DNA from: Methanohalophilus profundi
GTDB lineage: Archaea; Halobacteriota; Methanosarcinia; Methanosarcinales; Methanosarcinaceae
Assembly (NCBI RefSeq): GCF_004137855.1
Contig: NZ_QBKB01000002.1
Location: 755,518-819,517 of the forward strand
Direction of reading: 5' to 3'
Length of the DNA stretch: 64,000 bases
Positions 1 through 64,000 of the stretch are shown piece after piece. The notes below the pieces were generated by a model, which saw only the letters and a program-made list of their open reading frames with translations, was not told where the DNA came from and made no database searches. Position numbers and translations under genes: made by a program. Within the stretch, counting starts at the first letter, position 1; every line of letters starts with the position of its first letter.

Positions 1-785
1 AGGCCACCATAGTACCTTCCAAATATTTCATAGAACTCATTGGCAGCTTCTTCTATCTTGGGCAGGGCATTATCCATTGCCTGTTGCTGCAGGTACCTGA
101 ATTCGGTATATGCAGTCGGGTCTGCAAAGGCACCGAAGGTCAGCGGGTTTTTAGGATCGAGAGTAAATTCCGGTTCATAAGCAGGCAGATATTCATCCAC
201 AAGATCCTGTTCCAGCAAGACCAGGGGCTCATAAACATGAGACAGGATGAAACCGTCCATACAGGTCATTGCAGGCATCATTACATCCTTATCTTCTGCA
301 ACCTTGTAAGCCTGGGCAGTCATATCCGAGATTTCCTGCAGATCCTCGGCATACATCTGGATCCAGCCGGTATCACGCTGGGAAATTGAATCCTGATGAT
401 CGTTCCAGATATTAATAGGAGCACTTACCGCGCGGTTTGCGATGGTCATAACGACTGGCAGGCGCATTCCTGATACGTTGAAAAGCACCTCATGCATCAG
501 TTCCAGGCCCTGGGAGGTGGTGGCCGAATAACACCTGGCACCTGCTGCTGCAGATCCCACAAGGGCCGAAAGGGCGGAGAACTCGGATTCCACGTTTATG
601 TATTCACAGTTGGAAATTTCACCATCAGCCATAAACTGGGAAAGATCCTCCACAATATGAGTCTGTGGTGTGATAGGATATGCGGAAATAACATTTGGTC
701 TGCATACCTTCACAGCATGGGCCACTGCATAGGAACCTTCAGCCACATCCATCTTATCCTTGTCAAGGGTACGTATGACAGTCAT
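1..785 (-). CDS. porA: Pyruvate:ferredoxin oxidoreductase alpha subunit PorA, N-terminal part
   Basis: The first 261 codons, running off the left edge. The alpha subunit of the four-subunit pyruvate synthase helps bind thiamine diphosphate and interconverts acetyl-CoA plus CO2 and pyruvate using ferredoxin in the cytoplasm. Visible are YPITPQT near residue 40, E-S-E-FSA near 65 and the AxSATTSQG stretch near 85-90, all usual in the alpha domain. The ATG at 785 directly abuts the porD stop (TAAATG), so translation is coupled. Order porC-porD-porA agrees with methanogen por operons; porB should lie beyond the edge. No anomaly in the visible part. Confidence 0.95.
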
Positions 786-1046
786 TTATTTCTCCTCCAG
801 TACCATTTCTATGGCATCTTTGGGGCATTCATTGGCACAGATTCCGCATCCTTTGCAGTAATCATAATCAAATTCAAAGAATCCATCGTCCCGGGGCAGT
901 ACTGCCATATCAGGACAGAGCAATTCACATAATTTACATTTGATACATTTATCGTAGTCATAGACAGGCCTGAAAGTTCTCCAGGCACCGGTCTTGTTTA
1001 CCCTCGTGGTACCGGGTTCACAGACTCCTCCGAGTTGTATACTCAT
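786..1046 (-). CDS. porD: Pyruvate:ferredoxin oxidoreductase delta subunit PorD (2x[4Fe-4S])
   Basis: An 86-residue ferredoxin-like subunit that relays electrons between the catalytic subunits and external ferredoxin. Two cysteine clusters are visible: CIKCKLCELLCP at about residues 34-45 and CKGCGICANECP at about 64-75, each a CxxCxxCxxxCP site for a [4Fe-4S] cluster. Its ATG overlaps the porC stop by one base (TAATG) and its stop touches the porA ATG, so the three are co-translated. Length and order are typical of methanogens. Confidence 0.96.
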   Translation of the reverse strand: MSIQLGGVCEPGTTRVNKTGAWRTFRPVYDYDKCIKCKLCELLCPDMAVLPRDDGFFEFDYDYCKGCGICANECPKDAIEMVLEEK

Positions 1047-1591
1047 TATTTATCCTCCGCCATCAAGTCATAGGCTTTCTGCACAGCCTCTGCATTTTTC
1101 TCTCCGATCTTACCTGAGAAACGCCCCTTTACCGCATTAACAATGGAGCTGGCCCTGACCTCGCCCGTTGCACCTGCAAAAGCTCCTAAAAGAACAGTAT
1201 TGACAATAGGCCTGCCAATTACATCAAGAGCGATTTTTGTTGCATTAACGGTCATTATACGGGCATTGGTGTCAAGATCGAAATCTTCCGGCGCGAAATC
1301 AGAATTAATAATTATAATACCATCATCCTTTGCCCCACTTTCAACATCCACTACCTCAATAAGTGTGGGATCCTGAACAATTATGTAATCTGGTTCATAG
1401 ATCTGGCTCCTGAGCCTGATAGGAGCATCGCTGATCCTTGTGAATGCCTGTACTGGTGCTCCACGTCTTTCGACACCAAAGGCCGGGAATGCCTGACTGA
1501 ACTGGCCATCCTCAAAAGCGGCTCCTGCCAGTAGTTCGGCTGCTGTAACCGAACCCTGTCCGCCTCGACCATGTATTCTTATTTCTTTCAT
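1046..1591 (-). CDS. porC: Pyruvate:ferredoxin oxidoreductase gamma subunit PorC
   Basis: A 181-residue gamma subunit of pyruvate synthase. The N-terminus [15 protein letters not shown] carries the glycine-rich RGGQG motif typical of the family. A longer reading (to 1663) exists, but the ATG at 1591 is preferred because a GGAG Shine-Dalgarno lies 7-8 nt upstream and the family starts here. First gene of the visible por operon; the 190 bp between it and dus should hold the promoter, though I see no unambiguous TATA box. Confidence 0.94.
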
Positions 1592-1784
1592 CTGTATTCT
1601 CCGTAACAAACGTAATGGACATATAATTGTAGATAGCGGATACGAACCCGCATGCATCAACAATTACGTTTGGATGGTAATTGGAATAAATGCAATGTTT
1701 AATTGTGTAGAATAGCTAATTCCTATTTAGTTTTTCGGTGATAACAGATAACAAAAACTTACATTAAATATCTCAAAAGAACAA

Positions 1785-2738
1785 TTAGGCCTCCCTGCAT
1801 AGCATTTCCATCCTGGAAATAATACCCTCACTACTCTTTACGTTCTGGATGGATTTGCGAAAAGATCTGGAACCTGCAAGGCCTCTGGTAAACCACGCAG
1901 AATGTGCTGCCAGATTTACTTTTTTGTCCAAACCGTAGGCTTCCAGTAGTTTCAGATATTCCTCCAGACTGCTTTTTCGCTGATCACAATCGGCAGGAGG
2001 AAACTTAATGCCGCTTTCAAGAAATGCCGCTATCCTTGAGAAGATATCAGGATCCCCCATGGCTGCCCGCCCTATCATAAGACCGTCACATCCCGTATAT
2101 TCAAGAATCTGGGCAGCAAAAGCACCGTGCCGTATATCCCCGTTTGCAATAACAGGAATTGATAACTTTTCTTTAATCCTGCGAGCGTACAAATGATCCG
2201 CCACCCCCGAATATTGTTGCATGGCAGTCCTTCCATGGACTGTTATGGCTGAAACACCGGCATTTTCAAGCCTTGATGCAAGTTCTACAGTCTGTGACAC
2301 ATCCCTGAATACGCGTATCTTTACAGTCACCGGCACAGTTACTGATTCTACTACACACTGTATAATATTTTCCAGCACATCCGGATTTTCCATAAGCATT
2401 GAACCCGCACCCGTTTTCCGGATTCTGGGAGACGGGCAGCCCGCATTTATATCAATAATTGAGGGAGATGTTTCATTTTCAATCAGGCAGGCAGCTTTTG
2501 CCATAGAAACCGGCGATCTGCCAAATATCTGGACACCAAATATACCCTCATCCGGACAACTTAACGCCATATGATGTGATTTTGCATTGTCGTGCAGTAT
2601 CGCCTCGGAATTTATCATCTCGGTAAAAGCAAAAGATGCACCCCTGCGCCTGCAAACTACCCGGTAGGCAAGATTGGTAACCTCTGCCATTGGAGCAAGT
2701 AAAAGGTTTCCTCCAAGCCTTACCTTTCCGATTTGCAT
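1785..2738 (-). CDS. tRNA-dihydrouridine synthase (Dus family)
   Basis: An FMN-dependent TIM-barrel enzyme that reduces specific uridines in tRNA to dihydrouridine. Markers: LLLAPMAEVTN near residue 12 (FMN-binding strand), NAGCPSP near 100 with the catalytic cysteine, and GCDGLMIGRAAMGDP near 230 (phosphate-binding loop). The ATG at 2738 is chosen over an earlier one (2777) because TAGGA lies just upstream and homologues start MxIGKVRLxxxLLLAPM. Monocistronic by position; the tRNA position modified cannot be told from sequence. Confidence 0.92.
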   Translation of the reverse strand: MQIGKVRLGGNLLLAPMAEVTNLAYRVVCRRRGASFAFTEMINSEAILHDNAKSHHMALSCPDEGIFGVQIFGRSPVSMAKAACLIENETSPSIIDINAGCPSPRIRKTGAGSMLMENPDVLENIIQCVVESVTVPVTVKIRVFRDVSQTVELASRLENAGVSAITVHGRTAMQQYSGVADHLYARRIKEKLSIPVIANGDIRHGAFAAQILEYTGCDGLMIGRAAMGDPDIFSRIAAFLESGIKFPPADCDQRKSSLEEYLKLLEAYGLDKKVNLAAHSAWFTRGLAGSRSFRKSIQNVKSSEGIISRMEMLCREA

Positions 2739-2806
2739 GATATGTCCTATGGGATAACGATATATAAATAATAACATATCATAGGGCAGGAGAGGAGAAG
2801 CAACTC

Positions 2807-3357
2807 ATGAAAATAATAGCCTTTGTAGGAATGCCCGCCTCCGGGAAATCCGAAGCCTCAAAAGTGATCCGTAATATGGGACTTAACGTAATCAATATGG
2901 GAGATGTGATCCGGGAAGAGGTCAAGCACCGCCAGCTCGATCCAACAGACAGCAACACGGGAATGGTAGCCAATGACCTGAGGGACAAAGAAGGCATGGA
3001 TGCAGTTGCCAGGAGATGTATCCCGAAAATCAAACAAAAAGATAAAGATGTTGTTGTGATCGATGGTGTCCGCGGGATTGCAGAAGTAGAAACTTTCAAG
3101 AAGGAATTTGGAAAGGAATTTTCATTAATTGCTATAAGCAGCCCTATTGAAAACCGGTTTGAGCGTGTGCGTAAAAGATGCAGAAGCGATGATATGCAAA
3201 AATCGAAGATTTGAAAATAAGGGATGAAAGGGAAATGAAATGGGGAATGGGCCAGGCAATGGAAACGGCCGATGTAACCATTGACAACACTGCAAGTCTC
3301 AAAGAATTCAGACAACACGTAAAAGATACGGTGGAAAGAATAAATGGCCAGCGTTAA
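2807..3357 (+). pseudogene. UPF0200-family nucleotide kinase-like P-loop protein, frameshifted
   Basis: UPF0200 proteins resemble dephospho-CoA/adenylate kinases; function is not established. The first 133 codons encode a Walker A GMPASGKSE, an INMGDVIREE segment and RFERVRKRCRSDD. Frame 1 then hits TGA at 3212, while the family's C-terminus (IRDEREMKWGMGQAMETAD...) continues in the -1 frame to TAA at 3355-3357. The break maps to an A5 run at 3198-3202; a sixth A would restore one 183-residue protein of normal family length. The tail overlaps the UPF0201 start by 14 nt, as expected for an intact operon. Either an indel error, a fresh mutation, or -1 slippage. Confidence 0.85.
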
Positions 3358-3778
3358 GTTTTGGGCCCGTATAAATCCAACAGAGGATGCCTCAAAGGTA
3401 TGTGGGGCACTTACAAGAATTAGTGGTCTTACACCCTGTTTAGATGATAATATCGCAGTTATAGATTGCAACCATCGTGACCTCCAAATCTTCCACCGCC
3501 TGCTGCGGGATGAAGAAATTCTCGACACTGCAAGATCCGTTCTCGAAAAGGGAATACAAAGCCCGGAAGAAAAAATAAGTTTCATGCTCAATAAACAGGT
3601 TGCTTTTGTGGGACGCATCAGTTTTCCTGCAGGAGAAGAGGAGTTAGGGTCGATCCATGTGGAAATTGAATGCAATGAAGGGGAACTGGAAGATATAATT
3701 AACTGGTTAGTACCTCCCACAGAAGAAGGAAAACCTGTTTATGAAAAGGAAATGCCTCCATTAAGAGAAGGTGAGTAA
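3344..3778 (+). CDS. UPF0201 family protein (predicted RNA-binding)
   Basis: A 144-residue archaeal conserved protein matching UPF0201 (COG1325), described as a possible exosome-related RNA-binding family; role not proven. Seen: the N-terminal VKFWARINPTEDASKV segment and the LRDEEILDTARSVLEKG helix typical of the family. It overlaps the upstream UPF0200 gene by 14 nt and the downstream TIM-barrel gene by 8 nt, so the three form one translationally coupled operon. Confidence 0.85.
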   Translation: MASVKFWARINPTEDASKVCGALTRISGLTPCLDDNIAVIDCNHRDLQIFHRLLRDEEILDTARSVLEKGIQSPEEKISFMLNKQVAFVGRISFPAGEEELGSIHVEIECNEGELEDIINWLVPPTEEGKPVYEKEMPPLREGE

Positions 3779-4559
3779 GTTGCCACCAGCAATCGGATTT
3801 TCTGCAAGAGCAGGCGGAGAAAAACCACTTGAATGGGCTTATGAACTGGAAGAGATGGGATATTCAGCAATCGAACTTGTACAGGAAGGAACGCAGAAAA
3901 TTACTGCTGAAAACATTGACAGGGTGCAACAGATAAAGGATACAACAAACCTGACCTTCACGATACACCTGCCATTTTCTGACATAAACCTTGCAACCCT
4001 CAATCCCGGCATACATAAAGAAATTATAAGGCAGATGGGACATTGCCTGCACATGGCATCAGGTCTTGCTGAAATCGCAGTAATCCATCCTGGTTATCTC
4101 TCCCCTGAAGGAGCATTATACCCCGAAAAGGCCTGGGATAATACGATAAAATCCCTGAAAGAGATAAGCACGATTGCAGGGGAAGAAGGAATTATGCTCG
4201 CACTGGAGAATATGCCAGATATGCCTCACATATTCGGAAAATACCCTGCTGAGATACTGGAAATAATAGAAAAGGTTGATTCGGATAATATTGGCATGAC
4301 ACTTGATATCGGCCATGCCAATACAATGGGTCTGCTTGATGAATTTCTGGATTCCTGCAGGGAAGTAATGGTCCATTCCCACATACATGACAACCATGAA
4401 AAAAGGGATGAACACCTCCCTCTTGGAAAGGGTTGCATTGACTGGAAAAAAGTATTTGACAGGGCCGACGGTTATGAAGGGTTGTTCATTACAGAGATGA
4501 AAAATCTGGAAAATGGAACCGAATGCATGGAATATCTAAAATCAAATCTTATTCTTTAA
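3771..4559 (+). CDS. Sugar phosphate isomerase/epimerase-like TIM-barrel (AP endonuclease 2 superfamily)
   Basis: A 262-residue xylose-isomerase-like TIM barrel. Metal-ligand type motifs are visible: HLPFSDINL near residue 69, VIHPGY near 102, LENMPD near 146, LDIGHAN near 178, HIHDN near 205 and an E in FITEMKN near 243, consistent with a divalent-metal enzyme such as an isomerase or AP endonuclease 4-like protein. Start is GTG at 3771, overlapping the UPF0201 stop; a TTG three codons later is the alternative. The substrate cannot be read from sequence. Confidence 0.8.
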   Translation: MSKLPPAIGFSARAGGEKPLEWAYELEEMGYSAIELVQEGTQKITAENIDRVQQIKDTTNLTFTIHLPFSDINLATLNPGIHKEIIRQMGHCLHMASGLAEIAVIHPGYLSPEGALYPEKAWDNTIKSLKEISTIAGEEGIMLALENMPDMPHIFGKYPAEILEIIEKVDSDNIGMTLDIGHANTMGLLDEFLDSCREVMVHSHIHDNHEKRDEHLPLGKGCIDWKKVFDRADGYEGLFITEMKNLENGTECMEYLKSNLIL

Positions 4560-4719
4560 CTCTTCCGTGCCTTGTATCCACATCATCCATCCTATCCAAT
4601 AATTTACGTATTGCAGTCCGAATAGCATCCGACTGACTCACGAATTTCCTATCTACCCCTACGTGACAATTAAGATCATCAAGCAACTGCTGGGGGATAT
4701 CCACACTAACCTTGGGCAT
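4549..4719 (-). CDS. Ribbon-helix-helix (CopG/MetJ-type) regulator
   Basis: A 56-residue small DNA-binding protein. MPKVSVDIPQQLLDDLN is the beta-ribbon that reads the DNA groove, followed by two helices (VSQSDAIRTAIRKLLD). The ATG at 4719 is chosen, not a longer reading to 4821, because the RHH fold begins here and AGGAG lies upstream. A TATA-like TTATATAA at about 4740-4748 sits just upstream. It converges on, and overlaps by 11 bp, the TIM-barrel gene. No toxin partner is adjacent, so autoregulation or a solo regulator is more likely than an antitoxin. Confidence 0.8.
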   Translation of the reverse strand: MPKVSVDIPQQLLDDLNCHVGVDRKFVSQSDAIRTAIRKLLDRMDDVDTRHGRVKE

Positions 4720-4849
4720 AAATCTCACTCTCCTGTGAATTTTATATAAGATAATAACCGATAATACATATAAACGACTCGTTGAATACGGGCCTAAGAG
4801 AATAAATTGGCATACGTTCAATTATGCTTATAAATAAGGGGGAAGTTTT

Positions 4850-5455
4850 ATTCCAACAGCCGGATATAACATATTTTTGGGGTTTTACAAAATTGTAAGC
4901 TCAATATTGAAACCTATAGAAGAAAAGCCAGACACAAAGGACTCCGATATTGAGTGGGATGTATCACACAAGCATCTCAAGCCCGGGGAAAATATCACAA
5001 TAACGGGCAATACTAAGCCCGACACACGCATAAACATGATCGTGAGATTTAATGTTGCAGTTGCGGTACATGATGGCAGGTACAGCCATGATTTCCGGAA
5101 AGTGCACATTCCAGAAGGACCGAATGAATTTAAAGTCCAAACAAGACCTGTTAAAAACATGACATTTACCGTTAAAATGTTGATGCCTTTCCGACAACAC
5201 AGGGATGCTGAAGAGTCAGTGGCCACATACATAGACACAAATGTGCCTTCCGGCACCTTCAATATAAACATCAGTGGGGATGCACAGGAAAATACCGAAA
5301 CGATCCAGATGGATGTGAAGGCCTCACAGGTCATCCGAGCCGATCCTGAAGGTAATATTAGTTATACGTATGATACAACCCCATTTCGTCCTGGAATCGT
5401 TGAGATCGAAATCGGCAATGATAAAAAAGAAGTAGAACTTATAGGGGAAGATTGA
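4850..5455 (+). CDS. Hypothetical beta-rich protein, Ig-like
   Basis: About 200 residues, no family recognised. The text from WDVSHKHLKPGENITITGNTKP onward alternates short beta strands and turns like two Ig/transglutaminase-type beta-sandwich domains (roughly residues 35-120 and 125-200). No signal peptide or membrane segment. Start is unclear: an in-frame TTG lies at 4877, but an ATT at 4850 sits 7 nt after AAGGGGG and is used here. A TATA-like TTATAAAT at 4829-4836 would place transcription close to the start. Cytoplasmic location and function unknown. Confidence 0.6.
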   Translation: MPTAGYNIFLGFYKIVSSILKPIEEKPDTKDSDIEWDVSHKHLKPGENITITGNTKPDTRINMIVRFNVAVAVHDGRYSHDFRKVHIPEGPNEFKVQTRPVKNMTFTVKMLMPFRQHRDAEESVATYIDTNVPSGTFNINISGDAQENTETIQMDVKASQVIRADPEGNISYTYDTTPFRPGIVEIEIGNDKKEVELIGED

Positions 5456-5472
5456 ACTTCCCTTATAAATTA

Positions 5473-5733
5473 TTATTTTGACATCAAAGCAATGAATCTG
5501 CTCGATTCCATCACAGGAACACTGTCTATTTCGCAGATATCGGACCATGGAAGGTTGAAAGCCGCATAGGCTTCTGCATCATCACATTCGTAGAGGATGA
5601 AATAACGTCCTCCTGTAAGGTCAACCCACTGTTTGATTATATTGATACCTGCAGGTGGTTTTAGTTCCTTGAAGTGTTCAATTACCTTGTCGCTGAGAGT
5701 AGGTTCCCATGTACTAACATCCATATATAACAT
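5473..5733 (-). CDS. DUF3303-type small protein
   Basis: An 86-residue protein resembling DUF3303, a small ferredoxin-like alpha/beta fold of unknown function. The pattern of an initial strand (MLYMDVSTW), PAGINIIKQWVDLTGGRYFILYECDD, then WSDICEIDSVPVME fits the family. An exceptionally good Shine-Dalgarno AAGGAGG at 5744-5750 supports the start at 5733. It stands alone between a hypothetical gene on the opposite strand and tRNA-Lys. Confidence 0.75.
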   Translation of the reverse strand: MLYMDVSTWEPTLSDKVIEHFKELKPPAGINIIKQWVDLTGGRYFILYECDDAEAYAAFNLPWSDICEIDSVPVMESSRFIALMSK

Positions 5734-5925
5734 ATTTTCAAATCCTCCTTTACAGTTAGGAATGAGATAGATGGCTAACTATCACCCCACGGAACCCCAT
5801 TCCTTATCAATAAATATTAAGAAAGTAGTATATAGGTTTTGTTGTTTGGCCTATTTTTAATCCAAAATCGAAGAAAGAAAAATATTGAATATTATTTGGA
5901 AAATTGCAAAGAATAACAAAATAGG

Positions 5926-5999
5926 CGGGCCGGAAGGGATTTGAACCCTCGGCCTATGGATTAAGAGTCCATCGCTCTGCCTGACTAAGCTACCGGCCC
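5926..5999 (-). tRNA. tRNA-Lys (CTT anticodon)
   Basis: Folds as a full cloverleaf of 74 nt: acceptor GGGCCGG pairs with CCGGCCC, D arm TAGCTTAGTCAGGCAGAGC, anticodon stem ATGGA/TCCAT closing the loop CTCTTAA (anticodon CTT, reads AAG), T arm with GTTCAAA. Discriminator is G; CCA is not fully encoded. No intron. A TATA box (ATATATAC on the + strand, 6031-6038) lies 32-39 nt upstream, the right distance for an archaeal promoter. Confidence 0.95.
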
Positions 6000-6101
6000 A
6001 TTTGTGCGGCCCTTCATAGGTATTACCTGAATATATACGTTTCGGCAAAAAGATAAAACAAAAACAGTACATAGCACTATTAGGAAGTAATTTATCGCTA
6101 A

Positions 6102-7213
6102 ATGAAGTGGGGAGTTATAGTGGGAGAAATGGATAAATCAAAACAATATCCTACGGATATGTATTCCACCCTTGTCAAAAAAAGTAATGATGGGATAATA
6201 ATAATCCAGGATGAGGCCATAATATTTGCAAACCCCAAGTTCAGGGAGATTCTCGATATACATCCGAAGAACTTAAGGGAATGAATTTCAAAAATATTTT
6301 TCCTGCTGAAAGCATCAATATGATCAGCGAACGATATCATCGCAGGCTCAAAAAGGACCCCAATATTCCTGAAAGATATGAAACCGAAATGCTCAGCAAA
6401 CAAGGATTAAGGGTTCCTGTAGAGATCAGTGCATCTTACATAGAACACGACAACATGCCTGCTGACATGGCAATAATCAGAGATATAACAGAGAGAAGGG
6501 ATGCAGAAAAAAGATTTGAACAATATGCCAAAAGCCTTGAAAAAAACTACCATGTCAAAGAGCTATTCGGGGACATAGTAAGTCACGATCTGAAAAATCC
6601 TGCAGGAGTAATTAAGGGTTACTCACAGTTGCTGATCGAAGGGGAAGAGGACGCAGAAAAAAAGAAGATGGCCATTACTATCAACCGGAACATAAACAGG
6701 ATACTGGAACTTATTGAAAATGCGTCTGTTTTTGTAAAACTTGATACACTCACAGACATCAAATTCGAAAAAGCAGACCTTGCCATGATGTTGCAAAAAG
6801 TTGCAAATGAATATGCAGAAGAAATTCAAGAAAAAGAAGTTGACCTGAAAATAAATGTCAGTGGACAATACCCTGCAAACATCCACAAATCAATTGAGGA
6901 AGCATTTTCCAATCTCCTTTCAAATGCAATAAAATACGGGCCTGCAAAGGGCCAAATAACCATCGATATAATAAAAGATAATGGCATGTGGAAGATACGT
7001 TTTATCGATGAGGGAGAAGGAGTACCCGATGAGAAAAAAGAACTCATATTTGAAAGATTCGAAAGAGCAGGATCATCTGTCAGTATAAAAGGAACCGGGC
7101 TTGGACTTGCAATTGTAAAAAAGATAATGGAACTACATGGCGGCCAGACAGGTGTTGAGGACAGGCAAGATAGAAAGGGGAGCATTTTCTGGGCCACCAT
7201 CCCCCGTGCCTGA
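6102..7213 (+). pseudogene. PAS-domain sensor histidine kinase, frameshifted inside the PAS domain
   Basis: Cytoplasmic sensor kinase with no membrane segment. PAS domain (about residues 20-125), HisKA-like region with SHDLKNPAGVIKG (phosphoacceptor His), then HATPase with N box NLLSNAIKYGP, G1 DEGEGVPDE, F FERFERAG and G2 GTGLGLAIVKK. The frame breaks in the PAS domain near 6261-6265: frame 1 gives ...ILDIH then stops at 6282, while SEELKGMNF continues in -1. Loss of one T (CATTCC to CATCC) explains it. Start could be ATG 6102, GTG 6120 or ATG 6129; GGGGAG before 6120 favours GTG. Its target may be a response regulator elsewhere. Confidence 0.85.
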
Positions 7214-9004
7214 TCAGGCGTGTTTTACCACACATTTATGCAGACCGGTAACCTCCACAATATCACTGTTATCCGGACTCTGAATTATCATCTGTCCCTT
7301 GCGAAGATAAGGAATCCTTTTTTCAAATTCCAGTGGAACATTTAATGCATTTATGGCATTGTCGTTTGAGAGATTGAGAATAATCCGGCTATTAATCTGC
7401 TTGAGCACGGTGTCATCGATGTCCTGTGGGTCCTGAGTAATCAGGAAAAGACCAAGTGTTTCCTTGCGCCCCTGCCTTGCTGCATCTGCGAATCTGGAAA
7501 CAATACGTCTTGAATGAGCCGACATCGCACCGGAAAGATACCTGTGTGCTTCATCAAGAGCCAGTAATACAGGGGTTTTCTTAACAGAATCATTGCCTGA
7601 TGTGCTGAGTTTGTTATCCACTACAATCGTCATCAAGGTGAGAGTAATGAGATCCCTGATACGGCTGTTATTTATATATTCAGTCGGGAAAACACTGACC
7701 CTGCCCGGCTTGAAAACCTCATCAAGTATTTCGGTTATCGGTTTTGCCGGCTGGTCGAATACCCTGCTGAAAGAGCGGTTCTTGACCTTACGCACAATGG
7801 CATCATAGGAAGATTCATGGATTTTCCCGCTATCCACATAAACAGAACGTGTGCCTTCATCCGCAATGAAACCTGTAAATCCCTGATAGGTATGATTTGC
7901 AGGAGTCTTGAAATAATCCTCAAGCAACAGCTCAAGGCCTATATACTGGTTTTCCGTCAATTCAGCTGCTGATATCAACCAGGAATTATTCCTCACAAGT
8001 TCGAAAGGAATTGTAAATTCCATTTGTTGTGCACGGGATTTACCCGGATAGGACTGGCCGTCCACACTTGCCAGGAATGTCCTTGTATCCTGATGGCCTC
8101 CATGCAAGACGTCCTCTTCTGCAAAGGTCACTTCATCGGCATATCCTATATCCGCATTATCCTCAAACAACTGGGAATATTCATCCTGTGGATCCATTAT
8201 CACAAGACACGGGTTTTTCTTCCTGCCCTGCTCACCCCTTACAATGTACTGGTTATCCGATGCCAGGAATTGACGCAGAATATTCTTTGTAAGAAAGGTT
8301 TTCCCCGTACCGGTACTTCCGCACACCAGCATATGACGGAACATAAGCGGATCACCCATTGAATAATCATTGCGCAGATAGTAGGCAACTGTTGGAGGAG
8401 AAGCATGTGTCCTGACAAGTTCACCCCCCACACTCAAATGTCCCAGAAAAATACCTTCGGTAGGAATGTTGAGACCTGTCTGGATCTTGAGTTTTTCAGA
8501 AACCGGTAGTATTGGAGTATTGGGACGGGGAAGCCTGTCGGCCATGCGACGCATTAGGCCTGCCTTTACGGGAGACAGGATACATAGAGGGTCAAGATAT
8601 GCAAGGAATTTGTAATCTATCTCATTGGTATTATTGGCCTTTAACATGCGCCGGGAATGCAACTCTGTCGCATCATCCACTTCAAATTCCTGCAGGTACT
8701 GCAGTTTCCAGACCCTTGCAAACAGATCTTCATCTCCGTAGGGAACCAGTACATATGTACCAAGCCTGACATTCGGCCTGTGCGAAGAAGTAATATAACC
8801 AGTAAGCCGTGCACCTGATTCAGTTATTTCAAGTGGGTCAATTCCTGTTGTAATTGTACCCAGCGCATTATCAAAGGATGATCCATCCGGATTATCCACT
8901 GTATCAGGAACATATTCCTCAAAATCTTCAACCGGTTCTTTCGAGGATACACGGTCCCCCTTATCACCTGTGGCATAAGCAAGTATGTCGTCATCATTAT
9001 CCAT
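7214..9004 (-). CDS. herA: HerA-type bipolar DNA helicase/translocase ATPase
   Basis: About 596 residues. An N-terminal HAS-barrel-like region (about 1-190) is followed by an FtsK/HerA ATPase with Walker A GSTGTGKTF near 230 and Walker B LLALDEAHRYL near 475, then RQGRKETLGLFLITQDPQDID. With NurA, HerA makes a hexameric motor-nuclease for DNA end resection in archaeal homologous recombination. ATG at 9004 is preferred: it overlaps the nurA stop by 8 nt. Mre11 and Rad50, often adjacent in other archaea, are not in this window. It converges on the sensor-kinase gene with no gap. Confidence 0.88.
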   Translation of the reverse strand: MDNDDDILAYATGDKGDRVSSKEPVEDFEEYVPDTVDNPDGSSFDNALGTITTGIDPLEITESGARLTGYITSSHRPNVRLGTYVLVPYGDEDLFARVWKLQYLQEFEVDDATELHSRRMLKANNTNEIDYKFLAYLDPLCILSPVKAGLMRRMADRLPRPNTPILPVSEKLKIQTGLNIPTEGIFLGHLSVGGELVRTHASPPTVAYYLRNDYSMGDPLMFRHMLVCGSTGTGKTFLTKNILRQFLASDNQYIVRGEQGRKKNPCLVIMDPQDEYSQLFEDNADIGYADEVTFAEEDVLHGGHQDTRTFLASVDGQSYPGKSRAQQMEFTIPFELVRNNSWLISAAELTENQYIGLELLLEDYFKTPANHTYQGFTGFIADEGTRSVYVDSGKIHESSYDAIVRKVKNRSFSRVFDQPAKPITEILDEVFKPGRVSVFPTEYINNSRIRDLITLTLMTIVVDNKLSTSGNDSVKKTPVLLALDEAHRYLSGAMSAHSRRIVSRFADAARQGRKETLGLFLITQDPQDIDDTVLKQINSRIILNLSNDNAINALNVPLEFEKRIPYLRKGQMIIQSPDNSDIVEVTGLHKCVVKHA

Positions 9005-10250
9005 CTGTATCACTCCAGCGTATATCGTTGTATTTCGTATCAACCCTGAGTTTATTGAATTGCCCCAGAATCTGTTTCCTTTCTTTTTTGCGTATCTTTG
9101 CTATCGAATCCACCTTGGAGAGGGTCGGTGGGATACCGCCTATTGAAATGTCATATAATACTTTGCGGGTGAGCAGGTGCCTCATATCATCATCTTTTGT
9201 CAGACCATAAGGAGATTCTACTTTAAAAAGAACATTCATAGCAGGAACATAGATCACAAAAAATGTCAATGCATAATCCTCTGCATCATATTTGTGGGAA
9301 AGAGAACTATCCATCAAAGGACTTGTGGTCTGGAGCATATTCTCATAGAACTGGTTGGGTTGCATGAACCAGTTTGTATAAGTAATGCAATTGCGTGAGT
9401 CTTCAGCAGAAGGATAGAGGACATTTTTGAAAAACTGGGCATCTACCAGCCAGGGTATATCCAGCTCCTTTTCCTGCTTTTTTAGCGTTTGTACGATCTG
9501 CATATCTTCAGGATTTTTCACAAATCCTACCAGTGGAAGACTATTATCCATTGCGTGGTCCATGATATCAATGTAATTTTGCAGGATTTTCAATGCCGAA
9601 GGATCATACCTTATTCTGACTTCTTCAGAAGGCACAACCATCCAGTACATTAATTGTTTGGGGTATATGGGGCCATCCATTATGAAAAAATCCCCTTTTG
9701 CAAAAATATCTTTCATCCAGAGAATATGTTCGGATTCGGAAAGGTAAAGAGCAATATTGTGAACGAGGCGTTTTTCCCTGGTCTCCAGCAGACCTGCCTC
9801 AATTTTTACCAGACGGCTTCTGCCATTGCCCCTATCAAATAATTTCCAGTCCTGCGAGGTGTTGATAGTAACATTTGCAGAAGAGGAGTAAGTAGCAGCA
9901 ACAATTGTTCTTTTGGAATGGATGTCAAGATCAGTCGGCGAGGAAGCCATTGCACAATGACAGAAATCCAGTGCAAGCCCCGAATCAAAGAGAAAAGTGT
10001 TGGTACTTCCACTATCAGATGAAAGAGTTCTTTCAACAGGGTCTTTCGATTGTGACATACGGGCCATATCTACCTTTCCCCTGTATAACCTCCCGATAGA
10101 TTTCAAAACAATTCTGGAGCCGTATTTTAGTTCTTTTAAAAAATCAAGAAGATCAGTAGCATCGCTGTCTTCATCTTCCTGCTCTACATCCATTTCAATA
10201 CCGGATGCGATTTCTTGTATGGCTTTTATGTGAATCGGTTCAAGTGACAT
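8997..10250 (-). CDS. nurA: NurA-domain nuclease
   Basis: A 417-residue protein with the NurA 5'-3' nuclease pattern: FLFDSGLALDFC near residue 87 (first metal-binding acidic block), FFIMDGPIYP near 207 (second), LVGFVKNPED near 259 and a late H in the C-terminal third. NurA partners HerA in DNA end processing, and the 8-nt overlap with herA supports one functional unit. An acidic stretch (EQEDEDSDATD) near residue 25 suits a salt-adapted organism. No Shine-Dalgarno is seen at the ATG, so the transcript may be near leaderless. Confidence 0.82.
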   Translation of the reverse strand: MSLEPIHIKAIQEIASGIEMDVEQEDEDSDATDLLDFLKELKYGSRIVLKSIGRLYRGKVDMARMSQSKDPVERTLSSDSGSTNTFLFDSGLALDFCHCAMASSPTDLDIHSKRTIVAATYSSSANVTINTSQDWKLFDRGNGRSRLVKIEAGLLETREKRLVHNIALYLSESEHILWMKDIFAKGDFFIMDGPIYPKQLMYWMVVPSEEVRIRYDPSALKILQNYIDIMDHAMDNSLPLVGFVKNPEDMQIVQTLKKQEKELDIPWLVDAQFFKNVLYPSAEDSRNCITYTNWFMQPNQFYENMLQTTSPLMDSSLSHKYDAEDYALTFFVIYVPAMNVLFKVESPYGLTKDDDMRHLLTRKVLYDISIGGIPPTLSKVDSIAKIRKKERKQILGQFNKLRVDTKYNDIRWSDTDG

Positions 10251-10347
10251 TTAGTGTTAAATGAGGTGCCCAACAATATATAATTATTCACATAGACTGG
10301 AATTTTCAGCAGATAGCGCCACTTTTCATAGAAAAAATTATCACCAT

Positions 10348-10394
10348 AAAGTATAAAAAGAATTAGGGCATTTATCGTTTGGATTCCAAACGAT
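10348..10394 (+). promoter_or_regulatory. Promoter with palindromic operator upstream of the glycine betaine importer
   Basis: A TATA-like AGTATAAAAAG lies at 10350-10360. At 10374-10394 is a perfect inverted repeat, ATCGTTTGG and CCAAACGAT separated by ATT. The predicted transcription start about 25 nt after the TATA box falls within the palindrome, a position usual for repressor binding. The downstream gene is the first of the importer operon. Salt or osmolarity control is inference. Confidence 0.6.
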
Positions 10395-10485
10395 TATTCC
10401 CTGTTTAATATTGAAGTATGTTTACAAAAAAAGATTGGTATAATCTTTTACTAAATAACCTATTAAAAAAAGAGGGGTTATTTTT

Positions 10486-11718
10486 ATTTCTGAGGAAAGA
10501 ACGAAGAAAATTATAGTCAGCAACTTAACAAAGATATTTGGTAAGAATCCAAACAAAGCTTTGTCCTATGTTGAAGAAGGTCTTTCAAAAGATGAAATTT
10601 TCAACAAGACTGGTCATACAGTAGGCCTGTATGATGTGAGTTTTGATGTTTCTGAAGGAGAAATTTTTGTACTTATGGGCCTTTCCGGTTCCGGTAAGTC
10701 AACCCTTCTGCGGTGTCTAAACCGACTCATAGAACCCACATCCGGATCGATAACTATTAGCGATGAGGATGTTACAAAGGCCTCCAGTGAGAGACTCAGG
10801 TTGATAAGGGAAAAACAGATCAGCATGGTCTTCCAGAATTTCGCCCTTTTGCCACACAGAACCATCATCGATAATGTTGCCTATGGTCTTGAAATACAGG
10901 ATTACTCAAAGGATGAGAGACATGAAAAGGCAGCAGTCGCAATCGAAACTGTTGGGCTGAAAGGCCATGAGTCCAGTAAACCATCCCAGTTGAGTGGTGG
11001 TATGCAGCAGAGGGTCGGACTTGCAAGAGCCCTTGCAACAGACCCGGAAATCCTCTTAATGGATGAAGCATTCAGTGCCCTTGACCCGCTTATCCGCAGT
11101 GAGATGCAGGATGAGTTGCTTGAACTTGAGGAAAAGATGCAGAAAACAATTGTTTTCGTATCACATGACCTTGATGAGGCCCTCAAACTCGGTGACCGTA
11201 TTGCCTTGATGAAAGATGGAGAAATTGCCCAGATCGGGACTGCCGAAGAGATTCTCACAAACCCTGCGAACGATTATGTATCCAAGTTCGTTGCCGGTGT
11301 GGACAAAACAAAGATCCTTACTGCTGAGAATGTAATGAAGAGGCCTGACCCGGTTGTATCACTCAAATCTGGCCTACAAGTTGCCCTGAAACTCATGGAA
11401 AAGCACGGCATATCCTCCATATACGTAGTGGATAAAGCCAAGCGCCTTCAGGGATTCCTGAAAGTCGATGATGCTGTACGAGCACAGAAAGCCGGAAAAA
11501 CCATGGAAGATGTCGTCATAAAAGAGTTCCCGAAAACTACAATCGATACTCCACTTCAGGACCTCATATCAATCCGGGCAGAAACTGACCAGCCAATTGC
11601 AGTTGTTAATGAAAATGAAAAGCTTGTAGGTGTGATAGTCAGAGGCAGTATTCTTGCTGCACTTAAGACCACAGAAGAAGATGATGAAGAACAAGAGGAG
11701 GAGGAGGCAGAACAATGA
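10486..11718 (+). CDS. proV: Glycine betaine/proline ABC transporter ATP-binding protein (ProV/OpuAA)
   Basis: ATPase of a compatible-solute importer. Walker [14 protein letters not shown]-loop [10 protein letters not shown], signature [15 protein letters not shown], Walker [14 protein letters not shown], switch VSHDLDEA, then two CBS repeats in the last ~120 residues (the ionic-strength sensor in OpuA) and an acidic tail. The reading frame starts clearly upstream of the first TTG (10561): [21 protein letters not shown] precedes it, and the only plausible initiator is ATT at 10486, 8 nt after GAGGGG. Its stop overlaps proW by 4 nt (ATGA). Confidence 0.93.
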
Positions 11719-12545
11719 TAGTACCACAACTCCCTATAGGCAGTGTTGTCGAATCTGCAGTCTACTGGATTAGTGATACTTTTGGCTTCATCCTTGATGC
11801 ATTCAGTGCTCTCTTTGGGTTTGTCATTGATATTTTCAAAGATGTACTGATGGCAATGCCACCTCTGTTGTTTGTTGTGCTGATTGCAGCCATTGCATAC
11901 GTAGTTGGGCGAAAGGATTGGAAACTTGCTTTAGGCACTGCCCTTGGATTCATAGTGATACTGAGTATGGACCTTTGGGAATATTCCATGGAAACAATCG
12001 CTCTTGTAATTTCGTCTGCTGCACTGGCCCTAATAATAGGTATTCCGCTGGGTATACTTGCAGCAAAGAGCGAGACTCTTTACAAGGTACTGAGACCTAT
12101 TCTGGATCTTATGCAAACCATGCCTTCATTTGTTTATCTTATCCCGGCAGTTATCTTCTTTGGACTCGGTAACGTGCCAGGTATGATTGCAACCGTTGTG
12201 TTCTCCATGCCCCCTGCAATCAGGCTTACAACCCTTGGAATTACCCAGGTGCCTACAGAACTTGTAGAAGTTGCCGACGCTTTTGGTTCAACCTCATGGC
12301 AAAAACTTATCAAGGTCGAAATACCTGTATCTTTGAAGACAATAATGGCCGGTGTTAACCAATGTATAATGCTTGCCCTTTCAATGGTCGTTATTGCTTC
12401 AATGATCGGAGCCCGTGGCCTTGGATACCAGGTATTGATAGGAATCCAGAGGGTTGATATAGGAGTTGGATTCGAAGCAGGACTTGGAATTGTCATAATC
12501 GCTATTGTTCTTGATAGGCTTACACAGCACCTTACACCAAAGTAA
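11715..12545 (+). CDS. proW: Glycine betaine/proline ABC transporter permease (ProW/OpuAB)
   Basis: A 276-residue integral membrane permease. Several hydrophobic helices are evident (around residues 50-70, 75-92, 95-120, 130-165, 215-240, 250-265). The ABC-permease EAA-type loop is visible as [26 protein letters not shown] near 185-210, which docks onto the ATPase. Overlaps proV by 4 nt, so stoichiometric translation is expected. Length is normal for the single-domain form. Confidence 0.93.
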
Positions 12546-12597
12546 GTGCTAAAGCCTTCATTCTTTTTATCCAATTAACACAGGAGGAATATAGAAA

Positions 12598-13491
12598 ATG
12601 GATAATAAATATAAAGCAGTAATAGTAGGAATTTTGTTAGTGCTTTCTCTCTTTGCCGCTGGTTGTGCCCAGCAGGGAGACGAAGGTGAAGAAACCGATA
12701 ATGGTGCAGATGAGCAAAAAACCACGAGTATCGGCTATGTTATGTGGGATGGTGAAATTGCCAGTACCAACGTAATGAAAGAGGTCCTTGAACAGGCCGG
12801 TTACGAAGTAGAAATAATCGCTGTTGATGCAGGACCACTGTACCAGGGACTTGCAGATGGCCAGTTTGACTTTACAACATCCGCATGGCTTCCAAAAACC
12901 CAGGCAAATTACTGGGAGCAGTATGGAGACCAGGTGGATCGTGTCGCAGTAAACCTTGAAGACTGCAAACTCAGTCTTGTAGTACCAACTTACATGGAAG
13001 ACATTAACTCCATTGAAGACCTGAATGCAAACAAGGAGAAGTTCAATGGAAAGATCACCGGTATTGACCCCGGTGCAGGTATTATGCAGAACACAGAAGA
13101 TGCAATTGAAATGTATGACCTGGACTATACTCTTGAAGCCAGCAGCAGTGCTGGAATGGCATCTGCACTTGACGGTGCTTACAGAGACGAGGAACCAATT
13201 GTTGTCACCCTCTGGACACCTCACTGGGCATTCGGCAGATATGACCTGAAGATGCTGGATGATCCACAGCAGGCCTACGGAGAAGCAGATAATGTAGAGA
13301 CCCTTGCAAGACAGGGACTCGAGGAAGAAAAACCTGAACTCTATGCAATCATCAGCAGATTCAATTGGAGCCATGATGAGATTCAGACCGTAATGGCTGA
13401 TATGGAATCTGGCATGGATGCCGAAGACGCCGCTGCAAAGTGGGTCGAAAACAATCCTGACAGAGTTAACGAATGGATTGGAACTGAATAA
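12598..13491 (+). CDS. proX: Glycine betaine-binding lipoprotein (ProX/OpuAC)
   Basis: A 297-residue substrate-binding protein anchored outside the membrane. The signal peptide (hydrophobic residues 8-20) ends in lipobox FAAGCAQQ, giving a lipidated Cys near 23. The following acidic linker and W-rich ligand positions (YVMWDG, SAWLPKTQ, WTPHWAF) match the aromatic box that holds quaternary ammonium groups. GGAGGA about 10 nt before the ATG. Last gene of proVWX, followed at once by a strong terminator. In a methylotrophic methanogen it likely serves osmoprotection. Confidence 0.93.
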   Translation: MDNKYKAVIVGILLVLSLFAAGCAQQGDEGEETDNGADEQKTTSIGYVMWDGEIASTNVMKEVLEQAGYEVEIIAVDAGPLYQGLADGQFDFTTSAWLPKTQANYWEQYGDQVDRVAVNLEDCKLSLVVPTYMEDINSIEDLNANKEKFNGKITGIDPGAGIMQNTEDAIEMYDLDYTLEASSSAGMASALDGAYRDEEPIVVTLWTPHWAFGRYDLKMLDDPQQAYGEADNVETLARQGLEEEKPELYAIISRFNWSHDEIQTVMADMESGMDAEDAAAKWVENNPDRVNEWIGTE

Positions 13492-13518
13492 GGGTAATTT
13501 ACCCTTATTCCTGTTTTT
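13486..13518 (+). terminator. Hairpin terminator of the proVWX operon
   Basis: Perfect 12-bp inverted repeat, GAATAAGGGTAA (13486-13497) and TTACCCTTATTC (13499-13510), overlapping the proX stop codon and followed by a seven-T run from 13514. The stem is nearly loop-less as written, so about 10 pairs with a 5-nt loop would form in RNA. Confidence 0.8.
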
Positions 13519-13693
13519 TTAATCGTTCCAACCATCCTTATAATAAGCAAACAGGAATGATAGCTTGAGATATAATGTTTTGAAAGTATTAAGGAGATAA
13601 TCCTCACCTCTTTTTCCGCAACCTTTAATAACCAGCATTCCCTCTAAAGTAATCCACATATTCAAATAATCAATATAATAGAGAGTGATAATT

Positions 13694-13867
13694 ATGGGCA
13701 AGACAGGAAGTATTGAATGGGTAAAAATAAAAGGACGCAAAGGCAACACAATCAAAGTTAAAAAAGCCAGAGCTAACAAGGCACACACTGCACCTGCACA
13801 GAGATATTCTTCTGCAGGTACAAAGAGGAGATTCAAAAGAAGATCCCAAAAAGCCATTGTTGGCTGA
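13694..13867 (+). CDS. Small basic protein, DUF5350-like
   Basis: A 57-residue lysine/arginine-rich protein ([16 protein letters not shown]... [19 protein letters not shown]). It resembles the small methanogen family DUF5350, whose function is unknown; charge and size suggest RNA or ribosome binding, but that is inference. The ATG at 13694 follows GAGAGTG; a GTG nine bases earlier is possible. It stands alone between the betaine importer and the thermosome gene, each with its own signals. Confidence 0.75.
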
Positions 13868-13940
13868 TTTTCTTTTTTTTTATTATACTAATTTTTAGAA
13901 TATAATTTTCAATAGGCTAACCGATATTCCCCTTGCAGTA

Positions 13941-14021
13941 ATATTTATATAGAACCACAAACATGTACAAACAACCTGTATAATACAGGGAATATCAATT
14001 TGATGTATATAATACGGAGGT
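13941..14021 (+). promoter_or_regulatory. Thermosome promoter and ribosome binding site
   Basis: A good TATA box, TTTATATAG, at 13944-13952, predicts a transcription start near 13975 and a leader of about 50 nt. GGAGGT at 14016-14021 is an excellent Shine-Dalgarno 7 nt before the ATG. Strong signals suit an abundant chaperonin. Confidence 0.7.
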
Positions 14022-14028
14022 AAAAGTA

Positions 14029-15738
14029 ATGGCAGGACAGATGGCTGGCGGACAGCCAATTTTTATTTTAAGAGACGGAAATCAGAGAACCAGGGGCAGG
14101 GATGCCCAGAGCAACAACATAATGGCTGCAAAAGCTGTGGCTGAAGCTGTCAGGACCACACTCGGACCAAAGGGAATGGACAAGATGCTTGTAGACTCCC
14201 TTGGTGACGTAGTGATTACAAATGACGGTGCAACCATACTCAAGGAAATGGACATCGAGCACCCTGCTGCCAAGATGATCGTTGAGGTAGCCAAGACTCA
14301 GGATGATGAAGTAGGAGACGGAACAACCACTGCTGCTGTGATCACCGGTGAACTGCTCAAAAAAGCAGAGGACATGATCGAGCAGGATGTACATCCAACA
14401 ATCATCGCATCCGGATACAGGATGGCAGCTGAGAAAGCTGGCGAATTGCTCAAGGGACTTGCACAGAAAGTTACAATCGATAACAAGGACACCCTGATAA
14501 ACATCTCCAATACTGCCATGACAGGAAAGGGTGCCGAGGCTTCCAAAGATGTACTCAGCGAAATCGCCGTATCCGCTGTCGCAAGCATTGCAGACAAGAC
14601 TGATGGCGAAAACATCGACATCGACAACATAAAGGTCGAAAAGAAAGTCGGTGGCAGCATCGAGGATTCAGAACTCATTGAAGGAATGATCCTTGACAAA
14701 GAGCGTGTACATTCCAACATGCCAAAGAAAGTCACCGATGCAAAGATTGCACTTATCAACAGTGCCATCGAACTCAAAGAAACTGAAGTCGACGCGGAAA
14801 TATCCATCACCTCACCTGACCAGCTCCAGTCCTTCCTGGACCAGGAAGAAAAGATGCTCAAAGGCCTTGTAGACGAAGTCGTCGCAAGCGGTGCAAACGT
14901 TGTCTTCTGTCAGAAAGGTATTGATGACATGGCACAGCACTTCCTTGCCAAGGAAGGAATCTTTGCAGTCAGACGTGTCAAAAAGAGTGACATGGAAAAA
15001 CTCGTACGTTCCACCGGCGGTAAACTGGTTACCAACATCGAGGAAATGACCGCAGACGATCTTGGAAAGACCGAGACCGTGGAAGAAAGAAAGATTGCTG
15101 GCGACAACATGGTCTTTATTACCGGCTGTGTCAACCCAAGATCCGTATCCATCCTCCTGCGCGGCGGAACCGAACATGTAGTCGACAATATTGAAAGAGC
15201 ACTCCATGATGCTCTGCGCGTAGTCGGCGTAGCCATAGAGGATGAAAAACTCGTATCCGGCGGCGGCGGTCCAGAAGTAGAAGTGGCCCTTCAGCTGCAG
15301 GATTACGCATCATCCCTAAGCGGCAGGGAACAGCTGGCAGTTAAAGCATTCGCAGAATCCCTTGAAGTTATCCCAAGGACCCTTGCAGAAAACGCAGGTC
15401 TGGACCCAATCGACATGCTTGTAGAACTTCGCTCCCACCATGAGAAAGGCGCCAAGACCGCCGGTCTTGATGTCTACAGTGGAAAAGTCATTGACATGTG
15501 GGACGCAGGTGTCGTTGAACCCCTGAGAATAAAGACCCAGGCAATCAATGCTGCAGCAGAAGCATCCGTAATGATCCTGAGGATCGACGATGTAATTGCA
15601 TCCTCCAACCCATCCCCATCAAGCGGCGGTGGCGAAGGCGGCATGCCACCAGGCATGGGCGGCGGAATGCCACCAGGCATGGGCGGCGGAATGCCACCAG
15701 GTATGGGCGGTATGCCACCAGGCATGGGCGGAATGTAA
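14029..15738 (+). CDS. thsA: Thermosome subunit (group II chaperonin)
   Basis: A 569-residue ATP-dependent chaperonin subunit of the CCT/TF55 family. Visible are [15 protein letters not shown] near residue 46, [18 protein letters not shown] near 100 (ATP site with catalytic Asp), and the C-terminal GGM-rich tail with repeated MPPGMGG units that project into the folding cavity. Length and motifs are complete. The subunit letter is a guess since methanogens carry several paralogues. Codon use is C-ending and highly biased, as for a highly expressed gene. Confidence 0.96.
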
Positions 15739-15754
15739 TTTGAGACAAAACATA

Positions 15755-15796
15755 TGATGTATAGCTTTCAAGGCTATGCATCAACTTCTTTTTTTG
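15755..15796 (+). terminator. Terminator after the thermosome gene
   Basis: Stem TGATGTATAGC (15755-15765) pairs with GCTATGCATCA (15773-15783) with one wobble around a 7-nt loop, and a T-rich run including seven consecutive T follows from about 15788. Confidence 0.75.
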
Positions 15797-15905
15797 TTTA
15801 TTTTTCCAAATAATAATTCAGATTCTACGTTATTATTTCTGGATTACTTGTAATCAAGACTATTCATGAGATCAATCACTGAGTGTAATTAATATATCAA
15901 CACGA

Positions 15906-16814
15906 TCAACTCTTTCCCCTTTCCCTTGCTATCCAAAGAGACATTCCAAATGCAATCAAAGTAAACATTCCACTAAAACCGGGAACTTTATATGAAGATT
16001 GCTTGGGCTCATCAGTTTCTGCATCCTTCAGGTAATAGTAAACTTCACCGCCACCAGTATCGATATAAAAGGTAGTGGCAGCGGGGCCTGTTATATAAGT
16101 CACAACCCAGAAAGGATGTGAATCCCGGAATACAACATGGATGTCAATCGGAGATACCGATGAATTCATCTCCTTTGCAGATATATGGAGTGCCTGTTCC
16201 TTATCCACGGATACCTGTAACTCATTGAATGTCTTGACCCATCTGATATTACCTTTTTGTTCCATGAACATAAGTTCCCTGAAAACATCCCTGTTGGCTA
16301 CAAGATAAACAAGTGAAGAAGTCTGGTTCATGTCTGTGGGTATTTCTTTCCATTTCCGTGGATCATGGGAGTTGATAAAAGAAATTATTGTATCATTATC
16401 TTCAGCCTCAGGATGAGCAGCGAAAAAATCATCCAGCGGACCCGCAGGTTCGAAAGGAATTGTCTCATTCATCCCGATCTGCCGGACCCATACAATTTCT
16501 CTTTTCCATTTTTCATCTCTTCCTTTGCTTATTTCAAGAAATACTAATTTTTTCGAACATTTCTCTTTTGGAATTATGTATTTGTACCTATGAGTTCGAT
16601 TTATATAGGCAATTTGATAATCACTTATCCCACATGCGTTTATAAAATCCATGATTTCTTGATTTTCTTCTATCAAATACATATGTTGCAAACGAAAGAT
16701 TTCTGCTCGACTAAAACCATCTCCAGGAGGGGGAGTGAGATCTTCGGCAAACGCAGGCGTAACTACCAATGTTATTATAATTAGATAGGCTACGATTAGT
16801 TCTATTTTTTTCAT
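15906..16814 (-). CDS. Secreted protein with signal peptide and PGF-CTERM-like tail
   Basis: 302 residues, no enzyme family recognised. The ATG at 16814 gives a clean signal peptide (KKIELIVAYLIIITLVVTPAFA). The C-terminus VPGFSGMFTLIAFGMSLWIA then RERGK has the PGF motif, a hydrophobic stretch and basic end typical of archaeosortase (ArtA) substrates, so it is probably lipid-anchored at the cell surface. Two similar blocks (EIMDFINACGISDY and TIISFINSHDPRKW) suggest an internal duplication. An upstream in-frame ATG (16880) is rejected because it would bury the signal peptide. Confidence 0.7.
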   Translation of the reverse strand: MKKIELIVAYLIIITLVVTPAFAEDLTPPPGDGFSRAEIFRLQHMYLIEENQEIMDFINACGISDYQIAYINRTHRYKYIIPKEKCSKKLVFLEISKGRDEKWKREIVWVRQIGMNETIPFEPAGPLDDFFAAHPEAEDNDTIISFINSHDPRKWKEIPTDMNQTSSLVYLVANRDVFRELMFMEQKGNIRWVKTFNELQVSVDKEQALHISAKEMNSSVSPIDIHVVFRDSHPFWVVTYITGPAATTFYIDTGGGEVYYYLKDAETDEPKQSSYKVPGFSGMFTLIAFGMSLWIARERGKS

Positions 16815-17023
16815 GCATACACCCAGAGGAAAAAGTGTAGATAAGATAGCTTCATCGTTGAAATAAACACGAATAAACACAGAAGTTTCAGATCTGTGTT
16901 TATTCAGGATTTACTATGTATTTTGGGCTCTGTAGAAATCCTCATTTGAATAATTACTGAAACTGTAATATCCAATATATGACTGAATCAAAGCTTTCAA
17001 TCTATACTAACAGTAGAACCATT

Positions 17024-17494
17024 TTATCTTATCTCTGTAACTGTCTCAACGACTACTCCTTTTTCTTCATCAATTAAGAAATCAATTATCTTGTTTCCTG
17101 ATCTAATTCTTAAAGCAGGAGCACATCCTGGGCCGTCATAATCCTCTGGAGTTGGATGACAGGAATAAACCACACCCATAATTGTTCCTCCTTCCTGAAT
17201 TACCTGTCTCGCACGGATGTCATTGAGTGCAATCTTGGCTATATTAGAAGGATCTGTTTTGAGCCATTCAGACTCCGATTTATCATAAGGTGGAAGTACT
17301 TCAATCGCAGAGTAATTAATATCTAAATCCTCCACTTCTTCATTTACAGATGTATCAACACCATTTGATATCTGAGAAGATTTTTCAACTGATTCAGGGC
17401 CTATACATCCAGCGAAGCTACTGATAAGCAAAAAAATAGTCAGACAAATAACATTAAATTTAATATTTTTAGTACAAACAAAATCTGTAAACAA
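17024..17494 (-). CDS. Putative lipoprotein
   Basis: 156 residues. A hydrophobic segment (VICLTIFLLISSFAGC) ends in the lipobox SFAGC, so cysteine near 29 is probably lipidated. The mature part has IRARQVIQEGGTIMGVVYSC and a Cys pair (SCHPTPEDYDGPGC) that could form a disulfide or bind a ligand. No family recognised. First of a run of minus-strand surface proteins; A/T-rich flanks on both sides suggest an accessory locus. Confidence 0.65.
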   Translation of the reverse strand: MFTDFVCTKNIKFNVICLTIFLLISSFAGCIGPESVEKSSQISNGVDTSVNEEVEDLDINYSAIEVLPPYDKSESEWLKTDPSNIAKIALNDIRARQVIQEGGTIMGVVYSCHPTPEDYDGPGCAPALRIRSGNKIIDFLIDEEKGVVVETVTEIR

Positions 17495-17752
17495 GTTCTT
17501 TTCCTCCGATATTCTCTTTGTCTACTTTATTTTTTAATTTTATAATTAGCAAAAATATAAGAGATAATGAAATTATTTTTATCTTCATTACCTTGAATAT
17601 ATTAATTTATTTTAAATTTATGTTCTCAATTTGACTTGAGATGATGAATAAATGACAACATCTAATCCGCAAATCACTATTGGTCTGACATTACAGGCAC
17701 AATGCTTCATATATACAGGATTGCCAGATAAATGGCATTTTCCTGAGTTCAA

Positions 17753-18184
17753 TCAATTAATCCCTCTGACAAAAATTACCATCCAGAACAGAAAACAACA
17801 TATCGAAAGAATGTTGTACTCTATTTCTTTTCTTGCTGCAAAATATCCTACCAGACCACCCAGTATAGCAAGGATTCCAAAATAAGCAAATGTCTTTGTA
17901 CTGATAAACTCACCTGATACGATTAAGCCAAAATATATGTCAAGAAAAAGCCCGACTACAGGTATCACTCCAATAATAACGGACCCGATCTCATCTCCTG
18001 TAAGCAATCCATATATGATGGGAGCTAACGGTAAAAGGAGCATACCGAAAAACACAACCGGAAAGGCCAGTAAGTCCCCAATTATTGGGCGCAATGCGTC
18101 TCCCAGATAATCTATTCTAGTTGTAATAATAATGACTACTGAAGATATGATTATTGGAAGTATTAATTTTTTGAAATGTATCAT
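17753..18184 (-). CDS. Small multi-span membrane protein
   Basis: About 143 residues with four to five hydrophobic segments (near residues 6-22, 40-60, 65-90, 98-112 and 122-140). No family recognised. ATG at 18184 (MIHFKKLILP) is chosen; an upstream ATG at 18244 would add 20 polar residues. It lies 70 bp after the preceding gene on the same strand and may be the last gene of the operon led by the 20.4-kb gene. Confidence 0.6.
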   Translation of the reverse strand: MIHFKKLILPIIISSVVIIITTRIDYLGDALRPIIGDLLAFPVVFFGMLLLPLAPIIYGLLTGDEIGSVIIGVIPVVGLFLDIYFGLIVSGEFISTKTFAYFGILAILGGLVGYFAARKEIEYNILSICCFLFWMVIFVRGIN

Positions 18185-18254
18185 TTTTTCACCAAAATTA
18201 AAAAATAAAACGGTGGATTGAACCACTTCCTGAATACTATTCAATTTCCATTTA

Positions 18255-18914
18255 TCACGGTCGAGTTCCCATCGCTTTTATCATAATTACTTCATCGCCA
18301 TAATTGGAAGTTTCAGCTATGATTTTCCAAGCGGGATAATATGTAATTTCATCTTTGTATCCATAGGGATAATAATCAAAGAGATCAAAATAAACGAGTT
18401 CAACATCCACTATTTTAATCCTTCCCAATGATGACATAGGATAATCACCTGTATCTGTGACGAAGTTACCGTTTTTCACCTGATGGAGAATGTGCTCATC
18501 TGAATAATCTATCCTTACCTGTTCAATAGAATTTAATCTACCTGTATTGATACTGGTTTTTGTTATATTATGATTAGTAACAAGGAAACAAATATCATCA
18601 GCAGAACTGCCACATTCCTCAATAGAGTCCTCGAAATCAACATACAGGACACTCGAGGAAGCATTGCCCTGAAATATCGGTAACTTATCTGTTGGTATTG
18701 CAGGAACTTCTGTATTCAGGCTGACTCTCTGATTTTGCAGGATTGCCCACAACTGGCCAATTTTTGTAAGCGGGATGTACTCTAGAGACAAGCCTTCCTC
18801 CATTTCTTCTATAGTCGGGTAATAATTGAAGGCACTATAAAGCGGGGAAAATACTGTGGAAATGATTATCAATATGATTAAAACTTGAATTGCAATCTTT
18901 TTCTTCCTCTGCAT
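18255..18914 (-). CDS. Membrane-anchored extracytoplasmic protein
   Basis: 219 residues. KKKIAIQVLIILIIISTVFSPLYSA is an uncleaved anchor or signal. The soluble part shares with the upstream neighbour a short NTEVPAIPTDKLPIF block (compare NTQIPATTGQLPFY), followed by a beta-rich domain with a Cys pair (EECGSSADDIC). Family not recognised. Thirty bp separate it from the 18945-19703 gene, so co-transcription is likely. Confidence 0.6.
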   Translation of the reverse strand: MQRKKKIAIQVLIILIIISTVFSPLYSAFNYYPTIEEMEEGLSLEYIPLTKIGQLWAILQNQRVSLNTEVPAIPTDKLPIFQGNASSSVLYVDFEDSIEECGSSADDICFLVTNHNITKTSINTGRLNSIEQVRIDYSDEHILHQVKNGNFVTDTGDYPMSSLGRIKIVDVELVYFDLFDYYPYGYKDEITYYPAWKIIAETSNYGDEVIMIKAMGTRP

Positions 18915-18944
18915 GTAATCACCTTCAAAAAAGGGAATAGAGGA

Positions 18945-19703
18945 TTATTTAGCCACCCCACCTACAATTCTCGTTACGTTATCACCATTGCGGTTAACAC
19001 CTCTGAATATCCACACTGGTTCATAATACTCCTGTTCACTATCCGGAGTAGCTGAGAAATAACCAAGTTCTATCTTGTGAATCTCAACCGCAGGACTGGT
19101 TTCTCCTACAGGATTTCTCATAATCTGGCCTGCTTTCAGTTTCTCTATAGCTTCCTCCCCACTTATCACTTCCATTGTTCCAATTTCTTCCAACATTCTC
19201 CAGCTTTTGGAGAAATACGTTATTTCACCATTTTCCCCAAGTGAAATAGTAATGGTGTCACCAGGACCCACAACAGGCATCCCATTTATGTTTCTTTTAT
19301 AGGTGACTTCGGTCATTACAGGATACTCGGCCTCCACAACCGGCTCTCCACTACTCTTATTGATCTGTTTAAGGTAGAGTGATTCCACACCATAAAAATA
19401 AGCATCTTCAGGGAGCCCTCCGTGCTTTTGAATAAACTGGCTGGCAATTTCCAGAGATTCTTTTTCAGACAGAATGGAATCTTTTGTATCCATTATATCT
19501 GGACTACTTTTTTCTTCTAGTTCTTCGTAAAGCACTTTGTAGAAAGGAAGTTGTCCCGTGGTTGCAGGTATTTGGGTATTTATTATGATGTCTTCCGTTT
19601 GCCCCAAACTTGCAACCGAGTCATTGTCATCGGTTGCCACAAAAATTAAACCTGCCATTGCAGCCACGACTAATAACATAACTCCGAAATATTTGTAATT
19701 CAT
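18945..19703 (-). CDS. Membrane-anchored protein with PepSY-like repeats
   Basis: 252 residues. N-terminal anchor (YFGVMLLVVAAMAGLIFVA), then a soluble region with SEKESLEIASQFIQKHG and a second block ISGEEAIEKLKAG after ITISLGENGEITYFSKSW, a pattern like tandem PepSY domains, which often accompany or inhibit secreted peptidases. That assignment is inference from pattern. The ATG at 19703 lies 2 nt after the upstream stop with GGGAG before it, so it is coupled to the upstream peptidase-like gene. Confidence 0.6.
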   Translation of the reverse strand: MNYKYFGVMLLVVAAMAGLIFVATDDNDSVASLGQTEDIIINTQIPATTGQLPFYKVLYEELEEKSSPDIMDTKDSILSEKESLEIASQFIQKHGGLPEDAYFYGVESLYLKQINKSSGEPVVEAEYPVMTEVTYKRNINGMPVVGPGDTITISLGENGEITYFSKSWRMLEEIGTMEVISGEEAIEKLKAGQIMRNPVGETSPAVEIHKIELGYFSATPDSEQEYYEPVWIFRGVNRNGDNVTRIVGGVAK

Positions 19704-19705
19704 GC

Positions 19706-20452
19706 TCAACACTCCCATGAAAGATAACAATAGCTAGAATCGTCAGGATATTCATCTGCCTCCATATCACCTTGCCCATGAAGATGATCAGTGTTCCATT
19801 GATCTATGTTATCAGTAATGATTGCAGCAGTTACATCTGTATCATAGGTATCTTTTGTTGCTTTATAGAATGAAGTTGTCATTTTGTAATCATTGATAAT
19901 TGTGTTTGTGAAGAATCTATCTATTAGCGAAGTTGATACCGTTGATTCCGTCGTGAATCCCATAATACCATGCGAATATCTTAAGGCATCTGCCCAGTCA
20001 TCTTCATCGGCTAAGATGTGACAGCTGTGAAGAAATACCCATTCATTATCCTGATCCCATTTATCAGCAACATCCTGTGCTCTTACATCTTAAATGTTAA
20101 TGCCCGGCAACCAATTACGTAATGCTAATTCTGTACCGATGTCATCTACCCCATGGCCAAAATGAAAATGAAAATCTGCTTCATCTAAACCTTTGTATCC
20201 ACTGTTGCTTGTCCCGAAATCCGATTCATCCACATTATATTCACTTTCGTGGAATTCCTCGGTCCATCCTGCAACATCATGCAGCCAATATTCAACTCTT
20301 TCATATTCATTTTGACCCCATGGATCAAGGTCACCTAAGATTACATATTCGTCAATAGTAGTTACTGAATATTCATATGCACTTGCAGTAGATATTGTTA
20401 AAATGTTAATACATATGAATAACACCAATACGCCACTCATTCTTTTGTTCAT
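19706..20452 (-). pseudogene. Secreted clan-CD-like cysteine peptidase candidate, interrupted by in-frame TAA
   Basis: A 248-codon frame with one internal TAA at 20090-20092. Before it: a signal peptide (VLVLFICINILTISTASA) and DEADFHFHFGHG; after it, same frame: EWVFLHSCHILADEDDW and HGIMGFTTES. A hydrophobic-HG block followed by hydrophobic-SC is the His/Cys dyad layout of caspase/gingipain-type (clan CD) peptidases; assignment is inference. The stop falls between the two catalytic elements, so the truncated product should be inactive. Point mutation (for example TAT or CAA to TAA), read error and readthrough are the options. Heads an operon behind the duplicated leader. Confidence 0.7.
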
Positions 20453-20455
20453 GTC

Positions 20456-20489
20456 TTTACCTCATTTGTTCAATTTACCCCGAGGCAAA
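20456..20489 (-). promoter_or_regulatory. Shine-Dalgarno-sequestering hairpin, copy A
   Basis: In the minus-strand RNA, UUUGCCUCG (20489-20481) can pair with UGAGGUAAA (20464-20456) through nine pairs including two G-U wobbles, masking the GAGGU ribosome binding site of the 20452 gene. Copy B forms the same stem with Watson-Crick pairs only, so base changes are compensatory. Confidence 0.6.
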
Positions 20490-20536
20490 GCTACGCTTAT
20501 ATACTGTAAACATCAAACTTGAGCCTGCCTTTGGGC

Positions 20537-20582
20537 CAATGTGGAGTTCTGGCTGGTTAACATTCATCGGAACTCCACATTG
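20537..20582 (-). promoter_or_regulatory. Perfect 13-bp stem-loop, copy A
   Basis: CAATGTGGAGTTC (20537-20549) and GAACTCCACATTG (20570-20582) are exact reverse complements around a 20-nt loop. With the TATA-like site near 20604-20614 as promoter it would be the very 5' end of the transcript; with the TATATAAG at 20489 it would be an upstream DNA operator. Confidence 0.75.
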
Positions 20583-20639
20583 CAAACTCTCATTCGATGT
20601 TAAACTATATATTATTTGTCATAATTCAACTAAATATGA

Positions 20640-20657
20640 GTGATTAATATTAATCAC
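20640..20657. promoter_or_regulatory. Perfect 18-bp palindrome (operator), copy A
   Basis: GTGATTAATATTAATCAC is its own reverse complement with no spacer. It sits about 25-35 bp upstream of a TATA-like site, where archaeal activators bind. The identical palindrome occurs at 23444-23461. Confidence 0.75.
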
Positions 20658-20859
20658 TTTGATTTACAACTGAAATCGCTGAAACAGATATATTCCTGAA
20701 AAACCAGAATATTTGAAAGCACCAGTGCTTCCCATCAGGTGCTACAAGATTGTCAAAGCTACTACAAAAGATGAAATAATCAATAAAATGAATGTGATTA
20801 GCCGATTAATGTTCCTGTTGCGTGCATAATCTTGGGAATGTGAGCAACAATAACAATAT

Positions 20860-20893
20860 TATAACCCGACTTGACAGTCAACGTCGGGTTATA
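20860..20893 (-). terminator. Long hairpin downstream of the 21070 gene
   Basis: TATAACCCGAC (20860-20870) pairs with GTCGGGTTATA (20883-20893); inside it TTGAC and GTCAA extend the stem with one bulged C. It lies about 180 bp after the stop of the 21070-22074 gene, with only a weak T-rich tract following, so it is a probable terminator or processing site. The rest of 20710-21069 holds no gene I can support. Confidence 0.5.
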
Positions 20894-21069
20894 GGATAAT
20901 AATTGAAATAGCTATAAAGTGGAATGAATGCAAGAGAAGATACAATTAAGTCAAGTCAAGAAAATGTTATCAGGTTTTTTCTCCTTTGCATTTCTTCACC
21001 CTAAATAAGAAATAGAGGTTTACTCTTTCACATAGATGGCTGCCCTTCCCACCAAAATACTTCGATTTC

Positions 21070-22074
21070 TTACCCCTCAACATCATCAATGCCAACAAAT
21101 ACGATTCTTTCATTTTCTTCCAATTCATTTTCAAGTTTTCTTGCACTATCGTATCTAATGTCATCATCAAATCGCACATAGCACTGAACAGATTGATTCA
21201 ATTGCAGACCGTGTTTATTAAGTATCTCAAGGAAATCCTCATCGACTATAACTTCATTTGAAACCGTAATTATGTAATAATCTCCTTTTGCAATAACATA
21301 CCTTGATTCAGTCCAGTTTTCTACTTTTGCAAATTCATACATTAGAGGTAATCTTTCAGTTTTGTCAACCATCAGGTAATAGCTTATTTCCGTGTTATAG
21401 TTCAGTTCATATTCTGTACCCAAATCATAATCTCCAAGAATTTGCCTCATTTCCGGTTCTGTAACCCCCTCTTCAAACCAGACGGACAATCCACCCGCCA
21501 TTATTTCATTTTCATTTATTGTATAAGGGCTATAGTCAAAATTAGCAATCAAAACTTTATTGTACCCCTCAAGATCGTCTTCAATTCGTTTCAAAGTATT
21601 GTAATCAACATCAACGGTAGGTTTTTTCTTATCACCAAAACGAAGATAACACTGGACTCCGGTTTTAAGTTGCAAATTATGCTCTTCCAATGCATTCATG
21701 AAATCTGTATTCTCTTTTACTTCTTTTCCAAAAAGAATTACACAAGAGTTTGATTTTTCAACTATCTCCATATTCACAGACTGGTTTTCAAGATTCTCAA
21801 GTTTGTTCCTTAACACCAACATCTCATCATTGTCTGCCACAATGTAGCGTTTTTCCCATAGATAATCAATATTGTATTCAAGTTTATAGTCTATGGGCAG
21901 GCCATAGTCTTCAAAATTCTCCCTGGCTTCAATCTCAGTAACGTCTTCCTCAAAAATAACAAACATGCCGGCTACTTCTGTGTCATCTGAAGGTAGAAAG
22001 CTATTTGAGGGTAGAAAGAGGATAACTGCCCCAACAATCATCATTGTGATCAACAAAAGAATATTCTTCCCCAT
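21070..22074 (-). CDS. UPF0228-family anchored protein with two tandem domains
   Basis: 334 residues. N-terminal anchor (NILLLITMMIVGAVILFLP), then two copies of the same ~145-residue unit: GMFVIFEEDVTEIEAREN...LEYNIDY and GLSVWFEEGVTEPEMRQI...LNYNTEI, each ending with HNLQLKTGVQCYLRF or HGLQLNQSVQCYVRF. This fits UPF0228, a Methanosarcina family of unknown function usually present as a single unit. ATG at 22074 with GAGGT upstream. It follows the C39-like peptidase gene by 36 nt in the same operon. Confidence 0.75.
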   Translation of the reverse strand: MGKNILLLITMMIVGAVILFLPSNSFLPSDDTEVAGMFVIFEEDVTEIEARENFEDYGLPIDYKLEYNIDYLWEKRYIVADNDEMLVLRNKLENLENQSVNMEIVEKSNSCVILFGKEVKENTDFMNALEEHNLQLKTGVQCYLRFGDKKKPTVDVDYNTLKRIEDDLEGYNKVLIANFDYSPYTINENEIMAGGLSVWFEEGVTEPEMRQILGDYDLGTEYELNYNTEISYYLMVDKTERLPLMYEFAKVENWTESRYVIAKGDYYIITVSNEVIVDEDFLEILNKHGLQLNQSVQCYVRFDDDIRYDSARKLENELEENERIVFVGIDDVEG

Positions 22075-22110
22075 TTTGAAACCTCTTCTAAAAAGAAAAA
22101 GGAAGGACAA

Positions 22111-23253
22111 TTAGTCCTTCACAAATATGTGGTTTACTACATTTCCCCATATTTCTAAGCGATTTGATCCTGAATTGACTGGCCAGGGGTCATTTATGGA
22201 AATATATCTTATTCCATAATCTTGGTATCCGATGCAGGCTCTTGCATGCCCTGTCACTGCACTTTTTAAGGGTCTTTCATTATTAATCTCTGAAACTACG
22301 TCATTAAAATCGGGTGTGTCATCATGATATGATCCGTCTTTATCCAATCCATTTGAAGCCTTGTAATAAGTTAATTGCTCAGAATTAGTGCAACCGCCTG
22401 TATCACCGTCCATTATCCCAAAAATGTAATCTTGCGTATGTGTTACTCCATAATATTTGGCAATCATTTGTGCAGTTGCAGGAGCACAATAATAACTCTC
22501 TTCCTGTCCGTATAATGGCACATCGAGTTCTTTTGAACCAATTCTTGGAAGGTCCTTTTGTGCATCAGTGTAAGGTTGTTGCATTAATTCTATAACTTCA
22601 GAGCTACTGTCCCATTTAGCTACATTTTCTCCTGCTTTGTCCTCTGAAATACTGTCATACACAGACCAGATACCCGGTTCATTTTCAGTTGGTTCTTTAT
22701 CTGGTATTAGTTCAAGGGAATATGCATCTACAATTACTCTATGTTTGTTTCCTGTAGCTTTGTCAATTACTAAACTCATTGCCCCGAATTTAGGATAACT
22801 GTATACAACCATTCTGGTTGATTGGATTTCCCCGGATGGGTATTTGTCGTTGGCAATTTCAATCGATTTTTCCATTGCCTTATTTTGATCGAAAGGCCTG
22901 GGATCAAATTCGAAAGCCTGAACTGGATAACCGAGAGTCTTGTTAGCATTTACCTCAATTCTACCTATCAATTGTTTGCTATCATATACAGAAAACAGGT
23001 AATGTAGCTTTTTGCCGTCTATATCGTAAAATTCAACTGGTTGGGGATCAATATCTGCATCCTTCCAATCTTCAAATTCCAGCGCACCAATTGCAGAAAA
23101 ATAAGCCACATGAGCATCTGCATGTTCAAGAGCCTTTTTTGCACTGACATCGTAATTCTCGTCTGACTGTGCACCCATTGCTGGCACTATCGTGAATATA
23201 AGGAATAGCGCCATCAGCAGGGTACTTATCCGTACTAAATTATTCTTCTTCAT
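22111..23253 (-). CDS. Secreted C39/papain-like cysteine peptidase
   Basis: 380 residues. Signal peptide ISTLLMALFLIFTIVPAMGAQS, a ~200-residue pro-region (LIGRIEVNANKTLGYPVQAFEF is PepSY-like), then a catalytic domain: YYCAPATAQMIAKYYG near residue 252 (nucleophile Cys after an oxyanion Gln in YGQEESYYC), GHARACIGY near 335 (His) and SINDPWP near 355 (Asp/Asn), the order of C39 and papain-fold peptidases. Target unknown; self-processing is possible. First gene of an operon with UPF0228 and preceded by leader copy B. Confidence 0.8.
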   Translation of the reverse strand: MKKNNLVRISTLLMALFLIFTIVPAMGAQSDENYDVSAKKALEHADAHVAYFSAIGALEFEDWKDADIDPQPVEFYDIDGKKLHYLFSVYDSKQLIGRIEVNANKTLGYPVQAFEFDPRPFDQNKAMEKSIEIANDKYPSGEIQSTRMVVYSYPKFGAMSLVIDKATGNKHRVIVDAYSLELIPDKEPTENEPGIWSVYDSISEDKAGENVAKWDSSSEVIELMQQPYTDAQKDLPRIGSKELDVPLYGQEESYYCAPATAQMIAKYYGVTHTQDYIFGIMDGDTGGCTNSEQLTYYKASNGLDKDGSYHDDTPDFNDVVSEINNERPLKSAVTGHARACIGYQDYGIRYISINDPWPVNSGSNRLEIWGNVVNHIFVKD

Positions 23254-23257
23254 TTTA

Positions 23258-23293
23258 TTTACCTCGTTTGTTCAATTCTATTCCCGAGGTAAA
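23258..23293 (-). promoter_or_regulatory. Shine-Dalgarno-sequestering hairpin, copy B
   Basis: TTTACCTCG (23258-23266) and CGAGGTAAA (23285-23293) are perfect reverse complements with an 18-nt loop, ending 4 nt before the ATG at 23253. The stem contains the GAGGT ribosome binding site. Confidence 0.65.
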
Positions 23294-23340
23294 GCTACGC
23301 TTATATACTGTAAACAGCAAACTTGAGCCTGCCTCTGGGC

Positions 23341-23386
23341 CAATGTGGAGTTCAGGCTGGTTAACATTCATCGGAACTCCACATTG
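23341..23386 (-). promoter_or_regulatory. Perfect 13-bp stem-loop, copy B
   Basis: CAATGTGGAGTTC (23341-23353) and GAACTCCACATTG (23374-23386), identical arms to copy A, with a 20-nt loop that differs by a single base. Confidence 0.75.
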
Positions 23387-23443
23387 TAAACTCTCATTTG
23401 ACGTGATCGTATATATTACTTGTTATAATTCAATTAAATATGA

Positions 23444-23461
23444 GTGATTAATATTAATCAC
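23444..23461. promoter_or_regulatory. Perfect 18-bp palindrome (operator), copy B
   Basis: GTGATTAATATTAATCAC, identical to 20640-20657 and at the same distance from the TATA-like site. Confidence 0.75.
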
Positions 23462-23569
23462 TTTGATTAACAACTGGAGTCCCTGAAAATAACTTTCTGA
23501 AAAACCAGAACTGCAAAAACAGACCCTCAACAAGATGACAGAGAAGAATTCCCTCTTCATTGTTGCCCC

Positions 23570-24334
23570 TTAAAATTGAAACTTAATTCCAACAGGACAA
23601 TGGTCCGAACCAGTCACTTCCCTTAAAATAGAAGCCTCGGTTACATTCAGCTCCATATCATCACTTACAAAGAAATAGTCCAATCTCCATCCGACATTAC
23701 GATCCCTTGCTCTGGTCTTCAAGTCCCACCAGGTATAGTTACCTTCCCCTTCATTAAAAAGCCTGAAAGTGTCGACAAAACCATGAGAGAGGAACTTATC
23801 TATCCATTCCCTTTCGACAGGAAGGAAACCGGAACGTTTTTCGTTCTGTTTTGGTCTTGCAATATCAATCGCTTTGTGAGCAGTGTTCAGGTCTCCGCAT
23901 ACGACTACAGAATAACCCTCCTGTCTTAATTCCTGTGTATATTCCAGGAAAGCCTCATAGAAATCCATTTTATACTGAAGTCGCTCATCCGAAGAATTAC
24001 CATTGGGAAAGTAAATATTGAAAAGTACAAAATCATCATAGAAGGCGATTAAAATCCTTCCTTCATGGTCGAAACGGTTTATGCCAAAACCATAACGAAC
24101 TTCTTGTGGCTGGACCTTACTGTAAAGGGCAACCCCGCTATAACCTTTCCTTTCAGCCGCACTGAAATAACTGTAATAATCATCTATGCGCCTGACATTC
24201 GGCGGCAGCTGGGAAGGGCGGGCTTTTGTCTCCTGCAAACACAGGATATCAGGTGATTCAGAATCTAACCATTCCAGAAATCCTTTTTTAGCAACTGCAC
24301 GTAAACCATTGACATTCCAGGAAAGCAGTCGCAG
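23570..24334 (-). CDS. xth: Exodeoxyribonuclease III / AP endonuclease
   Basis: 254 residues, the normal ExoIII length. N-terminus [12 protein letters not shown] (catalytic Asn), then LQETK (metal Glu near 33), [19 protein letters not shown] (Asp/Asn near 145), and the C-terminal GSDHCPVG with the catalytic His. It repairs abasic sites. The first ATG/GTG/TTG in frame is a TTG at 24238, which would delete the N-terminal strand and put the catalytic Asn outside the protein. The expected Met position is a CTG at 24334, 7 nt after GAGGGGG and 2 nt after the upstream stop. Confidence 0.9.
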
Positions 24335-24336
24335 AT

Positions 24337-24873
24337 TTATTCCCCCTCATTTTTTGCAGGAGAAATACCTATATCGACAGCCCGAATAGTAGCAATTACT
24401 TCATCCCCTTCATCGATATCCAGATCTTCCAAATCCTTTTCTCCCATTATAGAAGTTAATACTGCAGACTCAAATTCAATTTGAATTCTGGAGATGCCAT
24501 CAGAAGATTCTACTTGCCTGACCTTACAGGCAATATTGTTGATCTCACCAACATTTTCAGAGGATAAATCCTCCTCCACCATCCTGTCAACATAATCCCG
24601 ATTCAGCTCATATTGATTTATCAGATCCCTTCCATACTCTGTAAGAAAAGTACCCTGCTCCTTACCTCCTCTTACAGTCCTTACAACATCATGTCCGATT
24701 CTCAAATTCATCTTCTTCAATATGTTCCAGGCATGTTTATAGGAGATCTGGAGCTTTTCACAGGCTTTTTTCAGGGATTTTTCTTCATCTATAGCTTTCA
24801 GGAGACGTACCTTACCGGCACCAATCACAGGTTTGCCTTCATGTGTCAGCCATACTTTTGTACGGGTTTCCAG
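24337..24873 (-). CDS. ModE-type winged-helix regulator with TOBE/MOP-like domain
   Basis: 178 residues. Winged helix at about 17-85 ([34 protein letters not shown], and the wing [16 protein letters not shown]) followed by a MOP/TOBE-like domain ([23 protein letters not shown]... LTSIMG). ModE proteins sense molybdate or tungstate. GTG at 24828 would drop the conserved [10 protein letters not shown] start; a CTG at 24873, 8 nt after AGGGG, is used. It lies 4 nt after the orc1 stop and is followed by xth, an unusual context for a metal-responsive regulator. Confidence 0.78.
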
Positions 24874-24877
24874 AATA

Positions 24878-25993
24878 TCAACCCCTAATGCATTTTATTA
24901 CATCATCTGCAGGATAGTTCAGACGAATAATACGGGTTCTGCCCCGCATACCTTCACCTGAAAACGAAACATCCAGATAATGTGAATCTTTTAATTTATT
25001 CACCAACCCATAAAACCGGGTATATCCCAATTCATTATTGCCATTGAAAAGTTCGTAAAGTTCGCCTGCTTTGATTTCATCATTTTCCGCCACAAGCCGC
25101 AAGATCTCTTTTTCATTTTCTGAAAGGGAGGATATGTTACGCCTCAGATGCAAAAGACGTGATGATTCATAGGCCTTATCCACATCATCCTCTGAAATGT
25201 TTTTGCTTGCCCTTTTTTCTGCATTCAGGCCCGATCTCTTGAGTAGATCGATACCAACACGCAGATCACCGGTCACATCGACATAGTTCACTATTTTCTC
25301 TCTGACTTGATCCGGAACTACTTCCGGATAAAAAGCCAGCTGGATTCGGGAAGAAATGATGTCTCCTATTTCGTCATAAGAATAAGGAGGAAATTCAATC
25401 TCTTCAGGCAGGAATACAGAACTCACCTTTGGATCAAACCTGTAAAGTTTTCCCGTATCACTTACAATTGCAATCACACCCATTTTCACACCGGGATACT
25501 GTTCATGGGCTCGCAGTATGGAATACATGATCTCATCGGCATGTCCGCCGTGGAACAAATAATTGATATCATCCAGACACACCACCATTGCCCTGTCCTT
25601 TTCGATAAGTTTCAGGACTATCTTTTCAAAAAGTTTCCTGAAGGCTACTCCTGAAGACGGAGGATCTATATTGAAAAGTTTGCGATATATGCGTGAAACA
25701 ACAGCAAAGCGAGTGGAATCCATCTGGCAATTGATCTTAACCAGGACCACATCCGAGGTATGTGCTTCTATTTCTTCAAAAACCTTCAATACAGCACTGG
25801 TTTTTCCGGTGCCCGGGGGACCATAAACAAGACAATTAATAGGTCTCATACCTTTTACTGCAGGCTTTAAACTATAGATGAGAGATTGTAACTGAGAATC
25901 CCGGTGCATAAATTGTTCGGGAAGATAATCCAGCTCCAGTACGATGGGATCTCTGAAAATTGTCTCATCCCAGAGAAGCATATTATTTTTCAT
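24878..25993 (-). CDS. Orc1/Cdc6-type replication initiator paralogue
   Basis: 371 residues, AAA+ ATPase with Walker [12 protein letters not shown] near 60, Walker B VVCLDDINYLF near 140, sensor 1 VIAIVSDTGKL, sensor 2 GDLRVGIDLL near 265 and a C-terminal winged helix (SENEKEILRLVAENDEIKAGELYEL...). These load MCM at origins. It belongs to the diverged Cdc6 paralogue group rather than being clearly the main Orc1. The upstream 26000-26100 region is short and I do not see clear origin-recognition boxes there, so no origin is called. Confidence 0.85.
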   Translation of the reverse strand: MKNNMLLWDETIFRDPIVLELDYLPEQFMHRDSQLQSLIYSLKPAVKGMRPINCLVYGPPGTGKTSAVLKVFEEIEAHTSDVVLVKINCQMDSTRFAVVSRIYRKLFNIDPPSSGVAFRKLFEKIVLKLIEKDRAMVVCLDDINYLFHGGHADEIMYSILRAHEQYPGVKMGVIAIVSDTGKLYRFDPKVSSVFLPEEIEFPPYSYDEIGDIISSRIQLAFYPEVVPDQVREKIVNYVDVTGDLRVGIDLLKRSGLNAEKRASKNISEDDVDKAYESSRLLHLRRNISSLSENEKEILRLVAENDEIKAGELYELFNGNNELGYTRFYGLVNKLKDSHYLDVSFSGEGMRGRTRIIRLNYPADDVIKCIRG

Positions 25994-26105
25994 ATACCTG
26001 ACTCCTTAACCTATTATCAAATTCCCCTGTAAATATAATAGCTTTTTTGCAGGGCAATTTGGAATCCTTTATATATTTGCTCACCTATGGGTGATTGGTT
26101 AACTT

Positions 26106-26411
26106 ATGAAATGCAGGAGAGGAAGACCAAAATGCCCCCGCAGGATAAGGGCAGAGCCCAATATTATGTGCTTTAAACCCTGCGGCATACCAAGGTCTGA
26201 AGTTGAGGTAGTAGAACTCGCATTTGAGGAACTGGAGGCCATCCGGCTTGTGGATGTGGATGAGCTGACACAGGAAGAAGCAGCCCTTGAGATGGGAATT
26301 TCCAGAAGGGCTTTCTGGGAAGAACTGAAAAATGCGAGGAAAAAAGTCGCCAGAGCTCTTGTTGAAGGGCAGGCCATAGATATCAAAGGTGGAAATTACA
26401 TTACTGAATAA
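26106..26411 (+). CDS. UPF0251/DUF134 HTH protein
   Basis: 101 residues. [14 protein letters not shown] start, a Cys-containing MCFKPCGIP loop and a sigma-70-like HTH ([29 protein letters not shown]). The family often sits beside Mrp/NBP35 genes, as here with 14 bp between. Probably a DNA-binding protein with a metal or Fe-S site; target unknown. Confidence 0.85.
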
Positions 26412-26425
26412 ATGGAGTCATTAAA

Positions 26426-27259
26426 ATGAGTCAGAACATACAGTCAGCTGAAAGTCTGGTAAATTCCAAAGTTGAAGAGCCAAAACTCGTATCGAATCTG
26501 CGCGGAATAAAAAACAAGCTAATGGTAATGAGTGGCAAAGGCGGGGTAGGAAAGAGTACCGTTTCCGCAAATCTCGCTGCAGTCCTTGCCAGACGCGGGA
26601 AAAGGGTCGGGCTGCTTGACAGTGATATTCATGGACCAAGTATTCCCACAATGTTTGGAATTGCTGACAAGAGACCTGAAGTAGGAGATAAGGGGATCCT
26701 GCCTGTACAGGTTGCCGATAACCTCAAGGTTATGTCCATAGGTTTATTACTGGACGATCAGGATTCCCCTGTGGTCTGGAGAGGGCCTGCCAAGATGGCA
26801 GCCATAAAACAGTTCCTTGAAGAAGTTGACTGGGGAGTGCTGGACTACCTGATCATAGACCTGCCTCCGGGCACAGGAGATGAACCATTGAGTATAGTAC
26901 AGTTGCTGGGCAAGGTCGACGGTGCCATCGTTGTCACAACTCCCCAGGATGTAGCACTTACAAGTGTAAGGAAATCCCTGAAATTTACAGAAATGCTGGA
27001 AGTACCCGTTATCGGAATGGTCGAAAACATGAGCGGTGTAATCTGCCCCCACTGCAATGAAGAAATACAGATCTTTGGCGGTGAATCTGTAGAAAAGGCT
27101 GCAAAAGATTTTAACACGCCCATACTTGCCACATTGCCTATCGAACCCGATGTTTCATCATCAGGGGACAAAGGAGATGTATATGTTAATGATGATAAAT
27201 CCATCTGGAAAGAAAAGTTCGATTTAATCGTTAATTCAGTGGAAGAAAAGTTCAACTAA
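26426..27259 (+). CDS. Mrp/NBP35 family Fe-S cluster carrier ATPase
   Basis: 277 residues. Deviant Walker A SGKGGVGKSTVSANLA near residue 37, switch I DSDIHGPS near 63, switch II LIIDLPPGTGDEPL near 147 and the bridging-cluster CxxC as VICPHC near 210. These dimers bind a [4Fe-4S] cluster and hand it to target proteins; ApbC-type proteins from methanogens rescue Salmonella apbC mutants. Likely co-transcribed with UPF0251 and DUF169. Confidence 0.93.
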   Translation: MSQNIQSAESLVNSKVEEPKLVSNLRGIKNKLMVMSGKGGVGKSTVSANLAAVLARRGKRVGLLDSDIHGPSIPTMFGIADKRPEVGDKGILPVQVADNLKVMSIGLLLDDQDSPVVWRGPAKMAAIKQFLEEVDWGVLDYLIIDLPPGTGDEPLSIVQLLGKVDGAIVVTTPQDVALTSVRKSLKFTEMLEVPVIGMVENMSGVICPHCNEEIQIFGGESVEKAAKDFNTPILATLPIEPDVSSSGDKGDVYVNDDKSIWKEKFDLIVNSVEEKFN

Positions 27260-27294
27260 TCTTCCATTCTATTTTTAAAGGCCAGGGGATTTTT

Positions 27295-27993
27295 ATGGAA
27301 AATAAAGAGATAAGTGACAAACTCAAGGAAATACTGCAACTAAGATACGAACCAGTAGCCGTGAAGTTGGTTAAAAAGAGCGAAGATATTCCTGCAGACT
27401 TTAACCAACCCGAGAAGAAAACCCGCCATTGCCAGTCTATCATGAAAGCAAGGGCAAGCGAATGTCTTGTGATCCCGGCAGATAAACATGCATGCGTGGT
27501 GGGCGGTTCCAGTCTGGGACTTTTAGAAACACCTGACAATGTAAGAAGCGGGGAATTCCACTCCAAAATCGGCATGTTCGATACACCTGAAGCAGCTGCT
27601 AAGATGATAGAGGAACGGGCAGAATTCGAAGAATGTTCCATGCAGGCAACAGTAGTTTGCCCTCTTGAAAAGGCTGACTTTAAGCCCGATGTAGTAGTCC
27701 TGATCGACCTTCCGGAAACCCTTTACTGGATTGTACCAGCGTTTACTTTTGAAAAGGGAGGAAGGGTAACCCTGAGCACAGCACCGTTCCAGGCCACCTG
27801 TGTGGATTCAACTATAATTCCCATCCAGACCGGAGATGTAAATTTTTCCATGGGATGTTTCGGATGTCGCAGGACAACCGATATAGGCAGGAATGAAATG
27901 CTTGTGGGAATTCCGGGCCCAATTCTTGAAAATATAGTAGAGCATCTTGAAAAACTCTATGAAAAGCCTATCAAGAAAGCCAGGGGATTGTAA
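27295..27993 (+). CDS. DUF169 family protein
   Basis: 232 residues of a widespread anaerobe family of unknown function. Markers: YEPVAVKL near 18, RHCQSIMKARASE near 42, and a Cys-rich C-terminal SMGCFGCRRTTDI near 197 that looks like a metal or cluster site. Spacing of 35 bp from the Fe-S carrier gene suggests, but does not show, that it receives a cluster. AGGGG 6 nt before the ATG. Confidence 0.85.
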   Translation: MENKEISDKLKEILQLRYEPVAVKLVKKSEDIPADFNQPEKKTRHCQSIMKARASECLVIPADKHACVVGGSSLGLLETPDNVRSGEFHSKIGMFDTPEAAAKMIEERAEFEECSMQATVVCPLEKADFKPDVVVLIDLPETLYWIVPAFTFEKGGRVTLSTAPFQATCVDSTIIPIQTGDVNFSMGCFGCRRTTDIGRNEMLVGIPGPILENIVEHLEKLYEKPIKKARGL

Positions 27994-27994
27994 G

Positions 27995-28702
27995 ATTCAG
28001 GCAAAGGATACTAAATATAACGATGCAACAAGAAGAGGGCTTGATTGGCTGGATGAAAATCAGCCTGTGACCCTCAAGGAATATGCCAGAAGCACAACAG
28101 CCAGATACCTCTGGGGCAGGGGATACACCCTTACAGCCACCCTCATAAAAGAGATTCACAGGCCACAATCTTTCAGGGAAATTTGCAGAGGTGTATCAGC
28201 CCTTGCCACAATGGGGATTTATTATCCTGCAGTTACCCATTATATCAAAACCAAACAAAAAGATAGCAAATTAGAAGATATATATGATAGAACTTATGCC
28301 CTGATTGCTCTTGCAGATCTCGAAGTGTCCTGCCCCGGCGAATGCCAGAGAATCATAAAGGATTTTGATAGTACATGGGAACATCCCGGCACAACTGCAT
28401 TGATAATAATTAGCCTCATGAAACAATCAGAACTGACAGGAACAGACCACACTGATTTTATCCGGAAAAAATCCGACTGGTTATTGTCCCGGATGCAGGA
28501 AAATGGTGGCTGGAAGTTCATAGCAACCAGCAATCTTGTTATGCAGGCACTTATAATGGCCGGTCGCTCAGGTGAGATAGGCCAATCTATAAAGTGGTTA
28601 CTAAAAGAACAAAATGATAACGGTAGCTGGGGCAAAAATAACGGAGATATTACGGCTACTGCACAGTCATTGATTACTCTTGCTCTGTATATCGATGCTT
28701 AA
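27995..28702 (+). CDS. Prenyltransferase/squalene-cyclase-repeat (alpha/alpha toroid) protein
   Basis: About 235 residues of alpha-helical repeats. QENGGWKF near residue 186 and QNDNGSWGKN near 215 are QW-type repeats, found in terpene cyclases and in prenyltransferase beta subunits. It lacks a visible DxDD motif, so it is probably not an active squalene-hopene cyclase. Start unclear: an ATG at 27959 overlaps DUF169 without a Shine-Dalgarno, whereas ATT at 27995 lies 8 nt after AGGGG and 1 nt after the DUF169 stop. Function unknown. Confidence 0.6.
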   Translation: MQAKDTKYNDATRRGLDWLDENQPVTLKEYARSTTARYLWGRGYTLTATLIKEIHRPQSFREICRGVSALATMGIYYPAVTHYIKTKQKDSKLEDIYDRTYALIALADLEVSCPGECQRIIKDFDSTWEHPGTTALIIISLMKQSELTGTDHTDFIRKKSDWLLSRMQENGGWKFIATSNLVMQALIMAGRSGEIGQSIKWLLKEQNDNGSWGKNNGDITATAQSLITLALYIDA

Positions 28703-28745
28703 AACAGAAGGGCTAAAATACAAGCCATCTATAATATTGAAAACA

Positions 28746-29184
28746 TGAATGAAGACAATGAGAACAACATGAAATTCCATCCACAGAGCAATACCTACAT
28801 TCTACGGAAAAAATCCTATTTTGAGCAAAATGTAAGCCTGGATGGAAATCTCATTACAGGACCAGATACTAATTTCTGGAAAAACCTGAAAGTGCCGGCA
28901 ACGTAGAACTGGGCAAGGGTACAGTTATCAGGGGAAGCCTCCATGCACAAGAAGTGATACTGGGGCCTGATTGCAGGGTTGACGGAGACATTCATGCCAG
29001 CAGGAATGCGACCGTGCTTGATCGTTGTACAATCAGTGGCCACGCCACTACAGATGGCTGGATGAAGGTTAGGCCTGGTTGCAGTATAAAGTTTGTAAGG
29101 GCAAAAAAAGAACTGGAACTTGTTGGTAAAGTCAATGTTGAAAGTATAGAATCAGGTACGAAAGTAATCGTACATCCAGAATGA
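28746..29184 (+). pseudogene. Polymer-forming (bactofilin-like) beta-helix protein, two frameshifts
   Basis: Reading three frames in turn gives one coherent protein: MKFHPQSNTYI, then LRKKSYFEQNVSLDGNLITG to FWKNLKV, then GNVELGKGTVIRGSLHAQEV to the TGA at 29182. Repeated short strands with G-x-V patterns match polymer-forming cytoskeletal proteins that build filaments by beta-helix stacking. Breaks map near 28799-28803 (a missing T) and 28894-28899 (a missing G). No frame alone gives a usable product. Confidence 0.75.
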
Positions 29185-29185
29185 G

Positions 29186-29941
29186 TTATTTATTTTCTTC
29201 AGCGAGCATTTTCAGCAGACTGTTACGCAGTTTATTTGCGGAGGTACTTGTCCTGTCCCTGGGCCGGGGCAGATCAACATCAACCATTTCCTTTATTCGC
29301 CCGGGGCGGGAAGTCATAACAGCAATCCTGTCGGAGAGATAAACTGCTTCATCCACACTGTGTGTTACAAAAAGAATTGTTATCTTTTTAGATTCCCATA
29401 TCTGTAACAGTTCCTGCTGGAGTTTATTGCGTGTCTGGGCATCAAGGGATCCAAAAGGCTCATCCATAAGTAAAACCGCCGGATCATTTGCAAGGGCTCT
29501 GACAATAGCGATCCTTTGGCGCATTCCCCCTGAAAGTTCGTAAGGATAACTGTCCCTGAACTGTTCAAGGCCTACAAGCCTCAGATATTCTTCAGCAATC
29601 TTCCTGGATTCTTTCCTATCCATACCACTCATATCCAGGCCGAAGGTCACATTATCCATGACTGTACGCCAGGGGAACAGGGAGTATTCCTGAAAGACCA
29701 TACCCCTGCGTGGATCGGGAGAGGTTATTGTTTCGCCATCCAGCAGGATCCTGCCTGAATCAGCCCTGTCAAGGCCGGCAACAATTCGCAATAAAGTGGT
29801 TTTTCCGCAACCTGATGGGCCAATGATACAGACAAATTCACCATCCTTTTCCTCAAAGTTCACATCCTTGAGGGCATCGGTAGCCTCCCCTTTATCCTTC
29901 TCAAAACTCTGTCCCACATTCTCAATCACAAGTCGGCCCAT
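29186..29941 (-). CDS. ABC transporter ATP-binding protein (nitrate/sulfonate/taurine type)
   Basis: 251 residues. Walker A GPSGCGKTTLLR near 43, Q-loop FQEYSLFPWRTV near 87, signature LSGGMRQRIAIVRALA near 140, Walker B VLLMDEPFGSLDA near 160 and VTHSVDEA near 195. Members of the TauB/SsuB group energise uptake of sulfonates, nitrate, bicarbonate or pyrimidine precursors. Directly abuts the permease stop. The substrate is not told by sequence. Confidence 0.9.
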   Translation of the reverse strand: MGRLVIENVGQSFEKDKGEATDALKDVNFEEKDGEFVCIIGPSGCGKTTLLRIVAGLDRADSGRILLDGETITSPDPRRGMVFQEYSLFPWRTVMDNVTFGLDMSGMDRKESRKIAEEYLRLVGLEQFRDSYPYELSGGMRQRIAIVRALANDPAVLLMDEPFGSLDAQTRNKLQQELLQIWESKKITILFVTHSVDEAVYLSDRIAVMTSRPGRIKEMVDVDLPRPRDRTSTSANKLRNSLLKMLAEENK

Positions 29942-30722
29942 TTAAACAACGACTCCTTTTCTCCATTTGAGCAATTTTCCGTCAACATACCAGCGGAAAA
30001 CACGATCTATCAACAATCCCAAAAAGCCCAGAATGAGCATGTAGACCAGCACAAAATCCATCTGATGCAAATAATAGTGCCACCATATCTTGTATCCCAG
30101 ACCGTTTTTACTGACACCAAACATCTCAGCTGCTACCAGACACATCCAGCCAACACCCATGGCAATTCTTATGCCTGCAGCTATAGAGGGCAGTGAATAG
30201 GGTAGTGCAATATAACGAATAAGAGAGGTGCTTTTCATGCAACCCAGTACCTTGCCGGCTTCTACATAAACTTTTGAAACGCTCTTGAAACCGGTCAATG
30301 TATTGATAATAATCGGGAAAACAGCCCCTACAAAAACTACAAATCCGGCAGATATGTGAGTCAGGCCAAACCACACGATTGCAAAGGGAATCCATGCAAG
30401 AGGAGGAATCGGACGCACAATCTCAATCAGGGGATCTGCTACCCTGTCTGCATTATGGAACCACCCCATTGCAATCCCGATTGGAATTCCTATTACCAGA
30501 GCCGAAAGGATGCCTATTCCAAAATGCAGCAGGCTTATCGCAAGATCGGTTAACAGAACTCCCTTTTCGATTATTTTGATGAAAGCATAAACTACATCTG
30601 TAAAACTTGGAAGAATGAAGGTATTCCCGATAACAAAATCAGCTATAAGTTGCCATATTATAATGGCTGTTACCAGAGAAATGATTTCTATGCCTTTTTT
30701 TTGAAACCGGTTTGGTTTTCAT
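29942..30722 (-). pseudogene. ABC transporter permease (TauC/SsuC-like), frameshifted at an A8 tract
   Basis: The inner-membrane partner of the neighbouring ATPase. The ATG at 30722 follows GGAGG, and after MKTKPVSKK the frame breaks at eight A (T8 on the + strand, 30695-30702). One fewer A would join GIEIISLVTAIIIWQLIADF to the rest, including the EAA-type loop YVEAGKVLGCMKSTSL-IRYIALP. In the frame after the break, no start lies upstream of ATG 30469, which would lose the first two membrane helices. An A8 tract is also a classic site of transcriptional slippage, so the gene may be expressed. Confidence 0.82.
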
Positions 30723-30806
30723 GATTCCTCCGGAAATGTGTGGAGGAATTGCCTCCACTTCCGGCGACCTATTATCAACAGGTCTTTAAAAAGGTTGCTG
30801 TTTATT

Positions 30807-31820
30807 TTACTCAGTTATGGCCATTTCATAGAAACTCATGTCGAATATATCTTCCTGAGTGAATTCTTCATTGACATAACCAAGTTCATACTGGACCTGT
30901 GCATAATCCACAGTGGAATCTGCTATTATGGCAGGATCAGCAATCCACTGGCCATCCCATTCATCTATAGAAGTACGGACCACATTAACATCCCATCCCT
31001 GTTTATCTGCAAATATCTGTGCAGCTTCATCCTGATTGTCAAGATTATAATCTGTGGCTTTTATGTGGGTTTCTACAATCTCGGTTACCATGTCAGGATG
31101 ATTGCGTATCAGGTTTCCACTTACAACAAGTACACAGCATGAGTGGTTGGGCAGCATTTCCCCTGAGGGTACAACTGACCTGCCGTTGTCTTCCTGCTCA
31201 ATCAGAGTTGGAGCAGGATGGGGAAGGAATGCAGCATCAATCTGGCCTGCGGAAATTGCAGAGATAGCATCACCGGGACCCATCGGTTTTATATCAACAT
31301 CTTTGTCCGGATCAATACCGTTATCTTTCAACCAGTTACGCAGAATGGTATCCTGAATTGTACCCGGTGGGAACGTTGCAATGTCTAATCCTTTGAGATC
31401 TTCGGGACTTTCATAGGAAAATTCAGGACGCAATACAAGATCAGAACCCTGGGAATTTACGCCTGCAACTACTTTGGCATCAAGACCATTGCTCAAGGCT
31501 AATACGAATGGTGCAGCGCCGACATAGGCCACATCCAGGTCGCCTGCAAGCATTGCCTGCATTTCAGGAGCACCGGTCGGGAATTCATATTCATTCACTT
31601 CTTCCACACCATAGGAAGCAAGATCCTCTTCCCACCATCCTTTTTCCCTTGCTGTCATATAGGAAAGCTGATGGGTACTGGGTTGGTAACCTATGTTAAG
31701 AGTGCTCACGTCTGCCGCCTCTTCTGTACCATCTCCATCCTGAGAAGCACAGCCTGCAAGGAAGACAGCACCTGCCACTACAAGCATGAGGATTAGTATT
31801 TTACTGATTTTTTTCATCAT
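30807..31820 (-). CDS. ABC transporter substrate-binding lipoprotein (NMT1/TauA type)
   Basis: About 337 residues. Signal peptide ISKILILMLVVAGAVFLAGCAS with lipobox FLAGC, acidic linker, then a periplasmic-binding fold: LNIGYQPSTHQLSYMTAREKGWW (first strand and helix), GDLDVAYVGAAPFVLALS and DIKPMGPGDAISAISAGQIDAAFLPHP, typical of NMT1/TauA/NrtA. Promoter-side features: a TATA-like ACTATATAG near 31850 and AGGTGG before the ATG pair at 31820/31817. First gene of the importer operon. Confidence 0.88.
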   Translation of the reverse strand: MMKKISKILILMLVVAGAVFLAGCASQDGDGTEEAADVSTLNIGYQPSTHQLSYMTAREKGWWEEDLASYGVEEVNEYEFPTGAPEMQAMLAGDLDVAYVGAAPFVLALSNGLDAKVVAGVNSQGSDLVLRPEFSYESPEDLKGLDIATFPPGTIQDTILRNWLKDNGIDPDKDVDIKPMGPGDAISAISAGQIDAAFLPHPAPTLIEQEDNGRSVVPSGEMLPNHSCCVLVVSGNLIRNHPDMVTEIVETHIKATDYNLDNQDEAAQIFADKQGWDVNVVRTSIDEWDGQWIADPAIIADSTVDYAQVQYELGYVNEEFTQEDIFDMSFYEMAITE

Positions 31821-31987
31821 GATCCACCTGTTTATATTTATCACTATAGTCTACTATATAGTCAATTTTGTAAATGTCACCGAGACATTATTTAAAACTT
31901 GCCTTTTACCGTCATATTATGTCCTAAAAGTATTAATACACCATCCATCATTCCCTTTAAATGCTATAAATAAATGGAGATAGGAAA

Positions 31988-32514
31988 ATGAGTATTGCAG
32001 ACAAAGTTATCGAATCAGCATTTGAATCCGATGAAGCGTTCCAGCATACTTTACTGAAGGTCATCAAGGAGGACCTGGGCCTTACAGCGATAGAATTTTC
32101 CGAGCATTCCTCCATTCCACCAAGTACCCTTTACAAACTTATGTCCGGCAACCGGGAACCCAATTTACGCACGATGCGCCAGATCGTGAAAACCATAAAG
32201 AAACTCGAAGGCCATGAGGGCGGAGAATTCATAGCTGTTATAGCATCCGGCCGGTACTGGATAATATTAAAGAGACAAAAAGGAAAATTCACGGAAACCT
32301 GTGCACCATACGAGAATATGCGGCTACCTCCATGGAAGAAGCGATCATTGCGGCTGTGCGGGCAGAAAGGGAAGGGGCAAGGGCACTTGTATGCGCACCT
32401 ATTGTAAGTCCTACGGTGGAAAAAATCATCAAAATACCTGTATCTACCATTATGCCAAAGGACAGCCTTCTCGAAGCAATCGAGAATGTGGCACTAAAAA
32501 TGGAAATGGAATGA
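31988..32514 (+). pseudogene. XRE-family HTH regulator with C-terminal ligand-like domain, frameshifted
   Basis: N-terminal XRE-type HTH (LGLTAIEFSEHSSIPPSTLYKLMSG, about residues 32-57). After FIAVIAS the frame breaks near 32246-32250; in the -1 frame the protein continues RPVLDNIKETKRKIHGNLCT then MEEAIIAAVRAEREGARALV to TGA at 32512. A missing C (TCCCGG to TCCGG) explains it. Joined length, about 175, and the SRPVL junction match archaeal COG1709-like regulators. Divergent from the ABC importer, which it might control. Confidence 0.82.
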
Positions 32515-32546
32515 AAAAAAAGATAAGAGCGCTTTTCTAAGCGCTC
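32513..32546 (-). terminator. Terminator of the S-layer gene
   Basis: GAGCGCTT (32527-32534) and AAGCGCTC (32539-32546) form an 8-bp stem with a 4-nt loop; on the minus strand it is followed by TTATCTTTTTTTT, a proper U-run, ending against the regulator gene on the other strand. Confidence 0.8.
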
Positions 32547-32557
32547 CTATTCTGGCT

Positions 32558-35500
32558 TTACCTGCCCAGCATGGAACGCAGGGATTCTGCGATCTCAGCG
32601 AATTTGGCAGTTCCACCTGTGGCAAATACGTAGGCTGCACCTCCACCAACTACAAGGAGAAGGCCACCAAGGACATACAATACAATACTGGTTCCCTCTT
32701 CCACATCCATGGTTGTTGACAGGCCGCCTGCTTCCACAAGATAGGTCCCCGGCTCACCTGCAGTAGAGGTGAATTCAACGGTTGTGGAATTGTTCTGTCC
32801 GAGGGTTATTTCCTGACTATCTGTCACATTGTCATTAATCGATAACTCGACCGTGTAACTGCCCTCTGCATTACCCGTGTTGATCGAGTCAAGCATTACC
32901 GTGAATTCCTCTCCGGCAGTGGCAGGCAATGGCTCGATTCTCAGATTACTGAATTCGAAATTTGCTGCCAGTTCATTGACCTTGATGTTCAATTCTGCAT
33001 CAAGGTATCCATCCACCCTGGCTTCCAGCTTGTGGGTACCGGGCTCTTTTGGATTGTAAGATATAATGCCGTCCTCATCAGTCTCACCCAGGGATTGACC
33101 ATCAAAGAATACCTCGGCATCCTCCAGTGGTTCTGAACCTATTGCCTTGACCACAGAGATGGTTATCGGCGTACCCTCAAAGACTTCCTCCGGGGAAACT
33201 TCGATACTGATCTTCTTACTTTCATCCTCAGGAGATATTACTTCAAAGTTACCTTTTGATGAAACATAACCTTCCTTTTCAGCAGTTGCAGTAAATTTAC
33301 CGGCATCATCAGCATCATACTCGAAAACACCTTCATCTGAGGTAGTTCCGACCTTTTCATCATCAATGAGTATCGATGCATCCCTGATAGAAGCCCCACG
33401 GGAGGTTACTGTGAAAGTGATTTCCTCACCTTCGACAACGGTAGTTGGCTCGATATCAATGTCCAGAGATTCATCGGGTTCGGTTTCCACTTCAACGAAT
33501 GGGTAGTAACGAATATTGTCATTGTCATCGGCAACCTTGAACTTGATTTCACCCATGATGTCAATGGTGTCTCCTTCATCAAGATCGATGTCATCTTCAT
33601 TTTCAAGGACAATGCTTCCAGTTGTACTTTCAACTGTCATTACACCAAAGTCGTCTCCGTCTTCGACTTCCAGGTAATCCTCGGATATCTGGAATATACC
33701 TTCAACAAACACAGCACTGGTTTCAGTACCACTGAATACCTCATTGAAATGGACAACGATTATCGGTACATCATCCTCATCACCGACATCTTTCTCATAG
33801 ACATAATCTTCATTGGAGGATACTATAGCCGACTCAACGTCATCTCCGTCCTTGGTCAATTCAAGCATTACACTTTCACCATTAACATCTATCTGCTGAA
33901 TGTTGAGGGCATAACCTTCTTCCAGTATCAGGGAAGAGCCGGTATAGACCGATTTTTCATCGTCATCGTCTATAAGGACCTTTGAAAGCTGGCCGTTGGA
34001 CATGAGACTTATATCGTCATCTGTTATGTCATCACTTGTATCATCAGAGTAGCCGGCGAAGTATTTCTCAGCCATGAAACCTATAACATTGTATTTACCC
34101 CAAGGACCATATTCAAACTCGACATCTATAGGAGTGGATTTATAAACCAGATTACCTGCGTCTATATTCCGGTCATCATAATTAGTCACATTGAAAGACT
34201 CACTTCTTAATCCTTCATCGATATCATAATAGAACCCTTCAAAATTAAGAGGCGTCCAGCTGAATCCTTCATCTTCAGCAATAGTACCCCTGAGTTCATA
34301 GGTGCCGGGTTCTGACATATCAACAAAGGGTGCAAATCTCAATACATCATTATCGTCTGCTACTATGAATTTGAGTTTACCCATGATGTCAATAATATCA
34401 CCTTCTTCAAGATCAATGTCATCTTCATTTAACATCTTGATTTCATTAGCGCCAACGTTGTCAATTTCCATCTCACCAAAATCATCCCCTTCATCGATTT
34501 CCACATAATCATCGGAAATCTGGAAAATACCGTCAATAAAGACAGCATTTGTCTCAGTGCCGCTGAATATGTCATCAATGTGTACGGCAATTACAGGGAC
34601 ATCATCCACGCCTCCAAGATCCTTTTCATAAACATAGGTTTCATCGGAGGAAAGGATTGCATCATCCACCTCATCTCCATCTTGAGTGAGGCTTATCCAT
34701 ACACTGTCCCCGTTTACGTCCACCTGCTGGATATTGAGGTTGTAACCTTCCTCAAGAGCCAGAGATGATCCGGAGTAGACAGATTCATCGTCATCCGTAT
34801 CCATCAGAACCTTTGATAGGATGCCATCTGACATCAGACTGAGAGTATACGGATCATCAGCATCAAACTCAGTAGAATTATAGCCGGCAAAATATCTCTC
34901 TGCCATGAAGCCTATGATCTGGTAATTGTCCCAGTCATTGTACTCAAATTCCTTGGATACAGGCTCGGTACTATACACAAGGTCATTTTCTTCGATCTCC
35001 CGACCATCAACATCAATCGTAATTGTCATAGACTCGGAAGTGTCGCCTGTGTCAAGGTCATAGTAGAAGCCGGAGAAACTGCGGCCATCCCATATGTAAG
35101 TATTGGCTTGCCCTTCGCCTTCAACCCATATGCGGTCTCCCCAGTTAGAAATTGTTGTGAAACTGTCTATAGATGAATTATCGTAGACACTTGTATTACT
35201 GGCATTGTAGGCATACACACTGTAATAATATTTCGTAGATCCATTCAGATCTGAAATGGTCTCATTGTGAATTGTGGAATCATTAAACCAACCTGACCTT
35301 TCAGAAAGATCTGAAGAAGTTCCGTAAGCAATTCTGGTCGGTGCATCACTCTGATTAACTACATAATTTATCGTAGCGCTGTCGCCACCAATATTGGATG
35401 CCGATCTATCGGAAATTGAAGGTGCGGTTGGGGAAACAGTCTCAAAACTGTCAATTGTTGTATTAAAGACAAGACTATCGTTTGTGCCATTGTGAGCATA

Positions 35501-35797
35501 GACACTATAGTAATATGTTGTACCTTCAAGTAAACCTGATAACGAAATACTGCGACTGCTGGAAGTACTGTTGTCCCAAACAGACCAATCGAAAGGGGAA
35601 AGGTCAGGGGAAGTACTGTAAGCGATGCGCGTAGAAGCATTACTCTGATTTACATTGAAATTTACTGTAGCGTTATTAGTATCAATGTCTGAAACTGAAA
35701 ACGATGAGACATTCGGTGCCGACTCTGCAGCCGCCACTCCGCAACCCATTCCAATAATCATCAATCCTATCAATAAAATCTTAAATCCGGTTTTCAT
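32558..35797 (-). CDS. S-layer protein with tandem S-layer domains
   Basis: 1079 residues. Signal peptide ending GVAAAES; two fibronectin-III-like repeats (about 27-215; ...TTYYYSVYAHN and STKYYYSVYAYN); two S-layer family domains, each opening WDGRSFSGFYYDLDTG- or WTPLNFEGFYYDIDEG-like and containing IIGFMAERYFAGY or VIGFMAEKYFAGY (about 225-505 and 510-790); three Ig/PEGA/CARDB-like repeats; a C-terminal membrane anchor (LYVLGGLLLVVGGGAAYVF) and short basic tail. This is the Methanosarcina tile-protein type. Very acidic, with many N-x-S/T sequons near the N-terminus. AGGAG at 8 nt. Only 21 bp separate it from thiL. Confidence 0.88.
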   Translation of the reverse strand: MKTGFKILLIGLMIIGMGCGVAAAESAPNVSSFSVSDIDTNNATVNFNVNQSNASTRIAYSTSPDLSPFDWSVWDNSTSSSRSISLSGLLEGTTYYYSVYAHNGTNDSLVFNTTIDSFETVSPTAPSISDRSASNIGGDSATINYVVNQSDAPTRIAYGTSSDLSERSGWFNDSTIHNETISDLNGSTKYYYSVYAYNASNTSVYDNSSIDSFTTISNWGDRIWVEGEGQANTYIWDGRSFSGFYYDLDTGDTSESMTITIDVDGREIEENDLVYSTEPVSKEFEYNDWDNYQIIGFMAERYFAGYNSTEFDADDPYTLSLMSDGILSKVLMDTDDDESVYSGSSLALEEGYNLNIQQVDVNGDSVWISLTQDGDEVDDAILSSDETYVYEKDLGGVDDVPVIAVHIDDIFSGTETNAVFIDGIFQISDDYVEIDEGDDFGEMEIDNVGANEIKMLNEDDIDLEEGDIIDIMGKLKFIVADDNDVLRFAPFVDMSEPGTYELRGTIAEDEGFSWTPLNFEGFYYDIDEGLRSESFNVTNYDDRNIDAGNLVYKSTPIDVEFEYGPWGKYNVIGFMAEKYFAGYSDDTSDDITDDDISLMSNGQLSKVLIDDDDEKSVYTGSSLILEEGYALNIQQIDVNGESVMLELTKDGDDVESAIVSSNEDYVYEKDVGDEDDVPIIVVHFNEVFSGTETSAVFVEGIFQISEDYLEVEDGDDFGVMTVESTTGSIVLENEDDIDLDEGDTIDIMGEIKFKVADDNDNIRYYPFVEVETEPDESLDIDIEPTTVVEGEEITFTVTSRGASIRDASILIDDEKVGTTSDEGVFEYDADDAGKFTATAEKEGYVSSKGNFEVISPEDESKKISIEVSPEEVFEGTPITISVVKAIGSEPLEDAEVFFDGQSLGETDEDGIISYNPKEPGTHKLEARVDGYLDAELNIKVNELAANFEFSNLRIEPLPATAGEEFTVMLDSINTGNAEGSYTVELSINDNVTDSQEITLGQNNSTTVEFTSTAGEPGTYLVEAGGLSTTMDVEEGTSIVLYVLGGLLLVVGGGAAYVFATGGTAKFAEIAESLRSMLGR

Positions 35798-35818
35798 ACC
35801 ATAATCTCCTTTGTATAA

Positions 35819-36808
35819 TCATATCTGTTCAGATGTCCCTATATGTAAATAACCTTTTCGATTAATAGCAAAGTTTGCCCTATCTTTGCCAATTAAATTA
35901 ATACCTTCATCAATGCCAACAGTTTCTCCTACAACAGTTAAATAAGATTCGGCCTGTAACGCCTTGAAATTATTCCTTGGAATAGTCACCAATAACTCGA
36001 AATCCCCGCCTGAATACAGCGCCAGTTCCAGGGCTTCCTGCTTGCTTGAAGCAATCTCATAAACACGCCTGTCTATTGGCAGGGAATCTTCCCTCAGGAC
36101 AAAACCCACCTCATTGACCGATGCAAGATCATACAGCGACAGTGCCAGCCCGTCACTGGTATCCATGGCAGAGGTCACAGCACCGCTTTTTGCAAGCATC
36201 CTGCCCTCGCCAATCCGGGGTACGGGTTCCAGCAGGGGTTTCATGAATTCACCATCAACATCAATATTTTTCAGATAGGCTTCCAGGGCTGCCCCGGCTG
36301 CCCCAAGCGTGCCGGTAACACATACAACATCGCCTGGTTTTGCCCCTTTGCGGGTGAGAAGTTCTTCTTTGGAAACCCTGCCCAGGGCAGTTCCTGTGAT
36401 AGTAAGTTCCTCATGGGAATCCACATCCCCTCCGATTACAGAAGTTTCGCAGAATTCTGCACAATCCCGCATTCCCCGGGCAATTTCCCCGGCGTCCTCC
36501 AGAGACATGTTTTGGGGATAGCCCACCGCCGCAAGCAAACCCAGAGGCTGGCCACCCATTGCAGCAATATCACTGAAATTCACCGCAGCAGCCATCCAGC
36601 CGATCTGCCAGGGGGTCATCGTATCGGGAAAATCAGTCTTCTGGTGCAACATGTCCGTAGTAACTACAAGGTACTCCCCGCCAAATTCAAGGACCGCACA
36701 ATCATCATCTCCGGCAGGCACCTTTAATTCATCTTTTCCCCTGCCAAAAACTGAAGCCAGCTGTGCGATAAATGCGCGTTCATCAATATCCTTTATCGTT
36801 GATACCAT
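35819..36808 (-). CDS. thiL: Thiamine-monophosphate kinase
   Basis: 329 residues. Phosphorylates thiamine monophosphate to the cofactor thiamine diphosphate. GDDDCAVLEF near residue 33, VTTDMLHQKTDF near 50, VNFSDIAAMGGQPLGLL near 77, GGDVDSHEELTITGTALG near 125, DTSDGLALSL near 208 and SGGDFELL near 255 are the PurM-like/ThiL motifs. Its product would serve the por enzyme at the left end. Two TATA-like sites lie at about 36973-37005 in the 200-bp upstream gap. Confidence 0.93.
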   Translation of the reverse strand: MVSTIKDIDERAFIAQLASVFGRGKDELKVPAGDDDCAVLEFGGEYLVVTTDMLHQKTDFPDTMTPWQIGWMAAAVNFSDIAAMGGQPLGLLAAVGYPQNMSLEDAGEIARGMRDCAEFCETSVIGGDVDSHEELTITGTALGRVSKEELLTRKGAKPGDVVCVTGTLGAAGAALEAYLKNIDVDGEFMKPLLEPVPRIGEGRMLAKSGAVTSAMDTSDGLALSLYDLASVNEVGFVLREDSLPIDRRVYEIASSKQEALELALYSGGDFELLVTIPRNNFKALQAESYLTVVGETVGIDEGINLIGKDRANFAINRKGYLHIGTSEQI

Positions 36809-37012
36809 GGAAACCTCCGGAAATATCCAATGCCTGCCTTCGCATTATATCAGCAATACGAATGTTAAGGTTCACGAAATCAGAAGGCATCGGAAAAAGC
36901 CAGAAAGCACACCTGCAGATCAAGTACCTGCAGGACAGGCAATGATTCAGCGGGTATGCTTCTCATAAACATACCTTATAAAAGGTACTGCCGGCACATA
37001 TAAAGAACTTAC

Positions 37013-37831
37013 TTAAGCTACAGACTGGTTTGAAGTTATTTTTTCAGTACCATTTTTGCCTGTACGTATACAGACATTATTCAGGAAAGAAGTTGCAGCA
37101 TAACCCAGGGATAAAAGTTCATCCCGGCTCAAGGGAGACAAATCCCTCAGGTTCCTGTCCATTGAATGTTCCGTTTCGCCCTGCTGGATAAAATAGGGAA
37201 TATCCCTGCCAGCACATTTTACAATAGAAGAAGCAAGCGATTCAATATCCTCGGGACTATCCATAAAACCCGGCAGCACAGTTGTCCTTAATTCCTGCAG
37301 GAGTTTGTTCTCTGCAGCCAGTTTTATGGAACGTTGCACATTATTCACAGCATCTGCCGGTGAAATTGTCACAGCAGGATAGGAACCATAACCAATCATC
37401 CTGCCATAATCCTCGGCATTTTCAAGAGAGGCTTTAACATCGATGAAAACCCCATCAACCAATTCATTTTCAATAAGGCCTTCCAGAACATCAGCGTGTA
37501 CACCATTGGTATGTATCCCGACCAGAAGTCCCATATCCCGGGCAATCTGAGCGATTCCGGAAACTGCCTGCTCCTGTTGCAGAGGTTCACCACCGGAGAT
37601 TACCACAGAACTCACAAAGGGACGGGAAGTTTCCATTAACTGTTTTATCTGGGAACTTTCAACCAGCTCTGAACCATTCAAAATAGAATAGTTCTGGCAG
37701 TAGGGACACCTGAAAGGACAGCCCCTTAAAAAGAAAACTACGGAGGCCCTGCCCGGCCAATCGAGGGTAGAAAGGGGGACATAGTCCCCGAAATTTACCT
37801 CGAAATCTTTAACGCATGTCCGGGGAGCCAT
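37013..37831 (-). CDS. nrdG: Anaerobic ribonucleotide reductase activase (radical SAM)
   Basis: 272 residues. CPFRCPYC near residue 38 is the radical-SAM CxxxCxxC that binds [4Fe-4S] and S-adenosylmethionine; SGGEPLQQ near 98 is the SAM-binding GGE. The enzyme makes the glycyl radical on NrdD. It overlaps nrdD by 23 nt. The protein is longer than bacterial NrdG (about 155) and resembles the archaeal/pyruvate-formate-lyase-activase-like form. Confidence 0.92.
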   Translation of the reverse strand: MAPRTCVKDFEVNFGDYVPLSTLDWPGRASVVFFLRGCPFRCPYCQNYSILNGSELVESSQIKQLMETSRPFVSSVVISGGEPLQQEQAVSGIAQIARDMGLLVGIHTNGVHADVLEGLIENELVDGVFIDVKASLENAEDYGRMIGYGSYPAVTISPADAVNNVQRSIKLAAENKLLQELRTTVLPGFMDSPEDIESLASSIVKCAGRDIPYFIQQGETEHSMDRNLRDLSPLSRDELLSLGYAATSFLNNVCIRTGKNGTEKITSNQSVA

Positions 37832-40190
37832 ATCTCATCCTGTCCGCAAGTTCTTGTTTCTTGGCAGCATTCCATCCACCTACAGACTGGATATAACCGG
37901 TAACCCTGGAAAGTTGTTCCACATTATCTGAATCACAATTCTCACAACGGTCCTGCAATCCGGACATCATATGGAAATCATTCATACAGACAGTCATATC
38001 CTTTGTAAAAGCAAAGTAGCCAGTCTGGGTGTTGCGTGCAAGATGCATGGTAAAGTCTTTCAGTCCCTTTGCATCGGGAGAACCTTCACCAAGCCAGATG
38101 TGCATGATATTACCCCCATCAACAATAGGGAAGAACACATGCTCCACATTGATCCGCTCCATCAGGGACAGGTCTGCGCCCGGTGGTGCATGTGTACCAT
38201 TGGTGTAATACACAGGCAGGTCATGTGTCTCCCTGAGACTGGAAAGTGAGGATTCCACATCTCCCTTGAGAACCGAAGCAGCCTTTTCCCTGTACTCATC
38301 ATGAAGCAGGTCTGAAACACCAAATCTCTGACAGGTAGTTTCAGCAGGCGTCCGTGCAAGAGCTATCTCTATCCCGTGTTCCTCTGAAATCTTGCGGGCA
38401 TGCATTTCCATTTCTGTCATTGCCCTGACTGCAACCTTGAAAGCCTCTTTTGACTCATGCATCTGGGAACCTGTATGGTACTGGACCATCTCATTGATAC
38501 CCACCACACCGATGGTAAACACAAGACCATCCATATCAACAGCAACAGTACCTTTCTTGCCGGTAACCGGGTCCTTGGGCTGCTGGGTGGCAAAAGGCAT
38601 CCTGCCGGATTCAATGATAGGAGTCATCCATTTGAGTTTGGTCTGGAACACCTCAATTGCCCTGTCCATCAAACCTTTAAGCTTCGCGAATAGTTCCTCA
38701 TCATCACCCTTTGCCTCGTAGGCAGCCCTTGGGCAGTTCAGGGAAACAACCTGCCAGGAACCCATGGAAAAGTGTTTTCCATCCGTGAAGTTGAGCTTTT
38801 CATCAAATTCATCATCATCTTCTGCATTTGCAGAAAACTGATAGGCACAGCACTGGTAACAGGAGATTCCTTCCCCTGCTCCCCTGTAAGGAGGAAGCTG
38901 GTTATCAAAGTAAGGAGTGCCAAATTTGGCAGTAAGTTCGAATGTCAGGTTATAAAGATCATCATAGGTCGGAAGTTCTGGATGGGCACGATTGAACATC
39001 TCGTCCTCTTCCATGAAATCAGGCTCAATGGAGATCTCCGGTTTGGGGAAATTAAAGGGTTTACCCCAGTAATCACCTTCAAGCATGACATTCATAAGCG
39101 CCTGGAAACCAAGACGGACCTCTCTTTCATAATCACCATAAACCCTTACGTCACTACCATCAGAACCATCCCAGACACGTCCGCGGTAGACTACAGGTTT
39201 ATCTCTCCAGAGTTTTGGAACCCCGGGAGAAAGCTGTACGGAGGAAAAGACAAGCTGTCCTCCCCGGGCCACCATCATCTGAGTCATCTCATAAACGAAC
39301 ATCTGCATCAGCTGGTCGATCTCCTTGTAGGACTTACCCTCTAAAAAGGGGGCAAGGAACGTAAGGAAGTTATAAAATCCCTGACCACCGGCAAAATTAG
39401 TCTGGGCACTACCCAGAGCTTTTACTGCATGAAGAACTGCAACTTCAGCTTTCATTGCAGGACCGGCAACACTGGCCTTGACACCGGAACCATCCGGCAT
39501 GAGACCATAATAGAAGAAATATCTCAAATCCCAATCCTGACAGAAAGCCCGGGTTCCCATGTATTCCAGGTCATGGATATGCAGATCACCATTCAGGTGA
39601 AGATCGGAAAGTTTGGGTGGTAGAAGTAAAAGATATTGTTCCTTGGAAATTTTGTCGGCTTTTTTCTTGTGGGAGGTTTCCGCATTCTCCTGGAGATTGG
39701 CATTTTCATTGGCTTCAAACCCGGTACCCATATCGATCTCGCAGGCATCATAAACAGGAGTACCTACCCTGGTGGAAATATTACGCCATTCCACCTCATT
39801 GCGCTCAATCAGGACCATATTAACAACTTCCCTGATGAGTGGGCCGGATAGGAACTTGAGATTCATACTACGAATCCTTTTTTCCGTTTCCTTTGCTATA
39901 TCAATAGCCTCATCCCGGGTGATAGCCGGCGTACCATGGAAACGTTCACTGAGAGAGGTTTCTTTTAGCAGCTGGTTTACAACGATATTGCGGTCCCATT
40001 CAACCATATGTCCGTCAGTGTTCCTGACTTTAGGCATTATTGAAACAAAACTCCCGTCAAGAGTCTGCTGTCGTGGAGATGATTCGAACGTTGAGTCAAC
40101 AATATTGGACGAAGGGATGGTGTCCTCAGAGGCACCGCTTATATCCGTATTTTTCCCTTTCCTTTCAATTTCTTCTGCCATAGTATCCAT
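37809..40190 (-). CDS. nrdD: Anaerobic (class III) ribonucleoside-triphosphate reductase
   Basis: 793 residues. Reduces NTPs to dNTPs by a glycyl radical in strict anaerobes. An ATP-cone near residues 50-145 (MVEWDRNIVVNQLLKETSL), active-site region with ISCYQCCAYQFSA near 437, and the glycyl radical loop RVTGYIQSVGGWN about 25 residues from the C-terminus. CENC just before it is part of the zinc site. GGGGGC before the ATG. Operon order nrdH-nrdD-nrdG gives reductant, enzyme and activase together. Confidence 0.96.
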   Translation of the reverse strand: MDTMAEEIERKGKNTDISGASEDTIPSSNIVDSTFESSPRQQTLDGSFVSIMPKVRNTDGHMVEWDRNIVVNQLLKETSLSERFHGTPAITRDEAIDIAKETEKRIRSMNLKFLSGPLIREVVNMVLIERNEVEWRNISTRVGTPVYDACEIDMGTGFEANENANLQENAETSHKKKADKISKEQYLLLLPPKLSDLHLNGDLHIHDLEYMGTRAFCQDWDLRYFFYYGLMPDGSGVKASVAGPAMKAEVAVLHAVKALGSAQTNFAGGQGFYNFLTFLAPFLEGKSYKEIDQLMQMFVYEMTQMMVARGGQLVFSSVQLSPGVPKLWRDKPVVYRGRVWDGSDGSDVRVYGDYEREVRLGFQALMNVMLEGDYWGKPFNFPKPEISIEPDFMEEDEMFNRAHPELPTYDDLYNLTFELTAKFGTPYFDNQLPPYRGAGEGISCYQCCAYQFSANAEDDDEFDEKLNFTDGKHFSMGSWQVVSLNCPRAAYEAKGDDEELFAKLKGLMDRAIEVFQTKLKWMTPIIESGRMPFATQQPKDPVTGKKGTVAVDMDGLVFTIGVVGINEMVQYHTGSQMHESKEAFKVAVRAMTEMEMHARKISEEHGIEIALARTPAETTCQRFGVSDLLHDEYREKAASVLKGDVESSLSSLRETHDLPVYYTNGTHAPPGADLSLMERINVEHVFFPIVDGGNIMHIWLGEGSPDAKGLKDFTMHLARNTQTGYFAFTKDMTVCMNDFHMMSGLQDRCENCDSDNVEQLSRVTGYIQSVGGWNAAKKQELADRMRYGSPDMR

Positions 40191-40203
40191 ATTAAGCCCC
40201 CAT

Positions 40204-40458
40204 TTAATTTAGCAAATCCTGAAGGACATCCATATCCACATCACTACCTTTGAATAGATTGTCAGATGTAAGGAATTCATCCTTTATCTGCAATACAGGT
40301 GCTTCACTTGTAAAGACACCATTTATGCGCAGTTCTGTAAGTGCTTCCGCAGAGTTCATATCTGCTTCTTCAAACTGTATATTATTCTCTTTTAGCGTCG
40401 CTTTCAGACGGGCACATTTCGGGCAGACATCGGTGGTATAGATAATAATTTCAGACAT
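40204..40458 (-). CDS. nrdH: Glutaredoxin-like NrdH redoxin
   Basis: 84 residues with thioredoxin fold: IIIYTTDVCPKCARLKATL places the redox CPKC near residue 12, and SEAPVLQI carries the cis-proline. Studies of the Methanosarcina barkeri class III reductase use a NrdH-like redoxin fed by a ferredoxin-dependent disulfide reductase; the position next to nrdD here fits that role. First gene of the operon, 13 nt before nrdD. Confidence 0.88.
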   Translation of the reverse strand: MSEIIIYTTDVCPKCARLKATLKENNIQFEEADMNSAEALTELRINGVFTSEAPVLQIKDEFLTSDNLFKGSDVDMDVLQDLLN

Positions 40459-40787
40459 AATACTCCATCCTCATAACAATAAACACCATCAGGAGAGCCA
40501 GAGAAGATAGAAAGGAATCAACAAGCATGAATCCGGTTTTGATTTCCCCTAAACGACTGACTTCCCACAGTGAGTAGATACGAAATAGGATTCATTCATT
40601 TATAATGCTTTTTCAGCCTATATCTGAATACACTGAAATGTGCCTGGTAACAAATATGATATACAATAAAATAATCTAAATGTTTTGAATTTATTGTATT
40701 ATCCGATCTGGTAACAAACAAATAAGAACGTTTCCAAAAGATGTATAACCTAAACACCAATAATAGCAGTAACTTGAACCAATTGAG
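40459..40787. promoter_or_regulatory. Divergent regulatory region between nrdHDG and radB
   Basis: 329 bp, A/T-rich, without a gene. Inverted repeat TACAATAAA (40662-40670) and TTTATTGTA (40690-40698) is bracketed by a direct repeat CTGGTAACAAA at 40644-40654 and 40708-40718. No consensus NrdR box is recognised. Symmetric layout suggests a regulator site shared by the deoxynucleotide supply operon and the recombinase gene. Confidence 0.45.
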
Positions 40788-41465
40788 GTGTACAATATAA
40801 CCGACTTACTTACATCAGGGTGCAAACCCATTGATGAACTGCTTGGAGGCGGGTTCGAAGCAGGAATTGTGACCCAGATATATGGAGAATCCGGAAGCGG
40901 AAAGACAAACCTCTGTCTCCAGCTTGCGGTCCATTGTGTAAAGAATGAGAAAAAAGCAATTCTTGTTGATACTGAAGCAATCTCCCCGGAACGGTTCAGG
41001 CAGATAGCAGGTGAAAATGCCAGGGAAATTGCCCAGAATATAATCATCTACGAGCCCCACAGTTTCGAGGAACAGTATTCTGCAATCCACGAGATAGAAA
41101 AAATAAGTGCCCAGAACATCGGACTTATAATTGTGGACTCAGCAACTGCGTATTACCGATTTGGCCTTGAAGATGAAGAGAAAAGTATCCGTACTCGCAG
41201 AGAACTTGCCAATCAGATAGGCTATCTCCACGGCCTGGCCCGCAAGAGAGGAATTGTAGTTGTTATTACAAATCAGGTCTATTCAGACATAGGCACGGGC
41301 AAACTGAAACCTGTGGGTGGCAGTACGGTCGAACACATGTCAAAAACCATAATTCAGCTTGAGCGTACAGGCGAGAACAAAAGAAAAGCCAACCTGCTCA
41401 AACATCGCTCCCGTCCGGAAGGATTGAGCAGGGAATTCATAATAACCCAGGAAGGGCTGGAGTAA
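40788..41465 (+). CDS. radB: RadB recombinase paralogue
   Basis: About 223-225 residues. RecA/RadA-fold ATPase without the N-terminal HhH domain: SGCKPIDELLGGGF, Walker A GESGSGKTNLCLQ near 33, Walker B LIIVDSATAYYR near 110, and GGSTVEHMSKTIIQLER. RadB modulates RadA-mediated strand exchange. Start is either GTG at 40788, with no Shine-Dalgarno, or ATA at 40797, which sits 6 nt after GAGGTG and begins closer to where homologues do. Converges with the KaiC-like gene. Confidence 0.92.
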   Translation: MYNITDLLTSGCKPIDELLGGGFEAGIVTQIYGESGSGKTNLCLQLAVHCVKNEKKAILVDTEAISPERFRQIAGENAREIAQNIIIYEPHSFEEQYSAIHEIEKISAQNIGLIIVDSATAYYRFGLEDEEKSIRTRRELANQIGYLHGLARKRGIVVVITNQVYSDIGTGKLKPVGGSTVEHMSKTIIQLERTGENKRKANLLKHRSRPEGLSREFIITQEGLE

Positions 41466-41476
41466 AATAAGAATAT

Positions 41477-42205
41477 TTACTCCAGATACGGAGACTGGGC
41501 AAGCACCGACATCCCATTATCCGAAATATTAAGCACACGCACCTCATTGATTGTGTTTGAGCCCCTCAGTTTCATAACAAAGATGGTACGCTGGAGATTA
41601 TTACCCACCCTGACACGTTCCAGTTTGATAACTGAATCGGCACCATATTCCACCATCTCATCAAGGTCAAACATCTTGCCTACTGAAATGACAGAAGTTA
41701 CATCACGGCTGCGCAGGACACCAAACACATCATCTATGAGGGTCCTAAGTTTGTAATTTGACTCAATGGCAAGGAAAAGGGCCTCAATTGAATCAATGAA
41801 TACCCTCTGAGGCTGCACATCATCTATTTTGCTTTCAATTAGCTTTTTGAAACTCTTGATAAGCTCTGAGGGTGCGATTTCCACACTTTTCTGGAGACGA
41901 AGCCCCGGATCGGTTATATCGACAAAAGAAAGCAGGCCGTCATCCTCAAGTTTCTTGAAATCCCAGTCAAAGGATGCTTTCATTTCCCGAACAATGGATT
42001 TGGATTCTTCCGATGTGATTATACACATCACCTTCTCCCCGTTCTTTGCCCCCTCATAAATGAACTGAGATCCAAAAATTGTTTTACCGGTACCTGATTT
42101 CCCGGAAACAACGTTTGCAGTACCTTTAAAGTACCCGCCTTTGAGCATCTCATCCAGTCCCTTAACACCAGTACTAACCCTTTCAGGAATTGTCGTCTCT
42201 TCCAT
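41477..42205 (-). CDS. KaiC-like RecA-fold ATPase
   Basis: 242 residues, one KaiC domain. Walker A SGKSGTGKTIFG near 36, ITSEES near 65 (the two Glu used by KaiC-type ATPases), Walker B QRVFIDSIEALFLAI near 135. Archaea have many such single-domain proteins, several linked to signalling or motility; role unknown. ATG at 42205 is preferred to a longer reading (to 42286) since AAGGTG lies 6 nt upstream and the extra sequence comes from an inserted-element remnant. Confidence 0.82.
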   Translation of the reverse strand: MEETTIPERVSTGVKGLDEMLKGGYFKGTANVVSGKSGTGKTIFGSQFIYEGAKNGEKVMCIITSEESKSIVREMKASFDWDFKKLEDDGLLSFVDITDPGLRLQKSVEIAPSELIKSFKKLIESKIDDVQPQRVFIDSIEALFLAIESNYKLRTLIDDVFGVLRSRDVTSVISVGKMFDLDEMVEYGADSVIKLERVRVGNNLQRTIFVMKLRGSNTINEVRVLNISDNGMSVLAQSPYLE

Positions 42206-42215
42206 TTGAAACACC

Positions 42216-42292
42216 TTGTGAACCACACCACACTTATGCATGATGCTTCCTGCTTCATACCTTTTCCTAACGAAAAACAAGTCCACAGGCTC
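42216..42292 (-). mobile_element. IS200/IS605-type right-end remnant (copy 1)
   Basis: Aligns with 57646-57720: both, on the minus strand, read GTGGACTTGT, a ~20-nt gap, then TATGAAGCA-GAAGCA-CATGC, a TAA-containing loop and GTGG-GT-GTTCAC. Stem CATGC/GTGTG encloses ATAA. No transposase remains. The end lies immediately before the ribosome binding site of the KaiC-like gene. The 42206-42551 interval holds no gene besides this and the next hairpin. Confidence 0.55.
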
Positions 42293-42400
42293 TACCCGTA
42301 GTCCCTACGGTGTTTTAAATATATTAAGTTTACTTGGTTATCGTAAACTTATGCATTACATTATGTAATTAATATTTTTATATTTTTTGTACGCATTCAT

Positions 42401-42428
42401 CCCCCTAGCTTACGCAAGGGGGGGGGGG
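42401..42428 (-). repeat. GTAA-capped hairpin with an 11-G run
   Basis: On the minus strand CCCCCTTGC, loop GTAA, then GCTAGGGGG form a 9-position stem with one T-T mismatch, the same architecture as 51307-51330. The + strand carries 11 consecutive G (42418-42428), a slippage-prone homopolymer. Confidence 0.5.
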
Positions 42429-42551
42429 TATTCTGCTTTTTTGATAAATATCTCACAATGTAATCAGAACATAATATCAAAAATATCCATCTGTGATTTA
42501 TCACAATGGGATTTATTTACGTATAAAATAAGGGATTCCTGATATAAAAAT

Positions 42552-42947
42552 TCATGTATCTTCCCAGGAAGTGAACAAAAAACCACTTTCATCAGAAGCA
42601 TCCGGTTCTGCGACAACTTCAAGCAACACCTCACTGAAAAGTAATTTTTCCAGTGTTCGTGTAACATAACTGCGTTGCTGATGTTTACTTATATCCTCTC
42701 CAATACGCAGGTCTGAATCAACCTGTACCCTCCACAGTGCCAATCGGAAATTTTCAGGATCCTGTAGATCCATAGTATAGAATTTTTCAAGGAAAAAAGG
42801 AAGAATTAAAGGATTATCCAGAACTTCACACAACAAGAGATATTCTTCAGCAAAAGAATTTGTGATCTCCGGGTTCTGTGTACCCACAATCAGCCCTAAT
42901 GTATCCAGAGAATAATCCTTGCCCTTAATATTGACACAATTTGTCAT
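42552..42947 (-). CDS. Hypothetical protein co-transcribed with cobY
   Basis: 131 residues, no family recognised. Acidic, mixed alpha/beta, no membrane segment or obvious motif (VNIKGKDYSLDTLGLIVGTQN..., LPFFLEKFYTMDLQDPENFRLALWRV). The ATG at 42947 lies 13 nt after the cobY stop with GGGG upstream, so it is probably the last gene of the cobamide operon. Real by context and codon use; function unknown. Confidence 0.6.
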   Translation of the reverse strand: MTNCVNIKGKDYSLDTLGLIVGTQNPEITNSFAEEYLLLCEVLDNPLILPFFLEKFYTMDLQDPENFRLALWRVQVDSDLRIGEDISKHQQRSYVTRTLEKLLFSEVLLEVVAEPDASDESGFLFTSWEDT

Positions 42948-42960
42948 AGAGAACCCCGAA

Positions 42961-43578
42961 TTATTTACTCTGTCTTTTTTCCAGAATGCCAGTGCAGCGC
43001 TGCAGGTCCTCTGCAGTATTAACATTCAGGGCTACTTCAGGATCTTCAAGAAGATAATTATAATATTCCTGCTCCTCCCGTATTTTGCTTCCGTCAAGGA
43101 TATTTATCCCGGTGGGGACTATGAGGTTTCCACTCCAGTTGAAAACGGTATCCGGACGCAAACCTACCTTTTTACACAGGGAAAGGGGTATAAATACCGA
43201 CATTGAAGGTTTTCCACACCTGTAATATTCCTCCACAATGGAATCGATAAGACTGGCTGTTATAAGGGGCAGGTCGGACATGATTACCATCAGGGGTTCT
43301 GCAACTTTTGCCTGTTCCACAGCATAAACCATATCGCCAACATAATTATCGCCTGCAGTATCAATGGTTTCGACATCACCCCCATAACAATTTAGTACAA
43401 CTTCTTCGGTGTGAGGTGTAAAAGGAGACACTGTCACATAAACATCACCAATGCTCTCTGACTCCTCCAGGGCATCCACAACATAACATATCATGGGCTT
43501 ACCCAGAATATCGACACAGGGTTTCTCGCCCATACCCAGACGCAAACCCTGCCCACCGGCCATTATAAAAGCATCCAT
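42961..43578 (-). CDS. cobY: GTP:adenosylcobinamide-phosphate guanylyltransferase CobY
   Basis: 205 residues. Activates adenosylcobinamide phosphate with GTP, the archaeal replacement for CobU. Nucleotidyltransferase signature MAGGQGLRLGMGEKPCVDILGKPM at the N-terminus and MVIMSDLPLITASL near 95 (metal Asp). Overlaps cobS by 16 nt. Homologues in Methanocaldococcus and Methanosarcina have the same size. Confidence 0.92.
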   Translation of the reverse strand: MDAFIMAGGQGLRLGMGEKPCVDILGKPMICYVVDALEESESIGDVYVTVSPFTPHTEEVVLNCYGGDVETIDTAGDNYVGDMVYAVEQAKVAEPLMVIMSDLPLITASLIDSIVEEYYRCGKPSMSVFIPLSLCKKVGLRPDTVFNWSGNLIVPTGINILDGSKIREEQEYYNYLLEDPEVALNVNTAEDLQRCTGILEKRQSK

Positions 43579-44390
43579 GAAAGACCTCCGTAACCTGTAT
43601 TGATAGCCATTATTGCAAGAGTGATGGCAATCAGGGAAGTAAGCCTGGCAATTTCATTGGCGGTACCGATACAATCCCCGTTGACTCCACCAAAATGCCT
43701 GTTGGAAACATTGAGAACTCCAAAAGCCCCCAATATGGCTGCCACAAAACCTATCAAACCAATTAAACCCAGCCCGAGAACAGATACAATACCACCCATT
43801 ATCAGGCCAGCCAGATATTTACCGCCGTGTGTTTTGTCGATCACCATGGAACCCAGGCCTTCATGGATCGATTTGCCAAAAGCTGCTATTGTGAGCATAC
43901 CCTGTTTGGCACCGATTTCCGCCACAAGCAGGGACAGGGGCAAAAGTGCCCACTGTGGCAGCGATGATAGGGACCCTGTCATGTATATCTGCTGCTGAAG
44001 AGAGGAAATACTGGCATATAGCAAAACCAGGCCTATGACACAATATGCCACCCCGCCTATACCCAGCGACATATCCTTAAGGGCACTGATCTTCTTTTCA
44101 AGAGAGCCGTGAGCCGTACACCCGTCACCAAAATCAGACAGTCCGTCCAGGTGATTGAGACCTGTTAGATAGTAAATAAAAACAATAACCAGGGCTGCGG
44201 AAATATTGGCGGGAAATACATACTCCACAATTCCTGTAAACATGCCAATCAAAAGACCCAGTATGATACCCGTAAAAACAAACAGATAACTTCGTTTAAC
44301 CAGTTCATCAAGGCCTTCCATGGTAATTCCCACGGGAATTGTCGATAAGAAACCAAAACCCGTCCTGACTGCGAGTAGAAATCCGCTCAT
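43563..44390 (-). CDS. cobS: Adenosylcobinamide-GDP ribazoletransferase (cobalamin synthase)
   Basis: 275 residues, polytopic membrane enzyme joining GDP-cobinamide and alpha-ribazole phosphate. LNHLDGLSDFGDGCTAHGS near 77 is the CobS signature with metal-binding acids; several helices flank it. FLSTIPV near 14 is also typical. Overlaps cobZ by 4 nt. Confidence 0.93.
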   Translation of the reverse strand: MSGFLLAVRTGFGFLSTIPVGITMEGLDELVKRSYLFVFTGIILGLLIGMFTGIVEYVFPANISAALVIVFIYYLTGLNHLDGLSDFGDGCTAHGSLEKKISALKDMSLGIGGVAYCVIGLVLLYASISSLQQQIYMTGSLSSLPQWALLPLSLLVAEIGAKQGMLTIAAFGKSIHEGLGSMVIDKTHGGKYLAGLIMGGIVSVLGLGLIGLIGFVAAILGAFGVLNVSNRHFGGVNGDCIGTANEIARLTSLIAITLAIMAINTGYGGLSWMLL

Positions 44391-44971
44391 CCGGCTATCA
44401 CACCACCGCCGAGTTTTCCATCATCTTCTTTTTTAGAGTTGTCAATCTCTGCCATTCCCCTGGTATACATATTGGCAGAAACGCCTCCGATAAGTCCGCC
44501 GATGACATCATCCATGAAAGGACCGAGTTCTGCAAGTATACCCGGTTTTTGTTTGTCGAACCTGACAAACTCAAACATTCCCTTGTCCCCACTGATATAT
44601 TTGGAAATGCTCATCCCCAGTACCTCATCGGCTATCAGGAAGGTCAGGTCCCTTTCATAGGAATCGCGACTTATGTTAGGCAGTGTACCATTGCGACCCT
44701 CTCTTTCAAGCAGGATACCGGAATAGATCAGCATGCAAAGGTTGGGATCGGAAATCGCAAGACGAAGTTCCCTTATAAAAAGGGCTTCTGCCTTTTCACG
44801 TGTCTCTATTCCGGGGTGAGGTGTGTAAAGTCCCATTGAAGCTTCCACAAGTGCCTCTTCAGTAATACCCTCTTCCTTCAGGATATCCATAATATCATAA
44901 GTATAACCGGTATCAGCTTCTTCGGGCTGTTCTCCTTTTGTATTCCTGGATTCTACATCAGACATTTTCAT
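44387..44971 (-). CDS. cobZ: Alpha-ribazole phosphatase CobZ
   Basis: 194 residues. Phosphatidylglycerophosphatase A-like fold (LIADEVLGMSISKYISG, LGPFMDDVIGGLIGGVSANMY). CobZ of Methanosarcina mazei was shown to dephosphorylate alpha-ribazole or adenosylcobalamin phosphate, replacing bacterial CobC; position between cbiB and cobS supports that role over lipid phosphatase activity. Very acidic N-terminus. Confidence 0.88.
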   Translation of the reverse strand: MKMSDVESRNTKGEQPEEADTGYTYDIMDILKEEGITEEALVEASMGLYTPHPGIETREKAEALFIRELRLAISDPNLCMLIYSGILLEREGRNGTLPNISRDSYERDLTFLIADEVLGMSISKYISGDKGMFEFVRFDKQKPGILAELGPFMDDVIGGLIGGVSANMYTRGMAEIDNSKKEDDGKLGGGVIAG

Positions 44972-44989
44972 AGTATCACTTTGAGCATA

Positions 44990-45988
44990 TTATATAAATT
45001 TCCATATAAAGATTGTAAATACATAAATTACAAGTGAAAAGCACGCTATAGATATAAGAGCGGCTCCTTCTACAAGCCGGTTTGCCCTTTTAATAGATTC
45101 CGCACCCGGGGATGCAAGTCCCTCTCCCAGTACATAAACTCCCGGTTTTTCCAGTTTGACACCTACAGCCCCTGCCACTGCTGCCATTGGATATCCTGAA
45201 TTTGGAGAATCCGGAACCTTGCAATCATCATTTGAGCAGGAGCATGCGCCAGAAAGGTCAAAAGACATAGTTTTTGGCAGGATGTTCAGGAAAAATGCAG
45301 ATACCCAGATGAAAAACAGGGAGATCCGGGCAGGAATCCAGTTAAGTACATCATCCAGCTTTGCCGAGAAGAACCCAACTTCCCTGTGTGCCTCATCCCG
45401 GTAGCCAACCATGGAATCAAGGGTACTTACAGCTTTAAAGGCATAAGCTGCTATCAGACCGAAGGGACCTGCTACAGAATAATAGAGCAGGGGAGAGAGA
45501 ATAGAATCTACATAATTCTCGGACACGGTTTCTATGGCAGCAGAAGATACATGAGAGCCACCAAGTTTTGATGTGTCCCTGCTTACATACATGGAAAGTT
45601 GCCTCCTGGCCTCTTCCAGGGCCCCCACTTCCAGAGATGATGCAACTTCCTCTCCGGCAAATAACAATCTGCGGATAGCAAAAGTGCTTTTGAGGAAATA
45701 GGCTTCAATAACTATACCCACAAGTTCAGGAACCACGGATTGACTCGACACTAAAAGTACAATATAGGCAATAAGGGATGCAAAAAGAATGCATGAAAGA
45801 CCCATGAAAACACCATAGGCTTTTCTTCCCGATGAAGGAATGTGCTTTTTGAAAATGCCAATCAGTGTCCCGATCCAGACCACCGGGTGCAGGCGAGCCG
45901 GAGGTTCCCCAACTGCAAGATCAATTAACACAGCAAATAAAAGCACATAAATCATATGCATATAACCGGCAAAAATAAAATCCATCAT
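44990..45988 (-). CDS. cbiB: Adenosylcobinamide-phosphate synthase CbiB
   Basis: 332 residues, membrane protein that attaches (R)-1-amino-2-propanol phosphate to adenosylcobyric acid. IDLAVGEPPARLHPVVWIGTLI near 22, KLGGSHVSSAAIETVSENYVDS near 142, and DSMVGYRDEAHREVG near 190 are CbiB motifs. Overlaps cobD by 4 nt. A Cys cluster (GACSCSNDDCK) in a loop near 250 is unusual for bacterial homologues. Confidence 0.92.
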   Translation of the reverse strand: MMDFIFAGYMHMIYVLLFAVLIDLAVGEPPARLHPVVWIGTLIGIFKKHIPSSGRKAYGVFMGLSCILFASLIAYIVLLVSSQSVVPELVGIVIEAYFLKSTFAIRRLLFAGEEVASSLEVGALEEARRQLSMYVSRDTSKLGGSHVSSAAIETVSENYVDSILSPLLYYSVAGPFGLIAAYAFKAVSTLDSMVGYRDEAHREVGFFSAKLDDVLNWIPARISLFFIWVSAFFLNILPKTMSFDLSGACSCSNDDCKVPDSPNSGYPMAAVAGAVGVKLEKPGVYVLGEGLASPGAESIKRANRLVEGAALISIACFSLVIYVFTIFIWKFI

Positions 45989-47463
45989 AATAAGGGCTCC
46001 ATTACCTCATCCCAGGCCTTTTTGAGTTTGTCCTCCATCTCTCCCTCGCCTTTGAGGACATCAAGGAGTTCCTGGACAGTTGGTTTTTGGTGAACCAGGC
46101 CACATTTTTCACAACTCCACACCTTTCCTCCGCTTGAGCGACAGACCCACCTGCCTCCTGTGCGCTCATCCCCACAGGGATAAAAGGGACAGAAGCAGAA
46201 AGTGCAATCCTGCCCTTTGAAATGGCAGGGATAATAGGGACATACCCTGTTCGCACCAAGAGGCCTGACAGGTTCTTCGTCCAGTATCTGGTTAAGATTC
46301 TCCATGGCACTATCCCGGGCACTGTCAACTACAACTGTCCCTATAGCTTCCACAAGCCTATCAGTATCCTCTTTAGGCCTCACCGAGACCCTGATAAAAT
46401 TACGGTCCATGGAATAAAAGTCGGAACAATCCCTTACAAGAAGACCCTTTTCAGCTAGCCTGTGAGTCAATTCAACCGAATCTAGGCTTGCAGCGCTTAC
46501 ATCCACAAGGACAAAGGATGTATTACTTTCATGCGTTTTGAATTTCCGCACCTTACTTAAACGCTCCACAAGGTAGCCGCGGTTTTCCCGGACGAATTGT
46601 CTGGAAGCAGTTAGATAACCATTCGCAATATCGGAAGGCATATCCAACAGAGACAGAGCAACTACTTCATCCATTGCACCTATATTGCAGCAGTTGCAGA
46701 CCCTGTTCAGAATCGTTGCAAAATCCACATCAGTAATACCAAAAGCAATCCCTGCTCCGGGAAGCGAAAAGGTGTATTTCAGGGAACGGATCACTAAAAG
46801 ATTGGTATCATGAGATACTTCATCCGCCAAAGTGGCAGATGTATCCGTTAGGTCTAACAGACTTTCATCAACCACCAGCAGGGTAGAATGATCATTACAG
46901 CGTTGCAGAAGAGAAATTAAATCCGTTTTTGAGTAAAGCTGGCCGGAAAGATTATCCGGATTGGTAAGGAGAATAATCTTTGCCTTTTTAAGCAAACCTG
47001 AAGATATGTTTCTTAAATTTTCCTCACAAACATAGTTCACTTCCCCACCACTGATTATACAATGTTTTTCATCGGCCGGATTCTGAGACCTGTTCAGAAG
47101 AACGGTATCCCCTGTTTCAATTACCGAGGAAAATACCATGCGTATTACATCTTCAACTCCCAGAGCAGGAACAATATTATCAGCAGCAATATTATTTCCA
47201 AAATATTTGGCAGCAATGGACCTTAATTCTGAATATTCATTATCAGGGAATTGGGAATACATGGATTCCACACGGGAAAAAATATCCTTCAGGCAGAATT
47301 TGCAATCCGGATAATCAAAGGGACTGCCCAGAGGATTGGATGTTGAACTGAAATCAATTATAGCTGTTTCACTAATACCTTTTTCCAGAGCAATTCTGTG
47401 CCCATCTTCTAAAGGTTTCCTGATTGATTCAATATCTTTTTTCCATAATCCCTTACCAGACAC
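45985..47463 (-). CDS. cobD: Threonine-phosphate decarboxylase CobD with Cys-rich C-terminal domain
   Basis: 492 residues. PLP aminotransferase-fold domain (about 1-385) making aminopropanol phosphate: FSSTSNPLG near 39, LVVDESLLDLT, and RSLKYTFSLPGAG with the PLP lysine near 230. A fused ~100-residue Cys-rich domain follows (NRVCPYYPCHFKGQDCTFCFCPFYPCGD, later SCEKCG). The M. mazei homologue MM2060 was reported as a bifunctional threonine kinase/threonine-phosphate decarboxylase. First gene of the cob cluster. Confidence 0.92.
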   Translation of the reverse strand: MSGKGLWKKDIESIRKPLEDGHRIALEKGISETAIIDFSSTSNPLGSPFDYPDCKFCLKDIFSRVESMYSQFPDNEYSELRSIAAKYFGNNIAADNIVPALGVEDVIRMVFSSVIETGDTVLLNRSQNPADEKHCIISGGEVNYVCEENLRNISSGLLKKAKIILLTNPDNLSGQLYSKTDLISLLQRCNDHSTLLVVDESLLDLTDTSATLADEVSHDTNLLVIRSLKYTFSLPGAGIAFGITDVDFATILNRVCNCCNIGAMDEVVALSLLDMPSDIANGYLTASRQFVRENRGYLVERLSKVRKFKTHESNTSFVLVDVSAASLDSVELTHRLAEKGLLVRDCSDFYSMDRNFIRVSVRPKEDTDRLVEAIGTVVVDSARDSAMENLNQILDEEPVRPLGANRVCPYYPCHFKGQDCTFCFCPFYPCGDERTGGRWVCRSSGGKVWSCEKCGLVHQKPTVQELLDVLKGEGEMEDKLKKAWDEVMEPLL

Positions 47464-47585
47464 GTTAATCGAAATGAACTAATGAATAGAACCTATATTA
47501 AATTAATCAAATTGAGTTTCCTATGCTCCAAAATAATTAGTCCTGAAACATTATGTAAAGATAAAAAAGATAAATCTAGCCTTGA

Positions 47586-48338
47586 TCATTTTCTGGCAAA
47601 GGTCAGATAACCGGTGTGGCCCACCCTTGACGGTGCGGGTCTTGTGCCTCTTTCGGATACAGACAACTCCCTTTCCAGGCATTCAAGGGTATGTACACTG
47701 TAAAATCCTGCCTTCACTGCTTCCAGATATACGGCTTTTGCCTGTTCAATAAAAGGCGAATAAACAACAAGGAAACCTCCGGCAATCAGGCTAGAACAGG
47801 CATACCTGACAGATTCTGCCGAATCTTTAATATCAAGTACTATAACATCGAAAAAATCACTGCCCTGCTTCATCACATCCACAATATCCCCGCAGCGAAC
47901 TTCCACATTTGATAGGCCGGCCATGGACAAATTGGCCCGGCCATTCTCCACAAAATCCTCACGTATCTCATAGCTGATCACTTCCTTTGCTACAGAACCC
48001 AGATAAATGGCAAGAACACCGCTGCCTGTGCCGGCTTCGAGGACCCTGTCAGAAGAATTTATACCTGCATGGGAAATAATCTGGCCCACATCCTTGGGCA
48101 TGATCGGTGCACCCGTGCGTTTTGCAAGCCTGAACATATCCGGGGCCCGGGGCCTGATCACAGAGAATTGCTGACCCATATGGGAGACAATGGTGCCACC
48201 GGGTTTTATATCCAGCAAATCAGCCGTCTCAACGATACCAAATTCACAGTGGAACTGTTTACCCGAAACTGTGGTCAGGTATTCCCGGAATTTGTCTTTA
48301 TGACGGGTGCGCAAAAGCACCGTTTCATTTTCTTTCAC
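47586..48338 (-). CDS. trmI: tRNA (adenine-N1)-methyltransferase TrmI
   Basis: 250 residues. N-terminal beta domain then Rossmann SAM-methyltransferase (VLEAGTGSGVLAIYLG near 104, DVIVLDIKDSAESV near 165). RLAKRTGAPIMPKDVGQII precedes motif I as in TrmI. Archaeal TrmI methylates A58, and in some also A57, of tRNA. Nine bp after the HD-hydrolase gene on the same strand. Confidence 0.9.
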   Translation of the reverse strand: MKENETVLLRTRHKDKFREYLTTVSGKQFHCEFGIVETADLLDIKPGGTIVSHMGQQFSVIRPRAPDMFRLAKRTGAPIMPKDVGQIISHAGINSSDRVLEAGTGSGVLAIYLGSVAKEVISYEIREDFVENGRANLSMAGLSNVEVRCGDIVDVMKQGSDFFDVIVLDIKDSAESVRYACSSLIAGGFLVVYSPFIEQAKAVYLEAVKAGFYSVHTLECLERELSVSERGTRPAPSRVGHTGYLTFARK

Positions 48339-48347
48339 ATATACACC

Positions 48348-50171
48348 TCAGGGTTGTTGATAACGGCGTGCAGGAATAGTTACAATATCCCGGGGGATAG
48401 AGTGTTTATCCTGCCGGAGTATCTTTGTAAGCTCCCTGAATTCACGGCCGTAGGCTTCTGAAAGTTGTTTTCCATATTTAACTCCGTGCATCGTCAGGAC
48501 ATACTCATAGCGCTGGTGGAACCTGTTGTCCTTTTCATAATAACGCAGGTCTTCGTCCACAATGCCCATTGCCACGAGAAGCTGGATGTCCTCAAAAACC
48601 CTGTTGCTGTAAGGAAAACCATAGTCACGATGGAATCTATAGTCAAAGAGGTTGCGAAGTCTTGCATCTTCACTGAACCGCTGGACCATGCGATATATCC
48701 AGGTTATATTACGCAAACGGGGAATTGAGACAAAACCATCTTCCTCTTTCCAGAAAATGGAATTAACGGTATAGAACAACAAAATCAGCCCCTCTATGGG
48801 CAGGTAATTTTCCTGACGTATAAATCTCAGCAACTGAGGAGACAGGGTGTCAACAGTATAGCCTACAACATCCTTGAGCTGTGCAGCTTCTGGGCATCCG
48901 ATACCATCAACAGGAGAAAAAACAACCAGTGACAGTTGCCTGGAAATTGCCCTGACCAGACCGTTTGCAAGGGCAGATTCATCGTAAAAGAAACTATCCT
49001 CACCGTTCACAACAACCCTTGTACTGCGAGGCACCCCACTGGCAACACTCAAATCTACAAAAACGTCCCCTATTCTCTTTTCAAGCTGCTCCTCGAACAT
49101 CTTCTTGGCCACACCATGCCGGGTGATTGTAGACAGGGCCATTCGGGTTGCCGGGTTGAGAGTTTTCTGATTAAATCGCACAATAGGGTCACAGATATTT
49201 CCCGCAAGGACTGAACTGATAAGCCGTTGTGCTTGATCGCTGCCATATGTTTTTATGAAATAGATCAAGTCCGCATCATTATACTGTGTGAAAAACAAAC
49301 CCGCCTCATTATTCACAGATTCTGCATCCTTCTTTTCCCCGAACACAGCCAGAGCATTTTCAAGAGCCCTCAATAACATAATTCTTGCAGACTGGGTATG
49401 AGGATGATGCACTATAGCATTATAGTGATGTGCACGGGCTATGAGCATTGATTCAGCAACCGTCAATGTCATATCTTCATCATAACTGCAGCCATCCTTT
49501 TTACCCAGTACGATATTGCCATTGCGGATGCTCAGGTTCTGTATAATCTGATCCACGTCTATCAATCCCAGGGATATGCCGGTGTGATAGGAATCACGAA
49601 GCAAAAAATCTATTCGATCCGCATCTATATCACCGGATATTAACTGTCCCAGATAGGGCTTTTCCAGAAAAGAAGTTTTACCTGTTGCCATGAGGGCGAT
49701 TTGATCGAAAAAATCAACAGGATCCTGACCCAGCTCATCCTCAACTATTCTTGCAATATTACCGTTGTTTGCAAAACAATTCCTTATGACATATTCACTG
49801 AAAGCTTCGTGATTTTCCCTAATTATACCACCGTATTGTGGCTTAATGTCGGGATTGCGTTTTAGGACATCTTCCACGGCATGGGAATATGCAGAGTGAC
49901 CTACATCGTGCAAAAGACCTGCAACCTCTACTTTCACTTTATCCTCTTGCGGCAGAGACAGGGCATCGGCCATCAGGGATGCCATATGCATGGTACCTAG
50001 GCTATGTTCAAACCTGCTGTGCTTTGCACCCGGATAAACGATATCAACAAGACCGAGCTGCTGGATGGAACGTAACCTCTGCACCTGAGGAGTTTCCACC
50101 AGTTCCTTTTGGAGAGGAGTCAACAGGATAGTTTTATGCACAGGATCATGAATAGCCCTTGAACTGACCAT
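48348..50171 (-). CDS. HD-superfamily phosphohydrolase (SAMHD1/dGTPase-like, COG1078)
   Basis: 607 residues. HD site intact: RFEHSLGTMHMA near 54 (His), AGLLHDVGHSAYSHAVED near 84 (HD) and DADRIDFLLRDSYHTG near 180 (Asp). Catalyses phosphate ester hydrolysis, perhaps of dNTPs, by similarity with SAMHD1; substrate unproven. Longer than the ~400-500-residue norm; the C-terminal ~200 residues (IEGLILLFYTVNSIFW...) are extra. Divergent from mtnA. Confidence 0.85.
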   Translation of the reverse strand: MVSSRAIHDPVHKTILLTPLQKELVETPQVQRLRSIQQLGLVDIVYPGAKHSRFEHSLGTMHMASLMADALSLPQEDKVKVEVAGLLHDVGHSAYSHAVEDVLKRNPDIKPQYGGIIRENHEAFSEYVIRNCFANNGNIARIVEDELGQDPVDFFDQIALMATGKTSFLEKPYLGQLISGDIDADRIDFLLRDSYHTGISLGLIDVDQIIQNLSIRNGNIVLGKKDGCSYDEDMTLTVAESMLIARAHHYNAIVHHPHTQSARIMLLRALENALAVFGEKKDAESVNNEAGLFFTQYNDADLIYFIKTYGSDQAQRLISSVLAGNICDPIVRFNQKTLNPATRMALSTITRHGVAKKMFEEQLEKRIGDVFVDLSVASGVPRSTRVVVNGEDSFFYDESALANGLVRAISRQLSLVVFSPVDGIGCPEAAQLKDVVGYTVDTLSPQLLRFIRQENYLPIEGLILLFYTVNSIFWKEEDGFVSIPRLRNITWIYRMVQRFSEDARLRNLFDYRFHRDYGFPYSNRVFEDIQLLVAMGIVDEDLRYYEKDNRFHQRYEYVLTMHGVKYGKQLSEAYGREFRELTKILRQDKHSIPRDIVTIPARRYQQP

Positions 50172-50255
50172 GGATGTGTATTTAGGTGGAAGATATATAT
50201 AAAGGTGTAAAATATCTCAACCAGACTTAATTAATTATCATCAGAGTGAAACATA

Positions 50256-51275
50256 ATGAGAACAATTCAATGGAATGCTGAAAATTCTACCGTGAGAATG
50301 ATCGATCAGACCCTGTTGCCTGTCGAATACAGGGAAATCGAATGTGAAAATCTGGCCCAGCTGTGTGAAGCAATCAAATCCTTGCGGGTCAGGGGAGCAC
50401 CCGCATTGGCAGCAGCAGGTGCCTATGGTATTGCCCTTGCCAGCAAACTCAGCAGTGCAAATGACATGGAAAGCCTCCTGGAAGACCTCAAAAATGCCGC
50501 ACGGATCATCCTGGCTACCCGACCCACAGCTATAAACTTGGGATGGGGAGTACACCGGGTGATCAAAGCGGTCTCTGAAGCCTACGACACCGCAGGCATA
50601 CGGGATATAGCTCTCAACGAAGCACAGGCCATTGCAGATGAAGATGTACAGATCAACAAAACTCTCGGCAAACATGGTGCTTCCCTGCTGGAAGATGGGG
50701 ACACCGTAATGACCCACTGTAATGCCGGCAGACTGGCCTGTGTGGACTGGGGCACAGCCCTGGGGGTTGTACGCTCCGCTGTGGAACAGGGAAAAGATAT
50801 CAATGTGATCGCATGCGAGACCCGGCCTTTGAACCAGGGAGGCCGGCTTACGACCTGGGAATTGATGCAGGACAACATCCCGGTCAAACTAATATCGGAT
50901 TCCATGAGTGGTTATGTAATGCGCCACGAGCTTGTGGACAAGGTGATAGTCGGAGCAGACCGCGTTACAGAAGATGCTGTTTTCAACAAGATCGGAACCT
51001 ACAACCATGCGATCGTGGCCATGGAACACGAAATTCCTTTCTATGTGGCAGCTCCTGCCTCAACATTTGATTTCAAGGGATGGGAAGACAGCGTGAAGAT
51101 AGAGGAACGGGATCCTGATGAATTGCGCTACATGCAGGGAGTACAGATAGCACCTGAAGATGTACCGGTGATCAATCCTGCTTTTGATAGCACACCTATG
51201 GAGTATATTGAGGCGATAATTACAGAAAGAGGAATCTTCAGGCCACCATTTTTGATAGATGAAGTAAGGACCTGA
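50256..51275 (+). CDS. mtnA: S-methyl-5-thioribose-1-phosphate isomerase (MtnA family)
   Basis: 339 residues. SLRVRGAPALAAAGAYGIAL near 42, TPTAINL-type ATRPTAINLGWG near 90, THCNAGRLA near 153 (Cys), ETRPLNQGGRLT near 190, GADRVTEDAVFNKIGT near 232 (Asp) and YVAAPASTFD: complete MtnA/eIF2B-like signature. Converts 5-methylthioribose-1-P to methylthioribulose-1-P in methionine salvage; some archaeal members act on ribose-1,5-bisphosphate, and that alternative cannot be excluded. Confidence 0.9.
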   Translation: MRTIQWNAENSTVRMIDQTLLPVEYREIECENLAQLCEAIKSLRVRGAPALAAAGAYGIALASKLSSANDMESLLEDLKNAARIILATRPTAINLGWGVHRVIKAVSEAYDTAGIRDIALNEAQAIADEDVQINKTLGKHGASLLEDGDTVMTHCNAGRLACVDWGTALGVVRSAVEQGKDINVIACETRPLNQGGRLTTWELMQDNIPVKLISDSMSGYVMRHELVDKVIVGADRVTEDAVFNKIGTYNHAIVAMEHEIPFYVAAPASTFDFKGWEDSVKIEERDPDELRYMQGVQIAPEDVPVINPAFDSTPMEYIEAIITERGIFRPPFLIDEVRT

Positions 51276-51306
51276 GAGCGCAAACTTTTAACTCAATAGG
51301 CGAGAA

Positions 51307-51330
51307 ATCCCTTTCCGTAAGGTAAGGGAT
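51307..51330 (+). mobile_element. GTAA-capped hairpin, IS-end remnant
   Basis: ATCCCTTTCC, loop GTAA, GGTAAGGGAT form a ten-position stem with a single T-T mismatch. Similar architecture to 42401-42422. It precedes the truncated TnpB, in the same orientation, so it may be the right end of a second decayed element or of the same one rearranged. Confidence 0.45.
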
Positions 51331-51382
51331 GAAAGCCGTGGTATAATAACACAATTGCATAAGTTATTTATATCGTTCTACA

Positions 51383-51739
51383 CAAAGCAATGGTTATCTA
51401 TCACGTTTCATCGAATTTCTCACCTATAAAGCAGAACTTATAGGTAAACAAGTAGTTAAAATTGATGAAAGATATACGTCAAAAACATGTTATGTTTGTG
51501 GAAAACAACATGATATGCCATTATATAGACGTGATATGACATGTGATTGTGGTAACGTTATTGATAGAGATAGAAATAGTGCTATCAATATCATGATACG
51601 TTACCTATCCAATTATGCCACCTGGACAGGCTATGAACATTTTGCTCATAATCTACGACAAACAGGGTTATTGACATTTGATGTATCCCAAATACATCCT
51701 ATGAATGATATAACAACTCGTAGGAATCTCCATGCGTAA
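51383..51739 (+). pseudogene. TnpB (IS200/IS605, IS1341-type) C-terminal fragment
   Basis: Only the last ~115 codons survive: LSRFIEFLTYKAEL, then IDERYTSKTCYVCGKQ and MTCDCGNVIDRDRNSAINI, that is, the zinc ribbon (CxxC ... CxC) and the RuvC-III Asp. The N-terminal RuvC-I/II parts are gone and no ATG fits. TnpB is an RNA-guided nuclease; this remnant cannot be active. More A/T-rich codons than its neighbours. TAA at 51737 lies within the right-end hairpin. Confidence 0.85.
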
Positions 51740-51756
51740 GCGTGAAGTAGTTCAAA
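51728..51756 (+). mobile_element. Right-end hairpin of the decayed TnpB element (copy 3)
   Basis: CATGC, loop GTAA, GCGTG, followed by AAGTAGTTCA. It matches the minus-strand remnants at 42216-42292 and 57646-57720 (CATGC..., GTGGGGTAGTTCAC), which links those solo fragments to a TnpB-type element. The rest of 51276-51808 shows no gene. Confidence 0.6.
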
Positions 51757-51808
51757 GTATAAAATACAATCAGGGTACAAGTAAACAAAAGGAAAGAGAT
51801 GGAAGAAT

Positions 51809-51982
51809 ATGGGAAAAAAGAAACAGAGTGACAACGGATTGATGTCTTCTGCCGGTCTTATGAGATACTATGAAGAGGACAAAAGGGCAATCCACCTGGA
51901 CCCAAAAGCAGTTATAGTCTTTGGATTGCTTTGTGGAGCTGCTGTTATTCTATTAAGTGCCAGTTATGGTACCTGGCCATAA
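51809..51982 (+). CDS. secG: Preprotein translocase Sec61 beta subunit
   Basis: 57 residues: MGKKKQSDNGLMSSAGLMRYYEED, then HLDPKAVIVFGLLCGAAVILL with one C-terminal membrane helix. This SSAGLMRYYEE then DP-hydrophobic layout is the archaeal Sec61-beta signature; it binds SecY/SecE at the membrane. Next to srp19 (opposite strand), so two protein-export genes are neighbours. The small size makes it easy to miss. Confidence 0.93.
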   Translation: MGKKKQSDNGLMSSAGLMRYYEEDKRAIHLDPKAVIVFGLLCGAAVILLSASYGTWP

Positions 51983-52012
51983 AATGTAATCCATTATAAA
52001 GAAAAAGGGCAT

Positions 52013-52300
52013 TCAGCCCTGTCTATATTTTTTAATCGTTTTAGAGATCTTCCTTGACGTGGTACTTCTGGATTCATTCTTATCCACCATGATGCGTCCG
52101 CTTTTCTCCCACCAGGAACGTGGATAAGCTTTGTCTTTTTGGACCTCTGGATTAAGATCCAGGGATGCAGCTGCCTTTTCCATCTCTTCCAGATTCGGCT
52201 CCTTTACTGAACTTTTCCGAGATATAATTCTTCCTTCATTCCTGCTTTTGGAACGATCTATGGAAGCCGGCCAGATTACAAGCCTGCCTTCATCTTTCAT
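52013..52300 (-). CDS. srp19: Signal recognition particle 19-kDa protein
   Basis: 95 residues. VIWPASIDRSKSRNEGRIISRK near residue 7 is the SRP19 RNA-binding start; AYPRSWWEKSGRIMVD near 62 and the basic end (SRKISKTIKKYRQG) complete the family. Binds 7S RNA helices 6 and 8 and promotes SRP54 binding. The start at 52300 is chosen because homologues begin two to six residues before the VIWP motif. Confidence 0.92.
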   Translation of the reverse strand: MKDEGRLVIWPASIDRSKSRNEGRIISRKSSVKEPNLEEMEKAAASLDLNPEVQKDKAYPRSWWEKSGRIMVDKNESRSTTSRKISKTIKKYRQG

Positions 52301-52414
52301 TAGCATGATCCATAGATTGGAAGTCATTAAATATAATTCTTGGTGATAGACCACCCCCAGATAAACCTAAAATAGTAAAGTGGCATCTAGTATAGCAAGT
52401 AGGAGAGTTTACAA

Positions 52415-53761
52415 ATGGGCCTGTTCGGAACCAATGGAGTACGTGGAATAGCTAATGAATTCATTACACCTAAATTTGCAATAGACCTTGCCAGAAGTCT
52501 GGGGACCTATCTGGGAGTAGATAAGACCGTAGCAATCGGAAGAGATACGCGTATTTCAGGAGAGATGCTAAAAGCAGCTGCAATATCCGGTTTACTTTCA
52601 GCGGGTATAAAAGTTATCGACATTGGGACCTGCCCAACCCCGTCTGTCCAGTATTATGTGCGCGACCATGCAGATGCAGGGATTGTTATTACTGCATCCC
52701 ACAACCCCCGGGAATACAACGGCATAAAACTTATAGACGCAGATGGTACCGAGTTTTCCAGGGAAGGGGAGAAAAAGGTCGAAAATATCTACTATAGCGG
52801 CGAATTCCACTCTGCTGACTGGAACCTGACAGGTGAACTGAACAGGGATTATAATGCCAATGATTACTACATCAATGGAATAATTTCATCGGTCAATTCC
52901 ACAGAAATCAGTGCAAAGCGATTCCGGGTGGCCATAGATACAGGATGTGGCGCAGGTTCTCTCACACTACCCCTCTTATTGCGCAAACTGGGATGTGAGG
53001 TCATAACGATCAATGCCCAGCCGGATGGCACTTTCCCCTGGAGGAATCCCGAGCCAACACCCGATGTACTGGGAGAACTCAGGGATATTGTCAAAAACTA
53101 CGATGCTGACCTGGGAGTTGCCCAGGATGGTGATGCAGACAGGGCAGTCTTCTTTGATGAAAATGGTACATTCATTGATGAAGAAATACTGCTTTCCATG
53201 ATGGCAAAATATGTGACCTCCGGTAAAAAGGGCCCAATCGTGACACCGGTAAGTTCATCCCGGCGCATGCTGGACATTGCAGAAAAAGCAGACGTGGAAC
53301 TTCACTGGACAGCTGTTGGATCCATTAATGTAGCACGCAGAATGATGGAAATAGACGCTGTTTTTGGCGGTGAGGGGAATGGAGGGCTTATTTTCCCCGA
53401 ACACCAGCATTGCAGGGATGGAGCCATGGCCTGTGCCAAATTACTTGACATAATGGCAGCGGGAGTGAAACCTTCACAGATGGCTGCAAATGTTCCAGAA
53501 TACCACAATGCCAAAACAAAGGTGAAATGTGGCGATCTTAAAAAGACACTTGAAAACGTAGCCAGCCGTGTACAGGGAGAGGGAATTGAGATTGATACCA
53601 CTGATGGTTTCAAGATATGGTATGAAGACGGGTGGCTACTTATACGCCCTTCCGGCACCGAACCAATTGTCAGGGTCTTCGCCGAAGCTAAAACAGAGCA
53701 AAAGGCAAAAGAACTGCTGGAAAGAGGAGAAAAGATAGTACTGGATTCAATCCAGGATTAA
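52415..53761 (+). CDS. glmM: Phosphoglucosamine mutase / phosphomannomutase family
   Basis: 448 residues. LFGTNGVRGIANE at the start, active-site Ser in GIVITASHNPREYNGIKL near 95, metal loop AQDGDADRAVFFDENG near 238, GGEGNGGLIFPEHQHCRDG near 325 (sugar-binding) and RPSGTEPIVRVFAEA near 415 (phosphate-binding). Interconverts glucosamine-6-P and -1-P for UDP-GlcNAc, or a related hexose phosphate. GAGAGT upstream with good start. Symbol by family; substrate not proven. Confidence 0.88.
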   Translation: MGLFGTNGVRGIANEFITPKFAIDLARSLGTYLGVDKTVAIGRDTRISGEMLKAAAISGLLSAGIKVIDIGTCPTPSVQYYVRDHADAGIVITASHNPREYNGIKLIDADGTEFSREGEKKVENIYYSGEFHSADWNLTGELNRDYNANDYYINGIISSVNSTEISAKRFRVAIDTGCGAGSLTLPLLLRKLGCEVITINAQPDGTFPWRNPEPTPDVLGELRDIVKNYDADLGVAQDGDADRAVFFDENGTFIDEEILLSMMAKYVTSGKKGPIVTPVSSSRRMLDIAEKADVELHWTAVGSINVARRMMEIDAVFGGEGNGGLIFPEHQHCRDGAMACAKLLDIMAAGVKPSQMAANVPEYHNAKTKVKCGDLKKTLENVASRVQGEGIEIDTTDGFKIWYEDGWLLIRPSGTEPIVRVFAEAKTEQKAKELLERGEKIVLDSIQD

Positions 53762-53764
53762 ACA

Positions 53765-54337
53765 TCAGGGTTTGCCGCGGGATTCACCACAAATAATACC
53801 GGTGGCAATGAGATGTGCAACCCTCAAAGGTTCAGGGATATTGCTATGTGTGGCACTTAACTGGACTATCCGGGTGGCGGAAATTTCATCGATACCTGCA
53901 CACTGGATGTAAACCGGCGTAGGGGAGTGAGAAGTTACCACCCGGGATATCCTGCCTGCCTTTTTTATTATCGCAAACCTTTCATCCGGGTATTCCAGGT
54001 GATAGAGAGCATTTTTTATATTCTCAAAATCAGGCAGCGAGCGCATCAGCACAATCACACCCATTCCTGTGGATTCATTTAAGCACACAATGTCAATCGG
54101 ATTGAAACCCCCGTATGTGACTCCATCCAGCATTATCACACGAGCCTGATTCCTGTGTTTGCTGGCTGATATCATCCTTATTAATGAATCGGTAGCATCC
54201 ATACCATCCCTGGTAATGTAGGTGGATAACACTCCATCAAGCCACATACCCCCTCTGAAAAAAGTCCCTACCACAAGTATACGGTCACTTACCAGAGCTG
54301 AATCATCAATACCCAGGATCCTTATTTCCGGTTTTAT
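53765..54337 (-). CDS. DUF99/UPF0215 family protein
   Basis: About 190 residues, archaeal family of unknown function with an endonuclease V-like fold. GTFFRGGMWLDGVLSTYITRDGMDAT and VIMLDGVTYGGFNPIDI are typical. The first GTG (54274) would truncate the conserved start KPEIRILGIDDSALVS, which is encoded upstream. No ATG/GTG/TTG precedes it; ATA at 54337 or 54358 are the only near-cognate choices. Start therefore uncertain. It follows PAN closely. Confidence 0.75.
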   Translation of the reverse strand: MKPEIRILGIDDSALVSDRILVVGTFFRGGMWLDGVLSTYITRDGMDATDSLIRMISASKHRNQARVIMLDGVTYGGFNPIDIVCLNESTGMGVIVLMRSLPDFENIKNALYHLEYPDERFAIIKKAGRISRVVTSHSPTPVYIQCAGIDEISATRIVQLSATHSNIPEPLRVAHLIATGIICGESRGKP

Positions 54338-54366
54338 ATGAAAAAGAGAAAAGGGTATACCCCCTT

Positions 54367-55656
54367 TTAAACAAACATTGCACCCGGATGCTCATTTACC
54401 TGAGGTTGCCGGGGCTTTAAGACCTTATCGATGGCATCCATAAAGTCAGTCATTGTCACACTATCACGATCATTGCGCACAGCAAACATACCGGCCTCGG
54501 TAGTCAGTGCATGCAGATCCGCACCACTTGTATTTTCTGTAAGGCTGGCAAGTTTATCAAAGTCCACATCCCGGGCAAGGGAAAGCCCTCTGGAATGAAT
54601 TCTGAGGATCAAACTACGGGCTTCTTTATCCGGCATCTGAACCTCGACCATCCTATCAAAACGACCCGGACGGATTATGGCAGGATCCAGGATATCCACC
54701 CTGTTGGTGGCTGCAATTATGCGAATATCACCCCGATTCTCAAACCCATCCATCTCTGCGAGAAGTTGCATGAGAGTGCGCTGCACTTCCCTGTCAGCAC
54801 CGTTGGTGTCACTCAGCCGGGTTGCTGCAATGGCATCGAGCTCATCTATGAAAATAATGCTGGGAGCTTTCTTTCTTGCCATATCGAAAACTTCCCTGAC
54901 CAACCGGGAACCTTCACCAATGTACTTTTGCACAAGTTCCGAGCCCACAACACGGATAAAAGTTGCGTCAGTACGATGGGCTACCGCTTTTGCCATCATT
55001 GTTTTACCGGTGCCCGGCGGTCCGTGCAGGAGCACACCTTTAGGAGGTTCCACACCTACACGTTCAAAAGATTCGGGTTTAATGAGAGGTAGTTCGACAC
55101 ATTCGATAATATCCTGGATCTGATTATCCAATCCACCGATATCTTCATAGCTTATATCCTGGGATTCCAGGACTTCCATTGCTGAAACTTCCGGTTCTTC
55201 TGTCGAGGGAAGAACATCCACTATGGATAGGGTCTGCTGGTTCAGGGCAACCCTGACACCGGCAACCAATTTGGACTCATCTATATACTGGGAAACCCCT
55301 ACCATGAACTGGGGCCCGGAACTGCTGCGTATCAATACTTTATTGGAATCAATGACATCAATAATATTTGCCACGATCAAAGGAACAGTCTTAAGTTTGT
55401 TAATCTCAGAGCGAAGTTTGCGAACTTCTCGCTCATACTTCACTTTCTGGGATTCAACATTCTTTTTTTCAGATTCAATCTGGTCGCACTGCTCTTTAAG
55501 TTTGCTGTTGCGGGATTCAAGTTGTTTCATCCTGTCCAGAAGGTACTTTGAAAAGTCTTCGTCTCCTTCAGAACCTATATAATCATATTCTGCTTCGGAC
55601 ATATTTTTAAATCCGTAATTCCCCTGATTTACCGTATCATCACTGGTTTCGTTCAT
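54367..55656 (-). CDS. pan: Proteasome-activating nucleotidase PAN
   Basis: 429 residues. N-terminal coiled coil (residues ~25-95), OB domain ([24 protein letters not shown] near 92), then AAA ATPase: Walker [14 protein letters not shown] near 210, Walker [12 protein letters not shown] near 270, [21 protein letters not shown] (sensor and Arg fingers). C-terminus ends AMFV, an HbYX-like tail with Phe in place of Tyr. Unfolds substrates for the 20S proteasome. ATG at 55656 chosen since GGAG lies upstream; 55683 is the alternative. Confidence 0.94.
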
Positions 55657-55740
55657 ATAGCTCCGAATAATATTTAAGTCCATAGGTATATAGCACTTCG
55701 AAAAGAGGCATGGCAGCTTCCATGTAAGAGATGATTTTTT

Positions 55741-56223
55741 ATGCAGTGTGAAATATGTGGTGCAGAGATAAAAGGGGAGCCTTTTAAGATAAATGTCGAG
55801 GGAAGCGAACTCAACGCCTGCAACCGATGTTCACAATACGGAACATCAGTAAGCACCCGGAAACCGGTATCCAGAAAGAATGCTCCTGTGCGGCAGGGGA
55901 TCAAAAAGAGTTCAAAACCCAAAAAGAACCCGGTAACTGCTCCTACAGAAGAACTCATAGACGAATACGAACAAACCATAAGAGAGGCCAGGGAAGCAAA
56001 GGGCCTTACCCAGGAAGAACTTGCTTCCAAGATAAAGGAAAAAGCATCCCTGATCAAAAAGATCGAGAAGGGAGACATCGTACCTGAAGATTCGGTACGT
56101 ACAAAGATTGAACATGCCCTTGATATCGAACTCACCGAGAAAGTGGGAGAAGACGACTGGGATACAAATACCCTGAACAGGGGCACTACTCTTGGCGATA
56201 TAGTAACCATCAAGAAAAAATGA
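55741..56223 (+). CDS. Archaeal multiprotein bridging factor 1 (aMBF1)
   Basis: 160 residues. N-terminal zinc ribbon (CEICGAEI and CNRCSQYG, CxxC-x26-CxxC) then a Cro/C1 HTH ([32 protein letters not shown]). Associates with transcription or the translating ribosome in archaea. Divergent from PAN; the 84-bp gap contains TATA-like ATATTTAAG and GTATATAGC. Confidence 0.93.
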
Positions 56224-56229
56224 AGTGAT

Positions 56230-57047
56230 ATGATGCACCTCGAAAATAAGAAAGTCGGTATAATAGGGACCGGCAAGATGGGGCAAAGCCTTCTTAGAGG
56301 CATAATACGTGCAGGAAAAGCAAAACCCGCAAATATCTATGCCAGCGATGTTTATGAACCTGCACTGCAGGCACTTAAAAGTGAACTTGGAATTAACGTA
56401 TCAACAGACAATTTTGATACAGTGGATAATTCAGACCTCATCATTCTTGCGGTCAAGCCCCAGATACTGCGCAATGCACTGAGAGGTTTTGCAGACCATA
56501 TAAACGAAAACAAACTCATAATTTCAATTGCAGCAGGGGTTCCTGCATCCACTATTGAAGAGGAATTGCATGAAGATACAAGAGTAATTCGTGTGATGCC
56601 AAACATTGCCGCAACCGTCGGTGAAGCGGCCTCTGCAGTCAGTGCGGGGAAAAACGCATCCGCAGAGGATGCTGAAGTTGCAATGGAAATATTTTCAAGC
56701 ATGGGTTCTGCTGCCCTAGTTCCTGAACATCTCATGGATGCAGTTACAGGAGTTTCCGGGAGCGGCCCCGCATATATTTTCCCCATAATCGAGGCCTGGC
56801 GGATGGTGGTGTGCTTGAAGGACTTGACAGGGAAAGTGCACAAAAACTAGCAGCCCAGACAGTACTAGGCGCAGCAAAGATGGTCCTTGAAACAAAAAAA
56901 CATCCAGCAGAGCTCAAGGACATGGTGACCTCTCCTGCAGGGACAACCATTCATGGTGTTCATGCACTTGAGAAAAACGGAGTAAGGGCGGCTTTCACAG
57001 ATGCAGTGATGGCTTCTGCAAAACGCTCCCGTGAAATGGGGAAATAA
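56230..57047 (+). pseudogene. proC: Pyrroline-5-carboxylate reductase, frameshifted
   Basis: Last step of proline synthesis. Rossmann GIIGTGKMGQSLLRGII near 15, ILAVKPQ near 80, VIRVMPNIAATVGEA near 125, SGSGPAYIF near 175. The frame breaks near 56795-56797: [11 protein letters not shown] should continue [20 protein letters not shown], which is encoded in -1 to the TAA at 57045, with the [11 protein letters not shown] motif. A missing A (GCCATGG to GCCTGG) restores it. If real, the cell would need another proline route. Confidence 0.88.
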
Positions 57048-57130
57048 TTCCCCACCTTTCCTGAAACGATACAAAAATTGATATAGTTGTATGATTTAAT
57101 TAATTACAAAGCCTTCAACGGGGGGTTTGT

Positions 57131-57472
57131 ATGAAATCCTTTGCGGTAATCAGGGGAGAAGACAAAAACAAAGTCAGGATTGCGCTGCACGATTTGCAGC
57201 AATACGGGAGCATGAAGTTCAGCTCCTGTCCAAAACGTATCGAACCAAACTATGCAGATACTCTTCTTGTAAAGGTCGTGGGAGTACCCTTGCGTTCAAA
57301 TTGTAAGTTTGCAGCACTTGTGGGTCTGGAAAATAATGCCGGCTCTGCGATAAACAAACTGAGGAAAATACATCCACCAGCCCATATTGTAATAATAAGC
57401 CCCAGGCACGATGCTTACGAAGAGTTAATGGATAATTCTGAAATCTATCCTGAATTCGAAATAAACAATTAA
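57131..57472 (+). CDS. DUF356 family protein
   Basis: 113 residues, a methanogen-restricted family of unknown function. Typical are FAVIRGEDKNKVRIALHDLQQYG, FSSCPKRIEPNYADTLLVKVVG and IVIISPRHDAYEEL. The GGGGG run before ATG 57131 serves as ribosome binding site. Function not known; no membrane segment. Confidence 0.8.
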   Translation: MKSFAVIRGEDKNKVRIALHDLQQYGSMKFSSCPKRIEPNYADTLLVKVVGVPLRSNCKFAALVGLENNAGSAINKLRKIHPPAHIVIISPRHDAYEELMDNSEIYPEFEINN

Positions 57473-57519
57473 TGCTTTTAAAAACCATTAAAAAAGTTTT
57501 CCTGCGAAAATTAAAGAAA

Positions 57520-57594
57520 TGGGGCCGGGACCGAGAATCGAACTCAGATCGTAGCCTCCACAGGGCTACAGGATAACCGCTACCCTACCCCGGC
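57520..57594 (-). tRNA. tRNA-His (GTG anticodon), CCA encoded
   Basis: Cloverleaf: acceptor GCCGGGG with TCCCGGC, anticodon stem GTAGCC/GGCTAC around CTGTGGA (anticodon GTG), T arm CTGAG/CTCGG with TTCGATT. Discriminator C73 and absence of an encoded G-1 fit archaeal tRNA-His, where G-1 is added later. CCA is encoded at 57520-57522. A TATA box (TTTTATATATG, 57623-57633) lies about 30 nt upstream. Confidence 0.95.
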
Positions 57595-57645
57595 ACAGTT
57601 AATAATGCCCTACGCGAGAACATTTTATATATGTATTTCTCTTAA

Positions 57646-57720
57646 GTGAACTACCCCACGCTTACGCATGGTGCTTCTTGCTTCATACTTTGAACTATTG
57701 TTCACAAGTCCACAAGCCCT
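57646..57720 (-). mobile_element. IS200/IS605-type right-end remnant (copy 2)
   Basis: On the minus strand GTGGACTTGT, then TATGAAGCAAGAAGCACCATGC, loop GTAA, GCGTGGGGTAGTTCAC. Aligns with 42216-42292 and the end of the TnpB fragment. It lies 50 bp upstream of the tRNA-His 5' end. No transposase remains in 57721-57857. Confidence 0.6.
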
Positions 57721-57857
57721 TTCCCTCGTTCCGAAGGTGATGGACTATGCTAGTGTCAATACTATTTAAACATTATGTTAAAGCAGGGGAAAAGCATTCA
57801 TTCCCCCCTCCCTCAAAGAAGGATTCTTCTGCTCAATAAGATAAACTTTTCTCCATA

Positions 57858-58634
57858 TCAATCTTTCAGACGGGAAATTGCAAGCTGTGCTGCCTTTTCA
57901 CCTGAGAGAAGCATTCCTCCAAAAACCGGACCCATCCGGGGAGAACCTGCAACAGCATTGGCAGCCATACCTGTAACTATCAAACCAGGATAAACCTCCC
58001 GGGTATTTTCCATTACAAGACGCTCACCAATATCAGCCCACATTGGTTTTTCACCCACTACCTCCTTGCCACCAAAAGCTCCGGGGATCTTGCGCTGCAC
58101 AGTATTGCAGACAGTAGCCTCATGGCCGGTTCCGTCAAGTACCAGGCGAGAACGGATTGTGAGGGGGTCTACATGAAGCCGGCCTATTTCAACTGCTGTC
58201 CAGTTAATAACAAGCCCGCATACCTCATCGTTATCCCGTATCATAACATCTTCAAAACTTACCAGATTGAATATTTCGACTCCTGCAGAAACCGCTGCAC
58301 TTATGAGTTTACCTACAGTACCAACCGAGTTTGCCACATAGTAACCTTCTTCATATTCATGATATGGCACATCAAAATCATCAAGAATCCTGCGCGCTTC
58401 TTCCTGGACCACAATCCGCGGAAACATCATGCCACCGCCCCACATACCGCCTCCTACAGAGAGTTTCTTTTCAAAAAGTACAGTCTTTAGTCCTGCTTCT
58501 GCAAGATAACGGGCAGCAACGAGGTTTGCAGGACCCCCGCCTACCAGGGCCACATCAACATCAGTATAGTCCAGAAAAACATTGGTAAATTCTTCAACTA
58601 TCGCTCGGGTAATAATTCTTTCATCAAGTTCCAT
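57858..58634 (-). CDS. thi4: Thiazole synthase Thi4, sulfide-dependent archaeal type
   Basis: 258 residues. FAD/NAD Rossmann start VDVALVGGGPANLVAARYLAEAG near 28, GGGMWGGGMMFP near 63, LVLDGTGHEATV near 165 and the C-terminal GPVFGGMLLSGEKAA. The position of the sacrificial Cys of yeast Thi4 is His here (NWTAVEIGRLHVDPLTIRS near 148), as in methanogen enzymes that use free sulfide. Makes the thiazole of thiamine and complements thiL. Confidence 0.92.
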   Translation of the reverse strand: MELDERIITRAIVEEFTNVFLDYTDVDVALVGGGPANLVAARYLAEAGLKTVLFEKKLSVGGGMWGGGMMFPRIVVQEEARRILDDFDVPYHEYEEGYYVANSVGTVGKLISAAVSAGVEIFNLVSFEDVMIRDNDEVCGLVINWTAVEIGRLHVDPLTIRSRLVLDGTGHEATVCNTVQRKIPGAFGGKEVVGEKPMWADIGERLVMENTREVYPGLIVTGMAANAVAGSPRMGPVFGGMLLSGEKAAQLAISRLKD

Positions 58635-58870
58635 TATCCTGCCTCAAATGCTGCTAATTCTCTCATTTGATAGGCCACATAGATATTAAAACTATTGGGA
58701 TATAGGAAAAACAAGACCCGAGAGTATGAAAAATATTGAAATATCCCTGACAAAAAGTGCCAGATGCCTATTGAAAAGAGATTAGAAGAAGTTGTATTGT
58801 AATGAATGCAAGAGTAAAACCCTTGTAAATGTATTTTTATTCCATCGCTGAAGTCCCGGAATGATTACAA

Positions 58871-59236
58871 TCAATTCTCGACATAAGATGAGATGGTTTG
58901 TTGGAAGTCATGTATGTCGATTGGTTTGGATATATAACCCGCACATCCTGCATTAATAAATTTCTTATCATCGCCCCTCATTGCATGTGCTGTCAATGCA
59001 ACCACAGGCGTATCTTTTGTATTTTCAATCTCTTTGAATTTTTCCAGAACATCAAGCCCATCCATTTTGGGCAGCTGCATGTCAAGTAAGATGAGATCTA
59101 AAATATTTTTCTCTGCAACTTCAAGAGCCTGTGGACCGTCTTCTGCCTGCATTACTTCATACCCATAAGACTCAAGCAAATCCACTGTAAGTTCCATGTT
59201 CATTGGATTGTCTTCAACTACCAGAATTGTGGCCAT
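58871..59236 (-). CDS. Single-domain response regulator (CheY/DivK-like)
   Basis: 121 residues, receiver only. VVEDNPMN near 6 (acidic pocket), LILLDMQLPKMDG near 48 (phosphoacceptor Asp), PVVALTAHAM near 77 (Thr) and ISKPID near 105 (Lys). No output domain; probably relays phosphate to or from a hybrid kinase elsewhere. Orphan here. Confidence 0.9.
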   Translation of the reverse strand: MATILVVEDNPMNMELTVDLLESYGYEVMQAEDGPQALEVAEKNILDLILLDMQLPKMDGLDVLEKFKEIENTKDTPVVALTAHAMRGDDKKFINAGCAGYISKPIDIHDFQQTISSYVEN

Positions 59237-59661
59237 TCTTAGTACCTCTAAATATGATTTGATAATTATCGATATAGCTGCCTATTCCCGGAAAATACCT
59301 GACTGGTTTGATCACAAACTTAAATTGTAAAGCTATTGTAGAGTATGTTTTCACATATATATAGTAATAGGCATACGAATCACCAAAATTAATTCGTATA
59401 GCCCCCTAAATCAAATTAATCGTTGCTAACAGAACCACCATGACGTCTATTTGAATCAAGATGTTTTATTATTTCGAGAAGATGATTACGAGTAACTATT
59501 GTGATACCCATCAAAAGAAATACATCCCAATACTGGTTAATTACATCGGAAAGAGCGACTCCATCATAGTTTTCATATGGCCCTAATTTTAATTTTACAG
59601 GAAAATCTTATGGATAAACTTTAATACTGCAACACGACCCATATGACCTAAAGGAGAAAAT
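59237..59661. other. Intergenic region with possible ORF remnant
   Basis: 425 bp. A short minus-strand open stretch (59416-59609) reads coherently (ENYDGVALSDVINQYWDVF ... HLLEIIKHLDSNRRHGG) but has no credible start after an upstream stop, so it may be a gene fragment. Otherwise A/T-rich; I see no RNA gene. AAAGGAG before 59662 is the AMA ribosome binding site. Confidence 0.4.
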
Positions 59662-60765
59662 ATGGCAAGATCCGCACAACGTCCCAGTCTGAAAAAAATA
59701 CCCCAGGAAGCAATCGAGGCAAAAGAAGCTACTGCAGAAATTGTAATTTTGCAACCTATTGGTTATCCCCTCTGTGGAATTATTGAAGAATATCCACGCA
59801 TCGAAGAACCCGAACTTTTCGAATGTTATGCAAGAATGCAATGGAATGGTTACATTGCCCGAAAAAACGATTACCTCTTTGATCACCGAATGTTCCCTGA
59901 TTTTGCATACAGAATCCAGGAAGTAAGACCCGAAGCTACAATAATAGGCCAGTCCACAACAATCGTAGTAAATCAGGAAGAGAAAGAAAAAACGGATATT
60001 GAATATCCCGTGGAAATTGAATTTGATGATATCGTCGGACAGGTTAAAGCAAAACGCAAATGCAAGCTCATCGAGAGATATCTGGAAGAGCCCGAAAGAT
60101 TTGGCAAGTGGGCACCCCGTAACATCCTGTTCCATGGACCAGCAGGTACAGGAAAGACCATGGTCGCAAAAGCCCTTGCAAATAAAACTGATGTGGCATT
60201 CCTCCCGGTCAAAGCCACACAACTTATAGGAGAATTTGTAGGAGAAGGCTCCCGCCAGATACATCAGCTGTATGAAAGAGCAGGCGAACTTGCACCCAGC
60301 ATCATTTTCATAGACGAACTGGATGCCATTGCCCTTGACAGGCGATACCAGGAACTCAGGGGCGATGTAGCCGAGATCGTTAACGCCCTGCTCACAGAAA
60401 TGGACGGCATCAGCCAGAGAGAAGGAGTATGCACAATCTGTGCCACAAACAGGACAGCAGTACTCGACGGGGCAGTAAGGAGCCGTTTTGAAGAGGAGAT
60501 CGAGTTTGTACTTCCCGGCAAAGAGGAAAGAAAAGAAATAATCGAACTCAATCTACAGACATTCCCCATAAAAGCTGAAGCTAACCTGGGCGAGCTTGCA
60601 AAACTGACCAACGGCCTTTCAGGAAGAGACATTGTGGAAAAAGTCCTCAAAAGTGCCCTTCACCATGCAATAATAGACGACATGGAAAAAGTTGAAGCAC
60701 ATTATTTTGAAAAAACTGCGTCCGGGTTGCAGAAAAAAGAAACCAATACCCACCTTTATGCCTGA
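59662..60765 (+). CDS. AMA-type AAA ATPase with HbYX-like tail
   Basis: 367 residues. N-domain (~1-105) then AAA: Walker A GPAGTGKTMVAKA near 168, Walker [17 protein letters not shown] near 215, TNRTAVLDGAVRSRFEEEIEF near 270. AMA proteins (AAA of methanogens and Archaeoglobales) are Cdc48 paralogues; archaeal AMA has been reported to interact with the 20S proteasome. The terminus THLYA has Leu-Tyr-Ala, a proper HbYX motif, fitting this. Followed closely by a small conserved-looking gene. Confidence 0.88.
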   Translation: MARSAQRPSLKKIPQEAIEAKEATAEIVILQPIGYPLCGIIEEYPRIEEPELFECYARMQWNGYIARKNDYLFDHRMFPDFAYRIQEVRPEATIIGQSTTIVVNQEEKEKTDIEYPVEIEFDDIVGQVKAKRKCKLIERYLEEPERFGKWAPRNILFHGPAGTGKTMVAKALANKTDVAFLPVKATQLIGEFVGEGSRQIHQLYERAGELAPSIIFIDELDAIALDRRYQELRGDVAEIVNALLTEMDGISQREGVCTICATNRTAVLDGAVRSRFEEEIEFVLPGKEERKEIIELNLQTFPIKAEANLGELAKLTNGLSGRDIVEKVLKSALHHAIIDDMEKVEAHYFEKTASGLQKKETNTHLYA

Positions 60766-60779
60766 GAAGAGGTGACAAA

Positions 60780-61043
60780 ATGACAGAAATAGAAGAATCA
60801 GACAGGTTCGAGTGCAAAGTTGTCAACATAATAAACAACCTGAAATGGAAAGGAGTAATGGTCAAAGAGATAAAAAGTGGAGGGAATGTTTATTTTGCCC
60901 GCACTGATCCAAAAAGGGATTTGAAACCCGGGGATACCCTATACCTGGGAGTCAGGGAATTACCCAGCCAGATGGAAGAGATGCAGGCCGAAGTTACCCT
61001 TTACGACAAAAATGATGAGAAAATCGATTGGACCTTCATTTAA
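60780..61043 (+). CDS. Hypothetical small acidic protein downstream of AMA
   Basis: 87 residues, no family recognised. Beta-rich, SH3/OB-like pattern (FECKVVNIINNLKWKGVMVKEI, GNVYFARTD, LKPGDTLYLGVREL). Strong GAGGTG Shine-Dalgarno; 14 nt after the AMA stop, so it is in the same transcript. Potential adaptor or unrelated; unknown. Confidence 0.65.
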   Translation: MTEIEESDRFECKVVNIINNLKWKGVMVKEIKSGGNVYFARTDPKRDLKPGDTLYLGVRELPSQMEEMQAEVTLYDKNDEKIDWTFI

Positions 61044-61063
61044 AAGCACAGGATTTCTGTCCA

Positions 61064-61978
61064 TTATTCCCTATAGGGAACTTCAAATTCCATCAGGTCA
61101 TCTGCCACACAGGTATTTTCGAAAACTTCTTTTGCCTCCTCCAGAAGTACTGAAGAATCGTCAGTATATCTTGAACTGATATGGGTCAGGATGAGCCGCT
61201 TTACCTCTGCTTTTTGTGCCACGTCTGCAGCCTCTTTTGCTGTCGAATGCAATGATTCACGGGCCCAATCCGCTTTTTCCTGTGCAAGTGTTCCATCATG
61301 AATTAATACATCCGCTTTTTTACTTGCTTTAATAATTGCCTCACATGGACGGGTATCACCAGTATAGATGAGTTTACGCCCCCTGCGGCAGGGACCTATC
61401 ACTTCATTGGGGTGGACCATCCTGCCATTTACTTCCACCGATTCACCTTTCTGGAGACGGGAAAATAGTGGGCCTACAGGTACACCCAGCTCTTCAGCAC
61501 GACGGCGGTCAAATCTGCCCGGCCGTTCATTTTCCACAAGAGCATATGCAAGAGAAGGAACACTGTGCTCACTTTCAATGGCATTAATCACATAACCTTC
61601 CCGGTGAACAGTGTCCCCGGCTTCGAGAGGTACTGCTTTGACCTCAAAATTCAATCGGCAGTAGCCAAGTAGTGCTACCAGTTTTACAAATTGTTCCACC
61701 CAGGCAGGACCGTATATAGTCAGTGGAGCATCCCTGCCGTGGAAAGAAAGAGTTTGCAAAAGGCCGGGAATCCCCAGCACATGATCTGCATGGAAATGTG
61801 TTATGAATATAGAAAAGAGGGACATCATGCCAGTCCTGGCCCGCATCATTTGCTGCTGGGTACCCTCCCCACAATCAAAAAGGAGCAACTCCCCATCCCT
61901 GTTGACCAGAATAGAAGAGGGATTCCTGTTTACAGTTGGGAGAGCTCCCCCGGTACCAAGGAACACTACACGAAGCAT
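61064..61978 (-). CDS. rnz: Ribonuclease Z
   Basis: 304 residues. Metallo-beta-lactamase fold: FLGTGGALPTVNRNPSS near 6, FDCGEGTQQQMMRA near 36, THFHADHVLGIPG near 60 (HxHxDH), IESEHSVPSLAYAL (His), YTGDTRPC near 205 (Asp) and LTHISSRY near 265. Removes tRNA 3' trailers, needed where CCA is not encoded as in tRNA-Lys here. ATG 61978 chosen (MLRVVFLG); an ATG four codons earlier is possible. Confidence 0.93.
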   Translation of the reverse strand: MLRVVFLGTGGALPTVNRNPSSILVNRDGELLLFDCGEGTQQQMMRARTGMMSLFSIFITHFHADHVLGIPGLLQTLSFHGRDAPLTIYGPAWVEQFVKLVALLGYCRLNFEVKAVPLEAGDTVHREGYVINAIESEHSVPSLAYALVENERPGRFDRRRAEELGVPVGPLFSRLQKGESVEVNGRMVHPNEVIGPCRRGRKLIYTGDTRPCEAIIKASKKADVLIHDGTLAQEKADWARESLHSTAKEAADVAQKAEVKRLILTHISSRYTDDSSVLLEEAKEVFENTCVADDLMEFEVPYRE

Positions 61979-62130
61979 AATAAACATCATAAGTAAAAGC
62001 CTTATTTATGATTATCCAAACTCGTGAGAAGTATATATTCGAAAGGTTCATATACAATATTACAATTAATGAACTCTCCTAATAGCAAAGCTTAGTATTA
62101 TACTTAAATCACAAAACAGAGGTTCCAATC

Positions 62131-62508
62131 ATGATATCCCAGGGAAGATCAAAGAGAACGGCCACAGCTGCCAAGAGAAAAACAGCACGCGGAAAGAGGA
62201 AATACGAAATCGGCAGTGAACCTGCAGAAACACATGTCGCAGAAACAAGAAGGAAATCCGTAAAGACCAGGGGCGGCTCCCACAAAGTAAAACTCCTTCA
62301 GGAAAAAATTGCCAATGTCACCGATCCCTCGACCGGAAAGACAGCAGTAGTTACAATAGAGAATGTTACCGATAACGAAGCCAACGAGCACTACGTCAGG
62401 CGTAACATACTCACAAAGGGCAGCATCATCAAGACCGAACTTGGAGATGCCAGGATCACCAGTCGTCCTGGCCAGGATGGCGTTGTCAACGCAATTCTTA
62501 CAAAATAA
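62131..62508 (+). CDS. rps8e: Ribosomal protein S8e
   Basis: 125 residues. [26 protein letters not shown] at the N-terminus, [18 protein letters not shown] near 37, and the C-terminal [27 protein letters not shown]. Complete archaeal S8e of the small subunit. GAGGT before the ATG and TATA-like ATTATACTTAAA near 62096. Confidence 0.96.
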
Positions 62509-62534
62509 ACAAAAATACAGGTGGCTCAAAGAGC

Positions 62535-63026
62535 ATGGACAGACAAACAAGGGATATATTGGAGATCCTGGAAAATGATGCCAGGGCAAGCCATGAAGAT
62601 ATCTCCGCCCTTGTTGACATGACTCCGGAAGAAGTCCAGAAGCGAATCCATCAGCTTGAAAAAGCAAAGATAATCCGCAAATATAAAACAGTGATTGACT
62701 GGGAACTTGCCGGGGAAGACTATGTCTATGCAATCATTGAACTGAAGGTAACACTGGAACGCAAACAGGGATACCAGGCCATCGCAGAGAGATTATACCG
62801 TTTCCCCGAAGTGCGTTCTGTCAGACTGCTTTCAGGAGAACATGACATAGCCCTCACAGTCCGTGGCAAATCCATGAAGCAGGTCGCTTTTTTCGTTGCA
62901 GAGAAAATAGCCACTCTGGAACAGGTGCATAATACCGCCACCCATTTCGTACTTAAGACCTACAAAGAAGACGGGTTGATTATGGAAGAGCCCGAACATG
63001 TAAAACGTCTGCCGGTTTCCCCCTAA
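62535..63026 (+). CDS. Lrp/AsnC family regulator
   Basis: 163 residues. N-terminal HTH (RDILEILENDARASHEDISALVDMTPEEVQKRIHQLEK) and RAM/ACT-like domain (IIELKVTLERKQGYQAIAERLYRFPEVRSVRLLSGEHDIALTV). Usually binds amino acids and controls nitrogen or amino-acid genes. The stop is 15 nt upstream of the aminotransferase CTG start, so it is probably its partner or regulator. Confidence 0.9.
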   Translation: MDRQTRDILEILENDARASHEDISALVDMTPEEVQKRIHQLEKAKIIRKYKTVIDWELAGEDYVYAIIELKVTLERKQGYQAIAERLYRFPEVRSVRLLSGEHDIALTVRGKSMKQVAFFVAEKIATLEQVHNTATHFVLKTYKEDGLIMEEPEHVKRLPVSP

Positions 63027-63040
63027 AGGAGGTATGAGAA

Positions 63041-64000
63041 CTGACAGACACTTCACGCTTTGTAGCCAGTTATCTGGACAGGGTACCCCCTTCAGGGATC
63101 CGCCGCTTTTTTGACATGGTCTCCGACAATGAAGACATTATATCCCTCGGAGTTGGAGAGCCCGATTATATTACTCCCTGGCACATCCGGGAAGCCTGCA
63201 TTCATTCACTGGAACAGGGAGAAACGTCCTATACATCCAACTATGGACTTGTAGAACTCAGGGACGAAATATCCAGGACTTATACCCAGAAGCAAGGATT
63301 ATACTATGATCCTACATCCGAAATACTGGTGACATCGGGAGTAAGTGAGGCACTGGACCTGGCGGTGCGTGCTATCACCGACCCGGGTGACGAGATCATA
63401 ATTGTGGATCCCTCTTACGTTGCCTATGCACCTGCAATCATTTTTGCAGGTGGAAACCCTGTTCCCGTACAAACATGCAGGGAAGACAAATTCAAACTTA
63501 CCTCCGAAAACCTGAAAAAAGCAATCACTCCAAAAACCAAAGCCATCCTGCTCAATTATCCAAACAATCCCACCGGGGCCGTGATGGATAAAAAGGAACT
63601 GGAACCCATCGCAGACATTGTGGAAGAACATGATATAATGGTCATCTCGGATGAAGTCTATGAAAGGATGACCTATGACGCACAGCATACATGTTTTGCC
63701 TCCCTTGATGGCATGAGGCAACGCACCATAGTCCTCAACGGGTTTTCCAAGGCATATTCGATGACCGGTTTTAGAATGGCCTATGCACTTGCCCCTGCAC
63801 CGGTTTTAGCAGCCATGATGCGCATACACCAGTATAGCATGCTTTGTGCCCCCATAACCGCACAGGTAGGAGCGATAGAGGCCCTCAAGAATGGTGAAGA
63901 AGAAGTGGAGAAAATGGTCAATGAATATAACCGGCGGCGCAGACTTATTGTCAAAGGATTCAATGATATAGGCCTGAAATGCTTCAACCCGGGCGGGGCT
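63041..64000 (+). CDS. Class I/II aminotransferase (aspartate-type), N-terminal part
   Basis: 320 codons, cut by the right edge. PLP fold-type I: SLGVGEPDYITP near 38, TSNYGLVELRDEI, LNYPNNPTGAVMD near 168, VISDEVYERM near 205 (PLP Asp and Tyr) and NGFSKAYSMTGFRMAY near 240 with the Schiff-base Lys. In the adjacent frame an ATG at 63034 gives only a dead-end peptide. The true frame begins at CTG 63041, 7 nt after AAAGGAGGT and right after an in-frame TGA; the next in-frame ATG is at residue 22 and would miss conserved sequence. Confidence 0.9.
   Translation, partial: MTDTSRFVASYLDRVPPSGIRRFFDMVSDNEDIISLGVGEPDYITPWHIREACIHSLEQGETSYTSNYGLVELRDEISRTYTQKQGLYYDPTSEILVTSGVSEALDLAVRAITDPGDEIIIVDPSYVAYAPAIIFAGGNPVPVQTCREDKFKLTSENLKKAITPKTKAILLNYPNNPTGAVMDKKELEPIADIVEEHDIMVISDEVYERMTYDAQHTCFASLDGMRQRTIVLNGFSKAYSMTGFRMAYALAPAPVLAAMMRIHQYSMLCAPITAQVGAIEALKNGEEEVEKMVNEYNRRRRLIVKGFNDIGLKCFNPGGA

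Follow-up and report, generated by a model that had tools for sequence, protein, structure and literature searches.

A probable structured leader RNA family of exported-protein genes in methane-cycling archaea, seen from a duplicated locus of Methanohalophilus profundi

Why should nearly the same DNA precede two operons whose leading genes are unrelated? The question is raised by a locus in the 64,000 nucleotides of Methanohalophilus profundi that we analysed (hereafter the window), for which an earlier reading of the sequence (the original prediction) had proposed two peptidase-led operons under duplicated promoter/leader elements. The duplication was found where it had been placed: positions 20479-20684 and 23283-23488, both on the minus strand, align over 206 nt without gaps at 91% identity, shorter matches on the flanks lengthen the repeat to ~250 nt, and it begins 26-30 nt 5' of the two start codons. 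This likeness is far beyond chance. By Pfam profiles the coding regions behind the two copies are unrelated, and thus it was the control region that was copied and not the enzymes, as had been proposed. The host genome has six clear DNA-level copies of the repeat, which also occurs in four of seven other Methanohalophilus genomes.

The two leaders and their operons

Structural alignments of trimmed copies made with MAFFT were one position off in hairpin 1 and were not used; a covariance model, R1, was therefore built from the Methanohalophilus copies in an alignment (A1) with explicit structure. The features of the locus are as follows.

20639..20658, minus strand: perfect 20-bp palindrome AGTGATTAATATTAATCACT 5' of the copy 1 TATA box, a candidate DNA operator
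20606..20613, minus strand: copy 1 TATA box AATATATA, 20-27 nt 5' of the element
20447..20586, minus strand: leader copy 1, before the DUF6345 gene (R1, 119.0 bits, E=5e-26; copy included in the R1 alignment)
20570..20581, minus strand: copy 1 hairpin 1 (P1) 5' arm AATGTGGAGTTC, pairing with 20538-20549
20538..20549, minus strand: copy 1 P1 3' arm GAACTCCACATT
20521..20536, minus strand: copy 1 hairpin 2 (P2) 5' arm GCCCAAAGGCAGGCTC, anti-anti-SD
20478..20493, minus strand: copy 1 P2 3' arm TAGCTTTGCCTCGGGG, anti-SD, with possible pairing to the P2 5' arm or the SD
20456..20463, minus strand: copy 1 SD sequence GAGGTAAA
19706..20452, minus strand: DUF6345 gene with signal peptide and an in-frame TAA at 20090-20092
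18945..19730, minus strand: secreted protein of operon 1, weak DUF4901 (YcdB/YcdC) and YycI matches (3e-6)
18255..18914, minus strand: 219-aa N-terminally anchored protein of operon 1, without family match
17753..18244, minus strand: 163-aa membrane protein of operon 1
23443..23462, minus strand: copy 2 palindrome AGTGATTAATATTAATCACT
23410..23417, minus strand: copy 2 TATA box AATATATA
23254..23390, minus strand: leader copy 2, before the C39-like gene (R1, 122.5 bits, E=6.5e-27; copy included in the R1 alignment)
23374..23385, minus strand: copy 2 P1 5' arm
23342..23353, minus strand: copy 2 P1 3' arm
23325..23340, minus strand: copy 2 P2 5' arm GCCCAGAGGCAGGCTC
23283..23297, minus strand: copy 2 P2 3' arm TAGCTTTACCTCGGG, with A where copy 1 has G
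23258..23266, minus strand: copy 2 SD CGAGGTAAA, perfect complement of TTTACCTCG within the P2 3' arm
22111..23253, minus strand: secreted C39-like cysteine peptidase, Peptidase_C39_2 (PF13529; Pfam E=5e-12)
21070..22110, minus strand: UPF0228 protein of operon 2 (Pfam 6.7e-45)

A C39-type peptidase does head one operon, its PF13529 score being 47 bits against a gathering score of 24 and its Cys and His being invariant in 10 element-led homologues. The clan-CD-like peptidase expected at 20.4 kb may hold as a family assignment: the two gene pieces, joined as one, match the DUF6345 profile of Pfam (E=5.6e-13), a His/Cys dyad is invariant in 14 homologues, and the best matches of a low-confidence predicted structure (mean pLDDT 66) include the CHAT protease filament (caspase-like), caspase-3 and C11 peptidases. 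As a working enzyme the window gene fares worse, since the in-frame TAA leaves a first piece of 120 aa and a second one downstream, so that the stop separates the catalytic His from the catalytic Cys; an intact homologue from another family, itself preceded by the element, shares 39% identity with it.

Structure, position and cargo of the leader family

Most probably the element is a cis-regulatory leader RNA with two conserved hairpins whose arms change in compensation, and the original reading of a duplicated promoter gives way to that of what is mainly a structured mRNA leader. Because no single pair was significant in a per-pair covariation test under a phylogenetic null (best helix pair E=0.45), we relied on compensatory changes in aggregate. 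A tree-aware count yielded 24 double changes that preserve Watson-Crick pairing, as compared to 5.3+/-2.5 expected (maximum 14 in 200 simulations) and 1-5 in slid controls. In alignments that had been fitted to the covariance model, two-sided changes occur at 23 of the 28 pairs and 85% of cells are paired (28-48% when slid), and for 68 copies from other families the figure is 79.8% (34-48% when slid). Unpaired residues of the P2 loop are conserved as well. The leader family is previously unrecognised: no earlier description of the motif was found in the openly accessible literature, and in Rfam 15 the sense strand matched no family above the gathering threshold in the window region and 18 diverse loci, where the only signal was sub-threshold antisense sRNA162. 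At permissive thresholds the window gave chance matches only, while Methanosarcina loci gave sRNA162, on the strand opposite to the element.

Of the 186 genomes in the order, 105 carry the ~140-nt element (covariance model, E<=1e-3), and it recurs in further methanogen families, so that its range takes in the Methanosarcinales, ANME-2-like and Methanoperedens-like genomes included, and Methanoculleus (e.g., Methanoculleus marisnigri); all tested element-bearing genomes have mcrA. Over a hundred genomes of methanogens and methane-oxidising archaea carry the leader directly ahead of exported-protein genes, of which many code for proteases, and what was first seen as two operons is a putative regulon that spans two orders. 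Copies per genome, counted as matches listed and hence as lower bounds, reach at least ~20, and eight to nine can be grouped within 28 kb. Nearly all downstream ORFs begin 115-155 nt after the start of the element, behind the SD, and a hydrophobic, signal-peptide-like start follows directly in 165 of the 171 copies with a downstream ORF (113/118 and 52/53), as compared to a background of 11/40. Copies lying far from genes, which would have spoken against the original prediction, are therefore not the pattern. The elements are homologous, and their structure, position and kind of cargo are conserved.

The cargo itself is diverse: the 118 cargo proteins of the founding family form at least 38 unrelated groups, and ~43 of them are predicted to be peptidases, of five kinds. 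The leader is usually accompanied by a related stretch that codes for a signal peptide. This enrichment before secreted peptidases extends the predicted link to the whole family; an extracytoplasmic protease response in which neighbouring genes supply inhibitors or targets found no support. The leader marks a putative regulon of secreted peptidases and surface proteins that annotation has left blank, and its covariance model provides a sequence handle by which the regulated part of the exported proteins of methane-cycling archaea can be catalogued.

A putative translational switch and its alternatives

The start of transcription appears to lie just before hairpin 1, by experiment for one Methanosarcina copy and by prediction from TATA boxes elsewhere. 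The start of M. mazei MM2442 was mapped by 5' RLM-RACE (Jaeger et al. 2012, PMC3510493), and it falls ~5 nt before the element copy there; TATA positions agree with a start before the element for part of the other copies, and that of copy 1 predicts a start at ~20587. Upstream DNA is also shared in part: 32 of 186 copies, where 0.3 would be expected, have GATGATnTGG ~60 nt 5' of the element, and 14 have a palindrome of the GATTAATATTAATC class. For this reason transcriptional control may also matter.

We consider it probable that each copy is transcribed as a structured ~140-nt 5' leader which controls translation of an exported protein through a signal-responsive P2/SD switch. The switch, its direction and its signal are inferred as follows. 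P1 is followed by the long hairpin P2, and in the 3' arm of P2 the sequence UGCCUC mimics the anti-SD of 16S rRNA. As long as this arm is paired with GAGGCA of the P2 5' arm, the SD would be free and the gene translated; were the 5' domain occupied or disrupted, the 3' arm would pair with the SD and translation would be off. The signal would be trans-acting and common to the copies, since the same RNA stands before dozens of cargo genes that are unrelated to each other; candidates for it are proteins, small molecules and small RNAs. The leader would be reused before new cargo, usually together with a related signal-peptide stretch, and would therefore form one control unit over a changing, peptidase-rich secreted set. 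In silico the anti-SD and anti-anti-SD pairings are mutually exclusive. Complementarity between 3' arm and SD is 17.0, as compared to 15.6+/-0.2 when arms are swapped among copies, and predicted SD accessibility is 0.59 in the free leader, 0.05 with the 5' domain blocked and 0.33 with the middle shuffled. The predicted default states differ among copies, the C39 leader of the window and that of MM2442 being off and the DUF6345 leader on, so that by prediction control does not run in one direction throughout; between the two window copies the A for G in the copy 2 P2 3' arm turns the predicted default fold to the SD-sequestered one. The switch is open to direct tests in genetically tractable Methanosarcina.

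Among other readings, the one that survives best is a special case of the leader switch, namely a metabolite or ion riboswitch class with the conserved P2 loop and P1 as aptamer and the SD pairing as expression platform. The conserved unpaired loop residues, the mutually exclusive pairings and the occurrence before dozens of unrelated genes are all consistent with it, but P1 is often a plain hairpin, no biosynthesis or transport genes for a common metabolite were seen among the cargo (nor did inspection of the cargo reveal a common biosynthetic pathway from which a ligand could be named), and an antisense RNA or protein input fits the data equally well; we regard it as rather unlikely. Less likely again is an RNA thermometer or osmosensor, in which temperature or salt would itself shift P2 and the SD pairing. 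The DUF6345 leader does open with warmth by prediction (SD accessibility 0.22 at 15 C, 0.84 at 37 C), and stem-loops that mask the RBS in long 5' UTRs have been discussed for the cold response of Methanolobus (PMC5378194); by the same model, however, the C39 leader is largely closed up to 65 C, the loop is conserved beyond the needs of a melting hairpin, and the element occurs in organisms of widely differing salinity.

Slightly more improbable is that the element acts as DNA, i.e., as a promoter or operator with dyads for a transcription factor, its hairpins being inverted repeats that bind protein. The conserved upstream motifs and a TATA-like TATATAA inside the P2 loop of the Methanohalophilus copies point that way, whereas the arms vary in compensation instead of keeping a fixed operator sequence, TATA boxes lie 20-26 nt 5' of the element, and the mapped MM2442 start (PMC3510493) lies at its 5' end. 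The internal TATATAA was rejected as a promoter, since other copies lose it while the structure stays and the mapped MM2442 start also argues against it. A mobile repeat (MITE-like or satellite) that came to lie before genes by accident would suit the many near-identical copies per genome and the eight to nine within 28 kb, but is disfavoured, as very improbable, by a position before signal-peptide-like ORFs in 165/171 copies, nearly all of which end directly at SD and start codon, by an orientation to the ORF that is always the same, and by compensatory changes and retention across orders.

Relation to sRNA162 and other known systems

Archaea have few known cis-regulatory RNAs with a defined structure, and to our knowledge none of these has a link to protein export. 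One of the few is the crcB/fluoride motif (RF01734), likewise a structured 5' UTR element, from which the leader family differs in sequence, structure and cargo. As in bacterial cis-regulatory leaders, the translational riboswitches that sequester the SD among them, an anti-SD arm would pair either with its anti-anti-SD partner or with the SD; the family differs in being archaeal and in being tied to export of many unrelated proteins instead of to one metabolic pathway. Archaeal 'dark matter islands' (PMC4158269) are similar as lineage-specific clusters of secreted proteins, C39-family and PepSY proteins among them, but the accessible part of that paper describes no common leader or shared regulation.

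The closest connection is to the known antisense sRNA162, which binds the MM2442 5' UTR (PMC3510493). That 5' UTR is a member of the leader family; sRNA162 is antisense, over its first 65 nt, to P1 and to the 5' arm of P2. The leader family accounts for the unexplained second target of sRNA162 and predicts how the interaction would act. The study, in its accessible part, concerns one leader and describes no family, P2/SD switch or link to exported proteins; it took MM2442 to have no RBS, apparently on account of an annotated start that lies 42 nt into the signal peptide. By covering P1 and the P2 5' arm, the Methanosarcina antisense RNAs sRNA162/171 would lock the off state, although in the model the MM2442 leader is already off without sRNA162, which makes the effect of the sRNA on SD access a putative one. 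It is possible, if doubtful, that one ancient RNA switch, inherited in two methanogen orders and in methane-oxidising archaea, gates much of the exported proteome, and secreted peptidases especially, on one intracellular secretion or envelope signal, with antisense RNAs as extra off-switches and with no known bacterial counterpart.

The Rfam family of sRNA162/sRNA171, RF02792 (a 190-nt antisense sRNA, gathering score 78), represents the strand opposite to the element and is absent from the window locus, there being no match at E<=5 in 17-25 kb of the window. Its matches in Methanosarcina lie on the opposite strand of the element, and of 23 sRNA162-family loci 20 have the element, always at the same offset, on the strand opposite to the sRNA.

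A probable leader family among methanogens

The original prediction that the regions upstream of the two operons are near-copies of each other while their coding regions are unrelated is borne out by a minus-strand pair at 20479-20684 and 23283-23488. The two copies are 91% identical over 206 nt and end about 30 nt short of two start codons, the first preceding a DUF6345 protein and the second a C39-type peptidase followed by UPF0228. Six clear copies of the element, which is probably a structured 5' leader of about 140 nt, were found by DNA search in the M. profundi genome, with further copies in four of seven other Methanohalophilus genomes and a start codon directly after every DNA-level copy examined. 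A covariance model of the element (R1) detected 45 copies in Methanohalophilus, three of whose eight genomes were without the element, and copies in 67 of 112 genomes across the Methanosarcinaceae. When the model was rebuilt from these family-wide copies (R2) and applied to the order Methanosarcinales, copies were found in 105 of 186 genomes, the per-genome numbers being lower bounds, with at most 17 candidates scored in each. Matches were found in 84 genomes of a phylum-wide sample of 393, and six of the families represented lie beyond the order. The gene mcrA is present in 13 of 13 distant element-bearing genomes tested, and Methanoculleus marisnigri JR1 (2,478,101 bp) is among the genomes with copies; ANME-2-like and Methanoperedens-like are inferred labels, based partly on position in the order. 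Two weak matches in one locus (L047:4763-4890 and 8892-9019, minus strand) have no ORF behind them and are probably decayed copies.

Conserved hairpins and the transcription start

The alignment of element copies contains two hairpins, P1 and P2, whose opposite arms vary in concert, as in the P1 arm pairs GUGGAGUUC/GAACUCCAC, GGGGUUCAG/CUGAACCCC and GGGGUCCAA/UUGGACCCC and the P2 arm pairs CAGAGGCAGAGCUA/UAGCUUUGCCUCUG versus GAGGCAAGAU/AUCUUGCCUC. Among 124 distinct family copies, standard pairs occupy 85.3% of paired cells, as compared to only 28-48% in slid-partner controls, and two-sided changes occur at 23 of 28 pairs; the corresponding values for other families, obtained on 68 distinct copies, are 79.8% (controls 34-48%) and 24 of 28. 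Because the alignments behind these percentages were fitted to the covariance model, branch events were also counted along a tree, which gave 24 pair-keeping changes on both sides, as against 5.3±2.5 when evolution was simulated at matched rates (at most 14 in any of 200 runs) and 1-5 with slid partners. A stricter covariation test of individual pairs, run on a separately made MAFFT alignment, was underpowered (E=0.45 for the best helix pair).

Boxes resembling TATA are concentrated 20-26 nt before the element, a second class being found at about 43 nt, and transcription would therefore start at or just before P1. Independent support comes from the literature on sRNA162, an antisense sRNA of Methanosarcina: the start of M. 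mazei MM2442 was mapped by 5' RLM-RACE, giving a leader with a 65-nt overlap with sRNA162 (PMC3510493). Transferred to an M. mazei-like genome, this start precedes the first position of the element by about 5 nt. The sRNA162 model RF02792 matches the strand opposite to the element copies, and the element is present on the opposite strand, at a fixed offset, in 20 of 23 sRNA162-family loci. MM2442 was reported to have no RBS (PMC3510493), which would be explained if translation begins at an upstream TTG behind the SD AAAGAGGTGG. The gene is probably misannotated and would start at a TTG that precedes the annotated ATG by 42 nt; in the M. mazei-like genome (G082, L240:1381-1425) this SD precedes the TTG, and the TTG start gives a complete signal peptide.

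Two DNA motifs are conserved upstream of the leader. Of 186 copies, 32 carry GATGATnTGG some 60 nt before the element, where 0.3 would be expected, and the motif is present in other families too. Both window copies belong to a class with the palindrome GATTAATATTAATC, which is represented upstream of the promoter by the following sites:

20639-20658, minus strand, copy 1: perfect 20-bp palindrome AGTGATTAATATTAATCACT
23443-23462, minus strand, copy 2: perfect 20-bp palindrome AGTGATTAATATTAATCACT

It is likely that a common transcription factor recognises these motifs, and it may therefore act in addition to the leader.

Predicted layout of a translational switch

As modelled, the element is arranged like a translational switch. 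The 3' arm of P2, UUUGCCUCN, has two complementary partners, the SD NGAGGUAAA and the P2 5' arm NGAGGCA, and arm-SD complementarity is higher within copies (17.03) than with swapping among copies (15.57±0.21), with arm/SD variant pairs such as CCUCUGG/AGAGG, CCUCAGG/UGAGG and CCUCCUAG/CUAGGAG. Thermodynamic folding of 145 leaders gave a mean SD accessibility of 0.59 (0.33 with a shuffled middle) and a P2 probability of 0.78; with P1 and the P2 5' arm made unavailable in silico, SD accessibility was 0.05 and pairing of the SD with the 3' arm increased to 0.88. The predicted default states of the two window copies differ because of one 3' arm base, G in copy 1 and A in copy 2, and swapping it in silico flips the predicted state. 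At its 5' end sRNA162 carries GCCUUUGGGC, which is perfectly complementary to GCCCAAAGGC, the P2 5' arm of its target leader, so that binding of the sRNA there should favour the SD-sequestered state. Because the MM2442 leader is predicted by folding to be off even without sRNA162, sequestration driven by the sRNA is something that we infer.

Exported cargo and its possible turnover

Start codons behind family copies lie mostly 115-145 nt past the element start, with the SD in between, and 113 of the 118 downstream ORFs have a hydrophobic N-terminus of signal-peptide type, as do 52 of 53 in other families, against a background of 11 of 40 ordinary window ORFs; signal peptides were called here by a rule based on hydrophobicity rather than with dedicated prediction software. 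Sorted on the mature portion, the family proteins fall into 38 groups. The largest (n=16) consists of alpha-lytic/streptogrisin-type serine peptidases with invariant His, Asp and GDSG, matched by profile to PDB 2sfa (E=3.5e-12) and by Foldseek to L5 protease (E=1.6e-10). This secreted methanogen family (L043, L038, L121 and other loci; alignment A8) is without a Pfam match and shares a conserved pro-like domain at its N-terminus. The second group (n=14) has an invariant HExxHN motif, with M12 Pfam matches in the members tested, and in the third, a C39-like group (n=10), Cys and His are invariant; matrixins (n=2) and DUF6345 (n=1) are the remaining predicted peptidases. Since element-led cargo is thus rich in predicted peptidases (about 43 of 118, the remainder mostly of no known kind), the proposal that secreted peptidases are under shared control was correct and applies far more widely than envisaged.

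The DUF6345 gene in the window is interrupted by an in-frame TAA at 20090-20092, with the conserved His and conserved Cys on opposite sides, and is either a pseudogene or the product of a MAG error. An intact homologue (39% identity along the full length) with the same element in front exists in another archaeal family, and element-led DUF6345 genes are found in Methanohalophilus, an ANME-2-like family and Methanoculleus.

The interval bounded by the thermosome and exonuclease III genes contains two element-led operons in M. profundi, three in Methanohalophilus G005 (probably M. portucalensis), where the genes are others, and a different set of element-led genes again in M. euhalobius. This variation of cargo by genome, together with similar signal peptides on unrelated mature proteins, suggests that the leader and signal-peptide stretch may serve as a reusable front end for exchanged cargo. 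Within Methanohalophilus the interval is a hotspot in which the element-led secreted genes differ by species (window 17-24 kb versus loci L038 and L042). A dense array is seen in a Methanosarcina genome (G083, loci L127-L128), where 2844559-2872764 holds eight to nine copies in 28 kb, mostly before secreted-protein genes.
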